DNA of 43,850 nt from Klenkia terrae. GTDB lineage: Bacteria; Actinomycetota; Actinomycetes; Mycobacteriales; Geodermatophilaceae. The notes beneath the pieces are model-generated. The model did not search any database. It was not told the origin of the DNA and saw only the letters and a list, made by a program, of their open reading frames with translations. The stretch covers positions 4,166,190 through 4,210,039 of the forward strand of contig NZ_UEXK01000004.1 of NCBI RefSeq assembly GCF_900491935.1, given 5' to 3'. Of this stretch, positions 1-43,850 are shown in pieces (within the stretch, counting starts at the first letter, position 1; every line of letters starts with the position of its first letter). The translations under genes were made by a program, and so were the position numbers.

Positions 1-154
1 CGGAATGGACTCCCAGTAGCGCTTGGGCCACGGCCAAGGTGAGCAGCTCGGCGTCGGTCAGCCGCGGAGGGCGCCCCACACGTGAGCGAGGGCCCAGGTA
101 GTCGTCGATGCGGACATAGAGTGAGGTCAGGAGGGTGTTGAGGTCGGTCGTCAC
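1..154 (-). CDS. IS982-like transposase, N-terminal part (cut by window edge)
   Basis: Only the first 51 codons are in the window. They begin at a GTG (154-152) and read VTTDLNTLLTSLYVRIDDYL, then a GRPPRLTDAELLTLAVAQAL segment. This is the typical N-terminus of actinobacterial IS982-family DDE transposases, just before the catalytic core. An ATG further upstream on the same strand (200-198) hits a stop codon after four codons, so GTG 154 is the best start. The frame is open to base 1. The catalytic residues lie outside the window, so it is unknown whether the gene is intact. The family call rests on this short segment alone. Confidence 0.72.
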   Translation of the reverse strand, partial: MTTDLNTLLTSLYVRIDDYLGPRSRVGRPPRLTDAELLTLAVAQALLGVHS

Positions 155-210
155 AACCCGTACCCCAGCACCCTCCGCCCTGAAATCACACCCGTGTCAT
201 TCGGACTTAC
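1..210 (-). mobile_element. End of an IS982-like element (approximate boundary)
   Basis: The transposase start at 154 implies that the element's terminus lies a few tens of bases to its right, about 180-220. The other terminal repeat is outside the window, so the exact end cannot be fixed. The open frame of the neighbouring topoisomerase extends back into this zone, but those codons are probably IS-derived and not part of the gene. Confidence 0.45.
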
Positions 211-265
211 TCATCTAGGGGGCAGCCGTGTTTGCGCCGGTCCCCGCTGGGTGAACAGCACCGGG

Positions 266-1273
266 ATGAGGTTGCGGCGCAGCGACGTGGGCGCCCCCGG
301 CTGGACCCGTCGACGGGCCGGCCGGGGCTGGACCTACCGCGACGAGCACGGCTCGGTCATCCGCGACGACCGGCGGGCGCGGGTCGAGGCGCTGGCCATC
401 CCGCCGGCGTGGCGCGACGTGTGGATCTGTCCGTGGCCGCACGGCCACATCCAGGCCACCGGCGTGGACGCGGCCGGCCGACGGCAGTACCGCTACCACG
501 ACCAGTGGCGCGTCCAGCGGGACGCGGCCAAGCACGAGCGCGTGCTGGAGATCAGCCACCACCTGCCCGACGTGCGCGACGAGGTCGCCGCGGCGCTGCG
601 CCGGCGGGGGCTGGGCCGGGAGCGGGTGCTGGCCGCCGCCGTCCGGTTGCTGGACCTGGGGGCGTTCCGGGTCGGCAGCGACCAGTACACCGAGGACAAC
701 GGCACCTACGGGCTGGCCACGCTGCGCCGGGACCACGTGGACGTCCGCGGGCGGACGGTCGCCTTCTGCTACCTGGCCAAGGGCGGCAAGCAGCGGGAGA
801 TCGAGGTGGCCGACGCACCCACCGCCACGGTGGTGCAGCAGCTGCTGGACCGGCCGGGGTCGACGGGGGAGGAGCTGCTGGCTTGGCAGAACCCGGACGG
901 CAGCTGGCGGGACGTGCACAGCGACGACGTGAACGCCTACCTGCGCGAGGTGTCCGGCGCGGAGATCACCGCCAAGGACTTCCGGACCTGGACGGCGACG
1001 GTGCTGATGGCGGTGCTGCTGGCCGAGCAGGCCGACGCCGCCTCGGCGTCCCGGCGCACGAAGGCCGTGCGGGAGGCGTACCGGACGGTCTCCGACCAGC
1101 TGGGCAACACCCCGGCCGTGTGCCGGCAGAGCTACGTCGACCCGCGGGTGGTGGACCGGTTCGAGCACGGCGAGACGATCGCCGTGGCTCTCGCGGAGGC
1201 TGCCGGTGCCGCCGACGACCGGGAGCGCCAGCGCACCCTGGAGGCCGCGGTCTGCCGCCTGCTGTCCGCCTAG
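266..1273 (+). CDS. DNA topoisomerase IB (poxvirus-type)
   Basis: This enzyme relaxes DNA supercoils by cutting one strand through a 3'-phosphotyrosyl link. The 335-residue protein starts MRLRRSDVGAPGWTRRR, the usual N-terminus of bacterial type IB enzymes. The family's active-site residues can be placed: Arg135 in FRVGSDQY, Lys172 in YLAKGGKQ, Arg240 in KDFRTW and the nucleophile Tyr290 in CRQSYVDP. Asn281 sits just before the nucleophile, where vaccinia topoisomerase has His265. The frame stays open back to 194, but that stretch lies next to or within the IS982-like end and lacks family similarity, so ATG 266 is preferred. It is followed by a hairpin and a convergent STAS gene. A nearby role with the Ku/LigD repair genes is only an inference from proximity. 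Confidence 0.9.
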   Translation: MRLRRSDVGAPGWTRRRAGRGWTYRDEHGSVIRDDRRARVEALAIPPAWRDVWICPWPHGHIQATGVDAAGRRQYRYHDQWRVQRDAAKHERVLEISHHLPDVRDEVAAALRRRGLGRERVLAAAVRLLDLGAFRVGSDQYTEDNGTYGLATLRRDHVDVRGRTVAFCYLAKGGKQREIEVADAPTATVVQQLLDRPGSTGEELLAWQNPDGSWRDVHSDDVNAYLREVSGAEITAKDFRTWTATVLMAVLLAEQADAASASRRTKAVREAYRTVSDQLGNTPAVCRQSYVDPRVVDRFEHGETIAVALAEAAGAADDRERQRTLEAAVCRLLSA

Positions 1274-1301
1274 GCCTGACGGCTGCCGGCCCCGGACGGC
1301 G

Positions 1302-1339
1302 CAGGACCCCGGGTGCCGCCGAGGCGGTCCGGGGTCCTG
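1302..1339. terminator. Bidirectional hairpin terminator
   Basis: Perfect 11-bp arms (CAGGACCCCGG at 1302-1312 and its complement at 1329-1339) enclose a loop that contains a second small stem (CCGCC/GGCGG). It lies between the convergent ends of topoisomerase IB (1273) and the STAS gene (1364). No T-tract is seen, as is common in GC-rich actinobacteria. Confidence 0.7.
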
Positions 1340-1363
1340 GGTGGTTCAGGTGTCAAGCGGAGG

Positions 1364-1765
1364 TCAGGCGTTGCCGTCGACGATGGTGAACAGGTCGATC
1401 AGGCCAGTCACCTCGAGCGGGCGGGTGACCGCCCGGGTGGAGGCGACGAGCTTGAGGCCGACCTCGCGGCTGCGGGCGGACTTCTGCGTCTCGACGAGCA
1501 CGGCGAGCCCGGCCGAGCCGAGGAACTGCACCCCGCACAGGTCGATGACCAGTTCCTCGGGCTGCAGCTCCAGCTGGGTGTCCAGCGAGGCGCGCAGCAC
1601 CGGCGCGGTGAAGGTGTCCACCTCGCCCACGACCGTCACCGTGACCGTGCCGTCGGCGTCCGAGGACGTCGAGAGGGTGATCACGTCGTCGAAGGGTGCG
1701 TCGGCCGTGTCGGTGGCAGCCGACGCGTCGCGCTGCCCCTCGGCGGGCAGGTCAGATGAGGTCAC
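1364..1765 (-). CDS. STAS-domain anti-sigma factor antagonist
   Basis: This 133-residue protein has a STAS fold from about residue 35, including VVGEVDTFTAPVLRASL and then DLCGVQFLGSAGLAVLVE. The serine of the GSAGL motif is at the position phosphorylated by anti-sigma kinases in SpoIIAA/RsbV proteins. The family normally binds an anti-sigma kinase to free a stress sigma factor. No kinase or sigma partner is adjacent. The start is GTG 1765, chosen because AGAGGAG lies 9 nt upstream. The first 30 residues are an acidic, Ala/Asp-rich tail outside the fold. Two stress-type promoters elsewhere in the window (2405-2430 and 29888-29912) make a general-stress role plausible, but no direct link is shown. 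Confidence 0.88.
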   Translation of the reverse strand: MTSSDLPAEGQRDASAATDTADAPFDDVITLSTSSDADGTVTVTVVGEVDTFTAPVLRASLDTQLELQPEELVIDLCGVQFLGSAGLAVLVETQKSARSREVGLKLVASTRAVTRPLEVTGLIDLFTIVDGNA

Positions 1766-1903
1766 GGACTGGAGCTCCTCTCAGCGGCGTGGCCCGACGG
1801 GCGCACATCAGCGCTTACAACGTACCTGCTGCACGGACCGGTCGACGCGGTGCGTCCGGTCTCGGGAAGCTGGTGGCTCAACCGCCCGGTCGGACCCTAG
1901 ACA

Positions 1904-1944
1904 GGCCCGCACCGGGCCACAAGTCCGGGGCCGCCCGGGGCGGC
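1904..1944. terminator. Two small hairpins downstream of the DUF5709 gene
   Basis: GGCCCG/CGGGCC with a CAC loop (1904-1918) and GCCGCC/GGCGGC with a CGG loop (1930-1944) lie directly after the stop of the leftward DUF5709 gene (1954). They probably end its transcript before the STAS gene. The rest of the 1766-1953 gap shows only the STAS ribosome binding site. Confidence 0.5.
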
Positions 1945-1953
1945 TGCCGGGTC

Positions 1954-2364
1954 TCAGCCGTCGGTCAGGTGCATCGCGCCCTCCTCGGGACCCTCCCCGC
2001 CGATCGACTCCTCGTCGGTGGCCAGCACATCGTCCCCGACCGAGTCGGTGCCCGACACGTCGCCCGGCTCGTCGTCCTGGTCGAGCTGGACGGCCCGGTC
2101 GGGGTCGGCGGCCGGGCGGGTGCCGGGGTCGACGTCCACGTCGGGCTCCTCGCGGGCCAGCCGGCCGTCCAGCGGCTCGCCCTCGGCCTGCTCGGCGGCG
2201 GTGGTGCCGAAGTCGTCGCTGGCGCCGGCGGTCTCCCGACCCATGTCGGGGGCGAACTGGGGGTCCTCGGCGAGGGCGGACTCGGGGTTGTCGTCGGCGA
2301 TCTCGGGGATGCCGTCGTCCTCGGGGAACTGGTCGCGGGCGGTCTGGCCCTCCGGGTGCGTCAT
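1954..2364 (-). CDS. DUF5709 family protein
   Basis: This is a small, very acidic 136-residue protein with no membrane segment. The block EGEPLDGRLAREEPDVDVD followed by an acidic stretch and a final AMHLTDG is the signature of the actinobacterial DUF5709 family, whose function is unknown. The abundance of Asp, Glu and Gly suggests a largely disordered protein. The start ATG 2364 is divergent from the DUF1360 gene, whose stress-type promoter lies in the short space between them. Confidence 0.8.
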   Translation of the reverse strand: MTHPEGQTARDQFPEDDGIPEIADDNPESALAEDPQFAPDMGRETAGASDDFGTTAAEQAEGEPLDGRLAREEPDVDVDPGTRPAADPDRAVQLDQDDEPGDVSGTDSVGDDVLATDEESIGGEGPEEGAMHLTDG

Positions 2365-2404
2365 GACCGCCCCCTACCCGCGCCGCGCGGGCCGACACAC
2401 CGTG

Positions 2405-2430
2405 GTTGAGCCGGTCACCGGCCCGGGTAG
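2405..2430 (+). promoter_or_regulatory. SigB/SigF-type promoter candidate for the DUF1360 gene
   Basis: GTTG (2405-2408) is separated by 16 nt from GGGTAG (2425-2430). This resembles the actinobacterial SigB/SigF consensus (GTTT-N14-17-GGGTAT). The ATG at 2441 is about 10 nt after the -10 box, so the transcript would be leaderless or nearly so. Confidence 0.5.
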
Positions 2431-2440
2431 CGCGACCGCC

Positions 2441-2968
2441 ATGTCCGTTCCGGAGAAGGTCGGGTCCTGGGCCCGCACGCAGCAGCAGGAGTACGCGCAC
2501 GGCGAGCCGCGGCCACTGGGTGGCCTGCTGGCGGCGGTGGGGGTCTACGGGGCGCTGACGGCGGCCGGCGCGGTGGCCCTGCGCGCATCGGGCCGTCCGC
2601 TGCCCGACCGCATCCCGGTCGGCGACGCGCTGCTGCTCACCGTCGGCACGTTCCGGCTGGCCCGCACGGTCGCCAAGGACCCGGTGACCAGCCCGCTGCG
2701 GGCACCGTTCACCGCGTTCCGGGGCACCTCGGGCGAGGCGGAGGTGGCCGAGGAGATCCGGGAGCACGGGGGCTGGAAGCACGCGGTGGGGGAGCTGGTG
2801 ACCTGCCCGTTCTGCCTGGCGCAGTGGATCGGCACCGGGTTCGTGCTGTCCTGGGTCGCCGCGCCCCGGGCCACCCGGCTGGCCGGGCTGGTGATGACGG
2901 TGGTCGCCGGCGCCGACGTCGGGCAGTTCGTCTACGACAAGCTGCAGTCCGACGCGACCGGGGACTGA
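2441..2968 (+). CDS. DUF1360 membrane-associated protein
   Basis: This 175-residue protein contains the DUF1360 hallmark CPFCLAQW (about residues 126-133), with flanking hydrophobic segments near residues 25-45, 134-145 and 150-165. DUF1360 proteins are small, probably membrane-associated and of unknown biochemical role. In Bacillus, members are linked to sporulation or stress. The start ATG 2441 (MSVPEKVGSW) follows a SigB-like promoter. Upstream in-frame codons overlap the divergent promoter region and are probably not translated. The function cannot be narrowed further. Confidence 0.8.
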   Translation: MSVPEKVGSWARTQQQEYAHGEPRPLGGLLAAVGVYGALTAAGAVALRASGRPLPDRIPVGDALLLTVGTFRLARTVAKDPVTSPLRAPFTAFRGTSGEAEVAEEIREHGGWKHAVGELVTCPFCLAQWIGTGFVLSWVAAPRATRLAGLVMTVVAGADVGQFVYDKLQSDATGD

Positions 2969-3052
2969 CCCGCGCGAGGGAGTGCGGGGTCACCCCGCTG
3001 TCCCTACGCTGTGATCATGGCCCGTCCGGGCCCCGGGGTGGAGGTCTGCGCG

Positions 3053-3967
3053 GTGCGGTCGATCTGGAAGGGCGCGGTCTCCTTCGGGCTTGTCTCGATC
3101 GCGGTGAAGCTGTACTCGGCCACCGAGGACCACGACGTCAAGTTCCACCAGGTGCACAAGACCGACGGCGGCCGGGTGAAGTACCGCCGGGTCTGCTCGG
3201 TCGACGGCGAGGAGATCGAGTACCGGGACATCGCCAAGGGCTTCGAGCTGCCCAGCGGCGAGCTGGTGGTGCTCACCGACGCCGACATGGAGGAGCTGCC
3301 GCTGGGCAGCACCCACGAGATCGAGGTGCTGCAGTTCGTCGAGCAGTCCGAGATCGACCCGATCCACTTCGAGAAGACCTACTACCTCGAGCCCGAGGGC
3401 ACCGCGACCCGCCCCTACGTCCTGCTGCGCACCGCGCTGGAGAACGCCGGCCAGGTCGCCATCACCAAGATCGCGATCCGGCAGCGGGAGTCGCTGGCCG
3501 CGCTGCGGGTCCGCGACGGCGTCCTGGTGCTGCACACCATGCGCTGGCCCGACGAGATCCGGGCGCCGGAGTTCGGCTTCCTCGACGAGGACGTCACCGC
3601 CAAGCCCGCCGAGCTCAAGATGGCCGAGTCGCTGATCTCCACGATGAGCGGTGAGTTCGACCCCAGCGTCTTCACCGACGACTACAAGGAGGCGATGGCC
3701 AAGCTGCTGGAGGCCAAGCAGGCCGGTGGTGAGGTCGTCCGTCCCGAGGAGACCGAGGAGGACGAGGACGACGGCTCGGTCGTCGACCTGATGAGCGCCC
3801 TGCGGCGCAGCGTGGAGAAGGCCGGCAAGAAGCCCGCCGCCGAGGCCGACGACGACGCCGAGGAGCCGCCGGCGAAGAAGGCGCCCGCCCAGAAGGCGGC
3901 GGCGAAGAAGGCCGCGCCGGCGAAGAAGGCCCCGGCCAAGAAGGCCGCCGCCTCCAAGTCCGCCTGA
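3053..3967 (+). CDS. ku: Non-homologous end-joining protein Ku
   Basis: Bacterial Ku forms a homodimeric ring on broken DNA ends and recruits LigD. The 304-residue protein starts VRSIWKGAVSFGLVSIAVKL, matching the family N-terminus, and carries the Ku core to about residue 245. It ends in a highly basic tail with repeated PAKKA/KKAA units, as in other actinobacterial Ku proteins, where such tails bind DNA. The start GTG 3053 is chosen because GGAGGT lies 7 nt upstream. An in-frame ATG at 3017 is possible, but it sits 6 nt after a -10-like TACGCT (3005-3010), so it more probably marks the transcript's 5' end. The ligase gene follows after 1 nt. Confidence 0.94.
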   Translation: MRSIWKGAVSFGLVSIAVKLYSATEDHDVKFHQVHKTDGGRVKYRRVCSVDGEEIEYRDIAKGFELPSGELVVLTDADMEELPLGSTHEIEVLQFVEQSEIDPIHFEKTYYLEPEGTATRPYVLLRTALENAGQVAITKIAIRQRESLAALRVRDGVLVLHTMRWPDEIRAPEFGFLDEDVTAKPAELKMAESLISTMSGEFDPSVFTDDYKEAMAKLLEAKQAGGEVVRPEETEEDEDDGSVVDLMSALRRSVEKAGKKPAAEADDDAEEPPAKKAPAQKAAAKKAAPAKKAPAKKAAASKSA

Positions 3968-3968
3968 G

Positions 3969-4922
3969 GTGGTGGACGAGGGCACCCGGCCGATGCTGGC
4001 CGTCGCCGGGGAGCTGCCGCGCACCGACGACGGCTGGGCCTACGAGTTCAAGTGGGACGGCGTCCGCGTGCTCGCCCACGTCTCCGGCGGGCAGCTGCGG
4101 CTGCGGGCGCGCAGCGGCACCGACGTCACCGACCGGTACCCCGAGCTGATGGCGCTGCCCGACTCGCTGGCCGACCGGGACGCCGTCCTCGACGGCGAGG
4201 TCGTGGCCCTGGACGACCAGGGCCGGCCGGACTTCGGGCTGCTCCAGCAGCGCATGCACCTGACCGGCCCGGAGGTCGCCCGCACCGCGCGGCGGGTGCC
4301 GGCGTCCTACTTCGTGTTCGACCTGCTGGCCCTGGACGGCGAGTCCCTGCTGGACCGGCCCTACCGCGAGCGCCGGGAGCTGCTGGACGCCCTCGAGCCC
4401 GCGGCCCGGCGGTGGTCCCCGACCCCCTGGTTCGACACCGACGGCGCCGGGGTGCAGGCCGCCAGCCGGGAGCACGGGCTGGAGGGCGTGGTCGCCAAGC
4501 GGCTGGCGTCGCCGTACCGGCCCGGGGGCCGCGGTCCGGAGTGGCTGAAGATCAAGAACGTGCAGCACCAGTCGGTCGTGGTGGGTGGCTGGCGGCCCGG
4601 CAACGGCCGGCGGGCCGGCGGCATCGGCTCGCTGCTGGTCGGCGTGCAAGGTCCCGATGGCCTGCGCTACGCCGGGCGGGTGGGCACCGGCTTCACCGAC
4701 CGTGCGCTGCGCCAGCTCGCCGGGCAGGTCGCCGGCCGGACGACGTCCCCCTTCGCCGGGGAGGTGCCCGCCGACGTCGTCCGCGAGGCGCACTGGGTGG
4801 AGCCCGAGCTGGTCGGCGAGGTGGTGTTCGCCGGCTGGACCGGGGACGGCCACCTGCGGCACCCGGCCTGGCGGGGCCTGCGGGACGACGTCGCGCCGGC
4901 CGCCGTGGAGCCCGAGTCGTGA
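3969..4922 (+). CDS. ligD: ATP-dependent DNA ligase, LigD ligase domain as a separate protein
   Basis: This protein seals strand breaks in non-homologous end joining. It has 317 residues. The nucleotidyl-transfer lysine is Lys28 in EFKWDGVR (KxDG motif). Later ligase motifs are present: DGEVVALD, EGVVAKR and EWLKIKN. An OB-fold follows to the C-terminus. The length fits a stand-alone ligase module with no polymerase or nuclease domain attached. GTG 3969 begins 1 nt after the Ku stop, and the 3' end overlaps the polymerase gene by GTGA, so all three genes are translationally coupled. In Mycobacterium and Pseudomonas these modules are one LigD polypeptide. The split form is also known in some actinobacteria. 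Confidence 0.92.
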   Translation: MVDEGTRPMLAVAGELPRTDDGWAYEFKWDGVRVLAHVSGGQLRLRARSGTDVTDRYPELMALPDSLADRDAVLDGEVVALDDQGRPDFGLLQQRMHLTGPEVARTARRVPASYFVFDLLALDGESLLDRPYRERRELLDALEPAARRWSPTPWFDTDGAGVQAASREHGLEGVVAKRLASPYRPGGRGPEWLKIKNVQHQSVVVGGWRPGNGRRAGGIGSLLVGVQGPDGLRYAGRVGTGFTDRALRQLAGQVAGRTTSPFAGEVPADVVREAHWVEPELVGEVVFAGWTGDGHLRHPAWRGLRDDVAPAAVEPES

Positions 4923-5803
4923 GCCGGCAGCGGGTCTCGGTCGGGGGCCGGCAGCTGGAGGTCTCCAACCTGGACAAGGTGCTGTTCCCCGAGGTCGGGT
5001 TCACCAAGGCCGAGGTCATCCAGTACTACGTGCAGGTCGCGCCGGTGCTCCTGCCGCACCTGGCCGGCCGGCCGGTCACCTTCACCCGCTGGCCGCACGG
5101 GGTGGACGGCGCCTCGTTCTTCGAGAAGAACAACGCCCGGCACGCCCCGGCCTGGGTCCGGCACGTGGTGGTGCCGGCGCCCGGGTCGACCAAGGACCGC
5201 GAGACCCTGGACATGGTGCTGCTCACCGAGGTCCCCGACCTGGCGTGGTCGGCGAACCTGGCCGCGCTGGAGCTGCACGTGCCGCAGTGGCGGGTGGACG
5301 ACGACGGCGTCCCGCAGCTGCCCGACCTGCTGGTGCTCGACCTGGACCCGGGCCCGGGCACCGGCGTCGCCGAGTGCGCCGCCCTGGCGCTGCGGCTGCG
5401 GGAACGGCTGGTGGACGACGGCCTGGACCCGGTGGTGAAGACGTCGGGGTCCAAGGGGCTGCAGGTCTACGCCCCGATCCGCTGCACCGACCCCGACCAC
5501 CCGTCCCGGTACGCCAAGGCGCTGGCTCAGGCCCTGACCGAGGAGACCCCGGACGAGGTCGTCTGGCGGATGGAGAAGGTGCTGCGGCCGGGCAAGGTGC
5601 TGGTCGACTGGAGCCAGAACAACACGGCCAAGACGACCGTCGCGCCGTACTCGCTGCGGGCCCGGGCCGGCGCGACGGTGTCCACCCCGGTGGCCTGGGC
5701 GGAGCTCGACGGCCCGCTGGTCTTCGACACCGCCGACGTGCTCGCGCGGGTCGAGGAGCAGGGGGACCTGTTCGCCGTCGGGGAGCCCGCCGACCTGCCC
5801 TGA
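4919..5803 (+). CDS. ligD: LigD primase-polymerase domain protein
   Basis: This 294-residue protein of the archaeo-eukaryotic primase fold fills gaps at broken ends during Ku-dependent joining. The metal-binding DxD is in LDLDPGPG, the substrate-binding KTSGSKGLQVY block follows, and the third acidic residue is in VDWSQNN. The N-terminal SNLDKVLFPE and FFEKN segments are also typical of LigD polymerase domains. It starts at GTG 4919 inside the ligase stop (4-nt overlap). No LigD 3'-phosphoesterase module is encoded in this operon. Confidence 0.92.
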   Translation: MSRQRVSVGGRQLEVSNLDKVLFPEVGFTKAEVIQYYVQVAPVLLPHLAGRPVTFTRWPHGVDGASFFEKNNARHAPAWVRHVVVPAPGSTKDRETLDMVLLTEVPDLAWSANLAALELHVPQWRVDDDGVPQLPDLLVLDLDPGPGTGVAECAALALRLRERLVDDGLDPVVKTSGSKGLQVYAPIRCTDPDHPSRYAKALAQALTEETPDEVVWRMEKVLRPGKVLVDWSQNNTAKTTVAPYSLRARAGATVSTPVAWAELDGPLVFDTADVLARVEEQGDLFAVGEPADLP

Positions 5804-5826
5804 CGGGTCTGGGATCATCTCCGCCC

Positions 5827-6684
5827 GTGTCCCTGACCCACACCGGCCGGCTGGTCGTCCGCTGTCCCGACCGCCCCGGCATCGTCGCCGTCCTGTCCCG
5901 GCTGATGGCCGACGCCGGCGCGAACATCACCGACTCCCAGCAGCACAGCTCCGACCCGACCGGCGGCACGTTCACGCTGCGGCTGGAGTTCGTGCTCGAC
6001 GACCTCGCCGGGCGCCGTCCCGAGCTGGAGGCCGCGCTGGCCGGCCTCGCCGCCGACTGGGACATGACCTGGCGGCTGACCCTGGCCGCCGACCGGCCCC
6101 GGGTCGCGGTGTTCGTGTCCAAGACCGACCACGTGCTGCAGGAGCTGCTCTACCGGGTCAGCGCCGGTGACCTGGCGGCCGAGATCGCCGTCGTCATCTC
6201 CAACCACCCCGACCTGGAGCCCGTCGCGGCCGCGCACGGCGTCCCGTTCCACCACGTGCCGGTGACTCCCGGGACCAAGGCCGAGGCCGAGGCCCGCGCC
6301 CTGGAGCTGGTGGGGGACTGCGACCTGGTGGTGCTGGCCCGGTACATGCAGATCGTGTCCGCGGAGTTCTGCGCCCGGTTCCCCGAGCGGCTGATCAACA
6401 TCCACCACTCGTTCCTCCCGGCCTTCGTGGGCGCCAACCCCTACCAGGCCGCCGCCGACCGCGGCGTGAAGCTGATCGGGGCCACCGCCCACTACGTCAC
6501 CGCGGAGCTCGACGCCGGGCCGATCATCGAGCAGGAGGTCGCCCGGATCGACCACCGCGCCACCGTGGAGGACATGCGCCGGGTGGGCCGCTACGTGGAG
6601 CGCCAGGTCCTCGCCCAGGCCGTCACCTGGCACGTGGAGGACCGGGTCATCGTCGACGGCGCCAAGACCATCGTCTTCGCATGA
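5827..6684 (+). CDS. purU: Formyltetrahydrofolate deformylase
   Basis: PurU hydrolyses 10-formyl-THF to formate and THF in the cytoplasm, balancing one-carbon pools. The 285-residue protein has an N-terminal ACT domain (about 1-80, starting LTHTGRLVVRCPDRPG) and a C-terminal formyltransferase fold. The catalytic Asn and His are in INIHHSFLPAF, and the Asp is in LDAGPIIEQ with the GATAHYV segment before it. The start GTG 5827 lies 23 nt after the polymerase stop. A weak -10-like GATCAT ends 8 nt before it, so it may be read separately from the repair operon. Confidence 0.93.
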   Translation: MSLTHTGRLVVRCPDRPGIVAVLSRLMADAGANITDSQQHSSDPTGGTFTLRLEFVLDDLAGRRPELEAALAGLAADWDMTWRLTLAADRPRVAVFVSKTDHVLQELLYRVSAGDLAAEIAVVISNHPDLEPVAAAHGVPFHHVPVTPGTKAEAEARALELVGDCDLVVLARYMQIVSAEFCARFPERLINIHHSFLPAFVGANPYQAAADRGVKLIGATAHYVTAELDAGPIIEQEVARIDHRATVEDMRRVGRYVERQVLAQAVTWHVEDRVIVDGAKTIVFA

Positions 6685-6789
6685 CCGGACGCCCCGGGAC
6701 GGTTCCCGCTGGGTGGCAGCTCCGGGTGGTGGGGCGCACAGCCGCTTCCTAGAGTCGGCGGGTCAGCGTCGACACACCGGAGGTCGCCC

Positions 6790-8067
6790 GTGTCCAGCTC
6801 CACCCGCGCCGACCGCCCGGCGGTGACCCGCGCCGCCGGCTGGGTCGCCCCGCTCTGCTGGGTGGCGGTCCTGCTCGACGGGTTCGACCTCGTCGTCGTC
6901 GGCACCGTCGTCCCGACCCTGCTCACGCCCGACGGTTTCTCGCTGTCGGGGTCCGGCGCCACGGCCGTGGTGACGATCGGGCTGGTCGGCATGACGATCG
7001 GTGCGCTGTCGATCGGCGCGCTCACCGACGTCCTGGGCCGGCGCAAGGCGCTGATCGGCGCCGTCGTCGCCTTCTCGGTGCTCACCCTGGCCTGCGCGGT
7101 GGCCCCGAACGCGTGGGTCTTCGGCGGGCTGCGCTTCCTGGCCGGCGTGGGTCTGGGCGGCTGCCTGCCGACCGCGATCGCGCTGGTCAACGAGTTCAGC
7201 CGGCGGGCCGGCCGGGCCACCACGACGGTGATGACCGGCTACCACGTCGGGGCGGTGGCGACCGCGGCCCTGGCGATCGTGGTGATCGAGCCGCTGGGCT
7301 GGCGGTGGATGTTCGTGATCGGCGCGCTGCCGGCCCTGGTGCTGGTGCCGTTGATGCTCAAGCACCTGCCGGAGTCCCCGGGCTACCTCGTCGCGCACGG
7401 CCGGCGGGCCGAGGCCGAGCAGATCGCCGACGCCTACGGCCTCACCCTCGAACCGGCCGACGCCGCGCCGGAGCCGACGACGGCGGCCACCACCGTGCGG
7501 GTCCTCTTCAGCGCCACGTACCTGCGGACGACGCTGGCCATCGGCGTCACGTCGTTCATGGGCCTGCTGCTGGTCTACGGCCTCAACAGCTGGCTGCCCA
7601 CGATCATGCGCGAGGCCGGCTACGACCTGGGTGCCGCGCTGGCGTTCCTGCTGGCCCTGAACCTCGGCGCGATCGCCGGGTTGCTGGTCGCCGGTCAGGT
7701 GGCCGACCGGATCGGGTCCAGGACGGCGGGCATGGCCTGGTTCGCCGCCGGTGCGGTGTTCCTGGCGCTGCTGTCGATCCGGCTGCCCCTGGTGGGCATC
7801 TACGTGATGGTCTTCCTGACCGGGTTCTTCGTGTTCAGCGCCCAGGTCCTGGTCTATGCCTTCACCAGCTCCAACCACCCGCCGCACGTCCGGGCCACCG
7901 CACTGGGCTGGTCGGCCGGCGTCGGGCGGGTCGGGGCGATCAGCGGGCCCCTGCTGACCGGCGGGCTGGTGACCGCCGGCATCGCCTTCCCGTGGGGCTT
8001 CTACCTCTTCGCGGTGGTCGGTGCCCTCGGCGCGCTCGCCTTCGCGGTCACCCGCACCCGCCGCTGA
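6790..8067 (+). CDS. MFS transporter, aromatic acid:H+ symporter (AAHS)-like
   Basis: This is a 425-residue, 12-helix major facilitator protein. The first helix carries LLDGFDLVVVG, close to the DGxD motif of AAHS transporters such as PcaK and BenK, and the loop after helix 2 has LTDVLGRRKA. HLPESPGYLVAHGR in the central loop also fits this subfamily. The substrate is probably a benzoate-like aromatic acid, but no aromatic degradation gene is in the window, so it stays open. The start GTG 6790 has GGAGGT at 6779-6784. Its TGA stop abuts the convergent PAC2 stop as one TGATCA palindrome. Confidence 0.85.
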   Translation: MSSSTRADRPAVTRAAGWVAPLCWVAVLLDGFDLVVVGTVVPTLLTPDGFSLSGSGATAVVTIGLVGMTIGALSIGALTDVLGRRKALIGAVVAFSVLTLACAVAPNAWVFGGLRFLAGVGLGGCLPTAIALVNEFSRRAGRATTTVMTGYHVGAVATAALAIVVIEPLGWRWMFVIGALPALVLVPLMLKHLPESPGYLVAHGRRAEAEQIADAYGLTLEPADAAPEPTTAATTVRVLFSATYLRTTLAIGVTSFMGLLLVYGLNSWLPTIMREAGYDLGAALAFLLALNLGAIAGLLVAGQVADRIGSRTAGMAWFAAGAVFLALLSIRLPLVGIYVMVFLTGFFVFSAQVLVYAFTSSNHPPHVRATALGWSAGVGRVGAISGPLLTGGLVTAGIAFPWGFYLFAVVGALGALAFAVTRTRR

Positions 8068-9003
8068 TCAGTCGGTGTCGCGGCTGCGGCGGTCCTGCTC
8101 GGCGAGGAAGGCCTCGATCTGGTCGGCCATCTCGTCGCCGGTGGGCACCTCGCCGCTGGAGCCCAGCAGCCCGGTGCCCTCGCGGGCGGCGGTGAAGTTG
8201 TCGAACTGGGCCTCGAGCTGGGCCACCACAGCGGTGTTCTCCTCGGAGCGGCCGATCTGCTCGTCGATCTCCGAGCGGTGGGTGCGGGCCGCCTCCTCCA
8301 GCGTCTCGGTGGGCAGGTGCAGCCCGGTGAGCGTGGCCAGGTGCTCCAGCAGGGTCAGGGAGGCGGCCGGGTAGGTGGCCGAGGCCAGGTAGTGCGGTAC
8401 GTGGGCGGCCACGCCGAGGGCGTCGACGCCGGCCTCGCCCGCGCGCAGCTCCAGCAGGGCGCCGGCGCTGCCCGGGATCCGCATCTCGCCCCAGTAGACG
8501 GGGTAGGAGGCAATCAGGTCCCGCCGGGTGGCGTGCGCGGTGACCGTGACCGGGCGGGTGTGCGGCACCGGCATCGGGATCGCCTGCAGCATCACCATCC
8601 GGGTCACCCCGAGGGTCTCGACCAGGCCGAGGACGGCGGTGGTGAACCGCTCCCAGGCGAAGTCCGGCTCGGCGCCGTGCAGCAGCAGGAACGGGGTGCC
8701 GCCGTCGTCGTCGACGGCGTAGAGGGTGATCTCCGGGGCGGCGAAGGACTCGTAGTGGTCGCCGGAGAAGGTGATCCGCGGCCGGTGGCCCCGGTAGTCG
8801 ACCAGGGCGTCGGCGTCGAACTTCGCGACGACCTCGTGCGGCAGGGTGGCCAGCAGGTGCGACCCGGCCAGGGCGCCGGCGTGCGCGGCGTCGTACTCAC
8901 CGGCCAGGTCGTGCACGAGCACCAGCTCGTCGGCGGCGGTGCGCTCGACCAGCCGCTCGTGGGCGGGCAGCAGTTCGACGAGGTCCTCGGGACGCTGTGG
9001 CAC
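8068..9003 (-). CDS. PAC2 family protein
   Basis: This is a 311-residue PAC2-fold protein related to archaeal and eukaryotic proteasome-assembly chaperones and to mycobacterial Rv2125. Visible family features are the N-terminal LVLVHDLAGEYDAAHAG, FLLLHGAEPDFAWERF in the middle and ALGVAAHVPHYLA. The C-terminus is charged and probably helical. The start GTG 9003 is chosen because GGAGGG lies 7 nt upstream. The open frame extends further into the neighbouring gene, but those residues are not family-like. Actinobacteria with proteasomes usually carry PAC2 paralogues, but their role is not settled. No proteasome genes are nearby. Confidence 0.86.
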   Translation of the reverse strand: MPQRPEDLVELLPAHERLVERTAADELVLVHDLAGEYDAAHAGALAGSHLLATLPHEVVAKFDADALVDYRGHRPRITFSGDHYESFAAPEITLYAVDDDGGTPFLLLHGAEPDFAWERFTTAVLGLVETLGVTRMVMLQAIPMPVPHTRPVTVTAHATRRDLIASYPVYWGEMRIPGSAGALLELRAGEAGVDALGVAAHVPHYLASATYPAASLTLLEHLATLTGLHLPTETLEEAARTHRSEIDEQIGRSEENTAVVAQLEAQFDNFTAAREGTGLLGSSGEVPTGDEMADQIEAFLAEQDRRSRDTD

Positions 9004-9118
9004 GGTCGGGCCCTCCTGGTGGTTCGACGGTTCTCCCCGGATCAGCCCCGGCGGGCCGCGTGGCATTCCCATCGTCCTCGCCTCGCGGCCCGGAGGGGTG
9101 ACGGGCAGGCTCGTCGGC

Positions 9119-9385
9119 ATGGCGGACGACGGCACCGACGAGCTGGGCGGGCGGCTGGAGCGCCGGATCGAGGAGCTGCTGGACGGGCGGGCGGCGACGT
9201 CGTCCATCTGCCCGTCGGACGCCGCGCGGGCCGAGGACCCCGACGACTGGCGGGACCTGATGCCGGCGGCCCGGGACGCCGCGGGCCGGTTGGCGGCCCG
9301 CGGCGCGGTGCAGGTGACCCAGCGGGGCGAGGTCGTCGACGTCGCCACCGCCCGCGGGCCCGTGCGGATCCGCCGCCCGCGCTAG
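9119..9385 (+). CDS. DUF3253 protein
   Basis: This is a small 88-residue protein with the full DUF3253 pattern: an N-terminal RRIEELLDGR helix, SSICPSDAARA, DDWRDLMPAARDAA, and a terminal VTQRGEVVDVATARGPVRI. The fold looks like a small winged helix, but no function is known. ATG 9119 is the start; no clear Shine-Dalgarno sequence precedes it. Its TAG stop (9383-9385) overlaps the TAG stop of the convergent AI-2E-type gene within the palindrome CTAG. Confidence 0.85.
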   Translation: MADDGTDELGGRLERRIEELLDGRAATSSICPSDAARAEDPDDWRDLMPAARDAAGRLAARGAVQVTQRGEVVDVATARGPVRIRRPR

Positions 9386-10665
9386 TCGCGGACGGGCTCG
9401 GCGCTGCGGGTGAGCCGGGCACCCTCGGCGTCGCCGACGAGCTCGGGCACCCGCCCGTCGTCGTCGCGCTCGGGGTGCCGGCCGTCGAGCTGGTCCCGGG
9501 CGTAGCGGTAGCCGACGGCCAGCAGCGCGGCGACCGGCACGGCCAGGAAGGCGCCGATGATGCCGGCCAGGCTGGACCCGGCGGTGACGGCCAGGATCAC
9601 GACGCCGGCGTGCAGCTTGAGGCCCCGGCCCTGCAGGATCGGCTGCAGCACGTTGCCCTCGACCTGCTGGACGACGACCACGATCAGCAGCACCCAGACC
9701 GCGGTGCTGAACCCGTTGCTCACCAGGGCGATCAGCACGGCGAAGCCACCGGCCACGAAGGCGCCGATGATCGGGATGAACGCGGCGAAGAAGGTGATGA
9801 CCGCCAGCGGCAGCACCAGGGGCACGCCGAGGACCAGCAGGCCGATGCCGATGCCCAGGGCGTCGATGAAGCCGACGAGGGCCTGCTGCCGGATGAACTC
9901 CGACAGGGTCCGCCAGCTCTGGTGGGAAAGCTCGGCGACGTGCGGGGCGGCGCGCGGTCCGGTCTGCGCGGCCAGCCAGGGCAGGAAGCGCGGGCCGTCC
10001 TTGAGGAAGAAGAAGGCCAGCACCAGGGCCAGCACGAGGTTCACCAGGCCGGTGCCGACCGCGCTGGCCCCGGTGAGGGCGAAGTTCGCGATGTCGCCCG
10101 CGCTGGACTGCAGCCGGTTGATCGCGTCGTCGACGTACTCGCCGATCTGCTCCTGGCCCAGGTTGAACGGCGGCCCCGACAGCCAGTCCTGCACGCTCTG
10201 CAGGCCCGAGCTGACCCCGGTGGCCAGGTCGTTGACCTGGGAGACCACCGGCGGTGCGATGGCCGCGATGATGCCGACGAACGCCGCCAGGAACAGCACG
10301 ACCGTGGTCAGCGCGGCCAGCGCGGGCGGGAACTTGCCGCGGCGCAGCAGCTTGGTCAGCGGCCACATCACGGTGGAGAACAGCAGCCCGAGGACGACGG
10401 GCAGCAGCACCGGCGCCCAGAGCACGCCCAGCACGTACCCGATCACCACGACCGCCCCGGTGACCAGGAGCAACCGCCAGGAGAAGGTCGCCAGCACCTG
10501 GGTCGCGGCGCTGAGCCGGGCGGCGCGCTCGGGGCCGGGCACCGGCGCGCTGGTCTCCGAGGGGGGCTCGCCGGAGTCGTCGTGGAAGTCCGCGGGCGGC
10601 AGGGCGGACGCTGCGGTGCTGCCCCCGGTGGGTGGGCCGTCGGTGTCCTGCGGGTCGTCGGCCAT
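9382..10665 (-). CDS. AI-2E family transporter
   Basis: This 427-residue protein of the AI-2 exporter superfamily (TqsA/YdiK-like) has about seven to eight hydrophobic segments. A charged cytoplasmic N-terminus (about 60 residues) precedes paired helices near 68-110. A large loop with coiled SQVNDLATGVSSGLQSVQD follows, then further helices containing FFFLKDG, FIDALGIGIG and EGNVLQPILQGRG, all typical of the family. Family members export small signals or act as Na+/H+ antiporters, so the substrate cannot be named. ATG 10665 (MADDPQDTDG) is the start, with no strong Shine-Dalgarno sequence visible. The stop shares CTAG with DUF3253. Confidence 0.88.
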   Translation of the reverse strand: MADDPQDTDGPPTGGSTAASALPPADFHDDSGEPPSETSAPVPGPERAARLSAATQVLATFSWRLLLVTGAVVVIGYVLGVLWAPVLLPVVLGLLFSTVMWPLTKLLRRGKFPPALAALTTVVLFLAAFVGIIAAIAPPVVSQVNDLATGVSSGLQSVQDWLSGPPFNLGQEQIGEYVDDAINRLQSSAGDIANFALTGASAVGTGLVNLVLALVLAFFFLKDGPRFLPWLAAQTGPRAAPHVAELSHQSWRTLSEFIRQQALVGFIDALGIGIGLLVLGVPLVLPLAVITFFAAFIPIIGAFVAGGFAVLIALVSNGFSTAVWVLLIVVVVQQVEGNVLQPILQGRGLKLHAGVVILAVTAGSSLAGIIGAFLAVPVAALLAVGYRYARDQLDGRHPERDDDGRVPELVGDAEGARLTRSAEPVRD

Positions 10666-10746
10666 GGCTTGATCCCAGCACACCCCGGGGGCGCGCACAG
10701 GTCGGGAGGGCCCGGCCGCGACGGGCGCGGTGTCGGACCCCCGTCG

Positions 10747-10752
10747 TAGCGT
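10747..10752 (+). promoter_or_regulatory. -10 box, leaderless start of the PPOX gene
   Basis: TAGCGT ends 6 nt before the ATG at 10759 and no Shine-Dalgarno sequence lies between them. The transcript would begin at or next to the start codon. Confidence 0.45.
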
Positions 10753-10758
10753 CCGGGC

Positions 10759-11226
10759 ATGCCGAAGACCGCGACCGCCGACCGCGTCGACCTCGAGGGC
10801 CTCGTCGCCTTCCTCCGCCCCCGCCACAAGGCGCTGCTGATGACCCGCCGCGGGGACGGCGAGCCGCAGATCTCGCCGGTCAGCTGCGGGGTGGACGCCG
10901 CGGGCCGGATCGTGGTGTCCACCTACCCGCAGCGGGCGAAGACCAGGAACGCCCGGCGCGACGAGCGGGTCACCGTGGTCGTGCTGTCGGATGACTTCGA
11001 CGGCCCCTGGGTGCAGGTCGACGGCACCGCCGAGGTGCTGGACCTGCCCGAGTCGGTCGAGCCGCTGGTGGAGTACTTCCGGTCGATCAGCGGCGAGCAC
11101 CCCGACTGGGACGAGTACCGGGCGGCGATGCACCGGCAGGGCAAGTCGCTGATCCGGGTCACCCCGGTGCGGTGGGGGCCGGTCGCGACCGGCGGCTTCC
11201 CGCCCGAGCTGGCCGACAAGGATTGA
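10759..11226 (+). CDS. PPOX-class F420-dependent oxidoreductase
   Basis: This 155-residue split-barrel flavin/deazaflavin-binding protein belongs to the pyridoxamine-phosphate-oxidase-like superfamily (FDOR group). Typical elements are ALLMTRRGDGEPQISPVSCG near the N-terminus, then STYPQRAKTRNARRDERV, whose basic residues contact the cofactor phosphate in relatives, and VDGTAEVLDL. The length fits F420-binding FDOR-B members. The natural substrate is unknown. The gene appears to be transcribed alone. Confidence 0.85.
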   Translation: MPKTATADRVDLEGLVAFLRPRHKALLMTRRGDGEPQISPVSCGVDAAGRIVVSTYPQRAKTRNARRDERVTVVVLSDDFDGPWVQVDGTAEVLDLPESVEPLVEYFRSISGEHPDWDEYRAAMHRQGKSLIRVTPVRWGPVATGGFPPELADKD

Positions 11227-11227
11227 G

Positions 11228-11261
11228 GCTTGCGCAGGGCTGAGGCAAGCTGTCATGCTTG
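11228..11261 (+). promoter_or_regulatory. Promoter/operator region of the SatD-HTH operon
   Basis: Three GCTTG-type elements alternate in direction: GCTTG at 11228, CAAGC at 11246 and GCTTG at 11257. The last two form an inverted repeat (CAAGC-N6-GCTTG). TTGCGC (11230-11235) and CATGCT (11254-11259), 18 nt apart, could be the -35 and -10 boxes of a leaderless start at GTG 11266. The repeat covers the -10 box, as expected for an autorepressor site. Confidence 0.45.
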
Positions 11262-11265
11262 ACGG

Positions 11266-11859
11266 GTGCCGTTCGTGCTGACCATCGACCAGCGGGGGAG
11301 CCGGCGCGGCCCCGACCGGGTGGCCGGCGCCCTCGACGTCCTCGCCGACGTCCCGGTGGTGCTGGGCTTCGAGCGGACGGCCGGCGACGAGTTCCAGGGC
11401 GTGCTCGACCGACCGGCCGCCGTGGTCGACGTGCTGGTCAGGCTGGTCCGCGCCGGTGGCTGGAGCGTCGGGATCGGCGCGGGCCCGGTGCAGACCCCCT
11501 TGCCGGAGTCGACCCGGGCCGCGACCGGTCCGGCCTTCCTCGCCGCCCGGCGCGCCGTGGACACCGCGAAGACCCGGACGACGCGGCTGGCGGTGCAGGG
11601 CGTCGACCAGGAGGCCGCGGCAGACGCGCAGGCCCTGGCGACGGCGCTGGCGGTGCTGCTGCAGCGGCGCAGCCCGCAGGCGTGGGAGGCCATCGACCTG
11701 GTCGCCGCCGGCCGGACCCAGGCCGAGGCCGCCGCCGCGCTGGGCATCAGCCGGCAGGCCGTGGGCCAGCGTTTGGCCGCCGCGGCCAACGAGGTCGAGC
11801 AGGACCTGCACCCGGTGCTCGCGCGGCTGCTCGGCCGGGCCGAGGGTGGTCGCCGGTGA
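11266..11859 (+). CDS. SatD-like protein with C-terminal helix-turn-helix
   Basis: This is a 197-residue protein. Residues 1-125 match the SatD family: VLTIDQRGSRRGPDR, then FERTAGDEFQGVLDRP and a GWSVGIGAGPV strand. The C-terminal part (about 135-185) has a sigma-region-4-like helix-turn-helix, AGRTQAEAAAALGISRQAVG. SatD proteins take their name from a streptococcal acid-tolerance (sat) operon and are found as HTH-containing regulators. DNA binding is therefore likely, but the signal is unknown. GTG 11266 lies directly after a putative promoter/operator, so the mRNA is probably leaderless. The membrane gene downstream overlaps it by GTGA, giving a two-gene operon. Confidence 0.75.
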   Translation: MPFVLTIDQRGSRRGPDRVAGALDVLADVPVVLGFERTAGDEFQGVLDRPAAVVDVLVRLVRAGGWSVGIGAGPVQTPLPESTRAATGPAFLAARRAVDTAKTRTTRLAVQGVDQEAAADAQALATALAVLLQRRSPQAWEAIDLVAAGRTQAEAAAALGISRQAVGQRLAAAANEVEQDLHPVLARLLGRAEGGRR

Positions 11860-12482
11860 GCGCCGTCGCCCTCGCGCTGCTGGTGGTGGCCACCGTGCTC
11901 GGGGGTCTGGCCGTGCGCCGGGTCGAGGTCGGCCGGGTGCCGCGCAGCCGGGTGCTCGTGGGGGTGCGCGGCGACCGGCGCCGGGGCACCGTGACCGCGG
12001 TGGTGCTGGTCGTGCTGGTGGCCGCGGCGGCCGGCGCCGCCTGGGCCGGCGACCCGGCCACCCCGTGGTTGCGCTCCACGGTGGCGCTCGCCGCCGTGGC
12101 CGCCGCCGGGCTGGGCGGGGGGCCGGTGGTGACCGCCGTGCTGGCCGCGGCGGACCCGGGCCGTGCGGTCGCCTCGGTCGGCAAGCCCCCCGGTACCGGT
12201 CCCGGTGCGGCCGGTGGGCTGGCCGGCGGGGCCGCCGGGGTGGCCGACCCCGACGTGCTGCGCGGCGGTGCCTGGATCGGGGTGCTCGAGCGGCTCGCGC
12301 TCACCGCCACCCTGCTGCTGGGCTGGCCCGAGGGTGTGCCGGTGGTGCTGGCGGTGAAGGGCCTGGGCCGGTTCGCCGAGCTCAAGGAGACCCCGGCGGC
12401 CGAGCGCTTCATCATCGGCACCCTGACCAGCGTGCTGTGGGCAGGCGCCTGCGCCGGGGTCGCCGTGCTCGCCGCCCGCTGA
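11856..12482 (+). CDS. Membrane protein coupled to SatD
   Basis: This 208-residue protein has about four to five hydrophobic segments: near residues 3-20, 46-66, 71-100, 145-165 and 187-207. Its most conserved-looking part is C-terminal: ERLALTATLLLGWPEGVPV, KGLGRFAELKE and AERFIIGTLTSVLWAGA. In other bacteria SatD genes are often paired with a small membrane protein (DUF3307 in Firmicutes). This protein fills the same position, but I cannot assign it to that family. The 4-nt overlap with the SatD gene indicates co-translation and a shared role, perhaps a sensor or effector at the membrane. Confidence 0.65.
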   Translation: MSAVALALLVVATVLGGLAVRRVEVGRVPRSRVLVGVRGDRRRGTVTAVVLVVLVAAAAGAAWAGDPATPWLRSTVALAAVAAAGLGGGPVVTAVLAAADPGRAVASVGKPPGTGPGAAGGLAGGAAGVADPDVLRGGAWIGVLERLALTATLLLGWPEGVPVVLAVKGLGRFAELKETPAAERFIIGTLTSVLWAGACAGVAVLAAR

Positions 12483-12495
12483 CCCGGGCCGCCCG

Positions 12496-14040
12496 TCAGT
12501 CGGAGAAGACCTCGATCTGGGCGCCCATCTCGACCAGCCGCTCGTAGAGCTGCTCGTAGCCGCGGGCGATGATGTCCACGTTGCGCAGCACCGAGGTGCC
12601 CTTGCAGGCCAGCATCGCCAGCAGGATGCAGACCGCGGGGCGCAGGGCCGGCGGGCAGACGATCTCGGCCGCCGACCAGTGCGTCGGGCCGGTGACCAGC
12701 ACCCGGTGCGGGTCCAGCAGCCGGACGTCGGCACCCAGCCGGGTCAGGTCCGACAGGTGGATGGCCCGGTTGTCGTAGACCCAGTCGTGGATCAGCGTGC
12801 CGCCGGTCGCGGTCGCCGCGATGACGGCGAAGAACGGCAGGTTGTCGATGTTGAGCCCAGGGAAGGGCATCGGGTGCACCTTGTCGATCGGCGCCTTGAG
12901 CTCCGAGGGGTGGATGGTCACGTCGACCAGCCGGGTGCGGCCGTTCTCGGCCGGGTACTCCGCGGACAGGTCGTAGCGCAGGCCCATCTCGCCCAGGATC
13001 GCCAGCTCGATCTCCAGGAACTCGATCGGCGCCCGGCACACGGTCAGCTCCGACCCGGTCACGATGCCCGCGGTCAGCAGGCTCATCGCCTCGACCGGGT
13101 CCTCGCTGGGGGTGTAGTCGACCTCGGCGTCGAGCTGGGTGCGCCCGTGCACGACCAGGGTGGTGGTGCCGAAGCCGTCGATCCGGACGCCGAGCAGCTC
13201 CAGGTACAGGCAGAGGTCCTGGACCATGTAGTTCGAGCTGGCGTTCCGGATCGTCGTCCGGCCGTCGTGCCGGGCCGCGGCCAGCAGCGCGTTCTCGGTG
13301 ACGGTGTCCCCGCGCTCGGTCAGCACGATGGTGCGGTCGCGGGCCTCGGGCTCGGTGACGGTGGCCTGGTACTCCCCGGCGTGCGCCTCGATCTCCAGCC
13401 CGAAGTGCCGCAGCGCGATCATGTGCGGCTCGATCGTGCGGGTGCCCAGGTCGCAGCCGCCGGCGTAGGGCAGCCGGAACTCCGGCTCCCGGTGGATCAG
13501 CGGGCCCAGGAACATGATGATGCTGCGGGTCCGGCGGGCCGCGTCGGCGTCGATGGCGGCCAGGTCGAGGGCCTCGGGGACGACGATGGTCAGGTCCCGG
13601 CCGGCGGTGTCCCAGGTCGCCTGGACGCCGATGGAGCGCAGCACGTCCAGGATCCGCTCGACCTCGACGATCCGGGCCACGTTGCGCAGGGTGGTGGTGC
13701 CCCGGTTCAGCAGCGAGGCGCACAGCAGGGCGACCGCGGCGTTCTTGCTGCTCTTCACCGTCACCGACCCGGACAGCGCACCGCCGCCGGTGACCCGCAG
13801 GTGGGTGGGCCCGCCGCGGCCGACGGTGATCAGCTCGCTGTCCAGCGCGGCGGACAGCCGGCCCAGCAGCTCCAGGGTGAGGTTCTGCGCGCCCTGCTCG
13901 ATCCGGGCGACGGCGCTCTGGCTGGTGCCCAGCCGCTCGGCGAGCTGGGTCTGCGTCAGGCCGTGGTGCCGGCGGGCATCGCGCACCAGGCTGCCGATCT
14001 GGCGCAGGGACTGACCGGTGGCTTCTTCGGTGAGGGACAT
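12496..14040 (-). CDS. XRE helix-turn-helix fused to MurA-like EPT enzyme
   Basis: This is a 514-residue fusion. Residues 11-70 are an XRE/Cro-type HTH (LVRDARRHHGLTQTQLAERL, then GTSQSAVARIEQG). Residues 78-514 are a UDP-GlcNAc 1-carboxyvinyltransferase (MurA) fold. By comparison with E. coli MurA, Lys99-Asn100 match the K22-N23 pair, Cys196 in AGGCDLGTR matches C115, Arg201 matches R120 and Arg467 matches R397. The D305 region differs: FPTD is replaced by FPGL (393-396). It is thus a divergent paralogue that may bind UDP-GlcNAc or a related ligand and regulate transcription, or still catalyse. A 16-bp palindrome covers its own promoter. Fusions of this type exist in actinobacteria, usually annotated simply as MurA. 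Confidence 0.85.
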   Translation of the reverse strand: MSLTEEATGQSLRQIGSLVRDARRHHGLTQTQLAERLGTSQSAVARIEQGAQNLTLELLGRLSAALDSELITVGRGGPTHLRVTGGGALSGSVTVKSSKNAAVALLCASLLNRGTTTLRNVARIVEVERILDVLRSIGVQATWDTAGRDLTIVVPEALDLAAIDADAARRTRSIIMFLGPLIHREPEFRLPYAGGCDLGTRTIEPHMIALRHFGLEIEAHAGEYQATVTEPEARDRTIVLTERGDTVTENALLAAARHDGRTTIRNASSNYMVQDLCLYLELLGVRIDGFGTTTLVVHGRTQLDAEVDYTPSEDPVEAMSLLTAGIVTGSELTVCRAPIEFLEIELAILGEMGLRYDLSAEYPAENGRTRLVDVTIHPSELKAPIDKVHPMPFPGLNIDNLPFFAVIAATATGGTLIHDWVYDNRAIHLSDLTRLGADVRLLDPHRVLVTGPTHWSAAEIVCPPALRPAVCILLAMLACKGTSVLRNVDIIARGYEQLYERLVEMGAQIEVFSD

Positions 14041-14048
14041 CGGGGGCG

Positions 14049-14069
14049 ACGATATCTCAGTTGTGAGAT
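14049..14069 (-). promoter_or_regulatory. Promoter and palindromic operator of the XRE-MurA gene
   Basis: ATCTCA-GTTG-TGAGAT (14054-14069) is a perfect inverted repeat of two 6-bp arms, a size typical of XRE repressor sites. On the minus strand it runs into TATCGT (14054-14049), a good -10 box 8 nt before ATG 14040. A repressor bound here would block transcription of its own gene, and could also affect the divergent hydrolase gene at 14107. Confidence 0.65.
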
Positions 14070-14094
14070 GGCTGCGGATCATCGGCGGTGGGGG

Positions 14095-14100
14095 TAGGAA
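14095..14100 (+). promoter_or_regulatory. -10-like box before the dienelactone hydrolase gene
   Basis: TAGGAA ends 6 nt before GTG 14107 and no ribosome binding site is present, which suggests a leaderless transcript. The 66-bp divergent region is shared with the XRE-MurA operator. Confidence 0.35.
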
Positions 14101-14106
14101 CGTCCC

Positions 14107-14859
14107 GTGTGCCACGACCACGACAGCCGCCCGCCCGCCGCCCCGCGCCCCGCCGGTGACGTCGTCGAGCGCGGGACCCTGACCCTCACCTCGGCCGACG
14201 GGAACACCTTCGCCGCGGCCTACGCGGCCCCCGTGCACCCCGCCGGGGTGGGGGTGGTCGTGCTGCCCGACGTCCGCGGCCTGCACCCGTACTACGTGGC
14301 CCTGGCCGAGCGGTTCGCCGAGGCCGGCCTGCCCGTCGTCGCGCTGGACTGGTTCGGCCGCACCGCCGGGCTGCCGGCCACCGGCACCCGCGAGGAGGAC
14401 TTCGACTGGGCGGCGCACGTGCCGCAGCTGACCGACGCCGGGGTGGACGCCGACGTCGCCGCCGCGGTCGGGTACCTGCGGCAGCGCAGCTCCGCCGACC
14501 TGCCGGTGGTCACGGTCGGGTTCTGCCTGGGCGGCAGCCACTCCTGGCGGCTGTCCGGCGGCGGCGCGGACCTGGCCGGCTGCGCGGGCTTCTACGGCAA
14601 GCCCGAGCGGGTCGGGGACGCCGCCGACCGGGCCGTGCTGCCCACGGTCATGCTCATCGGCGGCGCGGACTCGGCCACCCCGGTCGAGGACCAGCTGGCG
14701 CTGGCCGACCGCATGCGGGCCGCGGGGGCCGACGTCGACGCGGTGGTCTACGACGGCGCCCCGCACTCCTTCTTCGACCGGGGGTTCGCCGAGTGGGCGG
14801 GCGCCTGCGACGACGCCTGGGAGCACGTGCTCGCGCTGACCGAGCGGGTGGCGCGCTGA
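14107..14859 (+). CDS. Dienelactone hydrolase family protein
   Basis: This is a 250-residue alpha/beta-hydrolase. The catalytic triad is visible: Cys140 in VGFCLGGSHSW, Asp188 in LIGGADSATP and His220 in GAPHSFFD. The Cys nucleophile and these spacings are those of dienelactone hydrolase (carboxymethylenebutenolidase)-type proteins. The N-terminus has a His-rich CHDHDS start. Many such proteins lack a known substrate, and no chlorocatechol pathway genes are nearby, so hydrolysis of an unidentified lactone or ester is the fair call. It is transcribed divergently from the XRE-MurA gene and leads into the pentapeptide gene by a 4-nt overlap. Confidence 0.86.
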   Translation: MCHDHDSRPPAAPRPAGDVVERGTLTLTSADGNTFAAAYAAPVHPAGVGVVVLPDVRGLHPYYVALAERFAEAGLPVVALDWFGRTAGLPATGTREEDFDWAAHVPQLTDAGVDADVAAAVGYLRQRSSADLPVVTVGFCLGGSHSWRLSGGGADLAGCAGFYGKPERVGDAADRAVLPTVMLIGGADSATPVEDQLALADRMRAAGADVDAVVYDGAPHSFFDRGFAEWAGACDDAWEHVLALTERVAR

Positions 14860-15680
14860 GCGCCGTCGTCCCCGAGGCGCCCGACCACCTGCAGGCCGAC
14901 TGCACGCGCTGCGCGGCGCTGTGCTGCGTCGTGCCGGCGTTCTCCCGCGGTGCGGACTTCGCCCTGGACAAGCCGGCCGGGACGCCGTGCCCGAACCTGA
15001 CCGCCGACGACCGCTGCGGGGTGCACGACCGGCTGCGCCCGCTGGGGTTCCCCGGCTGCGTGGTCTACGACTGCTTCGGGGCCGGCCAGCACGTCACCGG
15101 CGCGGTGTTCCCGGGCCTGGACCGGCGCGACCGCACGGCCCTGCACCAGGTGTCGACGGTGTTCCCGGTCGTGCGGGCGCTGCAGGAGCTGCGCTGGCTG
15201 GTCCGGGCCGCCCGCGCGCTCGAGCTGCCCGCCGGGCTCGCCGCCGAGCTGGCCGCGGCGGAGGAGGACCTGGCCACCCGGGTGGCCCGGTCGGCCGCCG
15301 AGCTGCGCGGCACCGACGTCGACGCCGTCCGGGGCAGGGTGAACGGGCCGCTGACCCGGGCCGGGGCGCACGCCCGCCGGTCGGTCCGCCGTCCCCGGGA
15401 CCTGCGCGGCGCCGACCTGGTCGGCGCGGACCTGCGGGGTGCCGACCTGCGCGGTGCCGTGCTGCGCGGGGCGGTCCTGCTCGGTGCCGACCTGCGCCGG
15501 GCCGACCTGGGGCTGGCCGACCTGACCGGTGCCGACACCCGCGGGGCCCGGCTGGAGGGCGCGGACCTGCGGCGCTCGCTGTTCGTCACCCCGGCGCAGC
15601 TGGAGGCCGCCCGGGGCGACGCGGCCACCCGGCTCGACGACGGGGTCGCCCGACCCGCGCACTGGACCACCGGTGCCTAG
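14856..15680 (+). CDS. Cys-cluster plus pentapeptide-repeat protein
   Basis: This protein has about 274 residues in two parts. The N-terminus has a Cys-rich cluster (DCTRCAALCC, then TPCPNL, DDRCGVHDRL, FPGCVVYDC) resembling the CxxCxxxCC metal-chelate pattern of YkgJ-like proteins. Residues from about 180 to 235 are pentapeptide repeats of the A(D/V)LxG type, which fold into a right-handed quadrilateral helix. The start is uncertain: CTG 14856 overlaps the hydrolase stop (CTGA), while the only earlier in-frame standard start is GTG 14793, deep inside the hydrolase. CTG is chosen for spacing. The function is unknown; a metal-dependent scaffold is possible. Confidence 0.7.
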   Translation: MSAVVPEAPDHLQADCTRCAALCCVVPAFSRGADFALDKPAGTPCPNLTADDRCGVHDRLRPLGFPGCVVYDCFGAGQHVTGAVFPGLDRRDRTALHQVSTVFPVVRALQELRWLVRAARALELPAGLAAELAAAEEDLATRVARSAAELRGTDVDAVRGRVNGPLTRAGAHARRSVRRPRDLRGADLVGADLRGADLRGAVLRGAVLLGADLRRADLGLADLTGADTRGARLEGADLRRSLFVTPAQLEAARGDAATRLDDGVARPAHWTTGA

Positions 15681-15683
15681 GCT
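15678..15683 (+). promoter_or_regulatory. -10 box, leaderless start of the ankyrin gene
   Basis: TAGGCT overlaps the stop of the pentapeptide gene and ends 6 nt before GTG 15690. This may give the ankyrin/WapI-like pair its own promoter. Confidence 0.4.
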
Positions 15684-15689
15684 CGGCCG

Positions 15690-16088
15690 GTGACCTCCCC
15701 GGTGGACCCCGACGTCGTCGCGCTCGCCGAGCACGTCTTCGACCTGGCCCGCAGCGGCGGCACCGACGAGCTGCTCGCCTGCCTGGACGCCGGGGTCCCG
15801 GCCAACCTGACCAACGGCAAGGGCGACACGCTGTTGGTGCTGGCCGCCTACCACGACCACCCGGGCACGGTGGCCGCCCTGCTCGACCGCGGCGCAGACC
15901 ACGGCCGGGTCAACGACCGGGGCCAGACGGCGCTCGCCGCCGCGGTGTTCCGCCGGTCGGTGCCGTCGGTGACCGCGCTGCTGGCCGCCGGTGCGGACCC
16001 CGCGGACGGGTCACCCGACGCCCGGGCCACCGCGGCCTTCTTCGGCCTCGACGAGATGGCCGCCCTGCTGGACCGGCCGCCGGCATGA
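15690..16088 (+). CDS. Ankyrin-repeat protein
   Basis: This 132-residue cytoplasmic protein is built from about three ankyrin repeats. The pattern GDTLLVLAAYHDHPGTVAAL, then LLDRGADHGRVNDRGQTALA, then VTALLAAGADPADG shows the usual TALxxAAxxG / LLxxGADxN periodicity. Small ankyrin proteins mediate protein binding, and several act as immunity or inhibitor proteins. It overlaps the next gene by ATGA, which suggests a functional pair with the WapI-like protein. Confidence 0.85.
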   Translation: MTSPVDPDVVALAEHVFDLARSGGTDELLACLDAGVPANLTNGKGDTLLVLAAYHDHPGTVAALLDRGADHGRVNDRGQTALAAAVFRRSVPSVTALLAAGADPADGSPDARATAAFFGLDEMAALLDRPPA

Positions 16089-16549
16089 GGCTGGAGTCGG
16101 TGGACGGCGCGGTGCTGGACCTGCGCGTGCTCCGCCGGCAGACCCTCGAGGTCCGGGCGGTCGAGCTGGACCGGCCGGACTGGACGCAGACCCTGCTGCT
16201 CGTGCGCGGCGAGGTGCGCACCGCCGACGGCCGGCAGTGGGTGTTCCGCGAGCCCTGCCTGACCCCGTGGGACGGCCACCGGCTGGCCGGCTGGCTGCAC
16301 GCCGTGGCCGACCGGCCCGACGGCGTGCTGGGGGAGGGGCTGGTCTTCACCGACCCGTCGCTGTCCTGGGTGCTGGACGCCGCCCGGGAGGACCGCCGGC
16401 TGCTGCGGGTGCACCTGTCCGGGCCGGCGGCCTGGACCGACCCGGCGACCGGGTCGCGGCTGGGCGGCGGGGTGCCGCTGGACGTCGACGTGGACGCCCT
16501 CACCGTGGCGGCCCGGGACTGGGCCGCCACGGTGTCGGCGGGGGACTAG
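16085..16549 (+). CDS. WapI-like putative immunity protein
   Basis: This 154-residue protein has no signal peptide or membrane segment. The arrangement VRAVELDRPDWTQTLLLVRG, then WVFREPCLTPWDGHRLAGWL, FTDPSLSWVL and LLRVHLSGP resembles the WapI immunity family, which neutralises contact-dependent toxins. The match is by pattern only and is moderate. No toxin gene is adjacent, so it could be an orphan immunity gene or a housekeeping relative. ATG 16085 overlaps the ankyrin stop (ATGA). Its TAG stop shares CTAG with the convergent gene. Confidence 0.6.
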   Translation: MRLESVDGAVLDLRVLRRQTLEVRAVELDRPDWTQTLLLVRGEVRTADGRQWVFREPCLTPWDGHRLAGWLHAVADRPDGVLGEGLVFTDPSLSWVLDAAREDRRLLRVHLSGPAAWTDPATGSRLGGGVPLDVDVDALTVAARDWAATVSAGD

Positions 16550-16986
16550 CGGGACCGGACCAGCCGGCGGAGGAGCAGGACGGCGGCCGCGGCGCCGAGC
16601 AGCAGGCCGGGGCGCAGCCGCAGCCCGGTGGAGACGGTCGCCGCCACGGTGCGCACGGACCCCGGCCGGACGGCGGGGGACCCGGTGAGCACCCGCCCGG
16701 TCGGGGAAGAGACGCCGGCCCCGAGCTCGGCGATCCGGCCGCGCGGACCGGTGACGTCCAGGTGCAGCCCCTGCGCGGCGAGCACCCCGGCGAGCTCGCC
16801 GAGGGCTCCGGGACCGCGGCGCACGGTGACGCCGGCCGGACAGGGGATCCCGGCCGCCGCCCGCCACAGGGCCACCGGGTCCGACGCGTCGAGCACCAGG
16901 CGGGTGCCGTCGCCGGTCAGCCGGGCGGTGAGCCCGCCCGACTCCAGGGTGAGGTCGGCCCGGACGGCGAGCGGGCCGGTGGTCAT
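16546..16986 (-). CDS. Small tail-anchored protein of unknown function
   Basis: This 146-residue protein has no family I recognise. The first 110 residues are soluble and mostly beta-like (LTLESGGLTARLTGDGTRLV, DASDPVALWRAA). The end is a single hydrophobic segment (LLLGAAAAVLLL) followed by RRLVRSR, a typical C-terminal tail anchor with a basic cap. ATG 16986 overlaps the stop of the 72-residue gene by ATGA, so they are co-translated. The stop codon shares CTAG with the WapI-like gene. Confidence 0.65.
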   Translation of the reverse strand: MTTGPLAVRADLTLESGGLTARLTGDGTRLVLDASDPVALWRAAAGIPCPAGVTVRRGPGALGELAGVLAAQGLHLDVTGPRGRIAELGAGVSSPTGRVLTGSPAVRPGSVRTVAATVSTGLRLRPGLLLGAAAAVLLLRRLVRSR

Positions 16987-17201
16987 CCCTGGGAGACGCC
17001 CTCGGCGGTGGTGATGCGCAGGGTGCCGTTGAGCTTCCAGGTCGCGCGGGGCGCGTCGGCGCCGATCTCGCGGGGCACCTCGACGGTCATGTCGACGAAC
17101 TCGTAGTTGATGGCCGCACCCTTGCCGGTGAGGTAGGACCACATCTCCTTGCCCAGGTCGGCGAAGGTGCGGGTCTCGGTGGTGTCGCTCGGAGAGGTCA
17201 T
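16983..17201 (-). CDS. Conserved-looking 72-residue protein
   Basis: This protein of 72 residues includes TFADLGKEMWSYLTGKGAAI and NYEFVDMTVEVPREIG, then TWKLNGTLRITTAEG. It contains no membrane segment or Cys motif. The pattern of amphipathic helix followed by beta strands suggests a small folded domain, but I cannot name the family. It is the first gene of a two-gene operon with the tail-anchored protein (4-nt overlap), so the pair may form a small membrane-tethered complex. Confidence 0.65.
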   Translation of the reverse strand: MTSPSDTTETRTFADLGKEMWSYLTGKGAAINYEFVDMTVEVPREIGADAPRATWKLNGTLRITTAEGVSQG

Positions 17202-17240
17202 GCCGACCTGATGTCCGCCCAGCGCCACCAGCAAACACCG

Positions 17241-17280
17241 TTTACGCAGTTCTCTGCGTCGCGTAGCGTGGGAGCTCCCA
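17241..17280 (+). promoter_or_regulatory. Promoter with palindrome upstream of the RGCVC-like gene
   Basis: TTTACG (17241-17246) and TAGCGT (17264-17269) are spaced 17 nt apart, a good sigma-70-type promoter. A perfect 12-bp palindrome, TGGGAGCTCCCA (17269-17280), covers the expected transcription start and may be an operator. Confidence 0.5.
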
Positions 17281-17334
17281 GATCGGGGTGCACTCCCCAC
17301 CGCGCCGTCGTCCGGCGCAGTCAGGTCGTCCGCG

Positions 17335-17553
17335 TTGAGCACCCTCCCGACCACGACCGACACCCCCAGCAACACCCCCACCGCCACCCACGCCGAGGAC
17401 CCGGGCCAGGCGCTCTGCCCGGTGTGCCCGCACCCGCTGTCGGCCCACGACCGCATCTCCGCCCGGTACTGCGCGGCCAGCGCCGACCAGGTCGCCCGCG
17501 GTGTGCTGACCAACCCGGGGTGCAGCTGCCCCACGGGACAGCAGAACACCTAG
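17335..17553 (+). CDS. RGCVC-family-like small Cys protein
   Basis: This 72-residue protein has an N-terminal Thr/Pro-rich stretch and then CPVCPHPLSAHDRISARYC, the core of the actinobacterial RGCVC family of small putative metal-binding proteins. In most members the C-terminus reads RGCVC; here it is ARGVLTNPGCSC, a variant with extra residues. The start codon is TTG 17335, with a weak AGG about 9 nt upstream. Its TAG stop shares CTAG with the convergent spermidine-synthase-like gene. The function is unknown. Confidence 0.7.
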   Translation: MSTLPTTTDTPSNTPTATHAEDPGQALCPVCPHPLSAHDRISARYCAASADQVARGVLTNPGCSCPTGQQNT

Positions 17554-18218
17554 CCGCAGCGGGCCAGCAGGATCGCGTACTCGAACACCCGGCCCTCGCG
17601 CTCGACGGGGAGCACCAGCTGCTCGACGTCCCGGGTGCCCGGGGTGTCGGCCAGCCGCTCGAGCAGCGCCGGGGCCGGGTCGGCCGACCAGATGGCCAGC
17701 ACCCCGCCCGGGCGCAGGGCGGCCAGCGCCCGGGTCAGCCCGGCCGTCCCGTAGAGGCCGGCGTTCGAGCCGTGCACCAGGAACTCGGGTCCGTTGTCCA
17801 CGTCGAGCAGGACGACGTCGTACCGGCCCGGGGTGAACGCGCAGGCGACGTCGCCGGCCACCAGGTCCAGCCGGGGGTCCGCGGTGCTCCGCAGCCCCGG
17901 CAGCAGCCCGTCGGCGGCCCAGCCCAGCAGGGCGTCCTCGAGCTCCACCACGACCACCTCGGCCACCCCGGGGGAGCGCAGCACCGCCGCGGTGGTCCAG
18001 CCCAGGCCGAGCCCGCCGACCAGCACGGCCAGCTCGGCGCCGTCCACCCGGGCCAGCGCCTCGGTGGCCAGCGCGCGCTCGGTGGAGGTGTCCACGTCGT
18101 CCATCGCGAACACGCCGTCCACCACGAGCTCGGTCACGACCGCGCCGTCGTCGTCGGTCCGGCGCCACAGCGCGACCTCGCCGTGCGGCCCGCTGACCCG
18201 TCCCAGTTCCTCCCGCAC
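17550..18218 (-). CDS. Spermidine-synthase-like SAM-dependent methyltransferase fold protein
   Basis: This 222-residue Rossmann-fold protein has LAVLVGGLGLGWT as the nucleotide-binding glycine loop, VVVVELEDALLGW as the acidic strand 2, and VVLLDVDNGPEF as motif II. The last resembles the catalytic Asp loop of polyamine synthases. Actinobacterial proteins of this type are annotated as spermidine synthase-like, but many lack polyamine activity. The start is GTG 18218. It is divergent from the MFS gene at 18276. Confidence 0.78.
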   Translation of the reverse strand: MREELGRVSGPHGEVALWRRTDDDGAVVTELVVDGVFAMDDVDTSTERALATEALARVDGAELAVLVGGLGLGWTTAAVLRSPGVAEVVVVELEDALLGWAADGLLPGLRSTADPRLDLVAGDVACAFTPGRYDVVLLDVDNGPEFLVHGSNAGLYGTAGLTRALAALRPGGVLAIWSADPAPALLERLADTPGTRDVEQLVLPVEREGRVFEYAILLARCG

Positions 18219-18275
18219 CGGGTCGATCCTGCCGGGGCGGGAATGCCGTGTCGACGAGTGGTGTCATCGTGAGGC

Positions 18276-19574
18276 GTGAACTCCCGCCGCGCCTACGTCG
18301 TCTGGGTGGTCGGGCTGCTCGCCTACGCGGTCGCGGTCTTCCAGCGCGCCTCGCTGGGCGTGGCCGCCGTCGACGCCCAGGAGCGGTTCTCCGCCGGGGC
18401 GTCCGCGGTCAGCCTGTTCCTGGTCCTGCAGCTGGCCGTCTACGCCGGGTTGCAGGTGCCGGTCGGCATCGCCCTGGACCGCTTCGGCTCCCGCACGATG
18501 GTCGCCGCCGGAGCGCTGACCATGGCCGCCGGGCAGCTGCTGCTGGCCCACGCCACCGACGTGCCGACCGCGATCGCCGCCCGGGTGCTGGTGGGGGCCG
18601 GGGACGCGATGACGTTCATCAGCGTGCTGCGGGTGGTCACGCTGTGGTTCTCCGGGCCCACCGTCCCGGTGATCACCCAGCTCACCGGCATCCTCGGCCA
18701 GGTGGGCCAGATCGCGGCGGCCTACCCGCTGGTCCTCGCCCTGCACCACACCTCCTGGACGGCGACCTTCACCGGCGCCGCGGCGCTGGGGGTGCTGGTC
18801 GTCGTCCTGGTGGTCGCCGCGCTCAAGGACGCCCCGCCCGGCACCCCGGTGGCGCCGGTGGCCGGCTGGGCCGAGATCCGGGAGAACGTGGCCGGCGCCT
18901 GGCACGAGTCGGGCACCCGGATCGGGCTGTACACCCACCTGGTCACCCAGTTCTCCGGCACCGTGTTCGCGCTGCTGTGGGGCTACCCGTTCCTGGTGCT
19001 GGGCCAGGGGCTGTCCGCCGGCACCGCGGCCGGGCTGCTCACCCTGCTGGTCGTGGTGGGCATGGGCGTCGGCCCGCTGCTGGGCGCCCTGTGCGGGCGC
19101 TGGCCGCTGCGCCGGTCGGCCCTGGTGTTCGGCATCTCCGGGGCCACCATCACCGCCTGGACCGTCGTCCTGCTGTGGCCGGGCCGGGCCCCGCTCTGGC
19201 TGCTCGTGGTGCTGGTCGTCGTGCTGGCCACCAACGGGCCGGGCTCGATGATCGGCTTCGACTACGCCCGCACCTGGAACCCGGTGCACCGGCTGGGCAG
19301 CGCCACCGGTGTGGTGAACATCGGCGGGTTCGTCGCCTCGCTGCTGACCGTCCTGGCCGTCGGGGCGGTGCTCGACGCGCTCACCCCGGGCGCCTCCACC
19401 GACTACGACCTGGGCTCGTTCAAGGCCGCCTTCGCCGTCCAGTACCTGTTCTGGGCGATCGGGCTGGCCGGGGTGCTCACCCACCGCCGGCGGCTGCGCG
19501 ACCGCCTGGCCGGGGACGGCGTCGTCCTCACCCCGCTGTACACCGCGATGGCCAGCCGCATGCGGCGCCGGTGA
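18276..19574 (+). CDS. MFS transporter
   Basis: This is a 432-residue, 12-helix major facilitator protein. Helix 1 has VVGLLAYAVAVFQRASLGVA, and the loop after helix 2 has ALDRFGSRTM in place of the classical GxLaDrxGrrkv. The TWNPVHRLGSATGVVNIGG segment in the second half is typical of nitrate/oxalate-type MFS proteins annotated only as 'MFS transporter'. The substrate is unknown. GTG 18276 lies 5 nt after CATCGT, a possible -10 box for a leaderless start. The end overlaps the next gene by GTGA. Confidence 0.85.
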   Translation: MNSRRAYVVWVVGLLAYAVAVFQRASLGVAAVDAQERFSAGASAVSLFLVLQLAVYAGLQVPVGIALDRFGSRTMVAAGALTMAAGQLLLAHATDVPTAIAARVLVGAGDAMTFISVLRVVTLWFSGPTVPVITQLTGILGQVGQIAAAYPLVLALHHTSWTATFTGAAALGVLVVVLVVAALKDAPPGTPVAPVAGWAEIRENVAGAWHESGTRIGLYTHLVTQFSGTVFALLWGYPFLVLGQGLSAGTAAGLLTLLVVVGMGVGPLLGALCGRWPLRRSALVFGISGATITAWTVVLLWPGRAPLWLLVVLVVVLATNGPGSMIGFDYARTWNPVHRLGSATGVVNIGGFVASLLTVLAVGAVLDALTPGASTDYDLGSFKAAFAVQYLFWAIGLAGVLTHRRRLRDRLAGDGVVLTPLYTAMASRMRRR

Positions 19575-20218
19575 GCGTGCCCGCCGGGTTCTTCGCGCGG
19601 CACACCCGGCTGGTGCGCCCGCCGCTGGTGCCCGAGGTGGCGCTGCACCTGGCCGACGACGTCGCCGTCCTGTGGCAGGCCATGGAGGACCAGGGCCGGG
19701 TGGACGGCGTCCCGGGCCCGGGGGAGGCCTCGCCGTTCTGGGCGGCCGCCTGGGTCGGCGGGCAGGGGCTGGCCCGGTACGTGCTGGACACCCCCGGGCT
19801 GGTCGCCGGGCGCACGGTGCTGGACCTGGGCGCCGGCAGCGGCCTGGTCGCGATCGCGGCCGCCCTGGCCGGTGCGGAGCGGGTGCTGGCCAGCGACGTG
19901 GACCCGTACGCGCTGGCGGTGATGCCGCTCAACGCAGCCGCCAACGGCGTCGCGGTGGTCGAGCCGGTGGGCGACGTGCTGGACGACGACCTGCCGGAGG
20001 TGGACGTGGTGCTGGCCGGCGATGTGTTCTACGACCTGCGGATGGCCGACCGGGTCCGGCCGTGGCTGTTCACCGCCTGGGCGCGGGGGGCCGCCGTCCT
20101 GGTCGGCGACCCCGGCCGGTCCCAGCTGCCCGACGGGTTGCGGGAGGTCGCCGGGTACGACGTCCCCGACTCCGGGGTGGACGTCGCGCGCCGCACCACG
20201 GTGTGGCGACTGCCCTGA
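19571..20218 (+). CDS. Class I SAM-dependent methyltransferase
   Basis: This 215-residue protein has VLDLGAGSGLVAIAAALAGA (motif I) and ASDVDPYAL (motif II), followed by DVVLAGDVFYD, a post-motif typical of the ETFB-lysine/nicotinamide-N-methyltransferase-like group. The N-terminal ASPFWAAAWVGGQGLARYVL is also characteristic. The target is probably a protein lysine or small amine, but it cannot be fixed. It is translationally coupled to the MFS gene upstream. Confidence 0.82.
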   Translation: MSVPAGFFARHTRLVRPPLVPEVALHLADDVAVLWQAMEDQGRVDGVPGPGEASPFWAAAWVGGQGLARYVLDTPGLVAGRTVLDLGAGSGLVAIAAALAGAERVLASDVDPYALAVMPLNAAANGVAVVEPVGDVLDDDLPEVDVVLAGDVFYDLRMADRVRPWLFTAWARGAAVLVGDPGRSQLPDGLREVAGYDVPDSGVDVARRTTVWRLP

Positions 20219-20252
20219 GCCGAACAACACCTGTGGAACTCGACCCCGCCGC

Positions 20253-20282
20253 TTGTGTTCTTCTGTCACGGACTCGTAACGT
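20253..20282 (+). promoter_or_regulatory. Promoter of the riboswitch-controlled gene
   Basis: TTGTGT (20253-20258) and TAACGT (20277-20282) are spaced 18 nt. The TCACGGACTCGTAACGT context upstream of the aptamer resembles promoters of actinobacterial rpf-type cell-wall genes. Transcription would start about 45 nt before the riboswitch. Confidence 0.5.
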
Positions 20283-20331
20283 GGGCTTGTCCGGTCGGCC
20301 GCACCTCCCTCCCCGGGAGACCGCACCGGAC

Positions 20332-20484
20332 GCCGCTGAGTCACCGTCGGGGCAGCGCAGCCCACGGCACCAGGTGAATCGGGGACCCACCGCAGCACTG
20401 GGGTGAATCCGCCCGACCCGCTCCCGCGGGCCGAGCGGTAGGGCGTCTTCCTGCCCGAATCCGTCAGCTAACCCGGTAGGCGGC
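20332..20484 (+). promoter_or_regulatory. Cyclic di-AMP riboswitch (ydaO/yuaA class)
   Basis: The 320-nt gap before the transglycosylase gene holds a conserved RNA pattern: GCCGC (20332-20336) pairs with GCGGC (20480-20484) as the closing stem. Inside are GGGGACCCACCG, GGGGTGAATCCGC, GGTAGGGCGTCTTCCTGCCC and GTCAGCTAACCCGGTAGGCG, the hallmark blocks of the actinobacterial ydaO class. Such riboswitches bind c-di-AMP and turn off cell-wall hydrolase and potassium genes when c-di-AMP is high. The gene downstream is a cell-wall transglycosylase, which fits. The expression platform (about 20485-20538) is not obvious. Confidence 0.88.
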
Positions 20485-20538
20485 AGCACCGACCGACGTG
20501 GTCCGTGCACCCGGAAGACGAGGACCAGCCCCGCCCGC

Positions 20539-21366
20539 ATGAGCGCACGCCATTCCGCACGACCCGCCGGCCGCGACGGCCAGCAGCCCCTCCTCCGCGT
20601 CGGCACCATCACCGCCGAGTTCGAGGTGGTCCGCTCCGCCGAGGAGACGGTCGCCGCCGTCGCCCGCGGACGCCACCGCCTGGCCCCGGTCCGCCGTCCG
20701 GCGGTGTACCTGGCCGCGGCCGCCGCCGGCGCCGTCCTGGTCAACGTCCTGGTGGGCGGTGGACCCGCCGCCGAGGCCGACACCACGACCGAGCCCGCCG
20801 CGCAGGCCGTCAGCGTGGCCCAGCAGCTGGGCATCACCGCACCGGCCGACAGCACCGAGGCGGCCACCGAGCTGTCCGGGCACCTGCAGGAGCTGGCCGC
20901 CAGCCGCGCGCAGCGCGAGACCGACGAGGCCACCGCCGCCCAGGTGCAGGCCGCCGCCGACCAGGCCGCCGCCGACGCGCAGGCCGCCGCGGCCGCGCAG
21001 GCCGCCGCCGAGGCCGCGGCCGCCGCCCAGGCGCAGGCCGCCGCCGACGCCGAGGCCGCCGCGGAGAACGCCACCACGTCGGACTTCCACGACTACGCCC
21101 TCGCCCAGCTGGACGGCGACGCGAGCCAGTTCTCCTGCCTGCAGAACCTGTGGGGCCGGGAGTCGGGCTGGAACCCCGACGCGCAGAACCCCACCTCCAC
21201 CGCCTACGGCATCCCGCAGTTCCTGAACTCCACCTGGGCCGGCACCGGGATCGCCAAGACCTCCAACGGGTTCCGGCAGATCGACGCCGGGCTGATCTAC
21301 CTGGAGGAGCGCTACGGCTCGCCGTGCGGCGGCTGGGCGCAGTCGGAGGCCGTCGGCTGGTACTGA
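20539..21366 (+). CDS. Membrane-anchored transglycosylase-like (SLT/RPF-type) protein
   Basis: This is a 275-residue cell-envelope protein. A cytoplasmic N-terminus (1-52) leads to one membrane segment (about 54-72, VYLAAAAAGAVLVNVLVGG), then an Ala/Gln-rich coiled stalk (about 110-178). The C-terminal domain has the lytic-transglycosylase pattern CLQNLWGRESGWNPDAQN, TAYGIPQFLNSTWAG and QIDAGLIYLEERYGSPCGGW. The Glu in GRESGWN is the expected catalytic acid. It probably cleaves peptidoglycan glycan strands during growth or resuscitation and is controlled by the c-di-AMP riboswitch upstream. ATG 20539 is used, with GAGGA about 14 nt upstream. Confidence 0.88.
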   Translation: MSARHSARPAGRDGQQPLLRVGTITAEFEVVRSAEETVAAVARGRHRLAPVRRPAVYLAAAAAGAVLVNVLVGGGPAAEADTTTEPAAQAVSVAQQLGITAPADSTEAATELSGHLQELAASRAQRETDEATAAQVQAAADQAAADAQAAAAAQAAAEAAAAAQAQAAADAEAAAENATTSDFHDYALAQLDGDASQFSCLQNLWGRESGWNPDAQNPTSTAYGIPQFLNSTWAGTGIAKTSNGFRQIDAGLIYLEERYGSPCGGWAQSEAVGWY

Positions 21367-21402
21367 GTTTCCGCCCCCGGGGGCTCGGGGAACCGGGTCC
21401 CC

Positions 21403-21957
21403 ATGGCTGAACTCACCGGCAAGACCATCGCGCTGCTCGCCGCCAAGGGCGTCGAGTCGATCGAGCTCGAGGAGCCCCGCAAGGCCGTCGAGGCCGCCGG
21501 GGCGACCGTGCACCTGCTGTCGGTGCCCGACGGGGTCGAGGACGGCCGCGTGCAGGGCGTGGACGGCGACATCCACCCCGGGGCGACCTACCAGGTCGAC
21601 CACCTGGTGGCCGACGTGTCCGCGGCCGACTACGACGGGCTGCTGCTGCCCGGCGGCGCGGTCAACCCCGACACCCTGCGGCAGGACCAGGGCGCGCTGG
21701 CCTTCGTCTCGGCGTTCTTCGACGCCGGCAAGCCGGTGGCCGCGATCTGCCACGCGCCCTGGACGCTGCTGGAGGCCGGGGTGCTGGAGGGCCGCACGCT
21801 GACCTCCTACCCGAGCATCCGCGGCGACCTCCGCCGGGGCGGCGCGACGGTGGTCGACGAGGAGGTCTGCCGGGACGGCAACCTGGTCACCAGCCGGAAC
21901 CCCGACGACGTCCCGGCCTTCTCGCGGGCCGCCGTGGAGCTGTTCGCCGGCGCCTGA
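21403..21957 (+). CDS. DJ-1/PfpI family protein
   Basis: This 184-residue type 1 glutamine-amidotransferase-like protein has the Cys nucleophile in VAAICHAPWTLLEA (Cys116, His117), an early acidic residue in SIELEEPRKA that pairs with it in the family, and the YDGLLLPGGAVNPD loop. Relatives act as proteases, deglycases or protein-repair and stress proteins. ATG 21403 (MAELTGKTIA) lies after a GC-rich leader. The gene stands alone between the transglycosylase and YceI genes. Confidence 0.88.
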   Translation: MAELTGKTIALLAAKGVESIELEEPRKAVEAAGATVHLLSVPDGVEDGRVQGVDGDIHPGATYQVDHLVADVSAADYDGLLLPGGAVNPDTLRQDQGALAFVSAFFDAGKPVAAICHAPWTLLEAGVLEGRTLTSYPSIRGDLRRGGATVVDEEVCRDGNLVTSRNPDDVPAFSRAAVELFAGA

Positions 21958-22057
21958 CGGACGGCTGACCAGGGGTCGCGCGGGCCCCGGCTGTGCACGA
22001 CCGAGGTGCACCCGTCAGACTTGCAGGGTTTGCAACCCCCTGGGAGGACGGTCCACC

Positions 22058-22657
22058 GTGGCCAAGCACCGCGCCAGCCAGACCGGCGAGACCGATTTCG
22101 ACGACGCCACCACGGCGCTGGCCGACGTGTCCGGCGAGTACGCCGTTGACCTCGCGCACACCCGGATCGGCTTCCGGGCCCGGCACGCGATGGTGACCAC
22201 GGTGCGCGGCACCTTCACCGAGTTCGAGGGCAGCGCGCACCTGGACACCGCCGACCCCACGGCCAGCCGGGTCGAGCTGCGGATCGACGCCGGCAGCCTG
22301 GACACCGGTCAGGCCGACCGGGACGCCCACCTGCGGTCGGCGGACTTCCTCGACGTCGAGCAGTTCCCCGAGATCACCTTCGTGTCCACCGGGGTCGAGC
22401 AGACCGACGACGACGAGTACACCGTCACCGGCGACGTGACGATCAAGGGCCAGACCCGCTCGGTGGCCGTGGACTTCACGCTCACCGGCAGCGCGCTGGA
22501 CCCCTTCGGCAACACCCGGGTCGGCTTCGAGGGCGCCCTGGCGCTCAAGCGCAGCGAGTGGGGCCTGGTCTGGAACGCCGCGCTGGAGACCGGCGGCGTC
22601 CTGGTCAGCGACAAGGTCCAGCTCGAGTTCGACGTCTCGATCATCAAGCAGGCCTGA
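22058..22657 (+). CDS. YceI family protein
   Basis: This is a 199-residue lipocalin-like beta-barrel protein. The YceI pattern is clear: GEYAVDLAHTRIGFRARHAM, TFTEFEGSAHLD, RDAHLRSADFLDVEQFPEIT and VTGDVTIKGQTRSVAVDFTL. YceI proteins bind isoprenoid chains or other amphiphiles. This copy lacks a signal peptide and has a charged N-terminal extension, so it is likely cytoplasmic, as in many actinobacteria. The start GTG 22058 has GGGAGG about 10 nt upstream. The leader holds a small GGGTT/AACCC stem (22026-22038). A large hairpin follows the stop. Confidence 0.88.
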   Translation: MAKHRASQTGETDFDDATTALADVSGEYAVDLAHTRIGFRARHAMVTTVRGTFTEFEGSAHLDTADPTASRVELRIDAGSLDTGQADRDAHLRSADFLDVEQFPEITFVSTGVEQTDDDEYTVTGDVTIKGQTRSVAVDFTLTGSALDPFGNTRVGFEGALALKRSEWGLVWNAALETGGVLVSDKVQLEFDVSIIKQA

Positions 22658-22676
22658 GCACGTCACCGTACCGCCC

Positions 22677-22735
22677 AGCAAGGGAGCCCTTGCGCAACGG
22701 ATCCGTCGAGGACGTTGCGCAAGGGCTCCCTTGCT
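22677..22735. terminator. Long nested hairpin (bidirectional terminator)
   Basis: Two perfect 23-bp arms (22677-22699 and 22713-22735) enclose a 13-nt loop. Each arm is itself nearly palindromic (GCAAGGG-AG-CCCTTGC and GCAAGGG-CT-CCCTTGC). It lies between the convergent ends of YceI (22657) and the acyl-CoA dehydrogenase (22749). Besides termination, it could be a member of a dispersed palindromic repeat family. Confidence 0.75.
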
Positions 22736-22748
22736 CGTGCAGCAGGGG

Positions 22749-23891
22749 TTACGGCAGGGCTTCGACGGTCCCCGCGTCGATCCGCTCCGCCAGCCGGCCG
22801 GTCGCCCAGGCGCCGTCGCCGAGCAGGTGGTCGATGGCGGTCAGCCGCGAGGTGTAGTGCCCCACGGAGTACTCGGCGGTGACGCCGATCCCGCCGTGCA
22901 GCTGGATGGCCTCCTTGCCGATGTGCCGGCCGGCCTTCGACGTCTGCAGCCGGGCCCGGTCGGCGGCGGCGAGCACGGCCTCGGGGGAGGACCCCTCGGC
23001 GTCGAGCACCATCGTCGCCCACAGCGCGATGCTGCGGACCAGCTCCAGGGACACGTACATGTCCGCGGCGCGGAAGGTGAGCGCCTGGAACTTGCTCAGC
23101 GGGACGCCGAACTGCTTGCGCGTCTTGAGGTACTCGCTGGTGGTGGTCAGCGCGGTCTGCATCGCACCGACCGCCTCGTGCGCGTAGGCCACGGTGGCCC
23201 GGGCGAGGGCCAGCTCGACGTCGGCGGTGCGGTCGGCCGTGCCCTCGCCGAGCAGCTCCGCGGGGGTGCCGTCGAGGGTCACCCGGGCGGCCCGGGTGCC
23301 GTCGTGGGTGCGGTAGCCCGTGCGGGTCAGCCCGGCGGCGTCGGCGCGGACGACGAACAGCGCCGTCCCGCCCTCGACCGCCGCGGACACCACGAGGACG
23401 TCGGCGCGGGCACCCGAGGGCACCGGCTCCTTGACCCCGGTGAGGGTCCAGCCGTCGGCGCCCTGGGCGGCGGTGACGCCGGTGGCGGTGGGGGTCCAGC
23501 GGCTGCCCGGCTCGGCGTGGGCGAAGACCACCAGCGAGGCGCCCTCGGCCAGCGGGCCGAGCAGCTCGGCGCGCTGCTCCGCGGTGCCGACGGCGGCGAC
23601 GAGGCCACCGGCCAGCACGACGGACTCGACGAACGGCTCGGGGGCGAGCACCTTGCCGATCTCGGTGGCCACCAGGGCCACCTCGGCCTGGCCGGCGCCC
23701 ATGCCGCCGTCCTCCTCGGCGAAGGGCAGACCCAGCACGCCCATCTCGGCCAGCTGGGACCAGGTCTTCTCGTCGAAGCCCGGCTCGTCCTTGGTCACGG
23801 CCCGGCGCTTCTCCGGGTCGTAGGCCCGCTGCAGCAGCCCGGCGACGGCCTCGCGGAGGGCGTGCTGCTCGGTGTCGAAGGTGAAGTCCAT
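22749..23891 (-). CDS. Acyl-CoA dehydrogenase, probable non-catalytic partner subunit
   Basis: This is a 380-residue acyl-CoA dehydrogenase. It has the N-terminal helical domain (EQHALREAVAGLL), a middle beta domain and the C-terminal FAD-contact segment RKQFGVPLSKFQA, then QLHGGIGVTAEY. The Glu that acts as base in short-chain or isovaleryl-type enzymes is not found in the matching ARATVAYAHEAVG region. The middle domain is degenerate (EPGSRWTPTATG). This is the pattern of the non-catalytic half of actinobacterial heterotetrameric FadE enzymes. The gene follows the other subunit after 6 nt on the same strand. Confidence 0.85.
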   Translation of the reverse strand: MDFTFDTEQHALREAVAGLLQRAYDPEKRRAVTKDEPGFDEKTWSQLAEMGVLGLPFAEEDGGMGAGQAEVALVATEIGKVLAPEPFVESVVLAGGLVAAVGTAEQRAELLGPLAEGASLVVFAHAEPGSRWTPTATGVTAAQGADGWTLTGVKEPVPSGARADVLVVSAAVEGGTALFVVRADAAGLTRTGYRTHDGTRAARVTLDGTPAELLGEGTADRTADVELALARATVAYAHEAVGAMQTALTTTSEYLKTRKQFGVPLSKFQALTFRAADMYVSLELVRSIALWATMVLDAEGSSPEAVLAAADRARLQTSKAGRHIGKEAIQLHGGIGVTAEYSVGHYTSRLTAIDHLLGDGAWATGRLAERIDAGTVEALP

Positions 23892-23897
23892 GTCAGA

Positions 23898-25076
23898 TCA
23901 CAACCCCAGGATCGTGCCGGCGATGATGGTGCGCTGCACCTCGTTGGAGCCTCCGTAGATGGAGACCTTCCGGTAGTTGAGGAACTCCGGGGTGGCCGAC
24001 CGCGCCCACTCGGGGACGTCGGTGGCCTCGTCGTCGGCGAACGACGCCAGCGACAGCGGGCCGGCGATGTCGACGATCAGCTCGGTCGCGGCCTGCTGCA
24101 GCTCCGAGCCGCGCAGCTTCAGCACCGACGACGCCGGGTTCGGCTTGCCGTCGCTGGAGTTGGACACCACCCGCAGGGCGGTGAGCTCCAGGGCCAGCAG
24201 CTCGGTCTCGAGCTCGGCGATGCGGGCGCGCATCGAGGGGTCCTCGATCAGCGGGCGGCCACCGGAGGTGATCTGCGTGGCGTGGGCCTTGGCGTCGACC
24301 AGCATCCGCTTGGTCGCACCGACCCGGGCGATGCCGACGCGCTCGTTGCCGAGCAGGAACTTGGCGTAGTCCCAGCCGCGGTTCTCCTCGCCGATCAGGT
24401 TCTCCGCGGGCACCCGGACGTCCTCGAAGAAGACCTCGTTGACCTCGAAGCCGCCGTCCAGCAGCTCGATCGGGCGCAAGGTCACCCCGGGGGTGTCCAT
24501 GGGGAAGACCAGCAGCGAGATGCCCCGCTGCTTCTTCTCGGCACCCGGGTCGGTGCGGCAGAGGCAGAAGATCCAGTCGGCGTGCTGGCCCAGCGTGGTC
24601 CAGGTCTTCTGGCCGTTGACCACCCAGTCCTCGCCGTCGCGGACGGCGGCGGTGCGCAGGCTGGCCAGGTCCGAGCCGGCGTCGGGCTCGGAGAAGCCCT
24701 GGCACCACCAGATGTCGAGGTTGGCGGTCTCGGGCAGGAACCGCTCCTTCTGCTCCTGGTTGCCGAAGGCGGCGATGACCGGCCCGATCATGGAGGCGTT
24801 GAACGCCAGGGGCTCGGGGACGGCGGCCAGCTGCATCTCCTCGCGCCAGATGTGGCGCTGCAGCGGCGTCCAGTCCCGGCCACCCCACTCGGCGGGCCAG
24901 TGCGGGACGGCGAGGCCGGCAGCGTTGAGGATCTGCTGCACCTCGACGTACTGCTCCTTGGTGACGTCGCGGTGGGCGGCGACGTCGTCCCGGATGGACT
25001 GCGGGACCTGCGTGGTGAAGAACGTGCGCATCTCGTCCCGGAACGCCTGGTCCTCGGGCGACAGGTGCAACTGCAT
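23898..25076 (-). CDS. Acyl-CoA dehydrogenase, probable catalytic subunit
   Basis: This is a 392-residue acyl-CoA dehydrogenase that oxidises an acyl-CoA to the enoyl-CoA with FAD. Elements include HWPAEWGGRDWTPLQRHIW, the FAD-binding GFSEPDAGSDLAS, WVVNGQKTWTT and the C-terminal YGGSNEVQRTIIAG. The MCAD-type Glu (YEGT) is absent. Glu245 in FLLGNERVGIARVG is instead at the position used by FadE26/IVD-type enzymes, which supports catalytic competence. The pairing suggests side-chain oxidation of a bulky substrate such as a sterol-CoA, but this is inference. ATG 25076 has GAGAGGG upstream. Confidence 0.9.
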   Translation of the reverse strand: MQLHLSPEDQAFRDEMRTFFTTQVPQSIRDDVAAHRDVTKEQYVEVQQILNAAGLAVPHWPAEWGGRDWTPLQRHIWREEMQLAAVPEPLAFNASMIGPVIAAFGNQEQKERFLPETANLDIWWCQGFSEPDAGSDLASLRTAAVRDGEDWVVNGQKTWTTLGQHADWIFCLCRTDPGAEKKQRGISLLVFPMDTPGVTLRPIELLDGGFEVNEVFFEDVRVPAENLIGEENRGWDYAKFLLGNERVGIARVGATKRMLVDAKAHATQITSGGRPLIEDPSMRARIAELETELLALELTALRVVSNSSDGKPNPASSVLKLRGSELQQAATELIVDIAGPLSLASFADDEATDVPEWARSATPEFLNYRKVSIYGGSNEVQRTIIAGTILGL

Positions 25077-25138
25077 GGACGACCCTCTCTCCTCCGGCGG
25101 CGACCGTGCCAGCCGTGGCCCCGACGATCCCATACCTA

Positions 25139-25152
25139 CTACTGACCGGTAA
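25139..25152 (-). promoter_or_regulatory. Possible TetR-type operator upstream of the acyl-CoA dehydrogenases
   Basis: On the minus strand the sequence TTACCGGTCAGTAG forms a near-palindrome (TTAC-N6-GTAG), 63 nt upstream of the first dehydrogenase start. Sites of this TTAC...GTAA type precede fatty-acid genes controlled by TetR repressors in actinobacteria. No TetR gene is in the window. Confidence 0.35.
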
Positions 25153-25159
25153 CCGGGGA

Positions 25160-25903
25160 TCAGTACACGGCCACCCCGGGCGTGCCGCCGCCCACCGCCA
25201 CCGCGTCGCCGGTGATGGCCACGCTGCGCGGGGAGCAGAGGAACGCCACCACGTCGGCGACCTCCGCGGCCGTGACCAGCCGGCCGATCCGGGTGGCGGC
25301 GGGGGCGGCGGCGACGTCGGCCGGCGTGCGCTCGGTGACGGTGCGGCCCGGGTGCACGACGGTCACGTTCACCCCCGACGGCCCCAGCTCCTCGGCCAGG
25401 TTCGCCGTCATCGCGGCCACCGCGACGTTGCGGACGGTGCCGACCAGGTTGCCGGTGGCCCGCGCGTTGAGCCCGCTGACGTTGACGATCCGGCCCCAGC
25501 CCTGGGCCACCATGTGCGGTGCCGCGGCCCGCGCGGTGCGCAGGTAGCCGAGCACCTTGGTCTCGACCTCGTCGCGCAGGGCGTCGTCGGGCAGGTCGGC
25601 CAGCGCCGGGACCGGTGCCGTGGACGCCGGCCGGGCAGCGGCGTTGACCAGGACGTCCACCCCGCCCCACGCCTGCACCACCGCGGCCACCGCGGCCCGC
25701 ACGGCGGCGTCGTCGGTGGTGTCGGCCGGCACGACCAGCGACTCCCCGGGCAGCTCGGCGGCCACCGCCTCCAGGTCCTCGCGGGACCGGGCCAGCAGCG
25801 CGACCCGGGCCCCCTCCTGCGCCAGCCGCACCGCGACGGCCTTCCCGATGCCGCGCCCGGCGCCGGTGACCAGCGCCCGCTTCCCGCTCAGCTGCAGGTC
25901 CAT
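25160..25903 (-). CDS. SDR-family protein with atypical active site
   Basis: This 247-residue Rossmann-fold protein has the NAD(P) loop VTGAGRGIGKAVA and LVNAAAR after strand 4. The usual catalytic YxxxK is replaced: the helix reads GNLVGTVRNVAVAAMTANLA, which puts Gly and Asn at the Tyr and Lys positions, while Ser is retained in VNVSGLN. Actinobacteria carry a small SDR subgroup with this GxxxN pattern. Its catalytic mechanism is unclear and it may be non-reductive. It is the first gene before the two dehydrogenases. ATG 25903 is preceded by TAGCGT. Confidence 0.85.
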   Translation of the reverse strand: MDLQLSGKRALVTGAGRGIGKAVAVRLAQEGARVALLARSREDLEAVAAELPGESLVVPADTTDDAAVRAAVAAVVQAWGGVDVLVNAAARPASTAPVPALADLPDDALRDEVETKVLGYLRTARAAAPHMVAQGWGRIVNVSGLNARATGNLVGTVRNVAVAAMTANLAEELGPSGVNVTVVHPGRTVTERTPADVAAAPAATRIGRLVTAAEVADVVAFLCSPRSVAITGDAVAVGGGTPGVAVY

Positions 25904-25909
25904 GCCGCC

Positions 25910-25915
25910 ACGCTA
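25910..25915 (-). promoter_or_regulatory. -10 box, leaderless start of the SDR gene
   Basis: Read leftward, TAGCGT ends 6 nt before ATG 25903, with no Shine-Dalgarno sequence between them. The rest of the 105-nt divergent gap (25904-26008) shows nothing else. Confidence 0.45.
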
Positions 25916-26008
25916 GGAGCGCCCGGCGGTGCGGGCCACCTCACCCGGGCGGGGGACACCGGTGCCGCCGGGCTCCAGGGGCGCCCGCGGGGTGCCGAGA
26001 CCGGATCC

Positions 26009-28120
26009 GTGAGCCTCCCCGTCGTCGTCCCCGCACCCGGGGTGCCCGGGCCGCGGACGACGTCCCCGGCGCGGGTCGGGGCGCTGGACTCGGCCCGGGT
26101 CAGCCGGGCGGTCGTGCACGCGGCGTCGGTCCGCGTCGACGTGGCCATCCTGGTCGTCACCGCCGACGGCGACGGCGCGCGGATCCGCTGGGCCAACACC
26201 GGGGTGGAGCGACTGCTCGGGTACGCCGCGGCCGACCTGGTGGGCACCACGGTGGAGGCGCTGTTCCCGCGCCCCCCGCTGGGCGGCACCGGGGCCCTGC
26301 TGCGCCGCGAGCGCTCGGTCACCCTGGAGCTCCTGGCCCGGGACCGCACCGGCTCGCTGGTCGAGCTGGCCGTCGTCACCACGCCGTCCACCGAGGGCGG
26401 GGTCTGGACGGTCTCCGCCCAGCACGCCCGCAGCGACGCCGAGCGCGCGCTGGCCGACTCCGCCGCCGCCCACGAGCGCCGGTTCACCACGCTGACCCAG
26501 CGCTCGCCGATGCCGACCCTGCTGTCCGAGCAGGGCCTGCGGCTGGCGCACGTCAACGACGCGTTCTGCCGGCTGACCGGTCGCCAGGCCGAGGAGCTGC
26601 TGGGCACCGGCTGGCTGGCCAGCGTGCACCCCGACGACGTCGACGCCGTCGTGGGCCTCGCCGCCGAGGTGCTCGAGGGCGGGTCCGGGGACATCCGGGC
26701 CCGGCTGCTGTGCGGCCCGGACGACGAGCGCAGCACGCTCATCCGCTTCTCCCACCTGCACACCCCCGACCTGGGCAGCGGCTTCGTGGCCACCGTCGAG
26801 GACGTCACCGAGCGGCTGGCCTTCGAGGCGCAGCTGGCCCACCAGGCCACCCACGACCCGCTCACCGGCCTGCCCAACCGGGCCCGGCTGTCCACCTACG
26901 TGGCCGAGCGCTTCCTGCCCGGCACCCGGGACGGCCTGGGCTGCCTGTTCCTCGACATCGACGACTTCAAGGTGGTCAACGACTCCCTCGGGCACGCCGC
27001 CGGCGACCAGCTCCTGGTCCAGGTGGCCCGGCGGCTGCGCGCCGCCGTCCGGCCCACGGACCTCGTGGTGCGCTTCGGCGGCGACGAGTTCGTGGTGGTC
27101 TGCGAGGACGTCGACGAGGACGACGTCGTCGCGCTGGGCCGGCGGATCTCCGTCGAGCTCGCCCGCCCGGTGCAGCTGGGCGGGGTGGGGGTCAACGTGC
27201 GCGTCAGCGTCGGGGTCACCGTGCAGACCCCGGCCCACCTCACCGCCGACGAGCTCGTCCGCGACTGCGACATCGCCATGTACCAGGCCAAGGCCGACGG
27301 CAAGGGCCGCGTCTCCGTGCTGGACCAGGCCTCCCGCGAGGAGGCCCGCGACAAGCTGCGGCTGGTCGCCGACCTGCGCGCGGCCATCGACGGCGGCCAG
27401 CTGACCCTGGCCTACCAGCCGGTGGTGGCGGCCGCGACGCTCGTGCCGGTCGGCCTGGAGGCCCTGGCCCGCTGGACCCACCCCACCCGGGGCGCGGTCG
27501 GGCCCGACGTCTTCGTCCCGCTGGCCGAGGAGAGCGGGCTGGTCGACGCCCTCGGCAGCTACGTCCTGGAGGAGGCCTGCCGGCAGATCGCCGCCTGGGA
27601 CGCCGAGCTGGGGGTGGCCGCGCCCCGCACCGTGAACGTCAACGTGTCGGCGCTGCAGCTCGACGAGCACCTGCCCTCGCTGGTGGCCACCACCCTGTCC
27701 CGGCACGGCGTGGGCGCCGAGCGGATCTGCCTGGAGGTCACCGAGTCCGCGCTCATGCGCAACGCCGACCAGGCCCGCGCCGTGCTCGACCAGCTCCGCG
27801 AGCTGGGCGTCACCATCGCCGTCGACGACTTCGGCACCGGCTACTCGTCGCTGGCGCAGCTGCGCCGGCTGCCGGTGGACCGGCTCAAGATCGACCGGTC
27901 CTTCGTGGCCGAGCTGTCCGAGGGGCACCCGGAGATCACCGGCGCGATCGTCGCGCTGGCCGCGGGGCTCGGGCTGGACAGCGTGGCGGAGGGGGTCGAG
28001 GACGTGGCACAGGTCCGGGCACTGGTCGAGCTGGGCGCGACCCACCTGCAGGGCTTCGGGATCGCCCGCCCGATGACCGGGGCGGCCGCGACCGCCTGGT
28101 TCGCCGAGCGTGCCCGGTGA
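26009..28120 (+). CDS. PAS-PAS-GGDEF-EAL protein (c-di-GMP synthase/phosphodiesterase)
   Basis: This is a 703-residue signalling protein with two PAS-type domains (about 40-140 and 155-275), then GGDEF (about 285-440) and EAL (about 445-700). The cyclase motif GGDEF is intact at 357-361, with the allosteric RxxD I-site (RPTD, 348-351) five residues before it. The EAL domain keeps Glu484-Ala-Leu and DDFGTGYSSL, KIDRSF and EGVED, the residues needed for metal binding and hydrolysis. Both activities may therefore work, and the PAS domains would choose between them. No membrane segment is seen. GTG 26009 is the first plausible start after the divergent SDR promoter. It overlaps the HDOD gene by GTGA. 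Confidence 0.9.
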   Translation: MSLPVVVPAPGVPGPRTTSPARVGALDSARVSRAVVHAASVRVDVAILVVTADGDGARIRWANTGVERLLGYAAADLVGTTVEALFPRPPLGGTGALLRRERSVTLELLARDRTGSLVELAVVTTPSTEGGVWTVSAQHARSDAERALADSAAAHERRFTTLTQRSPMPTLLSEQGLRLAHVNDAFCRLTGRQAEELLGTGWLASVHPDDVDAVVGLAAEVLEGGSGDIRARLLCGPDDERSTLIRFSHLHTPDLGSGFVATVEDVTERLAFEAQLAHQATHDPLTGLPNRARLSTYVAERFLPGTRDGLGCLFLDIDDFKVVNDSLGHAAGDQLLVQVARRLRAAVRPTDLVVRFGGDEFVVVCEDVDEDDVVALGRRISVELARPVQLGGVGVNVRVSVGVTVQTPAHLTADELVRDCDIAMYQAKADGKGRVSVLDQASREEARDKLRLVADLRAAIDGGQLTLAYQPVVAAATLVPVGLEALARWTHPTRGAVGPDVFVPLAEESGLVDALGSYVLEEACRQIAAWDAELGVAAPRTVNVNVSALQLDEHLPSLVATTLSRHGVGAERICLEVTESALMRNADQARAVLDQLRELGVTIAVDDFGTGYSSLAQLRRLPVDRLKIDRSFVAELSEGHPEITGAIVALAAGLGLDSVAEGVEDVAQVRALVELGATHLQGFGIARPMTGAAATAWFAERAR

Positions 28121-29004
28121 CCGCGCCCCTGGTCGCCTCGGACGACGTCGTGCTGGACGACGACGAGGTGGCCGAGCCCGAGGACGGCGTCGACGACGTC
28201 CTGCTCCCGGGCGCGACCTTCGACGCCCACGCGGTGCTGGCGAGCATCGACACCATGGCCGCCCAGCGCCCGGTGGCCGCGCAGATCGTGGCCCTCACCC
28301 ACGCCGACGACGCCGGCGCGAAGGACCTCTCCCGCCTGCTGGCCGCCGACGCGGCCCTCACCGGCCGCGTGCTCAAGCTGGCCAACTCGGCCTACTACGG
28401 GCTGCGCGGGCGGGTCTCCTCGCTGCAGTTCGCCGTCACGGTGGTCGGGTTCGCCACGGTCCGGTCGATGGCCACCGTGGCGCTCACCAGCACCGACCAG
28501 ATGACCCTGCCCGCGGAGCACTGGACCACCAGCACCCACCTGGCCCTGGCCTGCTCGACGCTGGCCCCCCGGATGGGGCACCGCGCCGCGGACGCCCTGT
28601 GCATGGGCCTGCTGGCCCAGCTGGGGGCGGCCCTGCTGCACCACCACGACCCGCAGGGCTACGGCGAGCTGACCGCCGCGCACCGGTCGGCCGTCGACCG
28701 CCGCGAGGCCGAGGTGGAGCGCTACGGCGTGCACGCCGTCGAGTTGACCGCCGCCGCCATGCGCCAGTGGGGCTTCCCGAGCACCATGGTCGCGCCGCTG
28801 GACCAGCTGCACGACCCGACGTCGGTGGACGGCGGGCTGCTGCGCGGGGCCTTCGAGGTCACCGAGCGGCTGGTCGTGAAGGGCCACCGGCCGGTGCCCA
28901 TCCACCGGCTCACCTGCGACCGGGTGCGCGAGGTGGACGTCGTCCCCGTGCTGACCCAGGTCCGCACCGAGGCCGCCGACCTCCGCCGCGCCCTGGAGGG
29001 CTGA
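28117..29004 (+). CDS. HDOD-domain signalling protein
   Basis: This is a 295-residue protein. After an acidic N-terminus (1-35), the HDOD domain reads LSRLLAADAALTGRVLKLAN, SAYYGLRGRVSSLQFAVTVV and GFATVRSMATV, followed by the HxxGLLAQLGAALLHHH-like region (MGLLAQLGAALLHHH) and AMRQWGFPSTM. HDOD domains are HD-related but often lack nuclease or phosphodiesterase activity and act in signal output. The 4-nt overlap with the GGDEF-EAL gene suggests they work together in c-di-GMP signalling. This is inferred from position only. Confidence 0.87.
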   Translation: MTAPLVASDDVVLDDDEVAEPEDGVDDVLLPGATFDAHAVLASIDTMAAQRPVAAQIVALTHADDAGAKDLSRLLAADAALTGRVLKLANSAYYGLRGRVSSLQFAVTVVGFATVRSMATVALTSTDQMTLPAEHWTTSTHLALACSTLAPRMGHRAADALCMGLLAQLGAALLHHHDPQGYGELTAAHRSAVDRREAEVERYGVHAVELTAAAMRQWGFPSTMVAPLDQLHDPTSVDGGLLRGAFEVTERLVVKGHRPVPIHRLTCDRVREVDVVPVLTQVRTEAADLRRALEG

Positions 29005-29056
29005 CCGGCCACGCCCACGACGGGTGCTGGGCGCCGGGCGGGGGGACCATGGAGTC

Positions 29057-29872
29057 GTGTTCGAGATCGACGAGATGGCCCTGCTGACCCGCGAGGTGCT
29101 CCGCGAGCGGGGTGCCGCGCTGATCGCCGAGGCGTGCGCCTGGGCGGTGGGCACCGGCGACCGGCCGCACCGGACGCACCGCCGCGGCCGGCTGGTCACG
29201 ACCGGGACCACCGTGGGGGTGCGGGCCGAGAACGGGCAGCTGCTGGGCGACGAGGAGGTCGGCCGGCTGGACCTCGCCGACGCCGCACCCGGCACGTTCC
29301 GGGACGCGCTGAACATGGCCGACGCCGAGGGCGGCCTGCTGGCCGACCGGTTCGACGTCGAGGTGCTGGAGCCGTTCGTGCTGGCCACCTGCGAGCTGGC
29401 CGCCGACCGGCTGCGGGCGGCGCGCCCGGCCGCCTGGGCCGAGCTGGCCGACGACGTGGGCGAGGACGCCGAGGACACCGCCGCGGTGGTGCGGGCGGGG
29501 GAGTGGGAGGCGCCGCTGCGGATCGTCGCCGAGCACCTGGTGCTGGCCGGGATCGGCGACACCCCGCTGGCCGTGGTGGAGGCCGAGGGCGTGCCGCTGT
29601 CGCTGGTCCGGGCGGCCGAGGCGCTCACCCGGCAGGCCGTCCCGCCGCCCCCGGCCGGGCCCGACGCGCTGGCCGGCGTGCTGTTCCTGGCCCGGGCCGC
29701 GGTCGCCGACCTGGGCAGCCCCATCCCGGACACCGCGGTGACCCGGGTGCTCGACGCGTTGCTGGCCGAGGGGCTGGAGCGCGACGAGGTGCTCGCCGTC
29801 CTCCCCGACCTGCCGCTGGAGCCGACCGCCGAGGCCGACCTCCGCCGCCTGGCGGAGCGGCTGCCGGACTGA
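29057..29872 (+). CDS. Unrecognised 271-residue protein
   Basis: I do not recognise a family. The protein starts VFEIDEMALLTREVLRERG and is acidic, Ala/Leu-rich and mostly helical, with no signal peptide, membrane segment or Cys motif. A small beta part is near residues 40-65 (RRGRLVTTGTTVGVRAENGQ). The start GTG 29057 is preferred over GTG 29024, because the latter sits next to the HDOD stop and adds non-conserved residues. The gene lies between the c-di-GMP pair and a stress-type PPOX gene, with no clear operon link. Confidence 0.6.
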   Translation: MFEIDEMALLTREVLRERGAALIAEACAWAVGTGDRPHRTHRRGRLVTTGTTVGVRAENGQLLGDEEVGRLDLADAAPGTFRDALNMADAEGGLLADRFDVEVLEPFVLATCELAADRLRAARPAAWAELADDVGEDAEDTAAVVRAGEWEAPLRIVAEHLVLAGIGDTPLAVVEAEGVPLSLVRAAEALTRQAVPPPPAGPDALAGVLFLARAAVADLGSPIPDTAVTRVLDALLAEGLERDEVLAVLPDLPLEPTAEADLRRLAERLPD

Positions 29873-29887
29873 CGCTGGGCACATCCG

Positions 29888-29912
29888 GTTTGCGCTGGAC
29901 CACGCCGGGCAC
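29888..29912 (+). promoter_or_regulatory. SigB/SigF-type promoter candidate for the PPOX stress gene
   Basis: GTTT (29888-29891) and GGGCAC (29907-29912) are 15 nt apart, close to the actinobacterial general-stress consensus (GTTT-N14-17-GGGTAT). The gene starts 43 nt further on with a clear GAGGAG ribosome binding site. Confidence 0.55.
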
Positions 29913-29954
29913 CGCAGTCCTGGAGATCGAAATCGACTGCGAGGAGCGCGCCTG

Positions 29955-30434
29955 ATGGCCGAGCACGGTGTGGAGAAGGTCCGCGAGCTGGTGGCGGGCG
30001 AGAAGATCGCGATGCTGACGACCCTGGGTGCCGACGGTTCCCTGGAGAGCCGTCCGATGTCGCTGCAGGAGACCGAGTTCGACGGCGACCTGTGGTTCTT
30101 CGCGGAGGCCGACGGCGGGCCGGCGAAGAGCATCGCGGCCAACCCGAAGGTCAACGTGACGACCGGCTCCCGGTCCAGCTGGGTGTCGATCGCCGGCGAG
30201 GGCATCGTCGTCACCGACGTGGCGAAGAAGAAGGAGCTGTGGAACTCCGGCGCCGAGGCCTGGCTGCCGCAGGGGCCCGAGGACGCCTCGGTGGTGCTGA
30301 TCAAGGTCGACGGCAGCAGCGCCGAGTACTGGGACACCCCCGGTGCGGTGACCACGGCGATCAGCTTCGTCAAGGCCAAGGCCACCGGCGAGCGCACCGA
30401 CGTCGGCGAGAACGAGAAGGTCGTCCTGCCCTGA
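29955..30434 (+). CDS. Pyridoxamine-5'-phosphate-oxidase-family general stress protein
   Basis: This 159-residue split-barrel flavoprotein is like B. subtilis GSP26 (YdaG). Visible elements are VAGEKIAMLTTLGADGSLES, RPMSLQETEFDGDLWFF, SIAANPKVNVT and WVSIAGEGIVV. The final part has the EYWDTPGA motif near the C-terminus that is typical of this group. The function is probably flavin- or F420-dependent redox protection, but the substrate is unknown. ATG 29955 has GAGGAG 7 nt upstream, and the SigB-like promoter fits a stress role. A hairpin follows. Confidence 0.88.
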   Translation: MAEHGVEKVRELVAGEKIAMLTTLGADGSLESRPMSLQETEFDGDLWFFAEADGGPAKSIAANPKVNVTTGSRSSWVSIAGEGIVVTDVAKKKELWNSGAEAWLPQGPEDASVVLIKVDGSSAEYWDTPGAVTTAISFVKAKATGERTDVGENEKVVLP

Positions 30435-30441
30435 TCCGGAT

Positions 30442-30473
30442 CGACCGGGCCCGCCGCACGGCGTGCCCGGTCG
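30442..30473. terminator. Hairpin terminator
   Basis: Nine-bp arms (CGACCGGGC and GCCCGGTCG) enclose an inner CGCCG/CGGCG stem. It lies between the convergent ends of the PPOX stress gene (30434) and the MFS gene (30484) and can serve both strands. Confidence 0.65.
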
Positions 30474-30483
30474 CCCGGGGCAC

Positions 30484-31689
30484 CTAGCCCGTCGTGGGTC
30501 CCGTCGCTCGCCGGGGGAGCACCCAGGCGGCGACGACCGCCGGCAGCGAGAGCAGGGCCAGCGCCAGCAGGGTCGGCGCGGCGCGGCCGCCGGCGACCTC
30601 GACGGCCAGCACCAGCACCACCCCGCCGGCGTTGCCGGCCAGCAGCAGCAGGTTGGTGGCCCGGGCCGCGTGGTCGGCGCCCACGTGCAGCTCGGCCCAC
30701 TCCAGCGCCACCGGCAGGCCGGCCAGCAGCACGAAGCCGACCAGGGGCAGCACCCCCAGCAGCACCCCGACGGTCGCCTCCGCCGGCACCGCCGCGGCGA
30801 CCGCGAAGCCCACCGCGCTGGTGACCGCCGCGACGAGCAGGACGGTCCGGCGGCGGTCCCGGGCGGCCGCCCAGGCGGGCAGCAGGGCGGCGCCGGCGAT
30901 CCCGGCGACGGTCATGCCGGCGATCAGCGGGCCGCCGAGACCGGGCCGGTCCAGGTCGTCGAGCACCGGGTCCAGCCAGGTGGCCACCGCGTTGAAGACG
31001 CCCACGCCGACGAAGAGCATGACGGCCAGGCCGACCAGCAGCCGGTCCCGGACCAGCCGCCCACCCGCGGGTGCAGCGGCGGAGGCGGGGACGGGCCGGG
31101 GAGCCACCCGGCGGACCAGGACGACGAACACCGCGGCGACCACCGCCACCGCCACCGCCTCGGCCCGGAGCAACCCGGCCAGCCCGACCGCGTCGACCAC
31201 GGGCCCGCCGACCAGGGCGGCGACCAGGATGCCGACGAACTGCGCCGCGCTGGCCGCCGAGATCGCCGCGGTGCGGGCGGTGGGGGCGACGTAGCGGACC
31301 GCCAGCAGCGCGGTCGCGCCGAGCACCAGCGGCTGGCCGGCCGAGACCAGCAGCTGGCCGGTCAGGACCACGGGGTAGGAGTCGACCCCGGCGGCGCGGA
31401 CCACGGCACCGGCGGCGGTCAGCACCGCACCGGCCACCAGCGCCGGGACCAGCCTGCGGTCCAGCCACCGCCCGGCGGGCACCGCCAGCAGCACGAAGAC
31501 CAGCGGGTTCACCGCGGCCAGGTTGGCGATCGCCCCGGTGCCGACCCCGAGGGCGCGCGCCGACTCGTCGGTCACCGGCGCGAAGGTCAGCCAGAGCACC
31601 TGGGTCGCGGCGACCAGCGCGCAGAAGGCCGCGACGAGGGCGCGTGCCCCGGTCGTCGTCCCGGGTGCGGCTGTGCCTGGTGCGGTCAT
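30484..31689 (-). CDS. MFS transporter
   Basis: This 401-residue protein has 12 predicted hydrophobic segments, starting ALVAAFCALVAATQVLWLTF. The loop after helix 2 has VPAGRWLDRRLVP, a variant of the MFS motif. ARATNLLLLAGNAGGVVLV in the second half resembles FLVCR/DUF-type permeases. The substrate cannot be named. It lies downstream of pdxY on the same strand with a 70-nt gap, so a vitamin B6-related substrate is conceivable but unproven. ATG 31689 is the start. Confidence 0.82.
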   Translation of the reverse strand: MTAPGTAAPGTTTGARALVAAFCALVAATQVLWLTFAPVTDESARALGVGTGAIANLAAVNPLVFVLLAVPAGRWLDRRLVPALVAGAVLTAAGAVVRAAGVDSYPVVLTGQLLVSAGQPLVLGATALLAVRYVAPTARTAAISAASAAQFVGILVAALVGGPVVDAVGLAGLLRAEAVAVAVVAAVFVVLVRRVAPRPVPASAAAPAGGRLVRDRLLVGLAVMLFVGVGVFNAVATWLDPVLDDLDRPGLGGPLIAGMTVAGIAGAALLPAWAAARDRRRTVLLVAAVTSAVGFAVAAAVPAEATVGVLLGVLPLVGFVLLAGLPVALEWAELHVGADHAARATNLLLLAGNAGGVVLVLAVEVAGGRAAPTLLALALLSLPAVVAAWVLPRRATGPTTG

Positions 31690-31759
31690 CCCGGGCTCCT
31701 CGCCGTCCGGTGGTGCGCTGGGGGTGACCGACCCGGCACCCGTGGTGACAGTCTCCGTC

Positions 31760-32623
31760 CTACGGTGCCGCGGTCACCTCGGTGACCTCGAAGGTGCGGG
31801 TGGGGGAGACGAACTCCTCCTGCGCCGCGACGGTGAGGATCTCCCGGCTGCCGGCCTCGGCGGTCATCCGCAGCAGGCCGAACACCGAGGACGCCGCGGC
31901 ACCCAGCGCGCGGGCGGCCGAGCCGGTGGACATCCAGTGCGCCAGGAACAGCGCGGCGATAGCGTCGCCGGCACCGTTGACCGACACCCCCAGCTCGGGG
32001 GTGCGGACCCGCCACGCCCGGCCGCCCTCGGCGGCGAGCAGGTCCACCGCGTCGTCCGGGGTGTCCTCGACGTCCAGGCTGGTCACCAGGACGACGCGCG
32101 GGCCGGTGGCCTGCAGCGCGGCGACGGCGTCCAGCACCTGGGGCAGCGTGGTCGTCGTCCGGCCGGTGAGCAGGTCGAGCTCGAAGTGGTTGGGGGTGAC
32201 GACGTCGGCGACGGGGACGGCGACGTCCCGCATGAACTCGGCGATGCCCGGCCGGACGAACACCCCGCGCCCGACGTCGCCGATCACCGGGTCGCAGCAG
32301 TAGACGGCGGCCGGGTTGGCCGCCCGGACCCGGGCCACGGTGCCGACGACGGCGTGCCCGATGTCGGCGGACCCGAGGTAGCCCGAGAGCACTGCGTCGC
32401 AGCTGCCCAGCACGCCGCGCGCGGCGATGCCCTCGACCACCTCGTCGACGGCCTGGCCGTCGAAGACCCGGCCGGTCCAGGAGCCGTAGCCGGTGTGGTT
32501 GGAGAACTGGACGGTGTGCACCGGCCAGACCTCGTGGCCCAGCCGCTGCAGGGGGAAGACCGCGGAGGCGTTGCCGACGTGCCCGTAGGCCACGTGGGAC
32601 TGGATCGAGAGGACGTTCGCCAC
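31760..32623 (-). CDS. pdxY: Pyridoxal kinase
   Basis: This 287-residue ribokinase-fold enzyme phosphorylates pyridoxal (vitamin B6 salvage). It starts [20 protein letters not shown] and contains [38 protein letters not shown] and [11 protein letters not shown] with the catalytic Asp, all as in PdxY/PdxK. The start is GTG 32623, which lies 8 nt after TAGGGT, so it may have its own promoter within the sortase operon. No de novo B6 genes are present. Confidence 0.93.
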
Positions 32624-32631
32624 GGCGGGGG

Positions 32632-32637
32632 ACCCTA
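32632..32637 (-). promoter_or_regulatory. -10 box before pdxY
   Basis: Read leftward, TAGGGT ends 8 nt before GTG 32623, just after the sortase stop. No ribosome binding site is visible, so initiation may be leaderless. Confidence 0.35.
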
Positions 32638-32638
32638 C

Positions 32639-33082
32639 TCAGCCGGTCCGGACCGCCGTCACCACCAGGTTGTCGGTGTAGCTGCGGGCGCCGGCGTCGA
32701 AGCTCCCGGTGCAGGTGATCAGCCGGAGGACGTCGTCGGCCGTCGCGCCGAACACCGCGGCGGTCGGGAAGGTGTCCTCGGCGACCTGCTCGGTGCCGGT
32801 GACCGTGTAGGTGGCCACCGAGCCGTCGGCGACCGTGAGGTCCACGGTGTCCCCGGCCGCCAGGTCGCGCAGCACGTAGGACACCGCGGGGCCGGCGGTG
32901 GAGTCGACGTGGCCCATCAGCACCGTCGGTCCGCGGGCGCCGGGCCGGCCGCCGGGGGTGAACCAACCGACGTCGTCGAAGTCCACCGGCACCTCGGCGG
33001 TGCCGTCGTCGGCCACGCCGAGCCCGACGAGGTCCTGCGCGATGCCCAGCGCCGGGATAGACAGCCCGGTGGGGGCGGGCAC
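32639..33082 (-). CDS. Class F sortase catalytic domain (no visible membrane anchor)
   Basis: This 147-residue sortase fold has the catalytic residues His58 (VLMGHVDSTAG), Cys124 (RLITCTGSFD) and Arg133 (GARSYTDN). Class F hallmarks include LSIPALGIAQDL, WFTPGGRPG and AAVFG. Sortases attach proteins to the cell surface and normally carry an N-terminal membrane segment. Here the frame begins at GTG 33082 with no signal, anchor or ribosome binding site. Upstream the CHRD fragment is in another frame one nucleotide away. The sortase is therefore either translated as a truncated protein, or it is the 3' part of a frameshifted gene or of a sequencing error. It lies in the sigma/anti-sigma operon. 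Confidence 0.75.
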   Translation of the reverse strand: MPAPTGLSIPALGIAQDLVGLGVADDGTAEVPVDFDDVGWFTPGGRPGARGPTVLMGHVDSTAGPAVSYVLRDLAAGDTVDLTVADGSVATYTVTGTEQVAEDTFPTAAVFGATADDVLRLITCTGSFDAGARSYTDNLVVTAVRTG

Positions 33083-33452
33083 AGCGGCCGGTGGACGACG
33101 AGGTGGACGCCGCCGTCCCGCCGGCGCCGGTCTCGACGCCGCCGACCGGGGACTCCACCAGCTGGCCGCGGACCGCGCCGGCGGCGAAGGCGCTGGTGCG
33201 GGTGTCGGTGGAGAACGCCGAGGGGTTCGTCTCGATCTGGTCGAGGGTGAAGCCCTGCCCGGTGTCGGTGCCCTGCGGGGCGAGCCGGGTGGTGAAGGGC
33301 CGGCAGCCGGAGCTCACCAGGGTGCCGGTGCCGTCGTCCTCCGGGTCGGGCAGCGCGATCCGCGGCGGGCCGGCCTGCCCGACGGAGGCCTCGTGGATGT
33401 GCGTCGCGGTCTTGTCCGGGGACTGGTAGGCGGGTGACCCCGGTGCGTCCAC
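33083..33452 (-). pseudogene. CHRD-domain fragment, out of frame with the sortase
   Basis: From GTG 33452, 7 nt after the anti-sigma stop, the frame encodes about 123 residues. These include KTATHIHEASVGQAGPPRIA and TNPSAFSTDTRTSAFAAGAV followed by RGQL, which is the second half of a CHRD domain (HIH, then NxHTxxFxxGAxRGQL). The first half and a signal peptide are missing. A Gly/Thr/Ser linker follows (GAGGTAASTSSSTGR), and the sortase core then continues in the frame one nucleotide over. Without an indel the frame runs on for over 1 kb as shadow. This looks like a decayed CHRD-linker-sortase gene. Confidence 0.6.
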
Positions 33453-33459
33453 CGCCGCC

Positions 33460-34116
33460 TCAGAGATCCGAGGTGACCACCACGGCGCCGCTGCTGTCGA
33501 GCACCTGAAACCCGATGGCGTCCTCGCGGAGCACGGAGCTGTTGAGGTTGCAGTCCAGCTGGGCCGGGCCGACGCCGAGGAACTCCCCGGCCGGCACCGT
33601 GCCGCCGTCGTCCTCGGTGACCTGCACCCGGTACACCTCGCCGGCGGTGAAGCCCGCGCCGTGCAGCCGCACCTCCATGCCCCAGGTGTGCGGGACGACG
33701 TCGGCGGTCGCGGCGACGTCGGGCGCGGTCACCTGGACGGCGACCGCCTCCAGCGGGGGCGCGTCCGGCACCGGGCGCACCAGCCAGCCCACCCCGAAGG
33801 CCGCCGCGGCGATCCCGACCGCGGCGACCGCGGGGGCCCAGCGACGTCGGCCGGGGCGAGCCTGCCCGGTGGCCTGCTCGGCCGCGATGCCCGCCAGCAC
33901 CCGGTCGCCCAGCCCGGGCGGCGGAGCCGGCACCTCGTCGAGCCGGTCGGGGTCGACGTCGGCCAGCCGGGCGCGCAGCGGGACCAGGGCGGCCAGCTCG
34001 GCCCGGCACGCGGCACAGCCGTCCAGGTGGGCCCGGACCGCTGCCCGCTCGTCGGCGGTGCCGTGGCCCAGTGCGTAGACCCCGAGCTGCTCGCGCAGCT
34101 CCCGGTGCTCGTTCAC
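33460..34116 (-). CDS. Zinc-finger (zf-HC2) anti-sigma factor
   Basis: This is a 218-residue membrane anti-sigma factor. The N-terminal zinc-binding motif is HLDGCAACRAEL (HxxxCxxC), with an N-terminal His/Glu region before it, as in RslA/RsrA. A single membrane segment lies around residues 90-113 (APAVAAVGIAAAAFGVGWLV). An extracytoplasmic domain of about 100 residues follows, ending in AIGFQVLDSSGAVVVTSDL. It should sequester the adjacent ECF sigma factor until an envelope or redox signal. GTG 34116 overlaps the sigma stop (GTGA). Confidence 0.88.
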   Translation of the reverse strand: MNEHRELREQLGVYALGHGTADERAAVRAHLDGCAACRAELAALVPLRARLADVDPDRLDEVPAPPPGLGDRVLAGIAAEQATGQARPGRRRWAPAVAAVGIAAAAFGVGWLVRPVPDAPPLEAVAVQVTAPDVAATADVVPHTWGMEVRLHGAGFTAGEVYRVQVTEDDGGTVPAGEFLGVGPAQLDCNLNSSVLREDAIGFQVLDSSGAVVVTSDL

Positions 34117-34670
34117 GGCTCCACCCCCATCTCCTCCATCGCCAACCGCAGTGCCTTCAACCCGTAGAAGACCCGGCTGCGCAGTGTGCCCACCGGGATG
34201 CCCAGCTCCGCGGCCACCTCGGCGTGCGGGCGGCCGCGCAGGTGGGTCTGCACGATCGCTGCCCGGTGGTCGGCCCCGAGCCGGCCCAGCGCCTCCTCGA
34301 CCACCCAGGCGTCCACCAGCCGCTCGTCCAGCTCGACCTCGACCGGGACCTCGGCGCCGGCGTCGTCGGTGAGCTGCCGCTGCCACGGCCGGACGGCGAA
34401 CCGGCGGGTCTCGTCGACCACCACGTTGCGGGCGATGGCGAACAACCAGGTCCGCAGGCTCGCCAGCTGGGGGTCGTAGGAGTCCGCGGCGCGCCAGGCC
34501 CGCAGGAACACCTCCTGGACGACGTCCTGCGCGGCGCCCTCGTCGCCGAGCTGGCGCAGCGCCAGTCGGTACAGCTCGGCCCCGTGCGCGGCGTAGGCGG
34601 CCCGGGCGTCGAAGGTCTCCACCGGCTCGTCGACCGACCGCAGCCGTCGTGTCCGCACCCGACCGACCAT
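34113..34670 (-). CDS. ECF sigma factor, SigL-like
   Basis: This is a 185-residue extracytoplasmic-function sigma factor. Region 2 reads YRLALRQLGDEGAAQDVVQE and VFLRAWRAADSYDPQLASLR followed by TWLFAIARNVVVDETRR. Region 4 reads LGRLGADHRAAIVQTHLRGR and AELGIPVGTLRSRVFYGLKA. It resembles mycobacterial SigL, whose partner is a zinc-finger anti-sigma factor as here. ATG 34670 has GGAGGAGG about 8 nt upstream. A promoter matching the SigL consensus lies 34 nt before the start, which suggests autoregulation. The regulon would include the anti-sigma, CHRD and sortase genes. Confidence 0.9.
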   Translation of the reverse strand: MVGRVRTRRLRSVDEPVETFDARAAYAAHGAELYRLALRQLGDEGAAQDVVQEVFLRAWRAADSYDPQLASLRTWLFAIARNVVVDETRRFAVRPWQRQLTDDAGAEVPVEVELDERLVDAWVVEEALGRLGADHRAAIVQTHLRGRPHAEVAAELGIPVGTLRSRVFYGLKALRLAMEEMGVEP

Positions 34671-34703
34671 GCCCTGCCTCCTCCCGTGGACGTCCCCGTG
34701 GGG

Positions 34704-34731
34704 GATACGGCTGCCGCGGCGCCGGCGTTCA
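34704..34731 (-). promoter_or_regulatory. ECF (SigL-type) autoregulated promoter
   Basis: On the minus strand TGAACG (34731-34726) and CGTATC (34709-34704) are 16 nt apart. The mycobacterial SigL consensus is TGAACC-N16/17-CGT, so this is a close match upstream of the sigma gene itself. Confidence 0.65.
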
Positions 34732-34788
34732 CCCCCGCTGCTACCGGATGGCGGTCACAGGGTGGTCACGATCCGGCCGTGTGCTACC

Positions 34789-34794
34789 GATAGT
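34789..34794 (+). promoter_or_regulatory. -10 box, leaderless start of the 101-residue gene
   Basis: GATAGT ends 6 nt before ATG 34801. Two direct GGTCAC repeats (34753 and 34764) lie upstream, 11 bp apart, and could be an activator site. Confidence 0.4.
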
Positions 34795-34800
34795 GCGGGC

Positions 34801-35106
34801 ATGAGCGCTCACGCAGCCTCCGTCGGACACCCCGGGCGATGCCCGCACTGGTCCGACCCCGCGCACCAGGCCGCGATCACGGCGGCGTACGACTCCCTGT
34901 GCGAGGCCCTGACCGGGCCGGTCGCCACCCTCCGCCTCGTCGGCGCACGGTCGCCGCTGGTGCCCCCGGCCCACCGGGTCCGCGAGCTGGGCCGGCTGGC
35001 GAAGGCCAGCCAGCTGCCCGCCCGCGCGGCCCTGCTGCGCTGGGGAGCACTGCCGCCGGCCGTGCGGCACGACCTCCTCGACGCCTGGTTCGGCCGCGCC
35101 GCCTGA
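34801..35106 (+). CDS. Unrecognised 101-residue protein
   Basis: This is a small basic protein with a Cys/His start (HPGRCPHWSDPAHQAA) and then helices (ITAAYDSLCEALTGPVATLR, RVRELGRLAKASQLPARAAL). The end reads LRWGALPPAVRHDLLDAWFG. It has no membrane segment or known domain. It is transcribed divergently from the ECF sigma gene and is probably leaderless. A hairpin terminator follows. The function is unknown. Confidence 0.6.
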   Translation: MSAHAASVGHPGRCPHWSDPAHQAAITAAYDSLCEALTGPVATLRLVGARSPLVPPAHRVRELGRLAKASQLPARAALLRWGALPPAVRHDLLDAWFGRAA

Positions 35107-35109
35107 CGG

Positions 35110-35161
35110 CCCTGTCGCAGGGCCCCACGGCGTGCGGAGCACGTCGTGGGGGGCGACAGGG
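35110..35161. terminator. Stem-loop terminator next to the IS481 insertion
   Basis: CCCTGTCGC (35110-35118) pairs with GCGACAGGG (35153-35161), and CCCCACG (35123-35129) with CGTGGGG (35145-35151). Before the IS arrived it would have separated the convergent 34801 and RNase J genes. Confidence 0.65.
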
Positions 35162-35165
35162 TCCT

Positions 35166-35171
35166 TCTAGG
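35166..35171. repeat. Target-site duplication of the IS481 element, left copy (TCTAGG)
   Basis: TCTAGG here and at 36301-36306 flank the element. The 6-bp form matches the NCTAGN target known for IS481. Its CTA (35167-35169) supplies the transposase stop codon. Confidence 0.85.
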
Positions 35172-36183
35172 TGTTGCTCGTCATGACGTTGGTGACGCCG
35201 GCGTGGAGGCGTGAGGCGGGTGGTCGGTTCCCGGCGGCGGTGTGTGGTCGGTGGTAGTTGTAGTGCACGGTCCAGACCGCGATCGCCTGGGCTCGTTGGG
35301 CTTCGGATGTCCAGGTGCGGGCGTAGAGCAGCTCCTCGGCCAGGATCCGCTGGTAGCGCTCGACCTTGCCGTTGTGCTTGGGCGTGAACGGCCGGGTCCG
35401 CTGGTGGCGGCTGGCGTCGAACAGTGACCTGGTGAACGCCCCGGCGCGGTAGCAGGACCCGTTGTCGGTGATGACCCGGGTGATGCGGCCGATGCCGTGG
35501 GCGCGGAAGAACGCGCGGGCGCGGGCGAAGAACGCGATGGCGGTCTTGGCGGTCTCGTTGGCCAGGGGTTCGGTGTAGGCCAGTCGGGAGAACCCGTCGA
35601 TGGCCGAGTGCAGGTAGACGTAGCCGGCCTTCTGGCCGGTCTTGGCCGCGGCGGTCTTGGCGCGTGCGGCGGCGCGGTCACCGTCGCTGCCGCGGCCGTG
35701 GGCGCGCCATCCGCCGCCGTCGGGGATGCGGCCGACCTTCTTCACATCGACGTGGATCATGTGCCCGGGGTAGCGGGCGGTGATCTTGCCTGGGGCGCGG
35801 TTGTTGTCCCCGTCGGGGTCCAGGAAGCGGCGGCGGTTGATGCCCAGTCGGGCCAGCCACCGTCCGACGGTGGCGGCGCTGATGTCCACACCGTCGCCGT
35901 TGAGCTCGGCGGTGATCAACCGCGCGGACCACTTCTTCTCCCGCCGCAGCGCCTCGATGCGGGCTACCACCTCGCCTTCGGTCTGGGTGGGGCTGGCGTG
36001 CGGGGCGCTGGAGCGGTCCAGCAGCCCGACCTCGCCAAGGGCGTCGTAGCGGTTCTTCCACTTGGACAGGCACTGCCGGGACACACCGGCCTCAGCAGCG
36101 ATGTGCGCGATCGGACGGGTAGCGCACCGGTCGATCAACCGCAGCCGGCCAGCAGGGGTCAAGGGCGCGTTAGCGTGGGACAA
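35167..36183 (-). CDS. IS481-family transposase
   Basis: This is a 338-residue DDE transposase. The N-terminal HTH (MSHANAPLTPAGRLRLIDRC, then IAHIAAEAGVSRQCLSKWKN) is typical of IS481. The catalytic triad is visible as Asp in HVDVKKVGR, Asp in VITDNGSCY and Glu in HNGKVERYQRIL. The start codon is TTG 36183, supported because the family N-terminus MSHANA follows it at once. The reading frame has no stop inside the element and ends in TAG supplied by the duplicated target site. No frameshift is seen, so the copy looks functional. Confidence 0.9.
   Translation of the reverse strand: MSHANAPLTPAGRLRLIDRCATRPIAHIAAEAGVSRQCLSKWKNRYDALGEVGLLDRSSAPHASPTQTEGEVVARIEALRREKKWSARLITAELNGDGVDISAATVGRWLARLGINRRRFLDPDGDNNRAPGKITARYPGHMIHVDVKKVGRIPDGGGWRAHGRGSDGDRAAARAKTAAAKTGQKAGYVYLHSAIDGFSRLAYTEPLANETAKTAIAFFARARAFFRAHGIGRITRVITDNGSCYRAGAFTRSLFDASRHQRTRPFTPKHNGKVERYQRILAEELLYARTWTSEAQRAQAIAVWTVHYNYHRPHTAAGNRPPASRLHAGVTNVMTSNT
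35172..35196 (+). repeat. Left terminal inverted repeat of the IS481 element
   Basis: It begins TGTTGC and ends GTTGGTGAC. It overlaps the last codons of the transposase. Confidence 0.85.
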
Positions 36184-36275
36184 GACGGGTCTCCGGGTCG
36201 GTCAGGACGTGTGGTCAGCGCTTCACATCCTGCCGCCGGGGACCCGTCCTACGTCCCGGCCCCTACCGCCCCGCT

Positions 36276-36300
36276 GTCAACAACCTCATGCACCGCAACA
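36276..36300 (-). repeat. Right terminal inverted repeat of the IS481 element
   Basis: Read leftward, it begins TGTTGC and ends GTTGTTGAC. The shared blocks with the left end are TGTTGC, CATGA, GTTG and TGAC. Confidence 0.85.
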
Positions 36301-36306
36301 TCTAGG
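36301..36306. repeat. Target-site duplication of the IS481 element, right copy (TCTAGG)
   Basis: This is the second copy of TCTAGG. Its CTA (36302-36304) is the TAG stop codon of the RNase J gene, so the insertion went exactly into that stop without changing the protein. Confidence 0.85.
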
Positions 36307-37987
36307 CGTCGATGACGACCGGGATGATCATCGGGCTGCGGCGGCCGTTGCGGTGCGCCCAGGTGGCCACCGCGCGGGTGATGAGCTGCTCGAGCTGCAG
36401 CGCCCCGCCGACGCCCTCCTCGGCCGCCTTCGCCAGCGCCTTCTCGATCAGCGGCACCACGGTGTCGAAGGTGCCCTCGTCGTGCACGAAGCCGCGGGCC
36501 AGGAAGTCCGGCGCCTCGGCCAGCAGGCCGGTGTCGGCGTCGACGATGGCGACCACCGTGATGACGCCCTCCTCGGCCAGGTTGCGCCGGTCCTTCAGCG
36601 AGGCCTCGGTGGCCCCGCCGACCGTCGCGCCGTCGACGTAGACGTTGCCGGCGCTGACCTTGCCGGTGATCCGGACCTTGCCGCCGACCAGGTCGACGAC
36701 GTTGCCGTCCTCGGCCAGCACGACCCCGCGGGGGTGCACACCGGTCTTGATCGCCAGCTCGCCGTTGGCCTTGAGGTGGCGCCACTCGCCGTGCACCGGC
36801 ATGACGTTGCGCGGCTTGACGATGTTGTAGCAGTAGACGAGCTCGCCGGCGCTGGCGTGGCCGGAGACGTGCACCTTGGCGTTGCCCTTGTGCACCACGT
36901 TGGCGCCCCAGCGGGTGAGCTCGTTGATGATCCGGTAGATCGCGTTCTCGTTGCCCGGGATGAGCGAGCTGGCCATCAGGACGGTGTCGCCCTCGGAGAT
37001 GCGGATGACGTGGTCGCGGTTGGCCATCCGGGACAGCGCGGCCATCGGCTCGCCCTGCGACCCGGTGCAGATGACGCACACCTGGTCGGCGGGCAGCTTG
37101 TCCATCTGCTTGAGGTCGACGACCAGGCCCTGCGGCACGTCGAGGTAGCCCAGCTCGCGGGCGATCCCCATGTTGCGGACCATCGAGCGGCCGACGAAGG
37201 CCACCTTGCGGCCGTGGGCGTGCGCGGCGTTGAGCACCTGCTGGATGCGGTGCACGTGGCTGGCGAAGCTGGACACGATGACCCGCTTGGGCGCGGTGCG
37301 GAACACGGTGTCGATGGCGGGGACGAGGTCGCCCTCGCTGAGGGTGAAGCCGGGGACCTCCGCGTTGGTGGAGTCGGTGAGGAAGAGGTCGACCCCCTCC
37401 TCGCCGAGCCGGGCGAACCCGCGCAGGTCGGTGATCCGCTGGTCCAGCGGGAACTGGTCCATCTTGAAGTCACCGGTGTGCAGGACCAACCCGGCCGGGG
37501 TGCGGATGGCCACGGCCAGCGCGTCGGGGATCGAGTGGTTGACCGCGAGGAACTCGGTGTCGAAGGGGCCCAGCGGCAGCCGCTCGCCCTCGGCGACCTG
37601 CCGGAGCACCGGCTTGATCTTGTGCTCCTCGAGCTTGGCCGAGATGAAGGCCAGCGTGAGCTTGGACCCGACCAGCGGGATGTCGCGGCGCTCGCGCAGC
37701 AGGTAGGGCACGCCGCCGATGTGGTCCTCGTGGCCGTGCGTGAGCACGATCGCCTCGATGTCGTCCAGCCGGTCCCGGATGGAGGTGAAGTCGGGGAGGA
37801 TGACGTCGACGCCGGGCTGGTGCTCCTCGGGGAACAGCACGCCGCAGTCGACGACGAGCAGCTTGCCGGCGTACTCGAAGACCGTCATGTTGCGGCCGAT
37901 CTCGCCGAGCCCGCCCAGCGCGACGATCCGCAGGCCCCCCTCCGAGAGGGGCGGCGGGGTCTTCAGCTCGGGGTGCGTGCGGCTCAT
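36302..37987 (-). CDS. rnj: Ribonuclease J
   Basis: This is a 561-residue metallo-beta-lactamase/beta-CASP ribonuclease with 5'-3' exo- and endonuclease roles in RNA maturation and decay. The zinc motif is VLTHGHEDHIGG; others are HTGDFKMDQ, TDSTNAEVPGF, ICTGSQGEPMAALSR and VSGHASAGEL. It has the full length of actinobacterial RNase J. ATG 37987 (MSRTHPELKT) is chosen because TAGCGT lies 7 nt upstream, so the mRNA may be leaderless. The stop TAG lies in the IS481 target duplication. The gene lies downstream of a DDN-like gene instead of the usual dapA. Confidence 0.95.
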   Translation of the reverse strand: MSRTHPELKTPPPLSEGGLRIVALGGLGEIGRNMTVFEYAGKLLVVDCGVLFPEEHQPGVDVILPDFTSIRDRLDDIEAIVLTHGHEDHIGGVPYLLRERRDIPLVGSKLTLAFISAKLEEHKIKPVLRQVAEGERLPLGPFDTEFLAVNHSIPDALAVAIRTPAGLVLHTGDFKMDQFPLDQRITDLRGFARLGEEGVDLFLTDSTNAEVPGFTLSEGDLVPAIDTVFRTAPKRVIVSSFASHVHRIQQVLNAAHAHGRKVAFVGRSMVRNMGIARELGYLDVPQGLVVDLKQMDKLPADQVCVICTGSQGEPMAALSRMANRDHVIRISEGDTVLMASSLIPGNENAIYRIINELTRWGANVVHKGNAKVHVSGHASAGELVYCYNIVKPRNVMPVHGEWRHLKANGELAIKTGVHPRGVVLAEDGNVVDLVGGKVRITGKVSAGNVYVDGATVGGATEASLKDRRNLAEEGVITVVAIVDADTGLLAEAPDFLARGFVHDEGTFDTVVPLIEKALAKAAEEGVGGALQLEQLITRAVATWAHRNGRRSPMIIPVVIDA

Positions 37988-37994
37988 GGGTGCC

Positions 37995-38000
37995 ACGCTA
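37995..38000 (-). promoter_or_regulatory. -10 box, leaderless start of RNase J
   Basis: Read leftward, TAGCGT ends 7 nt before ATG 37987. No Shine-Dalgarno sequence is seen. Confidence 0.45.
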
Positions 38001-38035
38001 CGGGGCCCCACCGACAGGACCGGCTGCGGCTCGGG

Positions 38036-38479
38036 TCAGGAGGCGGACGGTGACGACACGCGGGGCTCGAGCAGCACCACCGGGATGCGTCGTCGGGTGC
38101 GCCGCTGGTACTCCACGTACGAGGGGAACGTGCCGCAGGCCAGCGACCACCAGGCCGACCGCTCGGCACCGCTGACCTCGCGGGCCCGCAGGTCCAGCCG
38201 CAGGTCGCCGTCGCGCAGCTCGACGTCGGGGGAGGCCAGCACGTTGGCGTACCAGTGCGGGTGCGCCGGCCCGCCGCGGGTCGAGGCGACCGCCGCGTAG
38301 ACCCCGCGCATCTCCACCCGCATCAGCGGGGTCTTGCGCACCAGACCCGTGCGCCGTCCGCGGTGGGTGAGCAGCACCACCGCCCGCCCGCCGAACGCCG
38401 TCCCGGTGTCCTCGATGTGGGCGACCTCGTCGGCCACCCACGGCACCGGGCTCGGCGCGTACTCCCCGTCGACGGCCAC
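38036..38479 (-). CDS. DDN-like deazaflavin (F420)-dependent nitroreductase family protein
   Basis: This 147-residue split-barrel protein of the DUF385/DDN family is related to the mycobacterial nitroreductase that activates pretomanid. The order GEYAPSPVPWVADEVAHIED, VVLLTHRGRRTGLVRKTPLM, YAAVASTRGGPAHPHWYANV and LACGTFPSYVEYQRRTRR is diagnostic. The basic RKTPLMR segment binds F420. The native substrate is probably a quinone or lipid. GTG 38479 is the most likely start. It lies 48 nt upstream of RNase J on the same strand. Confidence 0.85.
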   Translation of the reverse strand: MAVDGEYAPSPVPWVADEVAHIEDTGTAFGGRAVVLLTHRGRRTGLVRKTPLMRVEMRGVYAAVASTRGGPAHPHWYANVLASPDVELRDGDLRLDLRAREVSGAERSAWWSLACGTFPSYVEYQRRTRRRIPVVLLEPRVSSPSAS

Positions 38480-38589
38480 GACGAGCAGTCTGCCCGGCGG
38501 TCCGACGGACGCCCGACCGTCCGTGCCGGCCGCCTGGGCGGTCTCACCCGTGCGGGGCAGCGGGGACACCACCGGACACCCGGGGTCGC

Positions 38590-38595
38590 TACCGT
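38590..38595 (+). promoter_or_regulatory. -10 box, leaderless start of the YbhN-like gene
   Basis: TACCGT ends 8 nt before ATG 38604. The 124-nt divergent gap to the DDN-like gene shows no other clear signal. Confidence 0.4.
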
Positions 38596-38603
38596 TCCCC
38601 ACG

Positions 38604-39668
38604 ATGAGCAGCGGTCCCGACCCGGAGACACCGGGTGGCCCGGTCACCGAGGTCGTGCGCGGCCCGGTGGCCCGGTGGTGGCGACCCGTGCTGGGCGGGG
38701 TCCTCGCGGTGGGCACCGTGGTGGTCCTCGTCGTCTTCTGGCGGTCCGTCGTCGGCTGGTTCGAGACGCTCGCGGGCACCGACCTGCGGTGGGCGTTCGC
38801 CGCGGCCGCCGTCCAGCTGCTGTCGATGCAGTGCCTGGTCTGGCAGCAGCAGCTGCTGCTGCGCTCGGGCGGCGGGGTGGCCCCGCAGGGCAGCCTGACC
38901 GCGACGGTCTACGGCGGCAACGCGATCGCCGTCGGCCTGCCGCTCGCGGGGTCGGCGGCCAGCGTGGCCTACGCCTTCCGCCGGATGCGCGACCTGGGCA
39001 ACAGCGCCGTGCTGGTCAGCTGGACCCTCGCCGTCTCCGGGGTGTGCTCGACGGTCGCGCTGGCCGCCGTCGTGGCGGTGAGCTCGGCGGCCACCGGGAG
39101 CACGGCCGGCGCGGTGGTGGCCTCGGTGGCGTCGGTCGCCGCCGTCGTCCCGGTCCTCACCTTGCTCGCCGTCACCCGCAGCCCCGAGGCCAAGCACCTG
39201 GTGGTCAAGCTGCTGATGGCCGTGCTGGCCCCGCTCTCGCGGTGGTTCAAGGTGCTGCGCCCGGCCGTGGTGGGCCCGGCCGTCGAGGACGCGCTGACCT
39301 CGCTGGGGGCCATCCGCCCCGGGGTGCGCAACGCGTCGGCCGCCGGCCTGCTGGCCCTGGCCAACTGGGTGCTGGACGCGGTCACCCTCGGCCTCGCCGC
39401 GCTCGCGGTCGGGTCGGGGCTGCCCTGGCAGGGCGTCGTGCTGGCCTGGGCGGCCGGGGCGCTGGTGTCCTCGACCCGGCTGACCCCCGGCGGCATCGGT
39501 GTGGTCGAGGCGGCGCTGGCCTCCGCGCTGGTCGCCGCGGGCATGCCGGCCGCCCAGGCGGTGCCGGTCGTGGTCGTCTACCGGTTGGTCAGCCTGTGGT
39601 TGCTGGCGGCGGTGGGCGCGCTGTGCCTGGTGCTGGCGCCGCGACCGGTGCACCCTGCGGAGGGGTGA
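38604..39668 (+). CDS. YbhN/LPG-synthase-TM-like flippase family membrane protein
   Basis: This 354-residue polytopic protein has about eight hydrophobic segments and a cytoplasmic N-terminus ([12 protein letters not shown]). The pattern [31 protein letters not shown] and [20 protein letters not shown] is that of the lysylphosphatidylglycerol-synthase transmembrane (UPF0104/YbhN) family, which moves or modifies lipids at the membrane. No synthase domain is attached. It may flip a lipid-linked substrate, but no partner gene is visible. The five-CSD gene follows after 70 nt. Confidence 0.86.
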
Positions 39669-39738
39669 TCGCGTCGGGTGGGACGCTGGGCACGGACAGA
39701 CGCAGGTTTCGCAGAGCAGTCGAGTGCAGGAGCAGGGC

Positions 39739-41175
39739 ATGCCGCAGGGGTTCGTGAAGTGGTTCAACGCCGAGAAGGGGTTCGGTTTCATCGGACCCGA
39801 CGACGGCGGTGAGGACGTCTTCGTGCACTTCTCGGCCATCGAGGAGTCCGGTGGGTTCCGCAGCCTGGACGAGGGCGCGCGGGTCGAGTACGAGGCGAGC
39901 CCGGGCCAGCGCGGCCTGCAGGCCGACCGGGTGAGCCCGCTGGGCGGCCCGCCGGTGCAGGTCGACCGCTCGCAGTCCCGCGAGCCCCGCCGCGACGACC
40001 GGCGTGATGACCGTCGCGAGGAGCGCGCGCCCCGCCGCGAGGCGCCCCGCCGGGAGGCCCCGCGCCGCGAGGCGCCCCGGGCGTCCGCCGGTGGCGGCGC
40101 CGAGGGCACGGTGCAGTTCTTCAACTCCGAGAAGGGGTTCGGCTTCATCACCCCGGACGACGGCGGCGACGACGTCTTCGTGCACTTCTCCGCGATCGCC
40201 GACGACGGTGGCTACCGCTCCCTCGAGGAGGGCCAGCGCGTGCTGTTCGAGGCGGCGCAGGGTGACCGCGGGCTGCAGGCAACCCACGTCGAGCCCCTCG
40301 CCGGTGGCGGCGGCGGCCACGACGCCGGGTACGACGACGGCGGGTACGACGGCGGCGGCGCGGCCGGCTCGGGCCTGCCCCAGGCCACCGTGCGCTTCTT
40401 CAACGCCGAGAAGGGCTTCGGCTTCCTGCAGCCCGACGACGGCGGGGACGACGTCTTCGTGCACTTCTCCGCGATCGCCGACGACGGCGGCTACCGCTCC
40501 CTCGACGAGGGCCAGCGCGTGGAGTTCGAGGCCGCGCAGGGCGACCGCGGGCTGCAGGCCACCCACGTGCAGCCGCTGGGCTCCACCGGCGGTGGCGGCC
40601 CGCGCGGCAACGCCGGCGGGTACGGCGGCGGCTCCGGGCTGGCCCAGGGCACCGTCCGGTTCTTCAACGCCGACAAGGGCTTCGGGTTCGTCGAGCCCGA
40701 CGACGGGTCGCGCGACGTGTTCGTGCACTTCTCCGTGATCGAGGACGACGGCGGCTACGGCGACCTCGAGGAGGGCCAGCGCGTCGAGTTCGCGGCCAGC
40801 CAGGGTGACCGCGGTCCGCAGGCCGACGTCGTCCGTCCGCTGGACTCCGCCGGCCCGCCGCCGCGGCGCGACCCGGCCCGCCGCGAGGCACGCCGGGACC
40901 CCTCCCGGTCGACCCCGCGGGAGCGCTCGCGCAGCGCCGCGCGGGCGGTGCCGACCCCCATCGAGGGCGGTCAGGAGGGCACCGTGAAGTGGTTCCACGC
41001 GGAGAAGGGGTTCGGCTTCATCGCACCCGACGACGGCAGCGCCGACGTGTTCGTGCACTTCTCGGCGATCGCCGACCGCGGCGGCTACCGGGACCTCGAG
41101 GAGGGCCAGCGGGTGCAGTTCACCGCCACCCCCGCCGAGCGCGGCCCCCAGGCCGACGCGGTGGAGCCGATCTAG
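39739..41175 (+). CDS. Five-cold-shock-domain RNA-binding protein
   Basis: This is a 478-residue protein made of five cold-shock domains (CSD), at about residues 2-68, 121-187, 214-280, 302-368 and 412-478. Each carries the RNA-binding motifs KGFGF(I/L/V) (RNP1) and VFVHFS (RNP2). Linker 1 (69-120) is an Arg/Glu/Asp repeat ([12 protein letters not shown], then APRRE units). Linkers 2 and 3 are Gly/Tyr-rich, and linker 4 (369-411) is Arg/Ser-rich. Bacterial Csp proteins normally have one CSD of about 70 residues. Five is the number in eukaryotic UNR/CSDE1. It probably binds several RNA sites at once and may condense, but its role is unknown. ATG 39739 follows GAGCAGGG. Confidence 0.92.
40165..40289 (+). 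repeat. DNA repeat in cold-shock domain 2
   Basis: This 125-bp segment matches 40444-40568 at about nine bases in ten, with most differences at third codon positions. It marks a recent duplication of domain 2 or 3. Confidence 0.8.
40444..40568 (+). repeat. DNA repeat in cold-shock domain 3
   Basis: This is the second copy of the 125-bp duplicated segment in the five-CSD gene. Confidence 0.8.
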
Positions 41176-41179
41176 GCAG

Positions 41180-42979
41180 TCACTGCTGCAGCACGTCGCG
41201 GCCGGCACCGGCCACCGGGAAGGTGGCGGTGCCGGCCGTCGCCGTCCCGGGGTCCTCGCGGGTGAGGAAGGTGGTCCAGCCGAACCCGTCGACGAGCTCG
41301 GGCACGAGGGTCTCGTCGCTGCTCGGGAAGCCCAGCACGACGCGGACCCCCGGTGGTGCGGCGACCACCACGGTGCGGGTGTAGGCGTCGCCGACGTCCA
41401 CGCAGGTGGCCGCCACGACCAGGTCGACGATGTCGGTCCCGGCCGGGTAGCCGGTGCTCCCGCAGCCGCCGCCGAAGGACAGGACCGTGCTGCCGTCCTC
41501 CGCGGTCGTCTGGGCTGCGGTGCCGGTGGTGGTGACGACGGCGCCGCCGGGGAGGACGACGGCCAAGCTGACGACGTCCAGCGTGCCGCCGGCCGCGGCG
41601 GGCAGGGTGCCGGCGCCCAGGACGGTGACCTCGAGGTCCTCCTCGGCCCACCCGGTCGCGGCGACGACGGTGGACAGCGCCGATGCGTAGGCCCCGGCGG
41701 CGGCGGTCGGGGCGCCGGACCGGCTGGGCGGGCCGGTGCCGCCGGTCCCGACGTCGAGGTGGACGGGGGTGCTCGAGACGGGCCAGATGTCCTCGGTGAG
41801 GTCGCCCGGTCGCCCGACCTGGAGCCGGATGCCGGCGTCGCTGGTGCGGTCGAGGGTGGTGGCGGCGACCCCTCCCCGGGAGGGGACGTCGACGTAGGTC
41901 CGTCCTGCGGCGCCCGTGGCCGGGTCGACGTCGACCCCGGCCGAGACCCGCACGGTGTCGCCGTCCTCGGTGAGGACCACGAGGCGGGTCGTGCCGGCGG
42001 CCGGGTCGGGCAGCGAGACAGCCATGCCGGCCGAGCCGAACGGGGTCGAGAAGCCGACGGTGTGCACGTCCAGCCGGGCTGCCGCGGTGCCGGCCGGCCC
42101 GGTCAGCCACGCGAGGTCCATCTGCCCGGCGCCCGGGTGCATCATCAGGACCGCGCGGATGCCCTCGACGTCGTCGGCGTAGAGGACCCGGTAGTCCGCG
42201 CCGGTCGCGCCCTCGGCGTCGAGTCGCCGCCGCAGCTGGGCGAGCAGGTCCTCGTCGTCGGCGAGCGCCCCACGGGGTGGGAGGGCGAAGATCCCGCGCA
42301 GCTCGGCTGCCGTCGTCGTCCTGGACGGGGTGGCGGTCGCCGTCGCCGTCGCCGCTGGGTCGGGCGCCGTGTCCGGCAGCCATGCGCCACCCGCGACCAG
42401 CCCGGCCACGGCGGTGACGGCGAGGAGGGCCTGGCAGGTGTGCCGGGTCCGGGTGCCGCGGACTGCGGCGGTGACGGTGTCGTCGTCCAGGGTGCCCGCG
42501 TCGCAGAGGCCGGCGAGGTCGTCGAGGCGGCGGGGCAGCACGTTGGGGTCGACCGGCAGCCGACCGGCCGCGGCCTCGGGGTCGGCGCCAGGGACGAGGG
42601 CGGTGATCTGTTCGGGAGCGAGGTCCTCGAACCACCGCAGCACGACGGCGGTGCGGTCGTCGCGGCCGAGGTCGTCGAGGGCGTCGGCGAGCTGGTGGGC
42701 GGCAGCGGCGGCTTCCGGCGAGCTCCACCAGGGGACGGCAGGCGTGCCCTGGATGCTTGCCCGGCCGGTGAGCCGCCATCGGCTGCGGTGGGCGCGGACG
42801 AGGGCGTCGAGGGCGGTTCGCCGATCGGCGATCGGCGGGCGCCGCCGGGCGAGGGTGCGGACGACGAGCTGCCGGGCCGCCGCCTGGTCCCCGGTCAGGA
42901 GGTAGGCCGTCGGCAGCAGCTCCCGCCAGTGCGCCCGGACCAGGTCGTCGCGAGCCGCCACGGCTCCAGTGAACTGCAC
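41180..42979 (-). CDS. Sigma-factor-like protein fused to a membrane and extracytoplasmic domain
   Basis: This is a 599-residue hybrid. Residues 9-50 look like region 2 of SigE-family sigma factors (DDLVRAHWRELLPTAYLLTG). Residues 94-135 look like region 4 (ADALDDLGRDDRTAVVLRWF, then EDLAPEQITALVPG), but the segment between is short and poorly conserved. A membrane segment follows (about 182-200), then about 400 residues that are mostly beta, acidic and extracytoplasmic, ending in PVAGAGRDVLQQ. No known domain is recognised there. It may be a membrane-tethered sigma or a sigma-derived anti-sigma/sensor. The start is GTG 42979. It converges on the five-CSD gene with a 4-nt gap. Confidence 0.72.
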   Translation of the reverse strand: MQFTGAVAARDDLVRAHWRELLPTAYLLTGDQAAARQLVVRTLARRRPPIADRRTALDALVRAHRSRWRLTGRASIQGTPAVPWWSSPEAAAAAHQLADALDDLGRDDRTAVVLRWFEDLAPEQITALVPGADPEAAAGRLPVDPNVLPRRLDDLAGLCDAGTLDDDTVTAAVRGTRTRHTCQALLAVTAVAGLVAGGAWLPDTAPDPAATATATATPSRTTTAAELRGIFALPPRGALADDEDLLAQLRRRLDAEGATGADYRVLYADDVEGIRAVLMMHPGAGQMDLAWLTGPAGTAAARLDVHTVGFSTPFGSAGMAVSLPDPAAGTTRLVVLTEDGDTVRVSAGVDVDPATGAAGRTYVDVPSRGGVAATTLDRTSDAGIRLQVGRPGDLTEDIWPVSSTPVHLDVGTGGTGPPSRSGAPTAAAGAYASALSTVVAATGWAEEDLEVTVLGAGTLPAAAGGTLDVVSLAVVLPGGAVVTTTGTAAQTTAEDGSTVLSFGGGCGSTGYPAGTDIVDLVVAATCVDVGDAYTRTVVVAAPPGVRVVLGFPSSDETLVPELVDGFGWTTFLTREDPGTATAGTATFPVAGAGRDVLQQ

Positions 42980-43071
42980 CGGCGGGTAGCGGGCGAGGTC
43001 TGTGGGTCCTGGGGCCGGGATCGGGTCGGACGGGTCCCGGTGGTCCAGGGGCAGGCGTGTGCCGGCGACGT

Positions 43072-43850
43072 CTAGAACGGTGCTGGGTCGGCCTCGGGAT
43101 CGTGCGGCGGTGGCGGTGCGTCCAGCAGGTCGAGGACCTTACCCATCGCGGGTGGTCGGGTGGTCCGGGTCGTGCCGCCGGGCGTGGTCACGTGCAGGGT
43201 GCCGTCGGCGTCGATGGCGAACCGCCAGCCGGGCGCGTGCGTCTTGAGCCGGTGGTGCCGTCGGCAGAGCATGGCCAGGTTGCTGACGCAGGTGGGTCCG
43301 CCGCGTTCGGGGTTGGCGTGGTCGTAGGGGATGACGTGGTCGGCGTCGCAGGCCCGGGCGACTTGTCGGCAGCCGGGGAAGCGGCAGTGCCGGTCGCGGG
43401 CGCGCAGGTACCGGTACTGGGCGGCGGTTGGTGTGTAGCCAGGTGCTGGTGGTGGCGGCCCGAGTCCGCGCCCGGCTTTCGCTGCGGCGACGACCTCCTC
43501 GGGGGTGGCGACGGCGAGCAGTCGGCCGCGCTCGCCGGTGACGGTGAGGTCGAGGTCTCCGCCGTCGGGGTGGGTCAGGCCGAGGGCATCGATCCGTTGC
43601 AGCAGGGACCGCACCGCGGCCGGGGTGACCGGCAATCCGCCGACGTGCCCGACCCGGCTCCCGCCACCCGCATCACCGGCGGCAGGGACGCAGGTCGCCG
43701 CGTCCTCGGCCGCCCCGTCGTCGGCCGCCGCGTCCTCGGCCGCTCCGTCCTCGGCCGCTCCGTCCTCCGACATTCCGTCGCTGGGGACGGTGCCCTCGGT
43801 TGTTGCCGAGTCGGCCTGCGCCGGGGCGTCGGGGTGGAGGTCGGCTAGGT
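43072..43850 (-). CDS. DUF222/HNH endonuclease, C-terminal part (cut by window edge)
   Basis: The C-terminal HNH nuclease domain reads YRYLRARDRHCRFPGCRQVA and CDADHVIPYDHANPERGGPT, then CVSNLAMLCRRHHRLKTH. The CxxC/HNH residues and zinc-like Cys pairs are all present. This is the standard end of the large DUF222-HNH family, common in actinobacteria and often repeated in genomes. The frame is open to the right edge through a low-complexity EDGAAEDGAA stretch, so the N-terminal DUF222 part is outside. The in-frame ATG at 43773 is not needed as a start. The family's role is unclear; many members seem inactive or linked to mobile DNA. Confidence 0.88.
   Translation of the reverse strand, partial: LADLHPDAPAQADSATTEGTVPSDGMSEDGAAEDGAAEDAAADDGAAEDAATCVPAAGDAGGGSRVGHVGGLPVTPAAVRSLLQRIDALGLTHPDGGDLDLTVTGERGRLLAVATPEEVVAAAKAGRGLGPPPPAPGYTPTAAQYRYLRARDRHCRFPGCRQVARACDADHVIPYDHANPERGGPTCVSNLAMLCRRHHRLKTHAPGWRFAIDADGTLHVTTPGGTTRTTRPPAMGKVLDLLDAPPPPHDPEADPAPF
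43697..43768 (-). repeat. Short tandem repeat in the HNH gene (15-bp units)
   Basis: Four full 15-bp units (43709-43768) and one 12-bp partial unit, with consensus GCCGCTCCGTCCTCG, encode EDGAA-type repeats. The number of units may vary between strains. Confidence 0.7.

Follow-up and report, generated by a model that had tools for sequence, protein, structure and literature searches.

The single domain is treated as the norm for bacterial cold-shock proteins in the available part of one review (PMC7825780), and one phylogeny of these proteins dropped all sequences over 87 aa, according to the accessible portion of that work, so that long forms were filtered out there (PMC6719143). Bacterial proteins with two cold-shock domains (CSDs) have already been published, and the excerpted text of one study describes CspD of Caulobacter crescentus, a stationary-phase-induced protein with two CSDs (PMC4830024). 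Multi-CSD proteins of bacteria have not gone wholly unnoticed, as a Clostridium protein that combines canonical CSDs with pseudo-CSDs is mentioned in a passage of PMC7383231, a passage that also places four pseudo-CSDs between the five canonical CSDs of UNR. The multiple S1 domains of ribosomal protein S1 are mentioned in the excerpt of a further source (PMC12787238). Our searches of the open-access literature brought up no published protein from a bacterium in which three, four or five CSDs are joined.

Our study examined a window of 43,850 nucleotides of DNA from Klenkia terrae, an actinobacterium of soil (the whole stretch analysed), in which a gene on the forward strand (39739..41175) encodes a protein of 478 aa plus stop. 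The frame opens with ATG at 39739, continues in sense codons up to 41172 and closes with a stop that ends at 41175. The motif GCAGGAG lies directly 5' of the ATG and is identical in all eight aligned Klenkia-type upstream regions, whereas the DNA before it varies; its conservation fits the 39739 start. A promoter and terminator scan of the locus found nothing and was uninformative at this GC content. The five CSDs matched PF00313 (Pfam, own genome) with E-values of 8.1e-26, 2.1e-25, 2.2e-25, 1.2e-24 and 6.2e-24, which exclude a chance origin. All five scored 86-92 bits, above the curated cut-off of 27 bits, and the whole 478 aa protein reached 418 bits over five stretches. The motifs KGFGF (RNP1) and VFVHF (RNP2) are present in each, which confirms the five complete CSDs with both motifs proposed by the initial annotation. 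The NCBIfam equivalog names CspE, CspG and CspD were rejected, as judged from whole-protein bits, since their cut-offs are reached only by summing five domains. PADLOC matched only its CSD profile and gave no sign of a defence system.

All nine Klenkia genomes searched (genus assigned by similarity) hold five domains, and seven of them, our own included, match residues 1-478 without a break in the frame. In one of the nine the match is interrupted by contig ends. A single-contig Klenkia genome (L095, L097) carries a frame change in linker 4 that places CSD5 in another frame; this break may be genuine or may stem from a sequencing error. Misassembly of the frame, a possibility raised by the initial annotation, is unlikely, because the five domains are found in all nine genomes and lie in a single frame in seven.

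The domain borders, set by a motif-anchored cut, divide the frame into five CSDs and four linkers of 21-52 aa, all on the forward strand and with every CSD matching PF00313. CSD1 (39739..39939; aa 1-67) is followed by linker 1 (39940..40095), which consists of Arg/Asp/Glu/Pro repeats (REAPR) with a charged fraction of 0.52 and pLDDT <50 at aa 76-119. CSD2 (40096..40296; aa 120-186) and CSD3 (40375..40575; aa 213-279), which are 84 % identical at the protein level, are separated by linker 2 (40297..40374), composed of Gly/Asp/Tyr with a charged fraction of 0.15 and pLDDT <50 at aa 189-210. The Gly-rich linker 3 (40576..40638; charged fraction 0.05; pLDDT <50 at aa 282-299) leads to CSD4 (40639..40839; aa 301-367), and the Arg/Ser/Pro linker 4 (40840..40968; charged fraction 0.40; pLDDT <50 at aa 370-404) leads to CSD5 (40969..41169; aa 411-477). 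The four linkers thus fall into the three composition classes first named for them. An AlphaFold2 model built on a shallow alignment of 11 rows predicted 25 strands, five per domain, forming five five-stranded barrels, with a mean pLDDT of 65.9, a pTM of 0.26 and all four linkers below pLDDT 50. The low pTM and linker scores mean that no fixed arrangement of the domains is predicted, and the model indicates that the linkers are likely to be disordered.

The binding face was read against Bacillus subtilis CspB, the sequence of which was checked against 1csp. Positions F9, K13, F15, F17, F27, H29, F30 and R56 of CspB are kept in all five CSDs, and the F38 position holds Phe or Tyr. We take F15, F17, F27, H29, F30 and R56 of CspB to be nucleic-acid-binding residues, and the aromatic face of all five domains is intact. 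The W8 position is Trp in CSD1 and CSD5 (2/5) and Phe in CSD2, CSD3 and CSD4 (3/5), a W-F-F-F-W pattern seen in each of the five Klenkia-type genes checked. The inner domains CSD2-4 may bind more weakly owing to Phe in place of Trp. 'Strong ends, weaker middle' is not a general rule, because Trp occupies this position in all domains of g9 and g4a and Phe occupies it in the last Modestobacter domain. Arg is found there in both inner domains of g2 and in the middle domain of the type B proteins described below.

Compared with the described systems, the Klenkia protein shares its domain family, RNP1/RNP2 and binding-face residues with CspA, CspB and CspE of the CspA family, but these are single domains of ~70 aa, and the classical bacterial format (one CSD, about 65-90 aa) differs from a chain of five CSDs, linkers and 478 aa. 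The Caulobacter CspC/CspD type of the Alphaproteobacteria is alike in having several CSDs in one bacterial chain, but it has two rather than five and belongs to another phylum, and a common origin of the arrays is without support. Ribosomal protein S1 is alike in the principle of several OB-fold RNA grips per chain, although its tandem OB folds are S1 domains and not CSDs. The initial annotation had drawn a parallel with the animal protein UNR/CSDE1; this stands for the five canonical CSDs in one chain but not for kinship or for the pseudo-CSDs. The closest solved structures are bacterial cold-shock proteins (best E 5.5e-22), whereas CSDE1 (one chain, E 0.0031) and UNR (two chains, E 0.022 and 0.032) are among the weakest CSD matches and their domains are remote sequence relatives. 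Non-canonical CSDs between the canonical ones are absent, and linkers of only 21-52 aa leave no room for the four pseudo-CSDs of UNR. Homology to UNR was rejected on these grounds and on the low confidence of the linkers. The versions with three or four copies in relatives of Klenkia point to a nucleic-acid binder with many grips that evolved locally, and not to kinship with UNR.

The spread of such proteins was examined by a homology search of genome contigs with six peptides from the query, of which the best 80 of 360 loci were used. This search misses forms without those peptides, and the three-domain forms of genus g4 are absent from the best 80. Among these 80 loci, the closest named relatives were Klenkia soli, K. 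marina, K. brasiliensis, K. taihuensis, a MAG and 'Modestobacter sp. Leaf380', and two-CSD frames, recognized by motif, occurred at six. The genus name of 'Modestobacter sp. Leaf380' (L013) looks out of date, because this strain shares with Klenkia both the gene order and the five CSDs; the Modestobacter genes read whole have four CSDs. In a sample of 57 Geodermatophilaceae genomes from 12 genera (coded g1 to g12), a gene with at least three CSDs was found in 31 genomes and six genera, with 27 genes read whole and four broken by a frame change, contig ends or Ns. Five CSDs were found in g1 (nine genomes), four in g2 (three genomes), g6 (eight genomes, two broken by contig end or Ns) and g9 (one genome), and three in g3 (one genome) and g4 (nine genomes). 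No array of at least three CSDs was found among the matches listed for the 26 genomes of g5, g7, g8, g10, g11 and g12; the list was complete for 11 of these, and 15 were judged by counts leaving at most one match unlisted or by at most two matches. Beyond the family, a four-CSD protein was found in at least 2 of 42 genomes from other families of the same order, proteins with four, four and three CSDs in 3 of 33 genomes from other orders of the class, and no such protein in 55 genomes from other classes of the phylum. In this comparison across actinobacteria, suggested by the initial annotation, the arrays had three to five CSDs depending on genus. Five was the largest number seen. The five-CSD protein stands less alone among bacteria than the initial annotation implied, as proteins with three or four CSDs are common in the family and present elsewhere in the class.

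Three patterns were named among these proteins. Type A (at least three CSDs, with a CSD1 that begins MPQG or MPHG and groups with other CSD1) was found in g1, g2, part of g4, g6 and g9. The Klenkia five-CSD protein shows this pattern and is the longest member seen of the tandem-CSD lineage of Geodermatophilaceae, which includes proteins of three, four and five domains. Type B, found in g3 and the remaining g4, has three CSDs with a short second domain. Four of the g4 genomes carry type A, five carry type B and none was observed to have both, and the two types look mutually exclusive within this genus. Type C, found in families f10, f15 and f63, has four diverged CSDs; in f10 and f15 (the two aligned), the F30 position is taken by Ala, Ser or Val. 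Type C (L134, L135, L144) is common to three families, with f63 in another order, and its domain order is kept. The proteins with three or four CSDs in Modestobacter and other genera of Actinomycetes are of the same kind as that of Klenkia; their CSD1 groups with Klenkia CSD1 in three genera and some share the downstream neighbour gene of Klenkia. They differ in domain number, linkers and inner domains, the latter being diverged in types B and C.

A tree of 99 domain sequences (~67 positions) grouped Klenkia CSD2 with CSD3 (support 0.88) and CSD4 with CSD5 (support 0.91), and placed CSD1 of Klenkia, Modestobacter, g2 and g9 in one clade of 14 (support 0.77), with g4a CSD1 outside. These groupings are duplication-like and point to growth of the array by duplication within each lineage. 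In Modestobacter (L015, L016, L017 and other loci), hardly any differences separate the inner CSDs within one protein, and CSD2, CSD3 and CSD4 intermix in the tree, which recent duplication or gene conversion would give. Among six Klenkia-type genes, dN/dS was 0.14, 0.20, 0.25, 0.21 and 0.29 for CSD1 to CSD5 and 0.18, 0.32, 0.56 and 0.59 for linkers 1 to 4, the linkers also varying in length. All five domains are therefore kept under purifying selection, and linker sequence is looser, except for linker 1; linkers 3 and 4 are weakly constrained, and the linker type differs between genera.

Multivalent nucleic-acid binding is the natural reading of five intact CSDs on probably disordered linkers. 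We consider it probable that the protein is a multivalent single-strand binder, and an RNA chaperone in the wide sense, built as a tandem array of five CspA-type domains on flexible linkers. The five domains would have arisen by duplication inside one gene. Each CSD would grip a short pyrimidine-rich segment of ssRNA or ssDNA, and the tether would make binding additive (avidity), so that one molecule could retain a long single strand, or bind several simultaneously, and prevent the held strand from refolding. CSDs accept both ssRNA and ssDNA and show limited sequence selectivity, as stated in the available part of PMC7825780; RNA would presumably be the main ligand and stress the setting. As its own genome has two further CSD genes (frames of 70 and 134 aa), RNA chaperoning in the cell may rest mainly on proteins other than the array.

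The neighbourhood of the gene was described by targeted searches for named neighbours. Upstream of the array lie an LPG_synthase_TM gene (38334-39668; Pfam), then an F420H2 quinone reductase gene on the other strand, and then an RNase J gene on the reverse strand (36302-38011), with an IS481-type transposase gene, also on the reverse strand (35167-36183), beside it. The LPG_synthase_TM gene was found at all seven Klenkia-type named loci and RNase J at six of the seven (the seventh being a short contig), and, within the flanks fetched, neither was found at the 27 loci of other genera. RNase J is separated from the array by two genes, as the initial annotation had it, but it is not a telling neighbour, and a link was rejected because the association is genus-specific. 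Downstream, a convergent gene on the reverse strand (41180..42979) has no Pfam match and has weak relatives (30-32 % identity) near some Modestobacter four-CSD genes; a relative also lies near one g4 array. The Modestobacter protein that served as the second query contains sigma-70 region 4. The presence of these relatives beside other arrays fits common descent of the locus. A uracil-DNA glycosylase gene was also seen near type A arrays, at <1 kb in g2 and ~3 kb in three g4 genomes (L116, L118, L119, L120, L122, L124).

A possible partner is suggested by the three-CSD form. At all six type B loci (L121, L123, L137, L138, L141, L142), the array gene follows lhr on the same strand, with 66-97 bp between the end of the lhr match and its own start, and at five of the six a nei-like glycosylase gene follows 1.6-3.2 kb after lhr on the same strand, the sixth contig ending; the family assignments come from Pfam on one locus. 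The multi-CSD proteins of the family might protect single strands or hand them over to repair helicases such as Lhr, at R-loops or in repair, and the Klenkia protein would do likewise from another locus. This alternative survives best, although we regard it as unlikely. The exclusion of types A and B from one another in g4 and the binding of ssDNA as well as RNA by CSDs (in the available part of PMC7825780) would suit it, but no CSD was seen near lhr, within the stretch fetched, in ten type A genomes (our own included) and three array-free genomes, and the Klenkia array lies ~0.54 Mb from lhr. In 12 of these 13 genomes, nei follows lhr at 0.2-3.9 kb; as the pair also occurs without an array, the type B gene of one branch sits in a pre-existing lhr-nei cluster. 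The argument is one of guilt by association, since the adjacency may go back to a single insertion that was inherited, and because the domain patterns of the two types are not alike, a shared function would be a guess. A combined reading, in which the protein is a bacterial counterpart of UNR reached by independent domain multiplication, with domains specialized at the W8 position (Trp at the ends, Phe or Arg inside) and the array acting as a holder of single strands on behalf of repair helicases, a role suggested by the lhr-linked form, is less probable again.

Just behind it, and improbable, we place a regulator that works like UNR, in which the five domains would recognize specific sites on a small number of target RNAs and control how these are translated or degraded, RNase J possibly taking part. 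A chain with five canonical CSDs would fit such a protein, and the difference between inner and outer Klenkia domains at the W8 position would suit divided labour. It is opposed by the lack of pseudo-CSDs between the domains, by the weakness of the CSDE1/UNR matches (E 0.003-0.03), by an RNase J that is adjacent only in Klenkia and by a domain number that varies from three to five between genera. Lower still we rate condensate formation, in which the charged and Gly-rich linkers and the five grips would cause phase separation with RNA when cells are stressed or dry out. The low model confidence of the linkers, the charged fraction of linker 1 (0.52), the Gly-rich linkers 2 and 3 and the charged or RGG-like linkers of relatives with three or four CSDs are all in keeping with condensates; however, this is an argument from composition, linker type changes between genera, and the linkers are short with few aromatic residues. 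An artefact, in which a repeat was collapsed or fused in assembly or a frame arose by chance in GC-rich DNA, has a negligible probability and is refuted for practical purposes by the same frame in seven independent Klenkia genomes, codon-level purifying selection in the 39739-41175 frame and the PF00313 E-values, despite the high GC content, the long mechanical ORFs of the opposite strand and the frame change in the last linker of one Klenkia genome.

In summary, a multivalent single-strand binder remains the reading that we prefer for the five-CSD protein of Klenkia. The lhr-linked three-CSD form offers a concrete, testable partner, and sister genera whose arrays range from three to five CSDs provide a natural experiment on the avidity needed by a cold-shock protein.
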